The translations under genes were made by a program, and so were the position numbers. A DNA stretch of 45,314 bases, taken from assembly GCA_035764505.1 (NCBI GenBank), contig DASTZC010000005.1, forward strand, positions 1 through 45,314. Reading direction: 5' to 3'. How positions within the stretch are numbered: position 1 is the first letter of the stretch; every line of letters begins with the position of its first letter. Shown piece after piece: positions 1 through 45,314 of this stretch. The notes under the pieces are model-generated. The model saw nothing but the letters and a program-made list of their open reading frames with translations. It was not told where the DNA came from and ran no database searches. This DNA comes from Candidatus Polarisedimenticolia bacterium (GTDB taxonomy: Bacteria > Acidobacteriota > Polarisedimenticolia > Gp22-AA2 > AA152).

Positions 1-432
1 GAAGTTGCTCACCAGTCTCTGCACGAGGGCGGGGCGGGCGAGGCACTCTTCGATCAGGAACGGGTCGTTGTCCAGGGCGGCGAACAGCTCTCGCAGGCGA
101 TCCGGCATGCGGCTCTGGTGAATCATCCGATCCGTCTCGGCGCGCAGCATCTCGCTGGTGACCGGTGTCTTCCAGATCTCCTCGAGCGCGGCGCCCTGCT
201 GGAGATAGGTGCGGACCTTTTTCTCGAGGACCAATTGGGGGACCGCCTCCTCGAAGGAGCGCGTCGCCCCGATCTGATGCGCGTAATACACGCGCTCGAT
301 CGCCTCCTGCGCGCGCAGGCGATCCTGCAGCGTCAAGTCGCGGGCGTGGAGAGGTGACGAGAAATGGAATCCGCCGACGCTGAGAAGCGCTGCGATGACA
401 GCAAGGAGTCGGCGACGGCCGGATGACTTCAC
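1..432 (-). CDS. Secreted protein, N-terminal part (cut by window edge)
   Basis: The first 144 codons are visible and the gene runs off the left edge. The frame opens at a GTG at 430-432 and starts with a basic stretch and a hydrophobic segment (about residues 9-25), which reads as a signal peptide. The mature part contains QEAIERVYYAHQIGAT, then KVRTYLQQGAALEEIW and NDPFLIEECLARPALV. I recognise this block from memory as an N-terminal domain of large secreted proteins in Acidobacteriota and myxobacteria, where the rest of the protein varies (often repeats). It has no named function that I know. No clear ribosome binding site precedes the GTG; an in-frame TTG at 445-447 is the alternative start. 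The identity of the full protein cannot be told from this piece. Confidence 0.6.
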   Translation of the reverse strand, partial: MKSSGRRRLLAVIAALLSVGGFHFSSPLHARDLTLQDRLRAQEAIERVYYAHQIGATRSFEEAVPQLVLEKKVRTYLQQGAALEEIWKTPVTSEMLRAETDRMIHQSRMPDRLRELFAALDNDPFLIEECLARPALVQRLVSNF

Positions 433-542
433 AAGAAATATACCCAAGGAGATGGGAGCTGAGGAGAACTTACTCCCACGTCCATGATTGGTCAAGGATG
501 CGTTCTGCTTGTCCCCCGGTTCTGCAGGGAAGCCAGGGAATC

Positions 543-572
543 TTGACGACTTCCGCCCTAAACCGCTAAAAT
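543..572 (+). promoter_or_regulatory. Sigma-70-type promoter for the DUF1326 gene
   Basis: TTGACG (543-548), an 18-bp spacer, then TAAAAT (567-572). Transcription would start near 579, about 65 bases before the ATG at 647. An inverted repeat CCTAAAC (557-563)/GTTTAGG (580-586) brackets the -10 box and could be an operator. Confidence 0.6.
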
Positions 573-646
573 CCCGCGCGTTTAGGCTCTCTTTCGGTCT
601 GATCTCATCCCCGCCACCCCATGGAACCGAGCGTCTTGGAGGAAAA

Positions 647-1360
647 ATGAGGAAGCCGATTCTCGCGCTCCTGATCCTGATCGCCGCCGCCGCGGTCGCC
701 TTGGCCGTGCCGCCCGCTCCAAGCAACACCTACGACGTGACCGCGGACACCATCGAGGGCTGCTCCTGCCCGCTGTTCTGCACCTGCTACTTCGGCCCCT
801 CCGCCGACGAGCACATGTGCCAGTTCAACAACGTCTACAAGTTCCGCAAGGGGAGCCACTACGGCGCGACGGATATCTCCGACCAGATTGTCTGGGTGAC
901 CGGAGATCTGGGAGGCGAGTGGCACACCAACCCCGGACCCGGAATGCCCACCAACTGGGCGGTCATGACCTTCGATTCCAAGTCGTCTCCCGCCCAGAAG
1001 GAAGCGATCCAGAAGGTGTTCGGCATCGTCTTCAACGTGACCTGGAAGAAGTTCAGCACCCGGGACGACTCGATCAGCTGGGAAGACACTCCCAAGATGT
1101 CGCACGCCAAGATGGCCAGCGGCCTGGCCGAGATCACCTTGGACAAGGATTCGACGCTGCGTCCCAACAAGGGCCAGCCGGTAGTGATCAAGAACCTGCA
1201 GTACTGGTTCTCCAACTCGAACGAAGGGTTCGTCCTTGCCTACTCCAAGCACCACTTCGACGGCGAGACGAAGTTCACCCAGGACCACAAGAACGGCTTC
1301 ACGATTGCCTGGAACGCCAAGGGGCCGATTCCGGCCGCGGGCAAGGCCGGGCAGCCCTGA
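647..1360 (+). CDS. Exported DUF1326 domain protein
   Basis: 237 residues. The ATG at 647 is preceded by GGAGG (638-642). Residues 1-21 form a typical signal peptide ending in an alanine/valine-rich core, so the protein is probably exported. The family hallmark is the cysteine cluster EGCSCPLFCTCYFG (C39, C41, C45, C47), with a further Cys in EHMCQF. This is the N-terminal signature of DUF1326, whose function is not established. The cysteines suggest metal or thiol chemistry, which is inference. The frame is open upstream to 488, but that region holds the promoter and lacks a signal peptide, so the later start is preferred. The next gene begins 13 bases after the stop, so the two are probably co-transcribed. 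Confidence 0.85.
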   Translation: MRKPILALLILIAAAAVALAVPPAPSNTYDVTADTIEGCSCPLFCTCYFGPSADEHMCQFNNVYKFRKGSHYGATDISDQIVWVTGDLGGEWHTNPGPGMPTNWAVMTFDSKSSPAQKEAIQKVFGIVFNVTWKKFSTRDDSISWEDTPKMSHAKMASGLAEITLDKDSTLRPNKGQPVVIKNLQYWFSNSNEGFVLAYSKHHFDGETKFTQDHKNGFTIAWNAKGPIPAAGKAGQP

Positions 1361-1373
1361 AGCGGCGGCATTG

Positions 1374-2165
1374 ATGGAAAACGGCAACGGCGGGCCGGTG
1401 ACGATTCCCGGCCCGCCCGCGTTCCAGGCTCCCGAGCCCCGCCTCTCCGTCGTCATCCCCGCCCACAACGAAGAGAAGTACCTGCCTCGCCTGCTCGCCG
1501 GCATTGCTGCGGCGCGCGCCCGCTACCGTCGGGGCGCGGGGGCGGTCGAGGTGGTGGTCGCCGACAACGAATCGACCGACGGCACCGCCGAAGTGTCGCA
1601 GACGCGCGGATGCCGGGTGGTGCCGGTCTCCAAGCGCGTCATCGCCGCCGCCCGCAACGGCGGCGCGCGCGCCTCGAAGGGTGAGATTCTCGCTTTCGTC
1701 GACGCCGACACCATGGTCCATCCCGACACCTTCAACGCCATCGAGGCGGCACTGGAGGGAGAGAAGGTGGTGGGCGGCGCGACGGGGATGACGATGGAGC
1801 GCTGGTCCACGGGAATCGCGCTCACTTATGTCGCGCTCGTCCCGCTGGTCCGGATTCTCGGCGTCGACGGAGGGGTCGTCTTCTGCCGCCGCGACGATTT
1901 CATCGAGCTGGGGGGCTACGACGAGAGCCGGCTCTACGCCGAGGACGTCGATTTCCTGCTGAAGCTCAAGCGCTTCGGCCGCCGGCGTGGGCAGCGCTTC
2001 GAGCGCCTGCAGGGAGTGAAGGCGATCGCCTCGGCCCGCAAGTTCGATCGCCACGGAGACTGGCACTATTTCTCCGGGATGCTGCGCTTTGCCTGGGGCG
2101 GGCTGTTCGACCGCGCCTCATTGCAGCGGCTCATCCGCACCTACTGGTACGAGGACCCGCGCTGA
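1374..2165 (+). CDS. Family 2 glycosyltransferase
   Basis: 263 residues. The GT-A fold is evident: the first beta strand with nucleotide-binding residues (RLSVVIPAHNEEKYL, residues 23-37), VVADNESTDGTAE, and the metal-binding D110-A-D112 in LAFVDAD. A later GGYDESRLYAEDVDF supplies the acidic acceptor/catalytic-base region. There is one mildly hydrophobic stretch (IALTYVALVPLVRILGV) but no clear membrane anchor. GT2 enzymes transfer a sugar from a nucleotide-sugar to glycans, lipids or carotenoids; the acceptor cannot be read here. It lies 13 bases after the DUF1326 gene and probably shares its promoter. Its 3' end faces the MMPL gene, with only 11 bases between the stops. Confidence 0.85.
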   Translation: MENGNGGPVTIPGPPAFQAPEPRLSVVIPAHNEEKYLPRLLAGIAAARARYRRGAGAVEVVVADNESTDGTAEVSQTRGCRVVPVSKRVIAAARNGGARASKGEILAFVDADTMVHPDTFNAIEAALEGEKVVGGATGMTMERWSTGIALTYVALVPLVRILGVDGGVVFCRRDDFIELGGYDESRLYAEDVDFLLKLKRFGRRRGQRFERLQGVKAIASARKFDRHGDWHYFSGMLRFAWGGLFDRASLQRLIRTYWYEDPR

Positions 2166-2176
2166 GCCGTTTCCGG

Positions 2177-4465
2177 CTAGCGTCCCGCCTTCCCCGCCGG
2201 CGACTCGCGCGAAAAGATCCACAAAGCCGCCGGCAGCGCGGTAAAGCTGGCCAGCATCGACAGGACGAAGGCGCTGGAAGTGACGATCCCGAACTGGCGC
2301 ATCGGCGGCAGCCGCGACAGCGCCAGCGCCAGGAAGCCTCCGGCGTTGATGAAGGTCGCGAAGACGATCGCCCGGCCGGCGATGCGCAGCGCATGCGCCA
2401 GCGCCTGCTCGGTGGTCCCCGAGCTGCGCCTCTCCTGGAAGTGATAGAAGAAGTGGATCTGGTCGTTCTCCGAGGCCCCCAGCACCGTGGAGGCGATCAG
2501 GATGGTGGCGACGTTCAGCGGGATCCCGGTCAGCCGCATCACCAGGAACATCACCAGGATGGCGAACAGCGACGGGATCATCGCCATGATCCGCGCGGCG
2601 CCGCTGCGGAAGACCAGCAAGAAGGCCAGGAAGATGATGACCGCGGTCAGGAAGAAGCTCTCCGTCAGGGTGGGGACCATGTGCTGCGCGATCTTCGCCT
2701 GCAGCATCCCTTCTCCCACCAGCCGCATCCGGCAGCCGGACAGCGCCGGGTCCGTGGCCGCGACGGAGTCCCACATCGTCCGGACGAGGCGCTTGAGCGG
2801 CTCGACGCCCTGGAACTCCTCCGCCCGGTAGATCAGCGTCAGGCGCGCATCCGACAGGCCCGCCACGTCGACGAAGGAGCGCAGCTCCGGCTCCTGCAGC
2901 ATCAGCCCCTCCATCGTCGCCGCATGCCCTTCCCACGCTGCGTCATCTCCGTCCAGCCGATCCGCCCCTCCGGCGAGATAGCGCATCCAGCGCAGCATCG
3001 TCGTGGGTCCGGTCACCGATCCGATCCGTGCATCGGACTCCAGCTTCACCGAGAGCTCCTCGAGACCGCGCAGCACGCCGGCATCCAGGATCCGGCCGGC
3101 CGGGGAGGAGACCCAGATCTGCACCACCGACAGTCCGCCGATCGCCTTCTCGAACCGGCGCGTGTCCCGGCTGAGCGGCAAATCGGGGTCGATGTAATCG
3201 AGGGCGTCGGTCTGCAGGCGCATCGGGGCGATGGTGCGGCCCGCGCCGGTGAGCGCCACGGCGCCGGCCCCCATCAGGATCAGCGAGCCGGCCAGGAGCG
3301 CCCAGCGCCAGCGGTACGAGAAGCGCGGCAGAGCTTCGAGGAGACGCAGGAGCAGCTTGCCCGCCGCGGTCCGGCGGGGGAGGATCGGGGTCCGGAGGAT
3401 GCGTTGCAGGGCGGGGAAGAGAGTGAAGACGGCAACCCAGGTCAGGAGAAGCCCCGCAGCAACCCACAGCCCCATTTCCCGGATGGGCCGGATCTTCGAG
3501 ACGGCGAGTGCCGCGAAGCCGATCGCGGCGGCGAAGATCGAAGCGCTGGTGGCCAGGAACTTGTTGGCCAGCGTGAAAATCTGGTGAGTCTCCGGATCGT
3601 TTCCCTCGGGGTTCTCCGCATAGCGGGACTGGATGTAGACGAGGGCCGCGGTGCAGGTGATCAGGACCGTCAAGGGGACGAGGGACGAGACGATGGTCGA
3701 GGCATATCCCGCCAGACGTGCGAAGGCCATCGTAAAAGCAACGCTGGCGGCGAGCGTGATCAGGAAGGCCGCCAGGGTCCGCACGGAGCGGTACAGCGCC
3801 AGATTGATGCCGACGATGAACAAGCCGAACAAAGGAAAGTAGCGCGTCGAGGAGCTGCGGGTCTCCGCTTCCAGGTAGGCATCCACGTAAGGGCCGCCGA
3901 TCTTCCGCAAGGCGCGCAGCGGGGCCGGCGCCGACTCGATCGGCGCCAGGGCCCGGTCGATGGCGGCCAGGTTCTTGCTCCTTTCGCCGGCGCTGCCGCC
4001 CCCGATCTCGACCGCGATCCCCAGGAAATCGTCGCCCACGAGTCCCTGCTTGCGCAGCAGCTCGGTGCCGGTCGCGAAGCGCCGGAAATCCTGACGCGCG
4101 CCGGCCACTGCGTCGGCGCGGCGGAACAGGGCAGGCGCCGAGAAGGTGCGGACCCCCGGCAGCCCTGCAAGGCGCGCTTCAATCTCCTCCACCTTTTGGA
4201 CCACCCCCGGGGCGAAAGGATCGGCCGCCTCGGCCAGCAGCACGACATGCTCGCCTTCCGGGAAGAGCTTGCGAAAGGCTTCCTGGGCGAGATAGTCGGG
4301 ATCGTCCCGGACGATCAGGCGATCGATCGAATTGTCGGTGGGAACCCGCATCGCCAGCACGACGGCAACGGGGAAGAGAAGCGCGTAGAGGGAGAGGATC
4401 CACCAGCGATGGCGGATGATGCGGCGAAAGGTTTCCTGCAGGAAGGGGGCGTCGCGCCGGTTCAT
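2177..4465 (-). CDS. RND superfamily exporter (MMPL-type)
   Basis: 762 residues, the usual size for a predicted exporter of the COG1033/MMPL type. The protein has the two-fold RND layout: a first membrane segment at about residues 19-39, a large extracytoplasmic loop, a cluster of membrane segments around 210-365, another single segment near 390-412, a second large loop, and a final cluster (about 600-750). Such proteins use the proton gradient to move lipids, hopanoids or other hydrophobic molecules across the inner membrane; the cargo cannot be read here. The start ATG (4463-4465) lies 55 bases downstream of the small exported protein gene on the same strand, so the two are probably one transcript. 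Confidence 0.85.
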   Translation of the reverse strand: MNRRDAPFLQETFRRIIRHRWWILSLYALLFPVAVVLAMRVPTDNSIDRLIVRDDPDYLAQEAFRKLFPEGEHVVLLAEAADPFAPGVVQKVEEIEARLAGLPGVRTFSAPALFRRADAVAGARQDFRRFATGTELLRKQGLVGDDFLGIAVEIGGGSAGERSKNLAAIDRALAPIESAPAPLRALRKIGGPYVDAYLEAETRSSSTRYFPLFGLFIVGINLALYRSVRTLAAFLITLAASVAFTMAFARLAGYASTIVSSLVPLTVLITCTAALVYIQSRYAENPEGNDPETHQIFTLANKFLATSASIFAAAIGFAALAVSKIRPIREMGLWVAAGLLLTWVAVFTLFPALQRILRTPILPRRTAAGKLLLRLLEALPRFSYRWRWALLAGSLILMGAGAVALTGAGRTIAPMRLQTDALDYIDPDLPLSRDTRRFEKAIGGLSVVQIWVSSPAGRILDAGVLRGLEELSVKLESDARIGSVTGPTTMLRWMRYLAGGADRLDGDDAAWEGHAATMEGLMLQEPELRSFVDVAGLSDARLTLIYRAEEFQGVEPLKRLVRTMWDSVAATDPALSGCRMRLVGEGMLQAKIAQHMVPTLTESFFLTAVIIFLAFLLVFRSGAARIMAMIPSLFAILVMFLVMRLTGIPLNVATILIASTVLGASENDQIHFFYHFQERRSSGTTEQALAHALRIAGRAIVFATFINAGGFLALALSRLPPMRQFGIVTSSAFVLSMLASFTALPAALWIFSRESPAGKAGR

Positions 4466-4520
4466 GGGGCCGCCGGGGTGTGCCGCCGCGGGCCGCCGGC
4501 GAGCTTCGCGGCCGGGCGGT

Positions 4521-5060
4521 TCAGGGAATGACGCGCGTGTAGACGACCGAGTCGGTCTCCTTCCACGCTCCCTTGATCTTCTTCTCGCGGATCACCTTGT
4601 ACGAGTTCCCGTCCAGCCGGATCCAGGTGGATCGCGTCGGAGGCTGCCTGGCGTCGAGCCTGGGAGGATCCGGGAAGCGGATCATCTCTCCATCCACCAG
4701 TCCGTCGGAGACGCCGAAGGTTCCGGCGCTCGACCAGTAATAGAACGAGATCTTCTTTTTCTTCGGGTCCCAGGCCCAGACCGAATCGCCTTCATACGGA
4801 GATCTTCCCGGGTCATCGTCCGGATTGCCGAGCTGGATCGTCCCCCGAAGGAATCTTCCATACTGCGTGCCGTAGCATTGCGTGTCCTTCACTTTCCCTT
4901 CTCGGGTGCTGCCCGTCCAGCACGATCCGGCCAGATCGGCGAGCCAGGCCAATCCGGGCAGCTCCACGCGCTCCTCGGGCTCCTCTTTCTCCTGGGCCTG
5001 CGTGACGGGCAGGAGGCACATCCCGATCCACGCGACGGTAAAGATAAGCCTCCGCTGCAT
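4521..5060 (-). CDS. Small exported protein, lipocalin-like/DUF1579-type fold possible
   Basis: 179 residues. The ATG at 5058-5060 follows a strong purine-rich ribosome binding site (GGAGGGAG). Residues 1-23 are a signal peptide (MQRRLIFTVAWIGMCLLPVTQAQ). The mature part has LAWLADLAGSCWTGS, a later EGDSVWAWDPKKKKISFYYW, and alternating strand-like segments ending in VVYTRVIP. This resembles the secreted beta-barrel families DUF1579/DUF6265, but I cannot prove membership. The reading frame extends upstream to 5177, but that stretch overlaps the divergent promoter region. It probably heads an operon with the RND exporter. Confidence 0.7.
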   Translation of the reverse strand: MQRRLIFTVAWIGMCLLPVTQAQEKEEPEERVELPGLAWLADLAGSCWTGSTREGKVKDTQCYGTQYGRFLRGTIQLGNPDDDPGRSPYEGDSVWAWDPKKKKISFYYWSSAGTFGVSDGLVDGEMIRFPDPPRLDARQPPTRSTWIRLDGNSYKVIREKKIKGAWKETDSVVYTRVIP

Positions 5061-5080
5061 CGCTCCCTCCGGCCGGGCCG

Positions 5081-5109
5081 ACTCTACGCCGCCCCCTTTG
5101 CCGGTGCAA
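5081..5109 (-). promoter_or_regulatory. Promoter for the minus-strand exported protein/RND operon
   Basis: Read on the minus strand: TTGCAC (5104-5109), 17 bp, TAGAGT (5081-5086). Transcription would start near 5074, giving a leader of about 14 bases before the ATG at 5060. The -35 overlaps the -35 of the divergent promoter. Confidence 0.5.
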
Positions 5110-5128
5110 CCGGCGCCGATGCTATACT
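5098..5128 (+). promoter_or_regulatory. Promoter for the exported protein/persulfide dioxygenase genes
   Basis: TTGCCG (5098-5103), 19 bp, TATACT (5123-5128). The -10 is good and the spacer is long. The perfect palindrome GCCGGT-GCA-ACCGGC (5100-5114) lies over both divergent -35 boxes and is a candidate operator. Confidence 0.5.
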
Positions 5129-5188
5129 CCGGCAGTCTCGATGCAGGCGCCCGCGCTGGAGAAAATAGCGCGCTCACGGAGGCATTTC

Positions 5189-5683
5189 ATGTTACGCAGA
5201 AAGCTTTTCGGATCCGCAGTCCTGATCCTGTCGCTCGTCGCGTTTCCTGCCCTCGCTGAATCGGACGACGCCAAAAAAGGTGACGAGGCGAAGCCGGCGT
5301 CGGCGAAGTCGGAGACAGGACTGATCGAATGCGACATGGAATTCAATCTTTCCGGGTGGTCGGCTTTCTATGCCACTTCCAAGGGCGAGGGGACCATCAA
5401 GTGCGACAATGGCGCGACCGCCAAGGTCGCGGTCAAATCGAAGGGAGGCGGCATCACCTTCGGAAAGTCGGAAGTGCTCAACGGCACCGGCCACTTCAGC
5501 GGGGCCAAGAACATCCAGGAGCTGTACGGCTCCTACGCCCAGTCCGAGGCCGGCGCGGGGGCGGGAAAATCCGCCAATGCACAGGCGATGACCAAGGGCG
5601 AAGTCTCCCTGGCTCTGAAGGGAACAGGCCGCGGAGTCAACGTGGGCTTCTCCTTCGGGAAATTCACCATCACCCCGATGTGA
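5189..5683 (+). CDS. Exported conserved protein of unknown function
   Basis: 164 residues. The ATG at 5189 is preceded by GGAGG (5178-5182). A signal peptide occupies about residues 1-24, followed by a charged low-complexity linker (KKGDEAKPASAKSE). The mature domain is glycine-rich with strand-like alternation: LIECDMEFNLSGWSAFYATS, TIKCDNGATAKVAVKSKGGG, then VSLALKGTGRGVNVGFSFGK. Two cysteines in the domain could form a disulfide. I recognise the pattern as a conserved bacterial hypothetical family but know no domain name or function. The stop lies 31 bases before the persulfide dioxygenase gene, so co-transcription is likely, though that does not prove a shared function. Confidence 0.75.
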   Translation: MLRRKLFGSAVLILSLVAFPALAESDDAKKGDEAKPASAKSETGLIECDMEFNLSGWSAFYATSKGEGTIKCDNGATAKVAVKSKGGGITFGKSEVLNGTGHFSGAKNIQELYGSYAQSEAGAGAGKSANAQAMTKGEVSLALKGTGRGVNVGFSFGKFTITPM

Positions 5684-5714
5684 CGGGCGGGCGGAATCCC
5701 GGAGGCTTTACTGC

Positions 5715-7109
5715 ATGTGGTTCCAGCAGGTGGTCCGCGAGGCGACGGGGTGCGCCGCTTACCTGGTGGGGTCCACGCGCACGGGAGAGTGCCTGGTCTT
5801 CGATCCCCTGTGGGATGTCTCTCCCTATCTTGAAGCCGCGGCGCGCAAATCCTCCCGGATTACGCGAGTCGTGGATTCCCACAGCCATGCCGACCATGTC
5901 TCGGGAGCAAGGCGTCTGGCGGAATCCACCGGCGCCTCGCTCCTGCTGCCGCGCGCCGCGCGGGTTTCCTATCCCGCCGATTGGCTGGATCCCGGCCAGA
6001 AGATCCGCTTCGGAGAAGTCGAGGCCGAGGTGATTTCCATGCCCGGGCACCGCCCCGAGCAGATCAATCTCCTGCTGCGCGATCTCGACCGAGGTCCTCA
6101 TCCCTGGTGCCTGCTCACCGCCGACTTCCTGATGGTGGGGGATCTCGCGCGTCCCGATCTGGCGCAGGACGGCCGTGAGGGAGCGGCGATCCTGTTCCGG
6201 GAAGCCCTTCCGAAGCTGCTCGCCCTTCCCGATTTCGTCGAGGTCTATCCGGGCCATCTGGCCGGTTCCACCTGAGGGCGGGCCACCAGTGGCAAGTTTG
6301 CCACCACCGTCGGCTACGAGAAGCTGAGCAATCCCTCGCTTCAGTGCCGGGATCTCGAATCGTTCACGGCCCACATGCTCGCCGATCAGCCGGCGCGCCC
6401 GGCAAACATGCTCAACATCGTTGCCATCAACCAGGGGGCGAAGCCCCTGACAATGCAGGCGCCGCGGCCCGTCCCGCTGGATGCTCGCGCCGCCGGCGCA
6501 GCGCTCGATCGAGGCGCCGTGGCGCTGGACATCCGCGCTCCGGCGGATTTCGGAGCGTCACATCTGCCGGAGGCCCTGCATGTCCCCGCTTCGAGCTCCG
6601 AGTTCGAGCAGCGGGCCGGATGGATGCTCCCGCCGGAAGGGGAGATCTTCCTGGTTGCGGAGGATGAGAGGGCCGCGCAGGAAGCGGCCTTCAAGCTGGC
6701 GTTTGTCGGACTGGATGGCCGCGTGTCGGGCTTCGTGACGATGCACGACTGGCGGGCAGGAGGCTTGGCGGTATCGACCCTCCCGCAGCTGAGCGTGGAG
6801 GAGCTGTGGGAGAGAAGGAAATCCGAAGGGATAGGGGTCCTCGATGTCCGGGAGCCTTCGGAATGGCGCGAGGGCCATCTCGAGGAGGCGAGCCTGATGA
6901 GCTACAGGCAGCTTCCCGCGCGCCTCGCGGAGCTGGGATGGTCGCCGGACGAGCCCGTGGCGGTGATCTGCGCGACCGGGATGCGCTCCAGCACCGCCTC
7001 CAGCGTTCTCCTGCGCGCCGGCTTCCGCAAGGTCTTCAATGTGACGGGCGGCATGCGCGCCTGGAAGCAGGCGGGATTCCCCCTGACGTCCACCCCCGGC
7101 GGCCGGTGA
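5715..7109 (+). CDS. MBL-fold persulfide dioxygenase-rhodanese, candidate selenoprotein (in-frame TGA at 6273)
   Basis: 464 residues if TGA at 6273-6275 is read as selenocysteine (U187). GGAGG (5701-5705) precedes the ATG. The N-terminal metallo-beta-lactamase domain has every metal ligand: H56-x-H58-x-D60-H61 (SHSHADH), H112, D143 in MVGDLARPDL, and H181 in YPGHLAGST. The last motif is followed by TGA exactly where homologues have Cys (GSxCG...SGKPSSTIG). Beyond it the frame is open for 278 codons and keeps the family sequence (GRATSGKFATTVGYEK). It then has a degenerate rhodanese repeat without Cys (about 255-350) and a rhodanese domain with the active loop C419-ATGMRS. ETHE1/CstB proteins oxidise glutathione or CoA persulfide to sulfite/thiosulfate. 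CstB has a similar length and two functional cysteines; U187 probably matches its MBL-domain cysteine (from memory). No ribosome binding site precedes the internal ATG at 6375. The alternative is a nonsense mutation or base error splitting the gene into two parts. Confidence 0.75.
6273..6304 (+). promoter_or_regulatory. Candidate bacterial SECIS element (TGA plus hairpin)
   Basis: TGA at 6273-6275 is followed after 13 bases by GTGGCA (6289-6294), loop AGTT (6295-6298), then TGCCAC (6299-6304): a perfect 6-bp stem with a 4-base loop. The loop starts 20 bases after the TGA and has G at its second position. Published rules for bacterial SECIS elements require an apical loop about 16-37 bases after UGA, a short loop with G in its first two bases and a stem of at least 4 bp; all are met. 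SelB would bind such an element to deliver Sec-tRNA. The function is inferred. Confidence 0.6.
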
Positions 7110-7182
7110 CAACTTTTTACGGAAGCGTCGTCGAAATTTACATCCGGGCGGCCTAGACTGCCGGCGATCCTGGAGAGATCGC

Positions 7183-7977
7183 ATGGCTTCCAACCTCTGG
7201 ACCGATCTGGAAGCGTTGCAGCGTCTGGCCCGCACCGAGCGGGCGGCGCGCGTCCCCGGCGGCCGGCTTCCTCGGCCCGATTCCCCGATTCGCGATCCGT
7301 TTCCTGCCTTCCCCAGCCGTCCCGGCATGGAGCTGCACGCCCTGGACCTGACGGAGAGGCTCGCCTCGGGTGATTACGGTGATTTCTTCTTCCTCTCCGA
7401 TACCACGCTGGCCCTGGTCCTGGCCGATGTCTCGGGCAAGGGCGTTCCCGCGGCGGTCCTCCGGGGTGTCACCCGATCGGTCATCCGCTTCCTTGCTCCT
7501 TCGACCCACTCTCCGGGAGAGACGCTGGCGCGAGCCAACCGCATCCTTTGCGGCGCGCGGCTCGGCTCGATGTTCGTGACGCTCTACCTGGGCTGGTACG
7601 AGGTGTCGAGCGGGAAGCTGTCCTATGCGAACGCGGGGCATCCGGTGCCGTACCGGCTGAGTCCGGATGGGAAGGTTGCGACGATGGGGGAGGTGACCGG
7701 TCCGATTCTCGGCATCCTGGAGGAGCGCGAGTACGCGACCCGTGAGTGCCGGCTGGAAATCGGCGATCGTCTCGTGCTTCTGACCGACGGCATCACCGAA
7801 GCCCGCAACCCGCAAGGCGATTTCTTCGGCGGCCCGCACCTCGCCGGCGCTCTCGCGTCCCATGGCGCGCTCGGCCTGGCCGATTTCTGCGCCGCCCTGG
7901 CCACCCGGGTCCGGGCGTTCCAGGGAGGCCGGCCGCAGGACGACGCCACGATCCTGGCGCTGCGCCGGACCGCCTAG
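7183..7977 (+). CDS. SpoIIE/RsbU-type PP2C serine phosphatase
   Basis: 264 residues. The catalytic acidic motifs of the SpoIIE subgroup of PP2C are present in order: ASGDYGDFF (about residues 62-70), ADVSGKGVPAAVL (about 83-95), LTDGITEA and QDDATILAL near the C-terminus. The short N-terminal segment (about 50 residues) has no sensor domain that I recognise and no membrane segment, so the enzyme is probably cytoplasmic. Such phosphatases dephosphorylate anti-sigma-factor antagonists (STAS proteins) or other phosphoserine proteins; no STAS or RsbW gene is nearby. The ATG at 7183 follows GGAGAGA. The stop TAG (7975-7977) is also the first three bases of a dispersed repeat. The gene is convergent with the FHA/kinase pair, a possible antagonist, which is inference. 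Confidence 0.85.
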   Translation: MASNLWTDLEALQRLARTERAARVPGGRLPRPDSPIRDPFPAFPSRPGMELHALDLTERLASGDYGDFFFLSDTTLALVLADVSGKGVPAAVLRGVTRSVIRFLAPSTHSPGETLARANRILCGARLGSMFVTLYLGWYEVSSGKLSYANAGHPVPYRLSPDGKVATMGEVTGPILGILEEREYATRECRLEIGDRLVLLTDGITEARNPQGDFFGGPHLAGALASHGALGLADFCAALATRVRAFQGGRPQDDATILALRRTA

Positions 7978-7990
7978 TGTCGCGTACCCA
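7975..7990 (+). repeat. Partial copy of the TAGTGTCGCG repeat
   Basis: TAGTGTCGCGTACC matches the left end of the 168-bp palindromic element at 31903-32070 (first 12 bases identical, 14th also matching). It starts exactly at the stop codon of the phosphatase gene. No right arm was found, so this looks like a remnant or a single-ended copy. Confidence 0.45.
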
Positions 7991-8067
7991 AATTGCGTGA
8001 ACCCTGAACGCCTGGTATTCCTTTGCGATGTATCCCCGTGCAGTCCGCTGCGGTGACTTCTATTCAG

Positions 8068-8478
8068 CTAGGAAGCAACCCGCACCGACTTTTCCACCAC
8101 CGAGAAGCGCAGCACCGTGTCGCCCACGCGAATCTCGTCCCAATGGTTGAGCTTCACCTTGTCGGAGATCCGCTTGCCGTTCAGGCGGGTGCCGTTGGTG
8201 CTGGCCAGATCGCGCAGGACGAAGGCGCCGGGGCCGTACAGTCCCAGCTCGGCGTGCTTGCGGGAGACCTTCTCGTCCTCCAGCGCCACGTCGGCCCCTT
8301 CCCGTCCGATCAGGTAGACGCCTCCCGGAGAAAAGGTCCAGCTCCGTCCCGCTCCCGGACCACTCTCGACGCGCAGGAAGATTCCGGTGTCGGGAGAGAC
8401 AAGGCCTTCCTTCAGCCGGCGGCGTCCCATCCCCGGGTCGAACTGCGTGGTTTCCGCGTGATCTTTCTTCTCCTTCAT
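8068..8478 (-). CDS. FHA domain protein
   Basis: 136 residues. The ATG at 8476-8478 follows a perfect AGGAGG ribosome binding site. The FHA fold spans about residues 33-128 with the phosphothreonine-binding residues in place: LIGREGADVAL (Gly-Arg), VSRKHAEL (Ser, His) and ASTNGTRLNG (Thr-Asn-Gly). The N-terminal tail contains ETTQFDP, a Thr-Thr-Gln segment of the kind often phosphorylated by the partner kinase in FHA proteins such as GarA; this is suggestive only. The gene starts 40 bases after the Ser/Thr kinase gene on the same strand, so it is probably co-transcribed and the kinase's reader or substrate. Confidence 0.9.
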   Translation of the reverse strand: MKEKKDHAETTQFDPGMGRRRLKEGLVSPDTGIFLRVESGPGAGRSWTFSPGGVYLIGREGADVALEDEKVSRKHAELGLYGPGAFVLRDLASTNGTRLNGKRISDKVKLNHWDEIRVGDTVLRFSVVEKSVRVAS

Positions 8479-8518
8479 GAGTCCTCCTGTTTCCCGGCGG
8501 ATGGACGGCTGCCGGGCT

Positions 8519-9886
8519 TCAATCCAGCTTCAATGAAACGGGCGATCCGAACGAACGCCCCGCGACCATCCGCAGGGTGCGGACTTCTCCCGCCTTCAGG
8601 TCCACCACGATCGAATCGCGGAAATCGGGGCCGGCATCCTCCGAGAAGACGCGCGCCGCCACCTCGTGCTTGCCGGGCGGAATCCGGATCCAGTCCTCGA
8701 ACGATTCCTGGTTGCGCCCCAGCAGCTTGCCGACCACGGCATTGCCGCTGCGCGGCGCCGACAGCTGGCGCGAATAGACCTCCTCGCCGTCCAGCGTCAG
8801 GCTCATGCGCCCTGCCTGCACCGTGCTCTTCGCCTCCAGCTTCAAGTGCGCCGGCCTGAGGAACCAGAAGATCGCCCCGCCGGCCAGGCTCACCGCGAGC
8901 AGCGCCGCGGCGGCCACCCTGAGCCCGAGCAGCCTTTTCGGCGACCGCCCGCCCTTCTTGCGTCCGCGGCGACGTGCCGGGATCTGGAGCGCAGCCCGCT
9001 CCGCCGGAGGATCGGGCGCGACCGGTACGACGGCCCGGACGGGCTCGGAGGCTGGAGGCGTGCTGCGCGCCACTTCGATCAGCGCCTCCCGGAAGGCTCC
9101 GCCGTCCGCGAAGCGACGGGACGGGTCCTTGGCCAGGGCGTGGCGGAAGAACTCGTCCAGCGCCGGTGGGAGATCGTTGACGCGCTGGCTGATCGGCACC
9201 GGCTCGTCATGGGCGATGGCATAGGCGAGCGCCGCCAGATCCTCCCCGGCGAAAGGGCGCCGCCCGCAAAACGCCTCGTAGAGCACCACGGCGAGAGAGA
9301 AAAGATCGCTGCGGCCGTCCAGCTCGACGCCGCGGATCTGCTCCGGGGACATGTAGGCGGGCGAGCCCAGCGCCGTGCTGGATCGCGTCAGGTCCGAAGT
9401 CGACAGCCGGGCCACTCCGAAATCGGCGATCTTGGGAGCCCCGTCGGGGGCCTTCAGGAGGATGTTGGCGGGCTTGATGTCGCGGTGGATGATTCCCGCC
9501 TGGTGCGCCAGCCGCAGAGCGTCCGACAGGACCACGCCCATGCGGAAGGCCCAGCGGGGGGCGATGCGCCCTCCCTTCTCCAGGAGCTGCCGGAGGGAGC
9601 GGCCCGGGACATATTCCATGGCGATGAAAGGCAGCCCCAGGCGCTTGTCCTCGTCGGCGTCGTACACGACGACGATGCCGGGGTGGGACAGCGACGCCGC
9701 CGCCTGCGCCTCGCGCAGGAAGCGCGTCTGGAACTCCTTCAGCCGCTCGCGGTCGAGACCTTCGGGAAGAGAATAGGTCTTCACGGCGACCTGGCGCTGC
9801 AGCCTGGGATCGCCGGCCAGGTAGACGATGCCCATCGCTCCCCGGCCGATCTCGGCCTCGATCACATAGCGTCCAATCTTCGCCAT
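8519..9886 (-). CDS. Membrane-anchored Ser/Thr protein kinase (PknB type)
   Basis: 455 residues. The kinase domain fills about residues 7-270: glycine loop IGRGAMGIVY, K36, HRDIKPAN with catalytic D136, D155-F-G, and SPAYMSPEQ in the activation segment. A basic linker (ARRRGRKKGGRSPKR) precedes one membrane segment (about 322-344). The C-terminal 110 residues lie outside the cytoplasm if the orientation is standard; they look beta-rich and match no sensor domain I know. All catalytic residues are intact, so the kinase should be active. A promoter sits so close to the ATG (9884-9886) that the mRNA should be leaderless, and no ribosome binding site is visible. The gene is followed by the FHA gene. 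Confidence 0.93.
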   Translation of the reverse strand: MAKIGRYVIEAEIGRGAMGIVYLAGDPRLQRQVAVKTYSLPEGLDRERLKEFQTRFLREAQAAASLSHPGIVVVYDADEDKRLGLPFIAMEYVPGRSLRQLLEKGGRIAPRWAFRMGVVLSDALRLAHQAGIIHRDIKPANILLKAPDGAPKIADFGVARLSTSDLTRSSTALGSPAYMSPEQIRGVELDGRSDLFSLAVVLYEAFCGRRPFAGEDLAALAYAIAHDEPVPISQRVNDLPPALDEFFRHALAKDPSRRFADGGAFREALIEVARSTPPASEPVRAVVPVAPDPPAERAALQIPARRRGRKKGGRSPKRLLGLRVAAAALLAVSLAGGAIFWFLRPAHLKLEAKSTVQAGRMSLTLDGEEVYSRQLSAPRSGNAVVGKLLGRNQESFEDWIRIPPGKHEVAARVFSEDAGPDFRDSIVVDLKAGEVRTLRMVAGRSFGSPVSLKLD

Positions 9887-9895
9887 AACGGGGTA

Positions 9896-9923
9896 AATAT
9901 AGGTTTGGTCCTTCCGCGGGCAA
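9896..9923 (-). promoter_or_regulatory. Promoter of the Ser/Thr kinase gene, leaderless mRNA expected
   Basis: Read on the minus strand: TTGCCC (9918-9923), 16 bp, TATATT (9896-9901). Only 9 bases separate the -10 from the ATG, so transcription should begin at or next to the start codon. This agrees with the absence of a ribosome binding site. Confidence 0.5.
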
Positions 9924-10120
9924 CAGACGCCCTGATCGGCCTGTCGTACTCATGGGAAGCGGGTCGGACGGCAAGCGGGCCGATTGCCTGATCCCGGGCC
10001 GGTCGGTTCCAGCAGGACCGGAAACGAACCTGTCAGCGAGCCTGACATGCGGCCGGGGTGGAATGACCAGTTCGAGGACATCGGCGACCGGCGGGAATCA
10101 GAGGGGGGCTGGGAAAGGAA

Positions 10121-10186
10121 CGCCGGCGGGCATCCGGGGCATCGTGGGGGGGTAAGGAGGGGTTCCTTGTTGGATGCCCGCCGGCG
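10121..10186 (-). terminator. Long inverted repeat after the PDZ gene, possible terminator
   Basis: CGCCGGCGGGCATCC (10121-10135) and its perfect complement (10172-10186) form a 15-bp GC-rich stem with a 36-base loop. It starts 15 bases after the stop codon of the minus-strand PDZ gene. No T-run follows on either strand, so it is not a standard intrinsic terminator. Transcript end protection or Rho-assisted termination is possible. Confidence 0.4.
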
Positions 10187-10201
10187 GTGAAAGGGGTTCG
10201 A

Positions 10202-10681
10202 CTACTTCTTGTCGGCCACCTGGGTGTTCGCGTGCATGAGCATGTGCTTGCCGATCCAAACCGCCATGACGTCGGCTGGCATCGGCGCCAGGGTCAGATC
10301 GACCTTCTTGTCGTAGCCGTTGTGGCTGATCGTGTAGGTGACCGACTGGCCCGGCTTCCATTCCTTCTTGGCGGCGTTCAGGGCTTCTTCGTTGTCCTTG
10401 ATCATCTTGACGCCGTTCAGCGCCACGAAGACGTCGCCGGGCTGGATTCCGGCCGCCTCCGCCGGGCTCCCCGGCACCACTTTGGTCACGGTGGGGATAC
10501 CGGTCGCCTCGTTGTAGTCGAGCTCGACACCCACCCAGCCCGAGCTCTTCAGCTTCTCGGCCATGTGGTCGAGGCATTCCTGCGTCGGATAATTGCATTT
10601 CTCGCCGTTGTGGCCGGCCCACGCCGGCAGCGCCAGGGCAAGCGCCAGCGCCGCGATTCCGATCCGGTTGACGTTCTTCAT
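10202..10681 (-). CDS. Small periplasmic PDZ domain protein
   Basis: 159 residues. The ATG at 10679-10681 is preceded by GGAGGAAG. Residues 1-22 are a signal peptide with the cleavage motif AWA. A short region with two cysteines (CNYPTQEC) precedes a single PDZ domain (about 48-132) with the typical VVPGSPAEAAGIQPGDVFVA core. There is no protease domain, so it is probably an adaptor or regulator that binds C-terminal peptides in the periplasm. The gene is divergent from the histidine kinase/response regulator pair and may belong to its regulon, which is inference from position only. The frame is open upstream to 10819, but that part crosses the promoter. Confidence 0.8.
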   Translation of the reverse strand: MKNVNRIGIAALALALALPAWAGHNGEKCNYPTQECLDHMAEKLKSSGWVGVELDYNEATGIPTVTKVVPGSPAEAAGIQPGDVFVALNGVKMIKDNEEALNAAKKEWKPGQSVTYTISHNGYDKKVDLTLAPMPADVMAVWIGKHMLMHANTQVADKK

Positions 10682-10770
10682 GGGACCGCTTCCTCCGGTT
10701 TGGGGGGAGCCCCCGGGCGACCTTGGGCCTGTGGCAGCGGGGGACATCCGGTTTCGAGTCGACGCCGGGC

Positions 10771-10799
10771 AGTGTAGCGCCGCGGCCTGTAAATGTCGC
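10771..10799 (-). promoter_or_regulatory. Promoter of the PDZ gene
   Basis: Read on the minus strand: GCGACA (10794-10799), 17 bp, TACACT (10771-10776). The leader would be about 85 bases. Confidence 0.4.
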
Positions 10800-10853
10800 A
10801 CCCGGCGAAGTAAAAACATGTGTCAGTTGTCAACAAACTGTAAAAGCAGCACG
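10787..10853. promoter_or_regulatory. Possible operator repeats between the PDZ gene and the histidine kinase
   Basis: CTGTAAATGTCGCAC (10787-10801) is repeated imperfectly as CTGTAAAAGCAGCAC (10838-10852), 51 bases apart, close to five helical turns. Between them lies TGTCAGT-TGTCAAC (10821-10834), a tandem 7-base repeat of the kind OmpR/PhoB-type regulators bind. Autoregulation by the adjacent regulator is an inference. Confidence 0.3.
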
Positions 10854-10883
10854 GGCTCGCGATTCGGGACGGGGGAAACGCCG

Positions 10884-10889
10884 TATACT
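10884..10889 (+). promoter_or_regulatory. -10 box upstream of the histidine kinase
   Basis: TATACT at 10884-10889, 29 bases before the ATG. No good -35 lies at the usual distance, so an activator may be needed. Confidence 0.35.
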
Positions 10890-10918
10890 CGAAGCCGCTC
10901 TCCAGAAAGGAACGGACC

Positions 10919-12595
10919 ATGCTCCGAGAGTATTTCCGGCGACACACCCTCTGGATCTGCTTCGCCGCGGTGCTCGTCCCGCTGCTGTTCATGCTGGGGA
11001 TGCAGTTCGTCTGGCTGGGGCACCTCAAGGAGGCTTCCGCCCTGGCGCACAAGGCCGCCTTGCACACCCTCCTGGAGACAGTGGGAACGGAAGTCCAATA
11101 CTTCTACCGTGCCGCCGCCGAGCGGGCGCTGAACCTGTCGCCATCCATCTTCGACTCGACCGGGCAGCGATTGGAAGAGGCGGCCTGGTACTGGAAGAAG
11201 AAGCCGGTGCCGGCGGCGCGCCGCCTCTTCCTGGCCGATTTCACCCGCTCCGAGTTCGGCAACTTCCTGTTCTACGATCCGGACGACCATTCCCTCAAGC
11301 GGCCTCTCGCCTCCGACGAGTCGATGGCGATCGTCATGGCGGCCAGCCCGTGGCAGATGGTGCGGCTGGGCTCGGTGGGCAAGGGATTCTCGCTCATCGT
11401 CGACGAGCGCAGCCCCGATTACCGCATCATCCTGAACCCGATTGTGGATGAGCATCGCGGCATCGTGGGGGTCGCCGGGATGGTGCTGGACGAGAAATAC
11501 TTCCGCAAAGAATTGTTGACCCCCATCATCCGCAAGACGATGACGACCTTCTTCCCGACCTCGGGAGCGGACGACAAGACGATCCTGGTGCGCGATCGCG
11601 GTGGTCAAATCGTGGTCGCCTACGGCGCGGGGGACGGTAAGGGAGAGACAGTCACCGCGCGCTTCCCCTTCGTCTTCGCCGATTGGACCATGGACTTCAC
11701 CTCGGCGCGCAACATGCCGGAGGAGCTGGCCAGCGCCAGCTTCGCCTTCAATCTTTCGTTGTCAATCCTCCTGGCCCTGACGTTGCTGGGCGCCCTGGCG
11801 TTCGCCTTCCGCTCCGCCGGCAAGGCGATGAAGCTGTCGGAGATGAAATCCGATTTCGTATCGAATGTGTCGCACGAGCTGCGCACGCCGCTGGCCTCGA
11901 TCCGGGTGTTCGCCGAGCTGCTGCGCCTGGGCCGGGTCAAGAGTCCCGAGAAGGTGCAGGTCTACGGCGAGTACATCGAGGCGGAGAGCCGCCGGCTGAC
12001 GGGGCTGATCAACAACATCCTCGATTTCGCCCGCATCGAATCGGGACGCAAGACCTATAGCTTCTGTCGGGTCGACGTCGGCGAGGTAGTGGCTTCGGTG
12101 CTGCGCAGCTTCGAGATCCGCCTCGCCCCCGAGGGATACCGGATCCGCTTCGAGGGGCCCGAGAAGCCCATCACGCCGGTCGACCTGGATCCCGACGCCA
12201 TCAGCCAGGCGGTGCACAACCTCCTGGACAACGCGGTGAAATACTCGGGCGACGCGAAGGAAATTGCGGTCCGGCTCGACCAGGACGGGGAATGGCTCCT
12301 CATCTCGGTCCAGGATCATGGGATCGGTATCGCGCGCGAGGAGCAGAAGAAGATCTTCGAGCGCTTCCACCGGGTGAGCACCGGGCTGGTGCACGACGTA
12401 AAAGGGAGCGGCCTGGGACTGTCGATCGTGCATCACATCGTGCAGGCGCACGGCGGCGACGTCTGCGTGGAGAGCGAGCCGGGGCGCGGCAGCCGCTTCA
12501 CCCTCATCCTGCCGATGACGCAGCCGGGGCGCGGCGGCGCGGCGGCGCGAGCCCCGGAGGGAGCGGCGATTCCGGGGCTGCAGCGGGAAGCGTGA
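10919..12595 (+). CDS. Membrane sensor histidine kinase
   Basis: 558 residues. The ATG at 10919 follows AGAAAGGA. The first membrane segment is at about residues 13-33, then a periplasmic sensor region of about 240 residues with no family I recognise, then a second membrane segment (about 276-298). The HisKA domain carries the phospho-acceptor H319 in [14 protein letters not shown]. The ATPase domain has the N box ([10 protein letters not shown]), G1 (DHGIGI), F (FERFHR) and G2 (GSGLGLSIV). The last 20 or so residues are an Arg/Ala/Gly-rich tail. There is little room for a HAMP domain between the second segment and HisKA. The response regulator gene follows after 16 bases and is the obvious partner. 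The signal is unknown. Confidence 0.92.
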
Positions 12596-12611
12596 GCCGC
12601 GTGGAGGAAGC

Positions 12612-13295
12612 ATGATGCCGAAAGTCCTGATCGTCGAAGACGACGAGGCCATGTCGACGGCCTTGCGCGACGGCTTTTCCTACGAAGGGTACGAGGTGGT
12701 CCTGGCGCGCGACGGCGCCGCCGGGCTGCAGCTCTCGGGGGAAGCTTCGCCCGACGTCATCATCCTGGACGTGATGCTGCCGAAAATGAGCGGACTGGAC
12801 GTCTGCAAGCAGATCCGCAAGGAAGGCAATCAGGTCCCCATCCTGATGCTGACCGCCCGCGGCCAGGAGATCGACAAGGTCCTGGGCCTCAAGCTCGGGG
12901 CGGACGACTATGTCACCAAACCCTTCGGCTTTCTGGAGCTGATGGCCCGGGTCGAGGCGATTCTGCGGCGCGGCCCGGGCCAGCGGACCGGATTGGAGGC
13001 GTATCGCTTCGGCGACGTCGACGTCGACTTCAAGAAGGGGGAGGCGCGCAAGAAAGGAAAGCTCCTGGACCTGTCGCCGCGCGAGCTGCGGCTGCTGGAG
13101 TATTTCATCCAGCACCGGGGCGAGGTGGTCGACCGCGATGCGCTGCTGGATGCCGTCTGGGGCTACGACACCGCGCCGCTGACACGCACCGTCGACATGC
13201 ACGTGGCGAAGCTCCGGAAGAAGATCGAGGACCCGCGTGGCGAGCCGAAGTACCTGATCACGGTCCACCGGATGGGATACAAATTCACCGGCTGA
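12612..13295 (+). CDS. OmpR/PhoB-type response regulator
   Basis: 227 residues. GGAGGAAG precedes two adjacent ATG codons (12612 and 12615); either could start. The receiver domain has the acidic pair E9-D10-D11, the phosphorylation site D53 in [11 protein letters not shown], and K in [10 protein letters not shown]. The C-terminal winged helix (about 130-227) has [15 protein letters not shown], the recognition region [14 protein letters not shown], and [12 protein letters not shown], all typical of the OmpR/PhoB DNA-binding domain. It is paired with the upstream histidine kinase and probably regulates its own operon and the divergent PDZ gene (inference). Confidence 0.95.
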
Positions 13296-13333
13296 GCCGC
13301 GCCCGCACCTTCTAGACCCGCCTTTCACAGACA

Positions 13334-13362
13334 TTGACTCGGCCGCGGGGCGCAAGTAGCAT
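13334..13362 (+). promoter_or_regulatory. Sigma-70-type promoter
   Basis: TTGACT (13334-13339), 17 bp, TAGCAT (13357-13362). The start point would be near 13369, which rules out the TTG at 13334 as a translation start for the following gene. Confidence 0.6.
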
Positions 13363-13402
13363 CCCGGCGCGCCGCCTTCCTTCCCCCGGCGCGGGGAGCT
13401 CT

Positions 13403-15082
13403 TTGGTCCGTCGAGCCTCCAGCCAGCTCAGGCGCCTCTCGCGCGTCGCGGCGCGTTACACACCCGCCGATTCCGCCGCCAAGCTCGACCTTCTTGGATC
13501 GCTGTCGGCGGCCGCGCTCGCCACTCCTGCGGAGGTGGCGAAGCTGCACGAGATCCTCTGCCGTCTGCGCGCCTATCCCGACAATCCCGCGATCCTCAGG
13601 CAGGTGGTCCGCATGCTTGCCGGCTTCGCCCGCCGGAAAGATCTGCGCCGGCACCGGGCCGAGCTTGCCGACAGCGGCATTGCTGGGACCGACACCCGAT
13701 TTCGCTTCTTCGCCGCCACCGCCGAGTGGCTGGAGAGCCGCTGGCCGGAGGCGCTACACCTCGACTGGGGCCGTCTCAAGAACCGGGAGCGGATCGAATC
13801 GTTCCTGCCCCTGCTGGTGCACTTCGCCGAGACGCCGGGTCTGGATGAGTGGGACCTGGGACTGGAGGAATGGCTGCGCCGCCTCAAGGGAAGAGCGCCT
13901 ACGCGCGCCGCCTTTCTCGTCCGGCGCCTCGCCGCGCTGCGCGCCGATGCTTTCGTGCGCGAGAAGGTCTACGACGATATCGATCTGCCGCTGCGCCTCG
14001 CCGCATCGCCCGGCACGCCGTCGCGCTCGCACGCTTATCTGCCGGGCAGCCCCGTGGTCTTCGTGCGGCGGGAGATTCCGCGCGCCCGTCCGAGGCTTCC
14101 CGAGGACCTGCTCACAGCACCGCGCGCCGTGCGCAGCGTGGGGCCCGCGCGCGCCAATCGCATCATCGAGCTGGCGCGGGCGGCGATGGTGGCGCGCCAG
14201 CGGGACCTCGATCTTTTCTGTTACGCCAGTCCGCGGGATGTCCGGATGGTGGTGTGGGACGAGGGGCTGCGGTTCGCCTGCCTCGGGGCGATGCCCTCGC
14301 GCCGCCTGCTGCTGGAAGCGGTCTACGCCTTCCTGACGCTGAAGAACGGCGTCCCAGTCGGCTACGTCCTGGTGAGCGCCCTGTTCGGATCGTCGGAGAT
14401 TGCCTACAACGTCTTCGAGACCTATCGCGGCATGGAAGCGGGACCGATCTACGGGAAGGTGCTCGCCACGGCCCGGCATCTCTTCGGTTCCGACGCCTTC
14501 ACCATCTTCCCGTACCAGCTGGGACACGAGAACGAGGAAGCGATCCGCTCGGGGGCCTGGTGGTTCTACCAGAAAATCGGCTTCCGGCCGCGCCGCGGGG
14601 AGGCGGTGCGGCTCATGCGGCGGGAGCTGGCGCGCATGCGCCGCCGTCCGGCCCATCGCTCCTCGCCCGCCACGCTGCGCGCTCTGGCGGAGCACAACCT
14701 CTATTACTTCCTGGGCGAGCCGCGGCGGGAGGTGATCGGCGCCGATTTCCTTCCCAACCTGGGGCTGAAGGTCTCGGACTACCTGGCCGCGCGCTTCGGG
14801 TCCGATCGCGAAGAGGCGGAGACGATCTGCACGAGGGAGGCGATGCGGCTCGCGGGACTGAGCGACCTGCGCGGGTGGGCCGCGGGCGAGCGGCTGGCCT
14901 GGACGCGCTGGGCTCCTCTCGTTTGCCTGCTCCCGCAGGTCGCACGCTGGGGGTCCGCCGACCGGCGCGCGCTGGTGGAGGTGATCCGGGCAAAGGGGGG
15001 CCGGCGAGAAAGCGATTTCGTCCGGCGCTTCGACGCCCACGCCCGCCTGCGCGCCGCACTGATCCGGCTCGCTCGCGGCTGA
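13403..15082 (+). CDS. Large protein of unknown function, possible GNAT-like C-terminal part
   Basis: 559 residues from the TTG at 13403-13405, which lies behind GGGGAG (13393-13398) and downstream of the promoter; the spacing is short, so the start is uncertain. No signal peptide or membrane segment. The N-terminal half is Arg/Leu/Ala-rich and helical. About residues 330-410 contain LLEAVYAFLTLKNGVPVGYV, then SSEIAYNVFETYRGMEAGPI and WWFYQKIGFRPRRGE. That order (a strand with G-x-P-V-G-Y, acidic strand, helix, then a Y/F-x-K-x-GF strand) resembles the end of GNAT acetyltransferases. I do not recognise the family and know no function. Codon use and GC look like the neighbours. Confidence 0.7.
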   Translation: MVRRASSQLRRLSRVAARYTPADSAAKLDLLGSLSAAALATPAEVAKLHEILCRLRAYPDNPAILRQVVRMLAGFARRKDLRRHRAELADSGIAGTDTRFRFFAATAEWLESRWPEALHLDWGRLKNRERIESFLPLLVHFAETPGLDEWDLGLEEWLRRLKGRAPTRAAFLVRRLAALRADAFVREKVYDDIDLPLRLAASPGTPSRSHAYLPGSPVVFVRREIPRARPRLPEDLLTAPRAVRSVGPARANRIIELARAAMVARQRDLDLFCYASPRDVRMVVWDEGLRFACLGAMPSRRLLLEAVYAFLTLKNGVPVGYVLVSALFGSSEIAYNVFETYRGMEAGPIYGKVLATARHLFGSDAFTIFPYQLGHENEEAIRSGAWWFYQKIGFRPRRGEAVRLMRRELARMRRRPAHRSSPATLRALAEHNLYYFLGEPRREVIGADFLPNLGLKVSDYLAARFGSDREEAETICTREAMRLAGLSDLRGWAAGERLAWTRWAPLVCLLPQVARWGSADRRALVEVIRAKGGRRESDFVRRFDAHARLRAALIRLARG

Positions 15083-15103
15083 GAAGTCAGACCGCAAGCG
15101 AAA

Positions 15104-15985
15104 TCAGGGAATCGTCTCGCAGTCGACCCGGGGCGCATTCCCCGACGCCGCGTCGGGCATGAGGCGGCCGCCAATTGTCGAGACCAGATCGGTGATCTCA
15201 ATGGCTCCGGCCGGATCCGGTCCGGCTTCCATCCTCCACCAGGCGACCAGATCCCCGGAGGCCTGATAGGCCGAACCGTCCCGCCGCAGGTCGGCCCTGC
15301 CGCGCGCGGCCGCCAGCACGCCGATCGCGGCGGGCGGAAGGTCGGTCTTCCAAACCGAGATCTCGTCGAGCCATCCGCGAAAGCTCCGGCCCGATTGATG
15401 GTTCCAGTTCCCGATCCGGGCGCTGGTGGGCCGAGGTGAAGGAAGGGCAAAACCGCCGTCCTCGTAGCTGGCGGAGCGATCCCTTTTTCCGTCCAGGTAG
15501 ATCTCAAGCCTGGTTGCCCGGGCCACCGCCGTCACGTAATGCCAGGCGCCCGGCCGGAACGCTCCGGCCCGGCTGATGAAATCACCGCCGCGCCGTCCGT
15601 CGTGCACGTAGAAGTGGACGCGGCGCTCTCCCGGATCGGCGGCGAGGGCCCAGCCGTTGTGCCCCAGCACATCGTCGCTCTTGTCGATAATCCTCTCGTA
15701 GGGCTCGCCGCCCGGCTCCTGGCGGAACCAGGCTGCGACCGTGAAGGGGGATCCGGCCAGAAGCAGAGGATGTTTCTCTCCGATACGCCCCACATCCACG
15801 AAATCGTCGCGACCGTCCAGGTGCAGCGAGCAGCGGTTCTCGACCGCGGCGACCCGGTAATCTTCCGCAGCGCACCCGGCCAGCAGCGGAAGGGCAGCGA
15901 AAAGCGCGGCAGCCAGCGAGGCCCGCGCGGTCGGAAACGCCAGGGTCGGCCGCCGCAGGTGGGTAGAGCGAGAAGAGCGCTTCAT
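15104..15985 (-). CDS. LamG-domain lipoprotein
   Basis: 293 residues. The ATG at 15983-15985 follows AGGGAG. A long basic N-terminus precedes a signal peptide ending in the lipobox LLAGC, so the mature protein should be lipid-anchored. One LamG/concanavalin A-like domain fills about residues 50-240: CSLHLDGRDDFVDVG, FTVAAWFRQEPGGEP, HYVTAVARATRLEIYLDGK and RSFRGWLDEISVWK. A short tail includes LVAWWRMEAGPDPAG, a pattern common after LamG domains. These domains bind glycans or other ligands or play structural roles at the cell surface; the ligand is unknown. The gene faces the unknown gene at 13403 tail to tail (21 bases between) and is divergent from the membrane protein at 16082. Confidence 0.85.
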   Translation of the reverse strand: MKRSSRSTHLRRPTLAFPTARASLAAALFAALPLLAGCAAEDYRVAAVENRCSLHLDGRDDFVDVGRIGEKHPLLLAGSPFTVAAWFRQEPGGEPYERIIDKSDDVLGHNGWALAADPGERRVHFYVHDGRRGGDFISRAGAFRPGAWHYVTAVARATRLEIYLDGKRDRSASYEDGGFALPSPRPTSARIGNWNHQSGRSFRGWLDEISVWKTDLPPAAIGVLAAARGRADLRRDGSAYQASGDLVAWWRMEAGPDPAGAIEITDLVSTIGGRLMPDAASGNAPRVDCETIP

Positions 15986-16081
15986 GAGACTCCCTGGCCG
16001 AAAAAAGCGGCGGCATGATGGCACAATGGGAGGCTGCGGGGAATGGGCGCGACGTAATGACGCCCCGTTGAGGGACCTCGG

Positions 16082-16756
16082 ATGCAGGGAAAGAGCCTGA
16101 AGTGGGTGGTGCTGTTCGCCCTGGCCATGGCTTATGTTGAGGCGGCGGCGGTGGTCTACCTCCGCCGGGTCTTCGGCGTGGAGGATCTCCTGCGCGACAT
16201 GGCGCCATTCGATTCTTTTATCGGAACCGTGGAGCTTGGACGGGAGCTGGCGACGCTGGTCATGCTGCTGGCGCTGGGCTGGGCGGTCGGGCGCTCCACC
16301 CAGGCCCGCCTCGGCTTCGCCGCCTTCGCCTTTGGAGCATGGGACATCTTCTACTACTTCTGGCTGAAGGTGATGCTGGGCTGGCCGGCCTCGCTGCTCG
16401 AGCCTGACATTCTGTTCCTGATTCCGCTGCCCTGGTGGGGGCCGGTCCTGACCCCCGTCCTGATCGCGCTGCTCGCCTGCGTGGGCGGCGCCTGGGCCGT
16501 CATGTTGGACGATCGCGGCGCCGTGATGCGCCCCCGCTTCGTGGATTGGGCCTTGTTCAGCGGCGGTGCTTTGGCCGCTCTGGTCGCCTTCATGGCCGAT
16601 GCGCTGCGCGCGCTGCCCGCCACCGCCGAAGAACTGGGACGGCTCAAGCCGACCGCCTTTCTCTGGTGGATCTACCTGCCGGGGCTCGCGGCGATGGCCT
16701 ATGCCGTCCTTGCACCGCTGGCGCGCGCCGCCTCCTGGGGCACGACCCGCCGCTGA
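16082..16756 (+). CDS. Integral membrane protein of unknown function
   Basis: 224 residues with about six hydrophobic segments (near residues 8-28, 55-75, 78-98, 118-140, 155-175, 195-215). GAGGGACC lies just before the ATG at 16082. No catalytic motif is evident; acidic residues sit within or next to the first and third segments (AMAYVEAAAVVYL, FGAWDIFYYFWLK). I do not recognise the family. It lies upstream of the LytS-type kinase on the same strand, but the kinase has its own promoter in the 91-base gap. Confidence 0.75.
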   Translation: MQGKSLKWVVLFALAMAYVEAAAVVYLRRVFGVEDLLRDMAPFDSFIGTVELGRELATLVMLLALGWAVGRSTQARLGFAAFAFGAWDIFYYFWLKVMLGWPASLLEPDILFLIPLPWWGPVLTPVLIALLACVGGAWAVMLDDRGAVMRPRFVDWALFSGGALAALVAFMADALRALPATAEELGRLKPTAFLWWIYLPGLAAMAYAVLAPLARAASWGTTRR

Positions 16757-16809
16757 CGCGGCTCTTCCGCCCGCTCGGGGCGCCTTGAGCGCCGCCGGAT
16801 GGATCCCGC

Positions 16810-16839
16810 TTGGAGGCTCGGGCCGGGATCGCCTATTCT
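16810..16839 (+). promoter_or_regulatory. Promoter of the LytS-type kinase operon, leaderless mRNA expected
   Basis: TTGGAG (16810-16815), 18 bp, TATTCT (16834-16839). Eight bases separate the -10 from the ATG at 16848, so the transcript should begin at the start codon. No ribosome binding site is present. Confidence 0.55.
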
Positions 16840-16847
16840 CCTTTCCA

Positions 16848-18863
16848 ATGAACCTCATCCGCCTCACCGAGCTTCTGATCTACACCTACGGCGCCTTCTG
16901 CTACGGCGCCATCCTCCTCCTCTGGGGCCGGGAGATGGGGCAGGTGAACTACGCGGGACGTGCGGCCCGCCCCGCGGCCCCGCGCGACGGCTCCAGCCTC
17001 GTCGTGGGATCGATCACCCTCGTCAGCCTCCTCTGGTTCGTGACCAATCTCCTGATGGTCCTGGCCGAGCTGCAGCCCGGGATAAGGCTCTATCCGCTGC
17101 GCAGTATCCTGCTGACCCTGGCCTTCCTGTTCCCGCCGCTCATCGCCCACACCACCTTCGTGGAGATTTGCGCCGACGCTCCGGGGCGGGTCGGTCCGCC
17201 CTGGAGGCACCTGCTTCGGGTTTTCTACTTCGTCAGCCTGATGTGCATCGTCGTGTCGATGCTGGGATTCTGGGGGGTGGTCGAGCTGCCGCGCGACACG
17301 CTGGGGTGGGCTTCGGGGGTGGCGCTGGGAGTTCTGTTCAGCCTGGCCGGCCTGTACAGTGTCACCGCCATCTCGCGCCACTCGCCCCGGCCGCGCAGCT
17401 CCTCCGAGCGGAACATCCGGCGCGTCTGGCTGGTGCTCTTCTCCCTGCTCTTCCTGATGGGGCTTCCCATCATCTTCACCAATGCTGGCTGGATTCCGAT
17501 GACCGTGCTGCTGCGCCTGGTCATCCAGTCGGCGCCGCTGCTGTTCCTGTTCGCCGGGACCTACTTCGATAACCGCTTCGAGTTCTTCGACCTGTTCGTC
17601 AAGCGCGGCATGGCCTTCCTGGTCACCCTGGTCTTCCTGACCGCCTATTTCGCGGTCGTGCCGCCGCGCCTGGCGCGGCTGTCGCTGGCGTGGGCTTCTC
17701 CCTGGGTCCACGCGCTGACGCTCCTGCCGGTGGTCCTGACGCTGCCCGCGATCTACCACGGCATCAGCCGCTGGCTGGACAACGTCTGGCTGGGTCGGCA
17801 GTTCTCGGGCGCGGAAGCTGTCAAGCATTTCCTGGCCGGCATCCAGAGCGCCACGGAGGAAGAGAGCCTGGTTCGCGAAGCGGAGTCCCGCCTGCAGGAG
17901 ATCTTCCACGCTCCGGCGCGCGTGCTCCTGGGTGATGCGACGGCGCAGCGATCCGATGAAGCCGGAGCCTGCGCCAAGGAGGCGGATCTGGAGATCTCGA
18001 TCGGGCGGGGCGCCGACCGCGCGGGAGTCATCCGGCTGGGCCGGCGCGCCACGCAGATCCCTTTCTTCAGCCAGGACGTCGAGCTGCTCGAATCGCTCGC
18101 CGAGGTCTTCGTGTCGATGCTGGAGAACGTGCGGCTGCAGCACCGGCGCCTGGAGCAGGAGCAGCGCGAGCAGGCATTGTCCCTGCACGCCAGCCGCTCC
18201 GAGCTGAAGGCGCTGCGTGCCCAGATCAACCCGCACTTCCTTTTCAACGCGCTCAACGCCATCGCGGGCCTCATCCCCAAGGACCCGCGCCGCGCCGATC
18301 GCGCCGTCGAGCAGCTGGCGGAAGTTTTCCGCTACACCCTGCGGCGCTCGGAGAGCGACTGGTCCCGTCTGGAGGAGGAGATCGACGCGGTGCGCGCCTA
18401 TCTCGATCTGGAGCAGGCGCGCTTCGGGGCCCGGCTGCAGTGCCGCATCCAGGTCGATCCCGCGGTGCGCGACGCCCGCATCCCGACCCTGGTGGTGCAG
18501 ACCCTGGTGGAGAATGCCGTCAAGCACGGCGTGGCGGCAATCCGGGGGGCCGGGATCATCGAGGTCGAGGCGCTGCGGAAATCCGACGCGCTCGAGATTC
18601 GCGTTCTGGACAACGGTCCAGGCTTTACAGAGGAAAGCGCCGGCGCGGGCGGCGAGCCGAAAGGCTCCTCCTCCGGGTTCGGACTGCGCAACGTACGCGA
18701 GCGGCTGACGGGATACTTCGGGGAGAAGGCCTCGCTGCACATCGGCCGGGACGCCGCGCGGGGCCTGACGGTCGTATCGCTGCTCCTTCCTTGGGGGAGC
18801 GGGCCAACCGCGCCGGCCGATCCGGTGCACGCCGCGGCGCTGGTGAAGGAGCCGGCGCCATGA
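16848..18863 (+). CDS. LytS-type sensor histidine kinase with polytopic membrane domain
   Basis: 671 residues. About eight or nine membrane segments fill residues 5-320. A soluble region of about 150 residues with a GAF-like character follows, then a short coiled coil (HRRLEQEQREQALSLHAS). The kinase core is of the His_kinase/LytS class: H463 in QINPHFLFNALNAI, the N-box equivalent QTLVENAVKHG, and G boxes VLDNGPGF and GSSSGFGLRNVRERL. The last codons overlap the next gene by four bases (ATGA at 18860-18863). Because two response regulator genes follow with overlapping ends, this kinase probably phosphorylates both. The frame is open upstream as far as 16566, but that part overlaps the previous gene and the promoter. 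Confidence 0.92.
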   Translation: MNLIRLTELLIYTYGAFCYGAILLLWGREMGQVNYAGRAARPAAPRDGSSLVVGSITLVSLLWFVTNLLMVLAELQPGIRLYPLRSILLTLAFLFPPLIAHTTFVEICADAPGRVGPPWRHLLRVFYFVSLMCIVVSMLGFWGVVELPRDTLGWASGVALGVLFSLAGLYSVTAISRHSPRPRSSSERNIRRVWLVLFSLLFLMGLPIIFTNAGWIPMTVLLRLVIQSAPLLFLFAGTYFDNRFEFFDLFVKRGMAFLVTLVFLTAYFAVVPPRLARLSLAWASPWVHALTLLPVVLTLPAIYHGISRWLDNVWLGRQFSGAEAVKHFLAGIQSATEEESLVREAESRLQEIFHAPARVLLGDATAQRSDEAGACAKEADLEISIGRGADRAGVIRLGRRATQIPFFSQDVELLESLAEVFVSMLENVRLQHRRLEQEQREQALSLHASRSELKALRAQINPHFLFNALNAIAGLIPKDPRRADRAVEQLAEVFRYTLRRSESDWSRLEEEIDAVRAYLDLEQARFGARLQCRIQVDPAVRDARIPTLVVQTLVENAVKHGVAAIRGAGIIEVEALRKSDALEIRVLDNGPGFTEESAGAGGEPKGSSSGFGLRNVRERLTGYFGEKASLHIGRDAARGLTVVSLLLPWGSGPTAPADPVHAAALVKEPAP

Positions 18864-19972
18864 TCGACGCTTTCCTGGTGGACGACGAGGAGCCCGCGCG
18901 CGAGCGCCTGCGCCGGCTATTGTCGGAGCTGGACGGGATCCGCGTGGTGGGCGAGGCGGCGGACGGCGAGGAGGCGCTGCGGGAGATCCCGCGCCACCGG
19001 CCCGATCTCGTCTTCCTCGACATCCAGATGCCGGGACGCAGCGGCATGGAAGTGGCTTCCGCCCTCCCGCCGCCGCGCCCGCGGGTGATCTTCTGCACCG
19101 CCTTCGACCAGTACGCCATCCAGGCCTTCGAGCACCATGCCGTCGACTACCTTCTCAAGCCCCTGAACCGGGAGCGCCTGGCGGCGGCGGTGGGACGCGT
19201 GCGCGACTCATTGGAGACGACGGGACGCATGGCGCGCGAGCTGGCCTCCGCCTCGGAGGCGCAGGCGCGCCTCTATCCCGACCTGGTCCGCCTCGAGACT
19301 CTGGAAGTGAGCGGCTCTTGCCGCTCCTCGCGCGAGGTGGGGGGCGATTACTACGACTTCCTTCCGCTGGGAAGGGGAAGGCTCGGGATCGCCGTCGGGG
19401 ACGTCTCGGGCAAGGGGATCTTCGCGGGACTCCTGATGGCTGGCCTGCAGGGACGCCTGCAGACGATGGCTGTCCGCTACGGGGACGACCTTCCCGCCCT
19501 GTTCTCGGAGCTGAACCGGGCGATGCATGCCTCCACCGATGCGAACCGTTACGCCACCCTGTTCTATGGAGTCTACGAGGAGCCTTCGCGACGCCTGACC
19601 TACGTGAATGCCGGTCATCCGGCGCCGCTGCTGCTACGGCGCGCCGCCGGCGGAGCTCCGGGCTGGGATCCGCCCGAGGCGCTGGCGCCCACCGGCACCG
19701 TGGTGGGCCTGCTCCCGGAGGCGCGCTACGAAGCGCGCAGCTTACATTTGTGTCCCGGAGATCTGCTGCTGGCCTTCAGCGACGGGCTGGTCGAAGCAGG
19801 CGGGGAAGAGGGCCCCGAGTTCGGCCCCGCGGCGCTGGCGGATAGCGTGAGAGGCCTGCAGGAAGCGGGTGCCGCGGCGATTCGGGAGCGCATCCTGGAG
19901 GAGGAGCGGCGCTTCCGATCGGACCGGAAAGGCGAAGACGATCTGACGCTGGTGGTGGCGAGGGTGCGGTGA
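18860..19972 (+). CDS. Response regulator with SpoIIE-type PP2C phosphatase output
   Basis: 370 residues. The receiver domain (about 1-118) has the acidic pair D8-D9, the phosphorylation site D54 in VFLDIQMPGRSG, and K in DYLLKPLNRERL; it is of the LytTR-regulator type. A short helical linker (about 120-150) leads to a SpoIIE/PP2C domain with EVGGDYYDF, VGDVSGKGIFAGLLM, FSDGLVEAGG and EDDLTLVVARV. All acidic metal ligands appear to be present. Phosphorylation of the receiver probably controls the phosphatase, as in RssB/RsbU-like switches that release a sigma factor through a STAS protein; the target is not in this window. The start ATG overlaps the kinase stop and the stop overlaps the next start (GTGA), which indicates translational coupling. 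Confidence 0.92.
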   Translation: MIDAFLVDDEEPARERLRRLLSELDGIRVVGEAADGEEALREIPRHRPDLVFLDIQMPGRSGMEVASALPPPRPRVIFCTAFDQYAIQAFEHHAVDYLLKPLNRERLAAAVGRVRDSLETTGRMARELASASEAQARLYPDLVRLETLEVSGSCRSSREVGGDYYDFLPLGRGRLGIAVGDVSGKGIFAGLLMAGLQGRLQTMAVRYGDDLPALFSELNRAMHASTDANRYATLFYGVYEEPSRRLTYVNAGHPAPLLLRRAAGGAPGWDPPEALAPTGTVVGLLPEARYEARSLHLCPGDLLLAFSDGLVEAGGEEGPEFGPAALADSVRGLQEAGAAAIRERILEEERRFRSDRKGEDDLTLVVARVR

Positions 19973-20715
19973 GCGAGGCGAAGCTGCGGGTCCTGATTGT
20001 CGATGACGAGGAGCCTGCGCGCGATCGCCTGCGACGGATGCTCGGGACGTTTCCGGCCGTCGAGGTGGTCGGGGAAGCGGAGGATGGCGAGCAGGCGCTG
20101 GAGAAGCTCCAGGAGCTGGCGCCGGATTTGGTTTTCCTGGACGTGCAGATGCCCGGCGCCGGCGGATTGGAGGTGGCGGCCTCGCTCCCTTCGCCTCCTC
20201 CGGCTGTCGTCTTCTGCACCGCCTTCGACCAGTACGCCGTCGACGCCTTCGAGCTGCACGCGGCCGATTACCTTCTCAAGCCGGTCAGCCAGGCGCGGCT
20301 GGGAAGCGCCTTGCAGCGGGTCCTGGAAGGGCGCCGGAGCGCCGCGCCCTCCTCCCCGACACCGGCCCGCAAGGCGGCGGCCTTTCCCCTGCGCTTCCTG
20401 GCGAAAAGCGGAGGGCGCTACCAGGTCGTGCCGCGCGCCGAGGTCCTCTGCTTCGTCTCCGAAGGCGGCCTGACGAAGCTGCAGGGTCGCGACCGGCACT
20501 ACTGGATGCAGCCCAGCCTCCAGGATCTGGAGCATTCTCTCGATCCGGCCCACTTCATCCGCGTCTCGCGCTCCGCCATCGTCAACCTCAATGCCGTGGG
20601 AGAGGTCTTCCCGATGCCGGGAGGCGGAGGCGAGCTGCGCCTGACAGGAGGCGCGCGCCTGGAAGTGAGCCGGCGCCGCTTCAAGGCGCTGCTCGACCGG
20701 CTCTCCACCGTCTAA
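19969..20715 (+). CDS. LytTR-family response regulator
   Basis: 248 residues, starting at GTG 19969, which overlaps the previous stop. The receiver has D12-D13, D58 in VFLDVQMPGAGG, and K in DYLLKPVSQARL. It is clearly paralogous to the receiver of the gene before it (VDDEEPARDRLRRML against VDDEEPARERLRRLL). The C-terminal LytTR domain (about 145-245) has FLAKSGGRYQVVPRAEVLCF, the DRHYWMQPSLQDLE turn and FIRVSRSAIVNLNAV, the DNA-contacting segment of this class. It should bind DNA as tandem-repeat sites; none was identified with confidence here. With the LytS-type kinase it is the transcription branch of the operon. Confidence 0.94.
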   Translation: MSEAKLRVLIVDDEEPARDRLRRMLGTFPAVEVVGEAEDGEQALEKLQELAPDLVFLDVQMPGAGGLEVAASLPSPPPAVVFCTAFDQYAVDAFELHAADYLLKPVSQARLGSALQRVLEGRRSAAPSSPTPARKAAAFPLRFLAKSGGRYQVVPRAEVLCFVSEGGLTKLQGRDRHYWMQPSLQDLEHSLDPAHFIRVSRSAIVNLNAVGEVFPMPGGGGELRLTGGARLEVSRRRFKALLDRLSTV

Positions 20716-20842
20716 GTGCCGCCGGCCGGCCCCGGAGCGCGTACCACCCCATGTTATCCTTCGATCTCCGACGCGGCGTGGGCCCGCCGATCCACCAATC
20801 CGTTGCCGTCCCGTCCACCGCGCAGCCTTGGAGACGCCGCCG

Positions 20843-23284
20843 ATGCCCCTGGAACCGGGGAAAATGCTCGCCCACTATCGCATCCTCTCCGAGATCGGCC
20901 GGGGAGGCATGGGGGTGGTCTACGAAGCCGCGGACACCACCCTGGATCGGCGCATCGCCCTGAAGGTCCTTCCCGAGGAAGCCACCGCCAACCCCGACCG
21001 GCTCCTGCGCTTCCGCCGCGAGGCCCGCGTCGTGGCGGCGCTCAACCACCCGGGGATCGTGACCATCCATTCGGTGGAGGAAGCGGAAGGCATCCACTTT
21101 TTGACCATGGAGCTGGTGCGCGGCAAGACGCTGCACGAGCGCATCCCGGCGGGCGGTCTGCCGGCCGATCGGATCTTCGGAATCGCCATCCCCCTGGCCG
21201 AGGCGCTCTCCGCGGCCCACGAGCGCGGCGTGATCCATCGCGATCTGAAGCCGTCCAATGTCCTGGTCACCGAGGAGGGAAGGATCAAGGTCCTCGATTT
21301 CGGGCTGGCGAAGCTGGCGACCGCGGAGGAAAGCTCCGGCGATGAGAGCATCCTCCCCACCCGATCCCTGCTGACCGGAGAGGGAAGGCGCCTGGGGACC
21401 TTTCCCTACATGTCGCCCGAGCAGGTAATGGGGCGCGCGCTGGATCACCGCTCCGACATCTTCTCCTTCGGCATCGTTCTGTACGAGATGGCGACCGGCA
21501 CGCGACCTTTCTCAGGCTCCAGCACCGCCGAGCTGGCCTCCTCGATCCTGCGCGACACCCCCGAGCCGGTCATCGGACTGCGCCCGGATTTGCCCGGACA
21601 TTTCGCCTGGATCCTGCGGCGCTGCCTGGAAAAGGATCCGCGGCGCCGCTACCAGTCGGCCCTCGACATCCGCAACGAGATGGAAGACCTCGAGAAGGGA
21701 ATCGTCTCCGAGGTGCCGATTTCCCGGCCGCCGGTCTCGCGATCCGCATGGGATTCGGCATCTGTCTCCGGCGCCCCCGCGGCTTCGGCGCCGACGCCCG
21801 CTCCCGCAGCGTCTCCCGCATCTGGGCCCGTTCCGGGCGCGGCGTCGAAGAAACAGTCGGCTCCCGTCGGCTATCTGGTCTTCGCCGGCTTCATCGTCCT
21901 GCTGCTCTTCGCATTGCTGTGGATGAACAACCGCGACCGCGCGCGGCGGCGCGCGGCAGTTTCTCCGCCGGCCGGCTCTGCCGCTGCGGTCACTCCCGGG
22001 GTCGCCTCTCTGGCGATCCTCCCCTTCGTCAACATCAGCGCCGACCCGGAGAACGAGTATTTCTCCGACGGCATGACCGAGCAGCTGATCAATGCCCTGG
22101 TCAAGGTCGAAGGGCTCAAGGTTCCCGCCCGCACCACCGTCTTCGCGCTCAAGGCGAAGAACCTGGACGTCCAGGAGATCGGCAAGCGCCTGGGGGTCGA
22201 CTCGGTTCTTGAAGGCAGCGTCCGGAAATCGGCATCGCGGCTGCGCATCAACGTGCGGCTCGCACGGACCTCCGACGGCAGCGCCCTCTGGTCGGAGCAG
22301 TACGATCGCGAGCTGAAGGATGTCTTCGCGGTGCAGGACGAGATCTCCCGGAAGATCGTCGAGACGCTGCGCGTCCGGCTCTCGCCGCTCGAGGCACAGG
22401 CGCTGGCGCGCGCTCCCACCGGCGACTCCGAGGCCTACGATCTCTACCTCAAGGGGCGCCGGCTCTTCTTCCTGAGTGGCCGGAGAAATCTGGGAAACGC
22501 GCGGGAGACCTTCTCCCGGGCCATCGATCTCGATCCCGGCTTCGCGCTGGCCTATGCGGGAATCGCCGACGCTTCGTCGTGGCTCTACCTCTACTCGGAA
22601 GCCACCGGAAACAACCTCGAGGAGGCGAAGAAGGCTTCGCTGAAAGCGCTCGAGCTGGCGCCTGATCTCGCGGAGGCGCATGCCTCGCGCGGGCTGGCGC
22701 TCTCGCTGAGCACGGAGCACGAAGCGGCGGGCAGGGAGTTCGAGACCGCCATCCGGCTGGATCCAAGGCTGTTCGAGGCCTACTACTTCTACGCGCGCGA
22801 CTGCTGGGCCCGGGGGAAGTGGGACCAGGCGACGCACCTCTTCGGCAAGGCCATGGAGGTGAGGCCGGAGGACTACCAGGCTCCGGCGCTGATGTCGAAC
22901 GCCCTGCGGCAGCTGGGCCGCAGCGAAGAAGCCACGGCGATGGAGAAGAAAGGTCTCGAAATCATCCGCGCGCGCCTCGAGACCGATCCCGACGACACCC
23001 GGGCGCTGTACCTCGGCGCCAATGTCCTGGTAAAGACCGGGGCGGTCGATGAGGGGCTGGAATGGATCCGGCGGGCGATTGCGGTCGACCCGAGCGATCC
23101 GGCCACGCTGTACAACGCCGCCTGCGTTTTCAGCAAGGCAGGGAAGAAGCAGGAGGCGATCGGGAGCCTCGAAAAGGCGGTGGCAGTCGGCTTCGCCCAC
23201 AAGGCCTGGATCGAGAACGATTCCGATCTCGACTCGATACGGGGCGACCCGCGTTACCAGACGCTCCTGAAACACCTCAGGTAG
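20843..23284 (+). CDS. Ser/Thr kinase with TolB-like domain and TPR repeats
   Basis: 813 residues from the ATG at 20843, behind GGAG (20830-20833). The kinase domain (about 10-285) is intact: IGRGGMGVVYEA, K41, HRDLKPSNV with D134, D152-F-G, TFPYMSPEQ. A Pro/Ala-rich linker leads to one membrane segment (about 342-362). The extracytoplasmic part begins with a FlgO/TolB-N-like domain (LAILPFVNISADPENEYFSD, then SVLEGSVRKSASRLRINVRL), known from this class and from adenylate cyclases. At least six TPR-like helical pairs (about 530-810) follow. This architecture is common in Acidobacteriota. TPRs suggest protein-protein sensing. The gene's 3' end overlaps the convergent synthetase gene by 8 bases. 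TATCCT at 20755-20760 is a possible -10. Confidence 0.93.
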   Translation: MPLEPGKMLAHYRILSEIGRGGMGVVYEAADTTLDRRIALKVLPEEATANPDRLLRFRREARVVAALNHPGIVTIHSVEEAEGIHFLTMELVRGKTLHERIPAGGLPADRIFGIAIPLAEALSAAHERGVIHRDLKPSNVLVTEEGRIKVLDFGLAKLATAEESSGDESILPTRSLLTGEGRRLGTFPYMSPEQVMGRALDHRSDIFSFGIVLYEMATGTRPFSGSSTAELASSILRDTPEPVIGLRPDLPGHFAWILRRCLEKDPRRRYQSALDIRNEMEDLEKGIVSEVPISRPPVSRSAWDSASVSGAPAASAPTPAPAASPASGPVPGAASKKQSAPVGYLVFAGFIVLLLFALLWMNNRDRARRRAAVSPPAGSAAAVTPGVASLAILPFVNISADPENEYFSDGMTEQLINALVKVEGLKVPARTTVFALKAKNLDVQEIGKRLGVDSVLEGSVRKSASRLRINVRLARTSDGSALWSEQYDRELKDVFAVQDEISRKIVETLRVRLSPLEAQALARAPTGDSEAYDLYLKGRRLFFLSGRRNLGNARETFSRAIDLDPGFALAYAGIADASSWLYLYSEATGNNLEEAKKASLKALELAPDLAEAHASRGLALSLSTEHEAAGREFETAIRLDPRLFEAYYFYARDCWARGKWDQATHLFGKAMEVRPEDYQAPALMSNALRQLGRSEEATAMEKKGLEIIRARLETDPDDTRALYLGANVLVKTGAVDEGLEWIRRAIAVDPSDPATLYNAACVFSKAGKKQEAIGSLEKAVAVGFAHKAWIENDSDLDSIRGDPRYQTLLKHLR

Positions 23285-25979
23285 CCGGTTTTTTCAGCTC
23301 CCTCACCGCTGTCTCCAGCCGCCGCGTCGTCTCGGCCGGATCGGCTCGAGCGTCGATGACGACAGGGCGGCCGATCACGATCCGGGTCTTCCCGAAGCGC
23401 GGCCAGTAAACTCGCTCGGGAAGGACGTGGGACGTTCCTTCCAGGTGGACGGGAACGACCGGCATCCTGAGCTCGCGGGCGAAGATCCCGATGCCTCCAC
23501 GAAACTTCGCCTCGCTCCCCTCCGGCACGTGCCTTCCTTCCGGAAAGATGAGCAGCGACCAGCCGGCGTCCGCCAGCTCTCCGGCATAAGAGAGGCTGGA
23601 GCGGAAGCGCACGGTTTCCGGCAGCGGCCAGGCGTTGAAGAAGAACTCCACGAGCCCGACCTGAAAGGCTTCCTTGATCCGAACCGACACCCTGCCGGGC
23701 ATTTCCCTGAAATGGACCCGATGGTAGCGGGTGGTCATGGCGGGAGCGATCCGCCCGCGCAGGGGGCGCGGGAGGGCGACTTTCAACACCCCGGTGTCCA
23801 TGAAGCTGTGATGGTCGGCGACGAACAGGTAAGGACCCGGAGTCGCATCGAGGTTGTGGAGGCCTTCGATCGTCGGGCGGGTGTACAGGAGAACGAAGGG
23901 ACGCATCAGGCACTCCTCGACTCCTCGCCGCAGCCAGCGAATCGGAGACAGCCGCGCCCAGCGCCCCAGGGGAAGCTCGCCGCGGCGCATGGCGGCCGGG
24001 ACCAGACGCTCTTCCGCTTCCGTCCCGGCACTTCCCCTCAGGAGATCGACTGCCGGATTTCTACCCGCGGTGGTCTTGGGAGCTTCCGGGCCGGTGACCA
24101 CCGCGGCTTCGGCCGCCCTAAGGGGTCCGGAGGCGGGGCGCTGGACGCCTCCCGTGAGCGCCTCGGCCGCGACGCGCTCCAGATCCCTTACGCGCGCCCG
24201 CGCCAGGCTTTCCTCGGGAAGCGGGACGCCGTACTCCTCCTCGAAGGCCACCCCCAGCTCGACCAGATCGAGGCTGGCAAAGCCGAGATCCTCGGTCAGG
24301 CGCGAGGCGCTGCTCACGCGGGCCGGCTCGATTCGCGCGACCCGCGCCACCAGCCGGCGCACCGCCTCTTCCATCCGTCGCGGTGCGGCCGCATCAGGGG
24401 AGGATTCGCGGGCCGCGAGGAGCCTCTCACGAAGGAGCATCTTCCTCACCTTGCCGGTGGCGGTGCGCGGCAGGTCGCCGTCCGTCCAGATGGTGTAATC
24501 CTTGATCCGCTGACGTGGCTCGAGAGCGGCGTTGGCGCGGCGCACGATCTCTTCGGGACCGGGCGTCACCGCCTCCAGGAGCAAGACGGCATGGACGCGA
24601 TCGCCGCCCGGTCCCGGTAATCCGAGCACGGAGGCTTCGCGCACCCCTTCCACCTTCGCGAGCGCCGACTCGACGTCTCCCGGATGGACGTTCTCTCCCT
24701 CGGCGGTGACGATGACGTCCTTCACGCGGCCGCGGATCGTGAGACGGCCCCGCTCGTCGATCTCACCCACATCGCCGGTGTGGAACCACCCCTCGCCCCC
24801 GTCGCCGCCGGTCCCGAAGTAGCCGCGCGTGACGTTGGGGCCGCGCACCAGGATCTCGCCCCCTTCTCCGAGCTTCACCTCCTGGATCCCTAAAGGCCGG
24901 CCCACGCTGCCGGCGCGCCGATCGAAGGGATTCGAGATCGACACGATCGGGGCGGTCTCGGTGAGACCGTAGCCTTGCACGACCAGATATCCGGAGCGCT
25001 CCCAGAAGCGCTGCACCTCCGGCGGCAGCGGCGCGCCGCCGGACACGAACAGTCTGAACCGCCACCCGAGCATGCGGCGCACCGGGCCGAAGAAGAGGGG
25101 CTGTAGATAGAAGGGCCAGGACTCGAAGCGCTCCTGTCGTCGCTGGAATTCCTCGAGCCCGCCGCTCTCGCGCAGGAGGAGGCGGGCTTCGGCTCCCAGA
25201 AGATCCATCAGCCGGGGGACGGTGAACAGCCCCCAGGCTCGCAGCCGGCGGGCGGCCTCCATCACGTCGCGCGGCCTGGGGGGGACGAAGGCGACCGTCA
25301 GCCCCATGAAGAGCGGGAGGAAAGCGCTCATCGCCTGGCCGAACATGTGCGACAGGGGCAGCGTCGAGAGGAAGCGCAGCTCGCCGAAGGCCTGCACCAG
25401 ATTCTCGCGCTTCAGGAAGGCGCGCTCGATCGGGAAGAAGTCGGCCGCCAGGTTGCCGTGCGTGAGGACGACCCCTTTCGGCTCGCCCGTCGTCCCGGAG
25501 GTGAAGACGATCTCCGCGGTGCGCGCGGCGTCCCAGGAGACCGGGGCGGGAGCGGCACCATCCTCCCAGGCCCCCAATTCCACCCTGCGGCAGCCGGCGA
25601 GAGACGGAAGGTGGCGCGGCGTCACCGCGATCCGGGCGCCGGAGCGCGCCGCGACCTCGGCGACGAACCCTTCGCCGGAAACTTCGTCCAGCGGCACCGC
25701 CACGGCGCCGAGGAAAAAGATGGCGAGCAGTGCTTCGATCCAGTCCGGCCCCGCGGGACCCTGGATCAGAACGGGGGTCCCTTCGCCAGCCCCCGCCGCC
25801 GCCAGCGTGGCCGCGCAGGTTTCGATCCTCCGGCGCAGCTCCGCATAGCTGCGCCGGCGCCAGCGCACCCCTTCGCGCCAGAAGAAAGCGTTGCGCCCGC
25901 CGAAGCTCTCCAGGCGGCGCAGGCGCTCCGTCAGATCGTGAACGGATGGAGGGGAAGGCTCTGTCTCGAGAAGGTTCAT
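23277..25979 (-). CDS. Fusion of acyl-CoA/ACP synthetase, acyl carrier domain and acyltransferase
   Basis: 900 residues from the ATG at 25977-25979. The N-terminal AMP-binding enzyme (about 15-560) has the P-loop FTSGTTGEPKGVVLTHGN, YGLTETAP, HTGDVGEIDERG, and the catalytic Lys in RTATGKVRK. Next is a carrier domain (about 575-655) with DLGFASLDLVEL, whose Ser would carry phosphopantetheine. The C-terminal PlsC-type acyltransferase (about 715-895) has the H-x4-D motif in ADHHSFMDTG and FPEGRH. The enzyme should activate a fatty acid, hold it on its own carrier and pass it to a lysophospholipid or similar acceptor. E. coli Aas combines the synthetase and acyltransferase in the opposite order and lacks the carrier. 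An upstream in-frame ATG (26010-26012) overlaps a likely -10 (TAGGAT), so the later start is preferred. Confidence 0.88.
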   Translation of the reverse strand: MNLLETEPSPPSVHDLTERLRRLESFGGRNAFFWREGVRWRRRSYAELRRRIETCAATLAAAGAGEGTPVLIQGPAGPDWIEALLAIFFLGAVAVPLDEVSGEGFVAEVAARSGARIAVTPRHLPSLAGCRRVELGAWEDGAAPAPVSWDAARTAEIVFTSGTTGEPKGVVLTHGNLAADFFPIERAFLKRENLVQAFGELRFLSTLPLSHMFGQAMSAFLPLFMGLTVAFVPPRPRDVMEAARRLRAWGLFTVPRLMDLLGAEARLLLRESGGLEEFQRRQERFESWPFYLQPLFFGPVRRMLGWRFRLFVSGGAPLPPEVQRFWERSGYLVVQGYGLTETAPIVSISNPFDRRAGSVGRPLGIQEVKLGEGGEILVRGPNVTRGYFGTGGDGGEGWFHTGDVGEIDERGRLTIRGRVKDVIVTAEGENVHPGDVESALAKVEGVREASVLGLPGPGGDRVHAVLLLEAVTPGPEEIVRRANAALEPRQRIKDYTIWTDGDLPRTATGKVRKMLLRERLLAARESSPDAAAPRRMEEAVRRLVARVARIEPARVSSASRLTEDLGFASLDLVELGVAFEEEYGVPLPEESLARARVRDLERVAAEALTGGVQRPASGPLRAAEAAVVTGPEAPKTTAGRNPAVDLLRGSAGTEAEERLVPAAMRRGELPLGRWARLSPIRWLRRGVEECLMRPFVLLYTRPTIEGLHNLDATPGPYLFVADHHSFMDTGVLKVALPRPLRGRIAPAMTTRYHRVHFREMPGRVSVRIKEAFQVGLVEFFFNAWPLPETVRFRSSLSYAGELADAGWSLLIFPEGRHVPEGSEAKFRGGIGIFARELRMPVVPVHLEGTSHVLPERVYWPRFGKTRIVIGRPVVIDARADPAETTRRLETAVRELKKPAT

Positions 25980-26116
25980 CGAGGTCCCGAGTGGGCCGTG
26001 AAGCGGCGCCATCCTAGCACACCCGCTTCGGCCGGCTGCGTCATGGACGGGTGCGGCCCACCGGGAAGCTGAATTGAACCACGGCGCGGATTGAAGGGAG
26101 CCTCGTCGGGGCGTGC

Positions 26117-26122
26117 TATGCT
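26117..26122 (+). promoter_or_regulatory. -10 box upstream of malQ
   Basis: TATGCT at 26117-26122. TTGAAG at 26091-26096 would be the -35, but the spacer is 20 bp. The start point would fall at about the first base of the small leader ORF. Confidence 0.4.
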
Positions 26123-26132
26123 TGGCGGCATC

Positions 26133-26176
26133 ATGAGAAAGAAGACCGGGCGGCACTCCGCGCTGCGGAGATCGAG

Positions 26177-26180
<4 letters not shown>
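26133..26180 (+). CDS. Possible 15-residue leader peptide overlapping malQ
   Basis: A short frame, ATG 26133 to TGA 26180, encodes MRKKTGRHSALRRSR, which is strongly basic. Its ATG sits 10 bases after the -10 box, as for a leaderless transcript, and its TGA overlaps the malQ ATG (ATGA at 26177-26180). Translation of this ORF could couple to malQ. It may also be chance; no conservation evidence is available here. Confidence 0.3.
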
Positions 26181-27691
<1,511 letters not shown>

Positions 27692-27697
<6 letters not shown>

Positions 27698-29089
27698 GTC
27701 CACGGCCTGGCCGCGGGTCGGCACCAGCACCTCGGCATCCGGCTTGACACCGCGCAGCCCCTCCGCCAGCCCCAGCGATTCGTTCTCCTCGCCATGGATC
27801 ACGAAGATCCGGCGGATCGCTCCCGAGAGCTTCTTCGTCACATGATCCAGCAGTTCGCTGCGATCGGCGTGGCCCGAGAGGTAATCGGCGTGGGCGATGC
27901 GGGCCTTCACCTGCACCGGCTCGCCGAAGATCATGACCGGGTTCTTCCCCGCCAGCAGCGCCTCGCCCAGAGTGTCGTGAGCGCAGTAGCCGATGAACAG
28001 CACCAGGTTCTTCGGGTCCCCGAGACCGTGCACCAGGTGGTGGCGGATGCGGCCCGCCTCCGCCATCCCCGAGGCGCTGATGATGATGGCGGGTCCCTTG
28101 AGGCTGTTCAGACGCTTCGAGGAGCCGGAATCGCGCACGTAGGTGAGGTTCTCCATCTCGAAGGGATTCGCCACCTCGCGCAGGAAGCGGTAGACCTCCT
28201 CGTTGAAGCACTCCGGATGCAGCCGGTGGATCTCGGTGGCATTGACGCTCAGGGGCGAGTCGACGAAGGCAGGCACCGGCGGCACCTTCTTGGCGATCAT
28301 CGCCTTGTGCAGCCCGTAGACGAACTGCTGGGTGCGGCCGATGCTGAAGGCGGGAACGATGACCTTGCCGCCGTTCTTCAGCGTCTCGACCACCATGGTC
28401 AGGAGCTTCTCGGCCGCGTCCGATTTGTCCTCGTGCTCGCGTGTCCCGTAGGTGCTCTCGATCTGCAGCACGTCCACGGCGTCGATCGGCTCCGGGTCCC
28501 GCAGGATCGGGTCGTTGCCGCGCCCCAGATCGCCGGTGAAGAGGAAGCGCAGCTTACGGCCCCCCTCCTCCAGGTCCAGGATGACCTGCGCCGAGCCCAG
28601 GATGTGGCCGGCATCCTTGAAGGTGACCGTGACGCCGTCCATCACGCGCATCGGCCGGTCGTACCCGACCGCCAGGAACTGGCGCAGCGCCTTGTCGGCG
28701 TCGGCCACCGTGTAAAGCGGCTTCACGGGCGGCTGCCCCTTCTTCGCCAGCTGGCGCGACACGTACTCGGCATCCGATTCCTGGATGTTGGCGGAGTCGA
28801 CCAGCATGATGCTGGCCAGATCGCGCGTCGCGAAGGTGCAGACGATGTCGCCGGAAAACCCGCGCTTCACCAGGTTGGGCAGGTTCCCGGAGTGGTCGAT
28901 GTGGGCGTGGCTCAGGACGACGGCGTTGACCGTGGCGGGATCGAACGGAAATCCGGTGTTACGCGCCACCGATTCGGCGCGCTTCCCCTGGTACAGGCCG
29001 CACTCCAGGACGAGCTTCTTCCCGCCGATCTCCAGCAGGTAGAGCGAGCCCGTCGTGGTGCGCGCGGCGCCGTGAAAATGCAGCTTCAT
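27692..29089 (-). CDS. MBL-fold beta-CASP metallo-hydrolase (RNA-processing type)
   Basis: 465 residues. The metallo-beta-lactamase domain has LSHAHIDHSGNLP (H-x-H-x-D-H), HILGSAQVIL and FTGDLGRGNDP. The beta-CASP insertion has STYGTREHE, PAFSIGRTQQFVY and ASGMAEAGRIRHHL. The C-terminal RMMBL segment has HADYLSGHADRSELL. This is the architecture of CPSF73-like and YSH1-type nucleases (COG1236), which cut RNA; bacterial members of this length are usually annotated as exonucleases or RNA-processing factors. The metal ligands look complete, so it should be active. It is not the persulfide dioxygenase type found at 5715. It is 75 bases downstream of glycogen phosphorylase on the same strand, perhaps on one transcript. 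Confidence 0.9.
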
Positions 29090-29164
29090 GCGGCAGCCAT
29101 CTAAGCAGGCTTCCGAGGCCGGGTCAAGGAAGACGCCCTGGCACAGATTTGGAAGAGACGCGTA

Positions 29165-31630
<2,466 letters not shown>

Positions 31631-31902
31631 GCGTGAGAAGGGGATTTCGACACGGTGCCGCCCGCTTCAGGGCTAATGGACGTTATCGGCTGCGCCGGCC
31701 GGGAGCCGGCGACACGGGGATTCTTCCATCCTTTTCGAGGAGCGCATGTTAGCACGAAGGGGGATCTGACCGGGAGCCGGATAGAGTGATTTCCCCGGGT
31801 CTACCGCCACGTCCTGAGGGAAGTGCGAGGTCACCCGCGAGCTACCTCTCGGATGGCTCGCCGCCTGACGCCACCGGTTTCGCCGCCGTTTCGTCGCGCG
31901 CC
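31631..31902. other. Non-coding stretch upstream of glgP
   Basis: No gene is supported. It contains short hairpins, GCCGGC-CGGGA-GCCGGC (near 31695-31715) and CGAGGT/ACCTCTCG (near 31828-31855), and two copies of CCGGGAGCCGG. It is bounded on the right by the palindromic repeat element. Confidence 0.55.
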
Positions 31903-32070
31903 TAGTGTCGCGTATCAGAAATCGAGTTAACACCGAGGCCGTCGAACCGCCCGGATCGCAAGGCGCGTCGAAGCGCCGCGTACCCAAAGCGGTACGCAAG
32001 CGAGACGCAACGCAGCGAGGCGGGATGGATCGACGGCCGAATGTAACGCGATTTCTGGTGCGCGACACTA
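31903..32070. repeat. 168-bp palindromic repeat element (MITE-like or REP-like)
   Basis: The ends are inverted: TAGTGTCGCGTATCAGAAAT at 31903-31922 (the arm runs to 31924) pairs with 32049-32070 at 20 of 22 positions, and the two differences would still form G-U pairs in RNA. Inside are nested arms: GGCCGTCGA (near 31938)/TCGACGGCC (near 32030) and, at the tip, GCGTACC/GGTACGC around a CAAAGC loop. The whole element can fold into one long imperfect hairpin. It contains no convincing gene. Its last three bases, CTA, are the stop codon (TAG on the minus strand) of the DUF748 gene. A partial copy at 7975 likewise starts at a stop codon. Confidence 0.7.
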
Positions 32071-35000
32071 ATTCAGCGCCAGGGTGACGCGACAGCCGTC
32101 GCCGGCGTCTGCGGGCTTCTCCTCGGTGAGGAACAACCGCTCCGCTTCGACCTTCTGAGTGGCGAGAACGTAATCGCGCACGGCGGCGGCGCGGCGGGCG
32201 GCGAGCTGGCGCAGGTCGTCGGTGCTGACCTCCAATCGGGCCAGTAGCCAGTCCTCCATCTCTTCCGGCGCTTCCGGCTTCTCTCCCTCGGCTTTGTCCG
32301 GTGCCGCGACCGCGGAACCGGGCACGAGCGCCGCGATTCCCTTCGACCAGGCGGTCTTGAAAACCGGCTTCACGAGCGCCGCCTTTTCGGAGTCGCTGAC
32401 GGTCACCGACTCCAGCGGCGTGGCGGCGCGCTCCTTCTTGCTCATCTCTTCCCACTTCTCGCGCCGCAGCAGGTCTTCGAGCTTCTTTCGTTTCAATCCT
32501 TCGCGGTCGGCGGTTTCCTCCGTCGAGCCATGGATCGCCAGCGACAGCGCCGGCCGCTCGTACAGCGAGGTCACGAGCAGGTTCAGCTTCTCCTCGACCG
32601 CCGGCGTCAGCGCGTCGGATCCGGGATCGAACTGCAGGAAGCTGAGGTCCTCCTCCGAGCCGCCGAAGGCTCGCGCCAGCAGCCGGAAGGGGGAAGTGAC
32701 CAGCTTCGTGAAGACGACGCCGATGGCGTGCATGATGACGCGACCGAGGCGGAACTTGGGATCGTCCAGGTTCCCCTCGACCGGGACGTCCAGCTCGATG
32801 ACGCCGTTACGGTCCTTCAGCAGGGCGATCCCGAGCTTCACGGGGAGCCCGGTTGCGTCAGGGCTGGGGACCTTCTCGCCGAGCGTCAGCTGGTCGATGG
32901 TAATCAGGTTGCTGGCCTGCAGGTTTCGGCTGTTCACCAGGTACTTCATCGCCAGGTCCAGCTTCCCCTTCCTGAACTCGTAGCCGAGATACTTGCCGCA
33001 GTAAGGCGCCATCGGCATCAGGTCGGCGCCCTTCGCCTCCAGCGTCAGGTCGGTGTACTGGTTCTCGATCAGCGGATTGATCTTTCCCGACAGCTTCACC
33101 GCCGCGACATTCTCCAATCGCGCCTCGACGTCGACGTCGGCCCGGGCCAGCTCCTTCGAGGACAATCCCGCGATGGTGCCGCTCACTCGCGTCAGCGCCA
33201 GACTCACTGCCGGCTGCACCGAGCGATCCTCGTAGGAGAGGCGGCCATTGCGCAGGCGGATCCGCTTGATGGTGATCTCGCCGGTGTCAGACGCAGGAGA
33301 GGGTGCAGGCTTGGCGGCCGCAGGAGCCGGCGCCGCGGACGGAGCCTCACTGTCGGTGCCCGCCGGATCGGCCGGCTCGGCGACGGCATCCTCGGGAATG
33401 GGTGTCTGGTCCATCCGCAGCACGGTGAAGACGTTGATCTTTCCGTCGTTCTCGATGGCCAGCCTGCCGCTGGGGTCCTGCGCTGTCATCTCGCCGATCT
33501 TCATGTGGGGGGGATCCAGGGAGTAGTCGAGCGGCGTAATCTCCAGACGCTTCACCTTCAGGAACTCCCCGCGCTTCGCGGAGTCCTCCGTGGCGAAATC
33601 CTCCAGGACCACGCTGCCGACGTAGGCGAAGGTCGGATGGGCCGGATCGAGGAGGCTGGCCTGCACCTCGCCGTCCACCGTCAGCTTGCCGGAGCGGACG
33701 CGCAGGTCGGCCGTCGGCTCGAGGTAAGGGTCGAGGGGCGTGATGTCGATGCCGTCCATCTTCGCCTTGAGCTTGCACTGCAGCTTGAGAATCGCCAGGT
33801 CGCCGGCGAGAGAGACGGTGCCTCCCTGCTCCCAGCGCAGGGAAAGTGTGCCGTTCGAGGTGGTCTCGAGACGGTTGTCCACGTTGTGCATGTCCATGTT
33901 CACCCGGTCGAAGTGGACCTGCACCGGGCGTTTGGGCACCTGGTCCTCCGCCAGCACCTTGTAGTCACGGAATCGGACCTCCTCGATCCGGTATTGTGGC
34001 TCCGCGGAGTCCGCCGTGCCGGCGGGGGCGGGCGGAGGCGCGGGTTTCGCGGCGGCTCGTTCGGCGGCGGGGAGGACCTCGGTCTCACCCTCCAGCAGCG
34101 GCGCCAGCATGCGTCGCAGATTGTTGGTCCTGTCCGGGTATTGCCGAATGATCAGCGACCCGCCGCTCGTGTCGAGCAAGGCGACGCGCGCTCTTCCCGT
34201 AAGACCGTCGACCACGCCCCCGCTCATCTCCACGGTCGGGACGTCCACGGCCAGCTCCTCCAGCCCGCGCTCGGAAATCTTCAGATCCTTGATCTTGAGA
34301 TCGGCGCCTTCGAGTCGCGCGACCCGGCGGGCGGGACCCCACTCCAGCTCGTAGGCGGAGGCGAAATCGGCGGTTCCCCCCTTGATGTCGAAGGCGACGC
34401 TGTCGCTGTAGTAGGGATGGTACTTGCCGAGCAGGAAGTTGCCGATCGTGAACTCCCCCTTGGACCGGATCGGATCGAGATAGAAATACCCTTTCCAGGA
34501 GAAGCTCTCGCCCGACTCGGTCTTCCCATAGAAGGCGTAGGGGTTCTTGTTGTCACGACTCGTGCCGAACTCGCGCAGGTCGATGCGCAGCGGGCCGAGC
34601 TGCGTGCGGAATTCCGCCGGGCGGGAGCGATCCAGGAAGTCCATCCGGGCATCCTCGATCCGCAGGCGCCCCACCCGGAACAACGGCGGCTCCGAAGGAG
34701 GCTGAGACGTTGCGGGCTGTTGCGACAGCGAATCGATGATGTCGGAGACGTTGAGCGATCCGTCCTTGCGCATCACCAGATGGCCCGTGAAGTTGGTCAG
34801 CTGGATCTGCCGGAAGCTCCAGGCATCCGAGACCAGCGAGACGAGCTGGAAGTTGACGTAGAGGCGATCCCAGCCGATGAAAATCGACCCGTCGGGGTCC
34901 TTCACCAGGAAGCCGTCGGCCGTCGCCGACAGGGCGAAGGGGTTGATCCGCAGCCGCTGCAGCGAAACGTCCCGGTGCAGCAGCGTGGAGAGGGTCCGCG

Positions 35001-35130
35001 TCAGGTAGGGGCGGGCGAAATAGGGGGCCGCCAGAAAGCCGGCAACCGCGTACACCGCCAGCGCGAGCGAGCTGTAGAGAAGCCAGCGTGTCAGGGAAGA
35101 CGAGGCGTGCCTGTGGGAGAACCAGGGCAT
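32068..35130 (-). CDS. Large DUF748/AsmA-like envelope protein
   Basis: 1020 residues. One N-terminal membrane anchor (about 16-38, LLYSSLALAVYAVAGFLAAP) is followed by a long beta-rich extracytoplasmic region. Typical DUF748 phrases occur: LQRLRINPFALSATADGFLV, the FRQIQLTNFTGHLVMRKDGS block near the N-terminus, ADLMPMAPYCGKYLGYEFRK, and YLVNSRNLQASNLITIDQLT. The C-terminus has the DUF748 ending RAAAVRDYVLATQKVEAERL. AsmA/DUF748 proteins bridge the envelope, and several members move phospholipids between membranes; that role here is inference. Two Pro/Ala linkers (near 375 and 600) break the chain. The ATG at 35128-35130 is preferred over a TTG one codon earlier. The stop codon is supplied by the repeat element. 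Confidence 0.88.
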   Translation of the reverse strand: MPWFSHRHASSSLTRWLLYSSLALAVYAVAGFLAAPYFARPYLTRTLSTLLHRDVSLQRLRINPFALSATADGFLVKDPDGSIFIGWDRLYVNFQLVSLVSDAWSFRQIQLTNFTGHLVMRKDGSLNVSDIIDSLSQQPATSQPPSEPPLFRVGRLRIEDARMDFLDRSRPAEFRTQLGPLRIDLREFGTSRDNKNPYAFYGKTESGESFSWKGYFYLDPIRSKGEFTIGNFLLGKYHPYYSDSVAFDIKGGTADFASAYELEWGPARRVARLEGADLKIKDLKISERGLEELAVDVPTVEMSGGVVDGLTGRARVALLDTSGGSLIIRQYPDRTNNLRRMLAPLLEGETEVLPAAERAAAKPAPPPAPAGTADSAEPQYRIEEVRFRDYKVLAEDQVPKRPVQVHFDRVNMDMHNVDNRLETTSNGTLSLRWEQGGTVSLAGDLAILKLQCKLKAKMDGIDITPLDPYLEPTADLRVRSGKLTVDGEVQASLLDPAHPTFAYVGSVVLEDFATEDSAKRGEFLKVKRLEITPLDYSLDPPHMKIGEMTAQDPSGRLAIENDGKINVFTVLRMDQTPIPEDAVAEPADPAGTDSEAPSAAPAPAAAKPAPSPASDTGEITIKRIRLRNGRLSYEDRSVQPAVSLALTRVSGTIAGLSSKELARADVDVEARLENVAAVKLSGKINPLIENQYTDLTLEAKGADLMPMAPYCGKYLGYEFRKGKLDLAMKYLVNSRNLQASNLITIDQLTLGEKVPSPDATGLPVKLGIALLKDRNGVIELDVPVEGNLDDPKFRLGRVIMHAIGVVFTKLVTSPFRLLARAFGGSEEDLSFLQFDPGSDALTPAVEEKLNLLVTSLYERPALSLAIHGSTEETADREGLKRKKLEDLLRREKWEEMSKKERAATPLESVTVSDSEKAALVKPVFKTAWSKGIAALVPGSAVAAPDKAEGEKPEAPEEMEDWLLARLEVSTDDLRQLAARRAAAVRDYVLATQKVEAERLFLTEEKPADAGDGCRVTLALN

Positions 35131-35173
35131 CAAACACTCTTACCGCGCGGTTTTTGAGGGAGCGGCCTCGAAA

Positions 35174-35179
35174 ATCTTA
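35174..35179 (-). promoter_or_regulatory. Possible -10 box for the DUF748 gene
   Basis: TAAGAT read on the minus strand, about 44 bases before the ATG. No good -35 was found. Confidence 0.3.
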
Positions 35180-35218
35180 GCACAGGCGCCGCGGAGGTGC
35201 CGCAGGGCCGGGATCCAC

Positions 35219-35224
35219 TACAAT
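35219..35224 (+). promoter_or_regulatory. Possible -10 box for the tag-hemE operon
   Basis: TACAAT at 35219-35224, 46 bases before the first ATG of the operon. The -35 region is weak (GTGCCG at 35197-35202, 16-bp spacer). Confidence 0.35.
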
Positions 35225-35270
35225 GGCGCCTCACCCGCGAGGTTCGGCCGCGGCCGGGGGAGGGAAGACG

Positions 35271-35960
35271 ATGTTCATCGGCCATTTTGCCGTCGGCTTC
35301 GCGGCCAAGCGCGCCGCGCCGGGCACCTCGCTCGGGCTGCTCATGGCCGCCGCCTGCTTCCCGGACATCCTCTGGCCGATTTTCCTTCTGCTCGGCTGGG
35401 AGCGCGTGGCAATCGACCCGGGGAACACGGCCGTCACGCCGCTCGATTTCGAGAGCTATCCGTTGTCCCACAGCCTGGTGATGGTCGTCTTGTGGGCGGG
35501 CCTGGCAGGGCTGATCTACGCCACGGCGACAGGCTACCGCCGCGGCGGATGGTGCATCGGTGCCGGCGTCTTGAGCCACTGGGTGCTCGATTTCGTGAGC
35601 CACCGTCCCGACATGCCGGTGCTCCCCTGGGGCGGGCCGAAGGTGGGGCTCGGCCTGTGGAGCTCGGTGATCGCGACGGTGATGGTCGAATCGATGATGT
35701 TCATGGCGGGGGTCTGGATCTACCAGGAAAACACCGATCCGGCGGATCGGATGGGCCGGTGGGGCTACGCGGCCTTCGTGGCGACGCTGGCGGTAGCCTA
35801 CGCCGCGAACCTGATCGGACCGCCGCCCCCAAGCGTGCGGGTCCTGGCGATCACCGCGCTGGCCATGAGCCTGCTGTTCGTCTGGCCCGCCTGGTTCGAT
35901 CGGCACCGCCGGGTCGTCGCCCCCCTCGAGGTGCGCGGGGCGCAGCGAGGATTCCGATGA
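35271..35960 (+). CDS. Integral membrane protein, YdjM-like
   Basis: 229 residues. The ATG at 35271 follows GGGAGGGAAG. About six membrane segments. Conserved polar residues sit in the pattern of the YdjM/metal-dependent hydrolase-like membrane family: GHFAVGFAAK at the N-terminus, AACFPDILWP, YPLSHSLVMV and SHWVLDFVSHRPD. The repeated His/Asp pairs (H5, PD, SHS, H-x3-D) could hold a metal, but catalysis is unproven. The final TGA overlaps the tag start (ATGA at 35957-35960), making this the first gene of a five-gene operon. Confidence 0.78.
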   Translation: MFIGHFAVGFAAKRAAPGTSLGLLMAAACFPDILWPIFLLLGWERVAIDPGNTAVTPLDFESYPLSHSLVMVVLWAGLAGLIYATATGYRRGGWCIGAGVLSHWVLDFVSHRPDMPVLPWGGPKVGLGLWSSVIATVMVESMMFMAGVWIYQENTDPADRMGRWGYAAFVATLAVAYAANLIGPPPPSVRVLAITALAMSLLFVWPAWFDRHRRVVAPLEVRGAQRGFR

Positions 35961-36535
35961 AGCGATCCGAGCCGCCGCGCCGCTGCCACTGGGCCCGGAC
36001 CGATCTGAGCATCGCCTACCACGACCGCGAATGGGGCGTGCCGCTGCACGACGATCGGGCCTTGTTCGAGTTCCTGGTCCTGGAAGGGGCCCAGGCGGGA
36101 CTGAGCTGGGAAACCATCCTGAAGAAGCGGGAGAACTACCGGAAAGCCATGGACCGCTTCGAGGCGGAGAAGGTGGCGCGCTACTCGGCGGCGAAGATTC
36201 GGGCGCTGCTGGGCGATCCCGGCATCATCCGCAATCGGCTGAAGATCGAATCCGCCGTGAGCAACGCCCGGGCCGCTCTTGCGGTGCGCGAGGAGTTCGG
36301 GAGCCTGGATGCCTTCCTGTGGCGCTTCGTGGACCATCGCCCGCGGATCCATCGGTTTCGCTCCCCCTCGCAGGTCCCCGCCACCTCGCCGGAATCCGAC
36401 GCCATGAGCCGCGAGCTGCGCAGGCGCGGCTTCCGCTTCGTCGGCTCGACCATCTGCTACGCCATGATGCAGGCGACCGGGATGGTGAACGATCACCTGG
36501 TCGGCTGCTTCCGCCACCGGGAGGTGCTGCGATGA
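35957..36535 (+). CDS. tag: DNA-3-methyladenine glycosylase I
   Basis: 192 residues, normal length. Matches Tag throughout: CHWARTDLSIAYHDREWGVP, LFEFLVLEGAQAGLSWETIL, and FRFVGSTICYAMMQATGMVN. The zinc-snap ligands known from E. coli Tag are all present: C10 and H22 at the N-terminus, and the H and C of NDHLVGCFRH at the C-terminus. The catalytic-pocket Glu and Trp (LEGAQAGLSWE) are in place. It removes 3-methyladenine from alkylated DNA. It overlaps both neighbours by four bases (ATGA). Confidence 0.95.
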   Translation: MKRSEPPRRCHWARTDLSIAYHDREWGVPLHDDRALFEFLVLEGAQAGLSWETILKKRENYRKAMDRFEAEKVARYSAAKIRALLGDPGIIRNRLKIESAVSNARAALAVREEFGSLDAFLWRFVDHRPRIHRFRSPSQVPATSPESDAMSRELRRRGFRFVGSTICYAMMQATGMVNDHLVGCFRHREVLR

Positions 36536-37197
36536 ACCAGGCCGAGATCCTGCGCTGGATTTGGGAGCTGTCGGTGTGCAATCTCTCCGACGCTCTGGAC
36601 CGGCTGGGCATTGCCGGGGCGCCACGCGGATTGGTGCCGCTGTGGCACGGCTGCGGCAAGGTGGCGGGGCGGGCCATGACCATGAAGCTGGTCGATTCCG
36701 GCGACGAGTCGCCGGTCGAGGGGACGCTGCGTGCCATCACCACGGCCGGGAAAGGCGATCTTTTGGTGATCGATCACGGCGGGCGGTTGGATGTGAACTC
36801 CTTCGGCGGGATTGCCGCCTTCACCGCCCAGCGGCGCGGGTTGCGCGGGGTCGTCCTGGACGGCGTGACGCGCGATGTGGACGAGATGCGGGTGCTCGAT
36901 TTCCCCGCCTACGGCCGCGGCGTCGTGCAGCAGTCGATCCGCGGACGCTGCGCCTTCGGAGGCTTCGGGGATCCGATATCGCTGGCGGGCGTGCCCGTGA
37001 GGCGCGGCGATTTCGTGGCGGCGGACGAGAACGGCGTCGTCGTCCTGCCGCACGAGCAGGCTGCCGAGCTGGTGGGCCTGGCGCGCGCCTGCGCCGAGGC
37101 CGAGGAAGCCTTGAGGCGCTCCATCGCCGAGGGCCTCGATCCGGTGGAAGCCCACCGGCGCGCGAGCTACGAAGATCCCGGACGGCGTCGATCATGA
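36532..37197 (+). CDS. RraA-family protein (HMG/CHA aldolase-like)
   Basis: 221 residues. The RraA/aldolase fold signature is present: NLSDALDRLG at the N-terminus, GDLLVIDHGGRLDVNSFGGI, and RGLRGVVLDGVTRDVDEM. The R-D pair stands about 20 residues after the conserved Gly, the arrangement that in the class II HMG/CHA aldolases binds substrate and divalent metal. So it may be an active pyruvate-releasing aldolase or oxaloacetate decarboxylase rather than an RNase E inhibitor; the substrate cannot be told. The start overlaps tag and the stop overlaps the next gene (ATGA at 37194-37197), showing tight coupling. Confidence 0.88.
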   Translation: MNQAEILRWIWELSVCNLSDALDRLGIAGAPRGLVPLWHGCGKVAGRAMTMKLVDSGDESPVEGTLRAITTAGKGDLLVIDHGGRLDVNSFGGIAAFTAQRRGLRGVVLDGVTRDVDEMRVLDFPAYGRGVVQQSIRGRCAFGGFGDPISLAGVPVRRGDFVAADENGVVVLPHEQAAELVGLARACAEAEEALRRSIAEGLDPVEAHRRASYEDPGRRRS

Positions 37198-37781
37198 AAG
37201 AAATCTTCGCAGGGGCGGTCCTGGGGTTTACGCTGGCGGCGCCGCCCGGCCCGGTGATGGCGGTCATGGCCACGGCCGCCTCGCGCGGCCGCAGCCGCGA
37301 ATCGCTGCTGACGGCGCTGGGCGCGATTACCGCCGACGCCATTTGGCTGTCGCTGGTGACGCTGGGCTTCATCACTTTCCTCGGGGATCGGCCGCGGATC
37401 GTGGGGATCCTGGGGCTGGGCGGCGCCGGATTGCTCTTCTGGATGGCCTGGGGGGCGCTGCGCGCGGCGCGCGCGGGGGTGCAGGAGACGGCGTTGCGCG
37501 GCTCGTACCGCCTTGGGCTTCTGACCGTCCTCACCAGTCCCTTTTCTTTTGCCTGGTGGATGGCGAACGGGGCGTTGCTGCTGGCGACCCTGAAGTGGGG
37601 GGGCGTGGCGGGGATGTTCGTAGCGCTGGTGATCTACAGCATCGCCATCACTCAGGCGTTCCGCTGGATGGGGAGCAGGTTCCGTCACACCGCCGCGGCC
37701 ATCGCCTACGTCAGCGTGGTGATGCTCGCCGGCTTCGGCATCTACGTCGCCCTGCGCAGCCTGGAGCTGCTGCGGGCCTGA
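37194..37781 (+). CDS. LysE/RhtB-type amino acid exporter
   Basis: 195 residues with about six membrane segments. The N-terminus GAVLGFTLAAPPGPVMAVMA carries the conserved double-proline PPGP motif of the LysE superfamily. TSPFSFAWWMANGALLL in the middle corresponds to the conserved NPK/SP region before the fourth segment. Members export amino acids or related metabolites across the inner membrane; the substrate is unknown. It is translationally coupled to the RraA-like gene before it and 53 bases upstream of hemE. Confidence 0.87.
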   Translation: MKEIFAGAVLGFTLAAPPGPVMAVMATAASRGRSRESLLTALGAITADAIWLSLVTLGFITFLGDRPRIVGILGLGGAGLLFWMAWGALRAARAGVQETALRGSYRLGLLTVLTSPFSFAWWMANGALLLATLKWGGVAGMFVALVIYSIAITQAFRWMGSRFRHTAAAIAYVSVVMLAGFGIYVALRSLELLRA

Positions 37782-37834
37782 TCCGTCCGGGATGCCGGCA
37801 CGGCAGTCCGGACCGATTCACGAGGAATCTCCGC

Positions 37835-38893
37835 ATGCCGACCGAAAAAGATCCCTCCTCGGCGCGCTTCCTGCGCGCCTGCCGCCGGGAGGCGACCGAC
37901 TGCACGCCGATCTGGATCATGCGGCAGGCGGGGCGCTACCTTCCCGAGTACCGCAAGCTGCGCGAGCGCCATGCCATGCTCGACCTGGCGAAGCAGCCGG
38001 ATCTGGCGGCGCAGGTGACTCTGATGCCGGTGCGCCGCTTCGCGCTCGATGCGGCGATCCTCTTCTCCGATATCATGGTGCCGGCTTGGGGGCTGGGGGT
38101 CCCGTTCCGCATCGAGGAGAACGTCGGCCCCGTGATCGACGATCCCCTCCGGACGGAAAAGCAGATCCGCGCCCTGCGTGTCTTCGACGCGGTGCGCGAC
38201 GCCGGCTTCGTCCTCGAGTCGATCCGGCTGATACGGGGCGAGCTGGGCGGCAAGGTGCCGCTCATCGGCTTTGCAGGCGCGCCCTTCACCCTGGCTAGCT
38301 ATCTTATCGAGGGTCGCTCCCCACGCCGCTTCCGCTGGACCAAGGCGATGATGCTGGACGCGCCGGAGCTGTGGGAGCCCCTGATGAGACACCTGGCCGA
38401 CACCGTGGTCGCCTATCTCGAAGCCCAGGCGGAGGCGGGAGCGCAGGCGCTGCAAATCTTCGACAGCTGGGCGGGGAACCTGTCGCCGGGCCAGTACGAG
38501 CGCTTCGCGGCGCCCTACTCGAGGCGCGTGTTCGAGGCCCTGCGCCCTCTGGGAGTTCCACTCATCCATTTCGGCACCGAGACGTCGATGCTCTTGAGCG
38601 CCATGGCGCTGGCGGGCGGGGACGTGGTGGGAGCCGACTGGCGGATCCCTCTGGACGAGGCCTGGACGAAGATCGGGTCCGACCGGGCCATCCAGGGAAA
38701 CCTGGATCCGGCGGTGCTCTTCGCCAATGCGAACGTGATACGCGCCGAAGCGCAGGACGTCCTGAATCGCGCCGGCGGCCGGCCGGGTCACATCTTCAAC
38801 CTTGGCCACGGCATCCTTCCCGAGACCCCCGTGGACGCCGTCGCCACGCTCGTCGACTTCGTCCACGAAGCTTCACGTCCGGCGAAATCCTGA
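37835..38893 (+). CDS. hemE: Uroporphyrinogen decarboxylase
   Basis: 352 residues, full length. The ATG at 37835 follows GAGGAA. Signature motifs: PIWIMRQAGRYLPEYRKLR (the Arg residues bind substrate carboxylates), FSDIMVPAWGLG (with the catalytic Asp), GFAGAPFTLASYLIEGRS, FDSWAGNLSP, and FNLGHGILPETP near the end. It removes four acetate carboxyl groups from uroporphyrinogen III to give coproporphyrinogen III in heme synthesis. It is the last gene of the 35271 operon and converges on folC with 21 bases between. Confidence 0.97.
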   Translation: MPTEKDPSSARFLRACRREATDCTPIWIMRQAGRYLPEYRKLRERHAMLDLAKQPDLAAQVTLMPVRRFALDAAILFSDIMVPAWGLGVPFRIEENVGPVIDDPLRTEKQIRALRVFDAVRDAGFVLESIRLIRGELGGKVPLIGFAGAPFTLASYLIEGRSPRRFRWTKAMMLDAPELWEPLMRHLADTVVAYLEAQAEAGAQALQIFDSWAGNLSPGQYERFAAPYSRRVFEALRPLGVPLIHFGTETSMLLSAMALAGGDVVGADWRIPLDEAWTKIGSDRAIQGNLDPAVLFANANVIRAEAQDVLNRAGGRPGHIFNLGHGILPETPVDAVATLVDFVHEASRPAKS

Positions 38894-38914
38894 GAAGCCT
38901 CGAAAGGATAGGGC

Positions 38915-40240
38915 CTAGAGAGCCTGGCGGCTGCGCGGCTCGCCGCCGGCGAGGATCGCCTTGACGTCGCCGACGAGATAAAGGGACCCGGTGATGCAGA
39001 TGACATCGTCCGGTCCGGCTTCGGCGTAGGCGGTGGACAGCGCCGCGCCCAGGCTGGGGGCGGCGAGCACCGAGCCGTGATAGCGCCGCGCCAATCCTTC
39101 GAGAATGCGTGGATCGGCAGCCCGCGGCGTCTCGGCGCGCGCCAGGATGACCCGGGAGGCGCAGCGGAAAAGCGGCTCCATGATCCCGGGCAGGTCCTTG
39201 TCCTGCATCGCCCCGAAGATCATGATGATCTTCCTGCCCGAAGAGGTGTACTGCTCCACCAGGTGGCCGTGCAGCGCCTGGGCGGCCGCGGGGTTGTGCG
39301 CGCCGTCCAGCAGGACCGTCGGACGCTCGGCGACCACCTCGCAGCGCGCCGGCCAGGTCGCTGACGCCAGTCCGCGGCCGATGCTCTCATCCGAGATCCG
39401 CTCCCGGAAGCCGGGCAGCGCGGTCGCCGCCGCGGCCGCCAGGACGGCGTTGGTCCACTGGTGCCTCCCCGGCAGCGGCAGCGCGATCGATTCGATGCGC
39501 CGAGACGGCTGCGCCCCCGCCACGAGCGTCAGCGTCCCTCCCGCCCCCTCCAGGCTGCGCCAGATGCGCTCCGATTCGACCAGCGCAGCGCCGCGCACCG
39601 CCGTCACCCGGCGCAGCACTTCCATCACCTCGGGATGCTGCGGCGCCGTGATCGCTCGGCTCTCCGTCTTGAGGATCCCCGACTTCTCGGCGGCGATGTC
39701 CTGCAGCGTGTCCCCCAGGATGTCGCGGTGATCGAGATCGATCGGCGTGAACAGGCACGTGATGGCGTCCACGACGCTGGTGGCGTCGAGACGTCCCCCC
39801 ATCCCGACCTCAAGGACGGCCAGCTCGATGCGCTGCTCCTGGAAGTGGCGGAATGCCATCGCCGTAGTGGTCTCGAAGAAGGAGGGGTGCGATTCCTCCT
39901 TACGGAACAGCTCGCTTCCATCGATGCAGGCGCGCAGCTCGGTGGCGAGGCGGGCGACCTCCGCCGGGCCAATCTCGGTACCGTCCACGACGATACGCTC
40001 CTCGAAGCGCACCAGGTGGGGCGAGGTGTAGACTCCTGCGCGGATCCCGGCCTGCTTCAGGATCGCCGCCAGGAAGGCCGCGGTGGATCCCTTGCCGTTG
40101 GTCCCGGCAATCAGCACCGAGGGGTAGGCCTCCTGCGGGTTCCCCATCGCCTCCAGCAGGGAGCGCACGGTGATCGTCCCCATGCGGGCGCCGAGGCGCT
40201 GCAGAGAGAAGAGGTAATCGAGCGATTCGGAATGGTTCAT
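38915..40240 (-). CDS. folC: Folylpolyglutamate synthase/dihydrofolate synthase
   Basis: 441 residues. Mur-ligase-type ATPase with the P-loop LIAGTNGKGSTAAFLAAIL, then AGVYTSPHLVRFEERIVVDG, ELAVLEVGMGGRLDATSV, and DLDHRDILGDTLQDIAAEKS, in which the Lys is the one that becomes carbamylated in relatives. The C-terminal domain has VLLDGAHNPAAAQAL and IFGAMQDKDLPGIM. It adds glutamate to dihydropteroate or folates in the cytoplasm. It starts 16 bases after accD on the same strand; the accD-folC pair is a widespread operon. Confidence 0.96.
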   Translation of the reverse strand: MNHSESLDYLFSLQRLGARMGTITVRSLLEAMGNPQEAYPSVLIAGTNGKGSTAAFLAAILKQAGIRAGVYTSPHLVRFEERIVVDGTEIGPAEVARLATELRACIDGSELFRKEESHPSFFETTTAMAFRHFQEQRIELAVLEVGMGGRLDATSVVDAITCLFTPIDLDHRDILGDTLQDIAAEKSGILKTESRAITAPQHPEVMEVLRRVTAVRGAALVESERIWRSLEGAGGTLTLVAGAQPSRRIESIALPLPGRHQWTNAVLAAAAATALPGFRERISDESIGRGLASATWPARCEVVAERPTVLLDGAHNPAAAQALHGHLVEQYTSSGRKIIMIFGAMQDKDLPGIMEPLFRCASRVILARAETPRAADPRILEGLARRYHGSVLAAPSLGAALSTAYAEAGPDDVICITGSLYLVGDVKAILAGGEPRSRQAL

Positions 40241-40256
40241 GGAGGCGGGAACCCGC

Positions 40257-41150
40257 TCAGCCGGCGGGAACGGCCGCCGGGGGCGGCGCCGGCGCAGGGA
40301 CGGCGGGATTGGCCATGAACCGCAGGCACTGGATCAGCGTCTCGCGCATCCGGGAGCGCTCCACCACGAAATCGAGCATGCCGTGCTCCAGCAGGAACTC
40401 GCTGCGCTGGAAGCCTTCCGGGAGCTTTTCGCGGATCGTCTGCTCGATCACCCGCGGCCCCGCGAAGCCGATGAGCGCCTTGGGCTCGGCGACGATCAGA
40501 TCGCCGAGCATGGCGTAGGATGCGGTGACGCCGCCGGTGGTCGGGTCGGTGAGGATGGAGATGAACGGAACGCGCGCCTCGTCGAGGCGGGCAAGTGCCG
40601 CGCTGATTTTGGCCATCTGCATGAGTGAAAGGCACCCCTCCTGCATGCGGGCGCCGCCGGAGCAGGAGATCACGATCAGCGGAATGCGCTCTTCCAGGGC
40701 GCGCTCGGCCGCGCGCGTCACCTTCTCGCCCACCACCGATCCCATGCTGCCGCCCATGAAGCGGTATTCCATGGCCGAGACCATGACCTGGTAGCCGCCC
40801 AGCGTGCCGCGCACGTTGATGACCGCGTCGGTCATGCCGGTGCGCTCACGGTACTCCTGCAGCCGGTCGCGGTAAGGCTTGGTGTCGACGAACTTGAGCG
40901 GGTCCACCGAGTAGATGTCGGTGTCCACCTCCTGGTATCGCCCTTCGTCAAGCAGCGCCGTCAGCCGCTCGAGGGCCGAGATGCGGAAGTGGTAGTTGCA
41001 CTTGGGGCAGACATTGGCGTTCCGCAGGACTTCCTTCTTGTAGATGATCTCCTTGCAGCCGTCGCACTTGACCCACAGCCCCTCGGGAACGCGCTGCTGC
41101 TTGTTCTCGACGATCGTCTTGGGCTTCTTGATTTTCTTGAACCAGGCCAT
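40257..41150 (-). CDS. accD: Acetyl-CoA carboxylase carboxyltransferase beta subunit
   Basis: 297 residues. The N-terminal zinc ribbon has two C-x2-C pairs ([11 protein letters not shown] and [10 protein letters not shown]). The carboxyltransferase core has [56 protein letters not shown] and [12 protein letters not shown]. With AccA it transfers carboxyl from biotin carrier protein to acetyl-CoA, the first step of fatty acid synthesis. No accA is in the window. The C-terminal tail (about 280-297) is Pro/Ala-rich and variable. Confidence 0.97.
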
Positions 41151-41190
41151 GGTCCATCCGAGGATGAAAGCGTCCGCGCTTCGTGCAGGG

Positions 41191-41220
41191 ATCCTAGCAG
41201 AGCGATTTTGACAGCGTCAA
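41191..41220 (-). promoter_or_regulatory. Promoter of accD-folC
   Basis: Read on the minus strand: TTGACG (41215-41220), 18 bp, TAGGAT (41191-41196). Its -35 is one arm of the perfect palindrome TTGAC-AGC-GTCAA (41208-41220); the other arm is a consensus TTGACA on the plus strand. Confidence 0.6.
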
Positions 41221-41320
41221 CGAACGAGCGGCCGGCGATATTCCCGGGCTCGTCAGGTTGCCGCCGCCTCCGGCTTCATGCTCTGATGAGCTCTGCATTG
41301 GCTTCCACAGGGGAGAAGGC

Positions 41321-42118
41321 ATGAGCCGGGCGGAAGACGCAGCGCCTGAGAACCGCTACTACGCTCCGGGGTCGGAGCGCGCGGAGAAGGTGCGCCTGCT
41401 CTTTTCAACCATCGCCCGGCGCTACGACCGGGTCAATGACTGGATGAGCTGGGGGATGCACCGCCGCTGGAAGCGCCGGCTGGTCGGATCGATCGCGCCG
41501 CGTGCCGGGGGCAGGGTGCTCGATCTCTGCTGCGGGACGGGGGATGTCGCGCGCGCCCTCGCGGCCCAGCCGGGCAGGATGCAGGTGGTGGGACTGGATT
41601 TCACCCCCGAGATGCTCGAGGTCGCGCGGCAGGCCACGCCGCCCGGTCTCGCCGTCCGTTATGAGCAGGGAGATGCGCTGTCACTTCCCTTCCCCGATGC
41701 GTCGTTCGATGCCGTGACCTGCGCCTATGGTCTGCGGAATCTCGCCGATCTGGACCGCGGCCTGCGCGAAGCTTTTCGCGTCCTGCGCCCCTCGGGCAGA
41801 CTGGCCAGCCTGGAGTTTGGACGCCCGCGGCATCCTGTCCTCTCATGGATCTATTTCGCCTATCTCCGGATGATGCTGCCGCTGTTCGGCCTGATTTACT
41901 TTCGCGATCCGCAGACATACGGCTACATCTTCATGTCGGTGTCGAAGTTTCCGGACCAGCGGGAGCTGGCGCAGCGGATGCGCGCGGCGGGTTTCACCCG
42001 CGTGGAGGTCCACGACGTCATGGCCGGGGCGATGGGAATCTGCATCGCCGAGAAGGCCGGCACGGAAGACGTCGCGCCTGCTGAAATCGTTCCGCTGCCG
42101 GCGCCGAGGCCTGTATGA
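41321..42118 (+). CDS. UbiE/MenG-type quinone methyltransferase
   Basis: 265 residues from the ATG at 41321, behind GGGGAGAAGG. Class I SAM methyltransferase with the UbiE signature: LLFSTIARRYDRVNDWMSWG, motif I VLDLCCGTGDVARAL, GLDFTPEMLEVAR, GDALSLPFPDASFDAVTCAYG and GLRNLADLDRGLREAFRVLR. These enzymes methylate demethylmenaquinone or the ubiquinone precursor; the high match to the family supports menG/ubiE, but which quinone is made cannot be told. The overall length is usual plus a 20-residue C-terminal tail. The stop overlaps the start of the aldo/keto reductase (ATGA at 42115-42118). Confidence 0.92.
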   Translation: MSRAEDAAPENRYYAPGSERAEKVRLLFSTIARRYDRVNDWMSWGMHRRWKRRLVGSIAPRAGGRVLDLCCGTGDVARALAAQPGRMQVVGLDFTPEMLEVARQATPPGLAVRYEQGDALSLPFPDASFDAVTCAYGLRNLADLDRGLREAFRVLRPSGRLASLEFGRPRHPVLSWIYFAYLRMMLPLFGLIYFRDPQTYGYIFMSVSKFPDQRELAQRMRAAGFTRVEVHDVMAGAMGICIAEKAGTEDVAPAEIVPLPAPRPV

Positions 42119-43650
42119 GCGCCGCCCCACCTTCCGCCACTCCCACCGCGACGCGCCGCCTGGCCGAGCGCTTCCTCGGAACCGGATTGCGCCCCGCCGC
42201 CTACCGAATCCTGGGAAGGACCGGCTTGTCGGTCTCCGCCCTCGGGTTCGGATCGTATCGGGTCGACACGCACCATCCCGAGCATCGTGAGGCCCTCGAC
42301 GCCGCCCTCGATCGGGGCTGCAACCTCCTGGACACCTCGACGAATTACACCGACGGCGAGAGCGAGTCGTGCCTGGGTGCCGTACTGGCCGGAGGAGTCT
42401 CGGCGGGCCGGCTGGAGCGCGAAGAAATCGTCGTGGTCTCGAAGATTGGCTATGTCCAGGGAGGAAATCTGACCCTCGCCCGGCAGCGCGAGGCGGCGGG
42501 CGACCCTTTCCCCGAGATGGTGAAGGTCTCGCCGGGCTGCTGGCATTGCGTCCATCCGCGTTTTCTCGAGGACCAGCTGGGGCGCTCGCTGGCGCGGCTT
42601 GGCCTGCAGAAGCTGGATGTCTGCCTCCTCCACAATCCCGAATACTTCCTGGAGCAGGCGCACCGCAAGGGAGAGCCGGTCGAATCGGCGCGCGAGGAGT
42701 TCTACCGGCGGATGCGGCAGGCCTTCTCCCATCTCGAGCGGGAAGTCGAGGCGGGACGGACCGCATGGTACGGCGTGTCCTCGAACTCGTTCGGCGCCGA
42801 TCCCGCCGATCCCGAGGCCACCTCGCTGGGGAAAATGCTCGAGGCGGCGCGCCGGGCGGCGGTCGATGCGGGCCTTCCTCCCGAAGAGCATCACTTCGCC
42901 GTCGCCCAGCTCCCCATGAACCTGTACGAGCACGGACCCTTGACGATGCTGAAAGAAGGGACGGGGAATCTCTCGACGCTCCGACTGGCGAGCCAGGAAG
43001 ACATCGGCATCCTGGTGAATCGTCCTTTGAACGCGTTCCACCAGGGGGAGCTGATTCGTCTCGCCGACTTCCCCGACCAGGCCCCGGCGCTCACTTTCAA
43101 GGAGGCGCTGGCGAAAGTCTCCGCACGGGAGCGGGAGTTCGACGCCGAGATCGGCGCTCGGCTGCAGTCCGAAGGAGGAGGACCGGTCCCCAGGCTGTTC
43201 GACTGGGGCCAGCAGCTGGAAGGGCTGGAAGGGCGTGCTACCAGCGTCGAGCACTGGGACGCGATCCAGGAGCAGCAGATCCTGCCGCGCCTCTATCACG
43301 CCGTCGAGGCGCTGCGCGCGCAGCTCCCCGAGGAGGCCGCCGCTTTCTTCGAGCCCTGGCTGCAAGGTTACCTGCCCGCGCTGAGCGACCTGCTTGCCCT
43401 TTTCCGATCCCAGGCCGCCGAGCGCAGCCGCCGGCGCAGCACCGCGATCGCAGCGCGGCTCGATCCCCACCTTCCTCCACCGCTGCGCGGTCAGACCCTG
43501 TCGCGCAAGGCACTGCACTGCGTCGCATCGGTTTCCGGAGTGACCTGCGTCCTCAACGGCATGCGCCGTGGAGAGTATGTCGCCGACGCGATGGAAATCC
43601 TGAAATGGGATCCACTCGCCGGTGCAGAGGCTCTGTTCCGCCTTCCTTGA
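42115..43650 (+). CDS. Long aldo/keto reductase-family protein
   Basis: 511 residues, against about 320 for a usual AKR. The barrel starts with YRILGRTGLSVSALGFGSYR. The catalytic tetrad is visible: Asp and Tyr in LLDTSTNYTDGESES, Lys in VVVSKIGYVQG and His in DVCLLHNPEYF. An insertion around residues 125-145 (DPFPEMVKVSPGCWHCVHPR) carries a C-x2-C. A C-terminal region (about 330-480) is helical and Glu/Arg-rich before the final HCVASVSGVTCVLNGMRRGE, which corresponds to the usual last AKR strand. So the extra 150 residues sit inside the barrel's C-terminal half. Overlap with the methyltransferase start suggests a shared role, perhaps in quinone or redox metabolism; this is inference. Confidence 0.85.
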   Translation: MSAAPPSATPTATRRLAERFLGTGLRPAAYRILGRTGLSVSALGFGSYRVDTHHPEHREALDAALDRGCNLLDTSTNYTDGESESCLGAVLAGGVSAGRLEREEIVVVSKIGYVQGGNLTLARQREAAGDPFPEMVKVSPGCWHCVHPRFLEDQLGRSLARLGLQKLDVCLLHNPEYFLEQAHRKGEPVESAREEFYRRMRQAFSHLEREVEAGRTAWYGVSSNSFGADPADPEATSLGKMLEAARRAAVDAGLPPEEHHFAVAQLPMNLYEHGPLTMLKEGTGNLSTLRLASQEDIGILVNRPLNAFHQGELIRLADFPDQAPALTFKEALAKVSAREREFDAEIGARLQSEGGGPVPRLFDWGQQLEGLEGRATSVEHWDAIQEQQILPRLYHAVEALRAQLPEEAAAFFEPWLQGYLPALSDLLALFRSQAAERSRRRSTAIAARLDPHLPPPLRGQTLSRKALHCVASVSGVTCVLNGMRRGEYVADAMEILKWDPLAGAEALFRLP

Positions 43651-43656
43651 GCTGCT

Positions 43657-43675
43657 ACGCGGCACGCCGCCGCGT
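43657..43675 (+). terminator. Hairpin after the aldo/keto reductase gene
   Basis: ACGCGGC (43657-43663), loop ACGCC, GCCGCGT (43669-43675): a perfect 7-bp stem 7 bases after the stop. No T-run follows, so intrinsic termination is uncertain. Confidence 0.35.
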
Positions 43676-43686
43676 CCCCGCCCTGC

Positions 43687-43715
43687 TTGCGCGCACCCGC
43701 CGGCAAGCGGATAAT
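43687..43715 (+). promoter_or_regulatory. Promoter of the SPFH gene
   Basis: TTGCGC (43687-43692), 17 bp, GATAAT (43710-43715). The leader would be about 55 bases. GCTTGC/GCAAGC around the spacer forms an inverted repeat. Confidence 0.5.
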
Positions 43716-43776
43716 AGCGCCCACACCGGCTACGCGATACCGGCCTAACTCTCCTCGCGAGAAAGGATTACAAACA

Positions 43777-45314
43777 ATGTTCGTCGGGCTGCTCGAGTGG
43801 CTCGTCAGGCACGCGCTCGTCCTGACCGCGGGCTTCGTGGGAGGCATCTTTCTCCTCGTCGCACTCTCCCGCTGGATTCGCTACATTCCCAACACGCGGG
43901 TCGGCGTGGTCGAGAAGCTGATCAGCGGCAAGGGCTCCGTCGCCTCGGGGCTGATTGCGCTGCACGGCGAGGCGGGATTCCAGCCCAACGTCCTGCGCGG
44001 CGGCTGGCATCTGCTGACCCCGTTCCAGTACCGCATCCACCGCCTCCCGCTGGTGACCATCCCCCAGGGGAAGATCGGCTACGTCTTCGCGCGCGACGGC
44101 AGGGACCTGGCGCCCACGCAGGTCCTCGCTTCGAACGACCAGGCGCGCGACTTCCAGGACGTGGTCGCCTTCATGGAAGCCGGAGGGCAAAAAGGGCCGC
44201 AGCGGCGCATTCTCCGGGAAGGCACCTACGCCATCAACCTGGCGGAATTCGTCGTCATCACGGAGGACCAGCTCTACTACCTGCCGCTGGATCGCGCCGA
44301 GGACGCCGTGTTCCACAAGATGGCGGCGGTCATCCGCGAGCGTGGGGGCTTCCAGCCGGTGACCATCATGGGGGCCGACGACCTGGTCGGGATCGTGACG
44401 GTGCACGACGGGCCCTCGCTCTCCAGCGGCGAGATCATCGCGCCCACGGTGGGGGAAGATCCCGGCCGCGCCGAGACCTACCACAACAACTTCCAGGACG
44501 CCGACAAGTTCCTGTTGGCGGGCGGCACCCGCGGGCGACAGCTCCAGGTGCTGGTGGAGGGGACCTACTACATCAACCGCCTCTTCGCCACCGTGGAGAT
44601 GATCCCGAAGACGGTGGTCGAGGTGGGCAACGTCGGCGTCGTGGTCTCCTACACCGGCGCCACGGGCCCCGACCTCTCGGGCAGCGACTACCGTCACGGG
44701 GAGCTGGTTTCCCGCGGCCAGCGCGGCGTCTGGAACGATCCCCTGCTTCCCGGCAAGTACGCCTTCAACACCTACGCCGGGAAAGCGCTGATGGTGCCCA
44801 CCACGAACTTCATCCTCAAGTGGACCAAGGGCGAGACCGGCTCGCACCGCTTCGACGAGAACCTGGCCGAGGTGAGCCTGATCACCAAGGACGCCTTCGA
44901 GCCCAGCCTGCCGCTGTCGGTGGTGGTGCACATCGACTACCGCAAGGCGCCGCTGGTCATCCAGCGCTTCGGCGACGTGAAGAAGCTGGTCGAGCAGACG
45001 CTCGACCCGATGGTGAGCGCCTACTTCAAGAACATCGGGCAGACCCGCACGCTGATCCAGCTGATCCAGGAGCGCTCCTCGATCCAGCAGCTCTCCAGCG
45101 AGCAGATGAAGGAGAAATTCGCGCACTACAACCTGGAGCTGCAGGAGGTCCTGATCGGCACGCCGACCAGCGGCCAGCCCGGCGGCGTCATCGAGCAGAT
45201 CCTGACGCAGCTGCGCAGCCGGCAGATCGCCGTCGAGCAGATGGAGACCTACTCCCGCCAGCAGACCGCGGCGGGCAAGGAGCGCGAGCTGCGCGAGGCC
45301 GAGGCGCGGGCGCG
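43777..45314 (+). CDS. SPFH/Band 7 domain protein (flotillin-like), cut by window edge
   Basis: 512 codons are visible and the gene runs off the right edge. The ATG at 43777 follows GAGAAAGGA. One N-terminal membrane segment (about 10-32). A large central part has repeated loop-strand units (REGTYAINLAEFVVITEDQL and VEGTYYINRLFATVEMIPKT), then an SPFH region ending in a helical stretch (about 385-512) rich in Gln/Glu: FGDVKKLVEQTLDPMVSAYF, then ERELREAEARA. The latter is the start of the long coiled coil typical of flotillins. These proteins form membrane-associated oligomeric cages or scaffolds. The central part is much longer than in a standard flotillin. Confidence 0.85.
   Translation, partial: MFVGLLEWLVRHALVLTAGFVGGIFLLVALSRWIRYIPNTRVGVVEKLISGKGSVASGLIALHGEAGFQPNVLRGGWHLLTPFQYRIHRLPLVTIPQGKIGYVFARDGRDLAPTQVLASNDQARDFQDVVAFMEAGGQKGPQRRILREGTYAINLAEFVVITEDQLYYLPLDRAEDAVFHKMAAVIRERGGFQPVTIMGADDLVGIVTVHDGPSLSSGEIIAPTVGEDPGRAETYHNNFQDADKFLLAGGTRGRQLQVLVEGTYYINRLFATVEMIPKTVVEVGNVGVVVSYTGATGPDLSGSDYRHGELVSRGQRGVWNDPLLPGKYAFNTYAGKALMVPTTNFILKWTKGETGSHRFDENLAEVSLITKDAFEPSLPLSVVVHIDYRKAPLVIQRFGDVKKLVEQTLDPMVSAYFKNIGQTRTLIQLIQERSSIQQLSSEQMKEKFAHYNLELQEVLIGTPTSGQPGGVIEQILTQLRSRQIAVEQMETYSRQQTAAGKERELREAEARA

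Follow-up and report, generated by a model that had tools for sequence, protein, structure and literature searches.

Within the window, as we call the whole stretch of 45,314 nucleotides of acidobacterial DNA that was analysed, one gene contains an in-frame TGA that is very probably read as selenocysteine (Sec). Its features are listed in Table 1. GGAGG lies upstream of its ATG, translation across the gene finds the TGA at codon 187 as the sole interruption of the frame, and a second TGA, at codon 465 (7107-7109), is the natural terminator. Pfam, alignment, a structure model and a fold search together give the domain order MBL, pseudo-rhodanese, rhodanese, which is the CstB-type order. H56, H58, D60, H112, D137 and H181 of the predicted metal ligands are invariant in 34 relatives, as is the rhodanese C419; H61 varies. 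The invariant residues include H56, H112 and D137, which, from what is known of ETHE1, we take to be the iron ligands.

Table 1 Features of the Sec gene in the window
Feature	Position	Strand	Details
Selenoprotein gene, CstB-type persulfide dioxygenase/pseudo-rhodanese/rhodanese	5715..7109	+	464 aa, ATG start
MBL-fold (persulfide dioxygenase) domain	5715..6407	+	Pfam Lactamase_B; fold match to ETHE1, CstB
Predicted MBL metal ligands	H56 (5880), H58 (5886), D60 (5892), H61 (5895)	+	
Predicted MBL metal ligands	H112 (6048), D137 (6123), H181 (6255)	+	
In-frame TGA read as Sec187, within PGHLAGST-U-GRATSGK	6273..6275	+	Aligns with CstB Cys201
Bacterial SECIS-like apical hairpin	Stem 6289-6294/6299-6304 (GUGGCA/UGCCAC), loop 6295-6298 (AGUU)	+	Consensus PMC13188914
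Middle pseudo-rhodanese domain, without active-site Cys	6480..6755 (approximate boundary)	+	Full-length alignment, 3tp9 fold match, model
C-terminal rhodanese domain	6792..7070	+	Pfam PF00581, E 8e-24
Rhodanese active-site Cys419, CATGMRS	6969..6971	+	Aligns with CstB Cys408

The neighbourhood in the acidobacterial window consists of an MMPL transporter, a SpoIIE phosphatase, a kinase and two-component genes, and no sulfur-metabolism neighbours of the Sec gene were found in it. The open reading frame just upstream (5141-5683, 180 aa) has no Pfam match. Both the window (10919-12595) and a same-genus MAG (L092:5466-7142) have a histidine kinase gene on the downstream side, about 5.2 kb from the Sec gene, which amounts to partial synteny.

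Among solved structures, the best relative is 3tp9 (E 4.5e-73) and the next is 3r2u (E 3.8e-50), the structure of S. aureus CstB; both align over almost the full protein, and in both alignments the TGA faces the Cys of AGSxCG. U187 aligns with residue 225 of the 3r2u chain; because Met1 stands at chain position 25 in the alignment, native numbering makes the facing residue CstB Cys201. The same offset pairs C419 with CstB Cys408. The AlphaFold2 model, in which Cys was substituted for Sec, has a pLDDT of 94.1 and a pTM of 0.90, with its lowest internal confidence in the Sec loop (block means 77-86). The top Foldseek match of the model is 3tp9 (TM 0.87, full length), followed by 3r2u, and further matches are rhodanese-fused and single-domain persulfide dioxygenases, human ETHE1 among them. 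The sequence-only reading of this locus had described a single frame broken only by the TGA at 6273-6275, with both flanks belonging to one protein type and the TGA standing where the family has Cys. Translation, the Lactamase_B and Rhodanese matches and the two structural alignments bear out all of this; of its assignment to an ETHE1/CstB-type family, the type III (CstB-like) part stands, and ETHE1 proper does not apply. The type III class of CstB is taken from PMC6060420.

The MBL-domain Cys matching residue 187 is invariant across the type III enzymes compared here, and in the 5715 protein it is absent, with Sec in its place. In 23 more distant homologues (L011-L033), the aligned codon is TGC or TGT in every case. 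Among 120 related genomes, six further loci were found with 52-64% identity, each interrupted by a single TGA, which falls on the aligned codon; across 396 genomes of the phylum the clade has seven members, and all seven have the TGA. When an alignment of six TGA-form proteins was run against 84,980 species genomes, 35 loci were found. The codon is TGA in 31 of the 32 close loci, which come from Acidobacteriota, Chloroflexota (mostly Anaerolineae), Gemmatimonadota and a few unplaced genomes, and TGT in the single exception, L118 (Caldilineaceae). Once duplicates were removed, the same TGA was present in 33 distinct loci, 7 of them in Acidobacteriota (the source genome included) and 26 elsewhere, nearly all in Chloroflexota and Gemmatimonadota. 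Wherever the contig reaches the 3' end of a TGA form, a stop codon (TAA, TAG or TGA) follows 273-296 codons past the Sec codon. A tree calculated with column 187 masked places the TGA forms and L118 in one group with SH-aLRT support of 100% and a long stem.

Another important question is whether the mRNA carries a signal for Sec insertion. The published bacterial SECIS model calls for a loop 16-37 nt from the UGA, a G in the first two loop positions, a stem of 4-16 bp and a minimum free energy of at most -7.5 kcal/mol (PMC13188914). In the window, the loop of the putative hairpin starts 19 nt after the TGA, and a hairpin with its loop at exactly this distance is present in all 33 TGA forms, all of which agree with the published loop distance, loop G and stem length; among the Cys forms scored, L118 included, it is present in 0 of 23. 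The consensus in the TGA forms is (A)GUGGCA-AGGU-UGYCAC(U), with a stem of 6-7 bp, loop variants AGUU and AGGC, and the stem variant GUGACA/UGUCAC in L095. Five of the seven stem pairs never vary, the stem position 20/29 stays paired as GU, GC or AU, and compensatory covariation is nearly absent. Since most pairs are invariant, covariation says little here, and the freezing of synonymous codons served in its place. Ser+5 is AGT in 33/33 TGA forms, compared with 59 of 669 Ser codons (9%) elsewhere in the same genes; Lys+7 is AAG in 33/33; Gly+6 is GGC in 32/33, the lone exception altering the amino acid; and Val+8 (GTT, 25/25), Val+9 (GTC, 22/22) and Ala+9 (GCC, 11/11) are equally fixed, although these rows are related and the counts are thus not independent. 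Codons adjoining the hairpin vary freely in the same rows. The energy of the window hairpin is -8.0 to -9.0 kcal/mol, its stability relative to shuffled sequences is not unusual (z -0.64), and the core stem alone falls below -7.5 in 11/33. An Rfam scan of the window gave no match. The case for a candidate SECIS element rests on its conserved register and codons, not on energy.

The machinery for Sec insertion was found in the source genome (4.46 Mb, 100% complete), which contains tRNA-Sec with a TCA anticodon together with SelB (E 2.6e-100), SelA (5.8e-163) and SelD (1.7e-109). A single TGA also occurs in the selD gene (L074, G000:C274:16176-17102, minus strand), at the canonical UxxK site (SSGGUAAK), so the 5715 gene is not the only one in this genome to use UGA for Sec; selD with one TGA is also present in most of the related genomes tested. 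Among the six other acidobacterial genomes with the TGA form, G001 is without tRNA-Sec, G040 without SelB and SelD, and G114 without SelA and SelB, these gaps falling mostly in incomplete assemblies. A test of 20 further TGA-form genomes found tRNA-Sec in 16. The machinery is also present in most of the Cys-form relatives, and its presence is thus permissive rather than decisive. L118 (L118:1424-2755, Caldilineaceae CHL12), the only Cys form close to the Sec clade, no longer shows the hairpin while its genome has tRNA-Sec, which makes it a natural Sec/Cys comparison; we rejected its Cys codon as a sign of lost Sec machinery because of this tRNA. The computational checks proposed with the sequence-only reading accordingly came out in its favour: all four of selA, selB, selC and selD are in the same genome, the residue aligned with the TGA is Cys in 23/23 outside homologues, and other genomes of several phyla share the TGA (33 loci).

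From this comparative evidence, the ribosome would insert Sec at UGA187 by means of the downstream hairpin, SelB and tRNA-Sec(UCA). Judged from sequence comparison, Sec insertion taken by itself is close to certain, and the fuller reading of the gene as encoding a Sec-containing CstB-type persulfide dioxygenase is held with high confidence. To judge from the family and the conserved residues, the MBL domain would use one non-haem Fe(II) and O2 to convert the sulfane sulfur of low-molecular-weight persulfides to sulfite, and the C-terminal rhodanese would hand on sulfane sulfur through C419. Sec187 is predicted to sit on the loop right after the metal-site His181, replacing the equivalent of CstB C201. 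Its most likely part would be that of a nucleophile or relay which, close to the iron, takes up sulfane sulfur as Se-SH; once over-oxidised, Sec187 could be re-reduced, which a Cys in a site rich in O2 and persulfide could not easily be. We put the relay role forward tentatively, at slightly below an even chance. The suggestion in the sequence-only reading that Sec would make for a more reactive acceptor of persulfide is plausible. The wider proposal, a seleno-persulfide (Sec-Se-SH) cycle beside iron-bound O2 in a selenoenzyme that is at once a member of the MBL superfamily and a non-haem iron oxygenase, present in at least three phyla and acting in a sulfane-sulfur oxidation pathway, is possible and more tentative still.

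The chief alternative for function is that the protein is a selenoprotein in which Sec187 is non-catalytic, acting as a redox sensor or protective residue that forms a selenenylsulfide with a thiol or glutathione and guards the active site against over-oxidation. That Sec can be oxidised reversibly, an advantage it has in general, speaks for such a role. It also has a parallel in AcPDO, a type I enzyme whose surface cysteines form a disulfide and are glutathionylated, changes interpreted as protective by the authors of that study (PMC6060420). However, those cysteines belong to a different enzyme type without the AGSxCG loop, while residue 187 corresponds to the MBL Cys that all type III enzymes compared here share, on the loop after His181. 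We consider a purely protective role less likely than not, but a serious alternative.

Gene order around the Chloroflexota copies bears on the substrate. At 13 Chloroflexota loci, a 1,000-aa molybdopterin oxidoreductase is encoded just upstream (nearest named model PhsA, below the cut-off); at 8 of the Chloroflexota loci a 566-aa FeS/NrfD protein precedes the molybdopterin oxidoreductase; and at 7-8, two YeeE/YedE-type sulfur transporter halves and a NarJ/TorD-like protein are nearby. This order fits sulfane-sulfur oxidation. Examples of the operon are L097:1125-10773, L101, L112 and L122, which would represent a candidate sulfane-sulfur-to-sulfate pathway. We favour a SoeABC-type reading because the dioxygenase would make sulfite and the molybdoenzyme would oxidise it. 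In Chloroflexota, the Sec enzyme thus probably has YeeE/YedE importers and a sulfite dehydrogenase of the SoeABC-like kind as partners in turning sulfane sulfur into sulfate. In the source genome, neither a close SoeA nor a close type III SQR was found, and a SoeA-like partner there was dropped as a candidate, none being close.

The same transporters give some room to a different substrate, either a selenium compound (selenodiglutathione, perselenide) or another sulfane carrier, or to a rhodanese feeding an Se/S assembly pathway: YeeE/YedE genes adjoin the Chloroflexota copies, and one of them weakly matches the YedE/FdhT selenium-metabolism model. However, that match reaches 33 bits against a cut-off of 350, the thiosulfate transporter TsuA scores higher, and all of the dioxygenase features together with the sulfite-oxidase-like neighbour suit ordinary persulfide oxidation, which makes this alternative improbable.

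Two other readings dispense with Sec altogether. Under the standard code the locus gives two open reading frames, 5715-6275 and 6375-7109, as would be expected if the TGA were a true stop or a sequencing error, with a nonsense mutation or split gene leaving a 186-aa MBL fragment and a separate or decaying rhodanese part. However, the TGA recurs in 33 loci from several phyla, always at the conserved Cys; the hairpin and synonymous freeze occur in the TGA forms only; the full Sec machinery is present; and the downstream frame is intact. For the part 3' of the TGA, dN/dS is 0.36 between the window and L005 and 0.06-0.14 in four closer pairs (NG86, rough at these divergences), values that, as far as codon comparison goes, place the frame after the TGA under purifying selection. 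Decay of the downstream frame in relatives, which the sequence-only reading had named as evidence against itself, was not found: dN/dS is well below 1, and rhodanese C419 is invariant. We therefore rejected a pseudogene or sequencing error, the 33 loci and the purifying selection leaving this reading very little probability. A general reassignment of UGA without Sec insertion would also have the TGA read through in frame, but it is the least probable reading of all, because TGA also ends the 5715 gene (and several of its relatives) and tRNA-Sec with a TCA anticodon is present along with SelA, SelB and SelD, and the aligned residue is always Cys, never Trp or Gly.

No use of selenium is known in this class of sulfur-detoxifying enzymes, and the Sec-containing CstB-type form appears to make up a selenoprotein family that has not been described before. 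A catalogue of May 2026 lists 119 prokaryotic selenoprotein families, including rhodanese forms 1-5 and a Sec sulfide:quinone reductase, and has no MBL-fold or persulfide-dioxygenase family, the words lactamase, dioxygenase and MBL being absent from it (PMC13188914). NCBIfam (June 2026) has no model for a Sec CstB-type persulfide dioxygenase, and no description of a Sec persulfide dioxygenase was found among 5.4 million open papers; subscription papers lay mostly outside this coverage, so an earlier mention elsewhere is possible. Within these sources, the view in the sequence-only reading that Sec is not known to be described in this family holds. The selenoproteome would gain an apparently undescribed family, with a fold (MBL) and a reaction (persulfide dioxygenation) that are absent from the catalogue. 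In public MAGs, the annotation of Sec CstB-type genes probably shows them as truncated or split. With one enzyme occurring naturally in both a Sec and a Cys version, the reason for using Sec in persulfide chemistry and the role of CstB Cys201 can be tested directly, and the distribution suggests that selenium supply may affect sulfur oxidation in environmental Chloroflexota and Acidobacteriota.

Among known selenoproteins, the rhodaneses (forms 1-5; NF041203, TsoB NF045694) likewise combine a rhodanese domain with Sec, but their Sec motifs are UxxS, UxxG, CxU or UxxxxU and they have no MBL domain (PMC13188914), whereas in the 5715 protein the rhodanese keeps Cys419 and Sec is in the MBL domain; the protein misses the cut-offs of both models (34.5 vs 115 bits for NF041203 and 23.3 vs 805 bits for NF045694). 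The selenoprotein subtype of type III sulfide:quinone reductase (NF049943) is a Sec enzyme of sulfide oxidation that acts in the step before persulfide dioxygenase, although it is a flavoprotein of unrelated fold. Copies scoring above the cut-off of this family (L127, L128, L129 and L130) were found in four of the Chloroflexota genomes that encode the Sec dioxygenase. These four copies have no in-frame TGA, with Cys (HANC) in at least L127 and L129, and Sec is thus not universal in NF049943. A full selenoprotein sulfide pathway, with both Sec SQR and Sec dioxygenase, is unsupported, as the source genome has no match and the four copies lack the TGA. ETHE1 and PRF (the type I persulfide dioxygenase and its rhodanese fusion) share the MBL catalytic fold and metal ligands with the protein described here; PRF, however, has a single rhodanese domain and no AGSxCG loop, and ETHE1 lacks a rhodanese domain altogether. 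The closest likeness is to CstB (3r2u) and the Alicyclobacillus protein 3tp9, which have the same three-domain order, metal ligands, PGHxAGSxCG loop and rhodanese Cys, at 28-35% identity in the structure match; CstB, however, has Cys201 where Sec187 stands here, and the Sec clade lies apart from it on a long stem branch.
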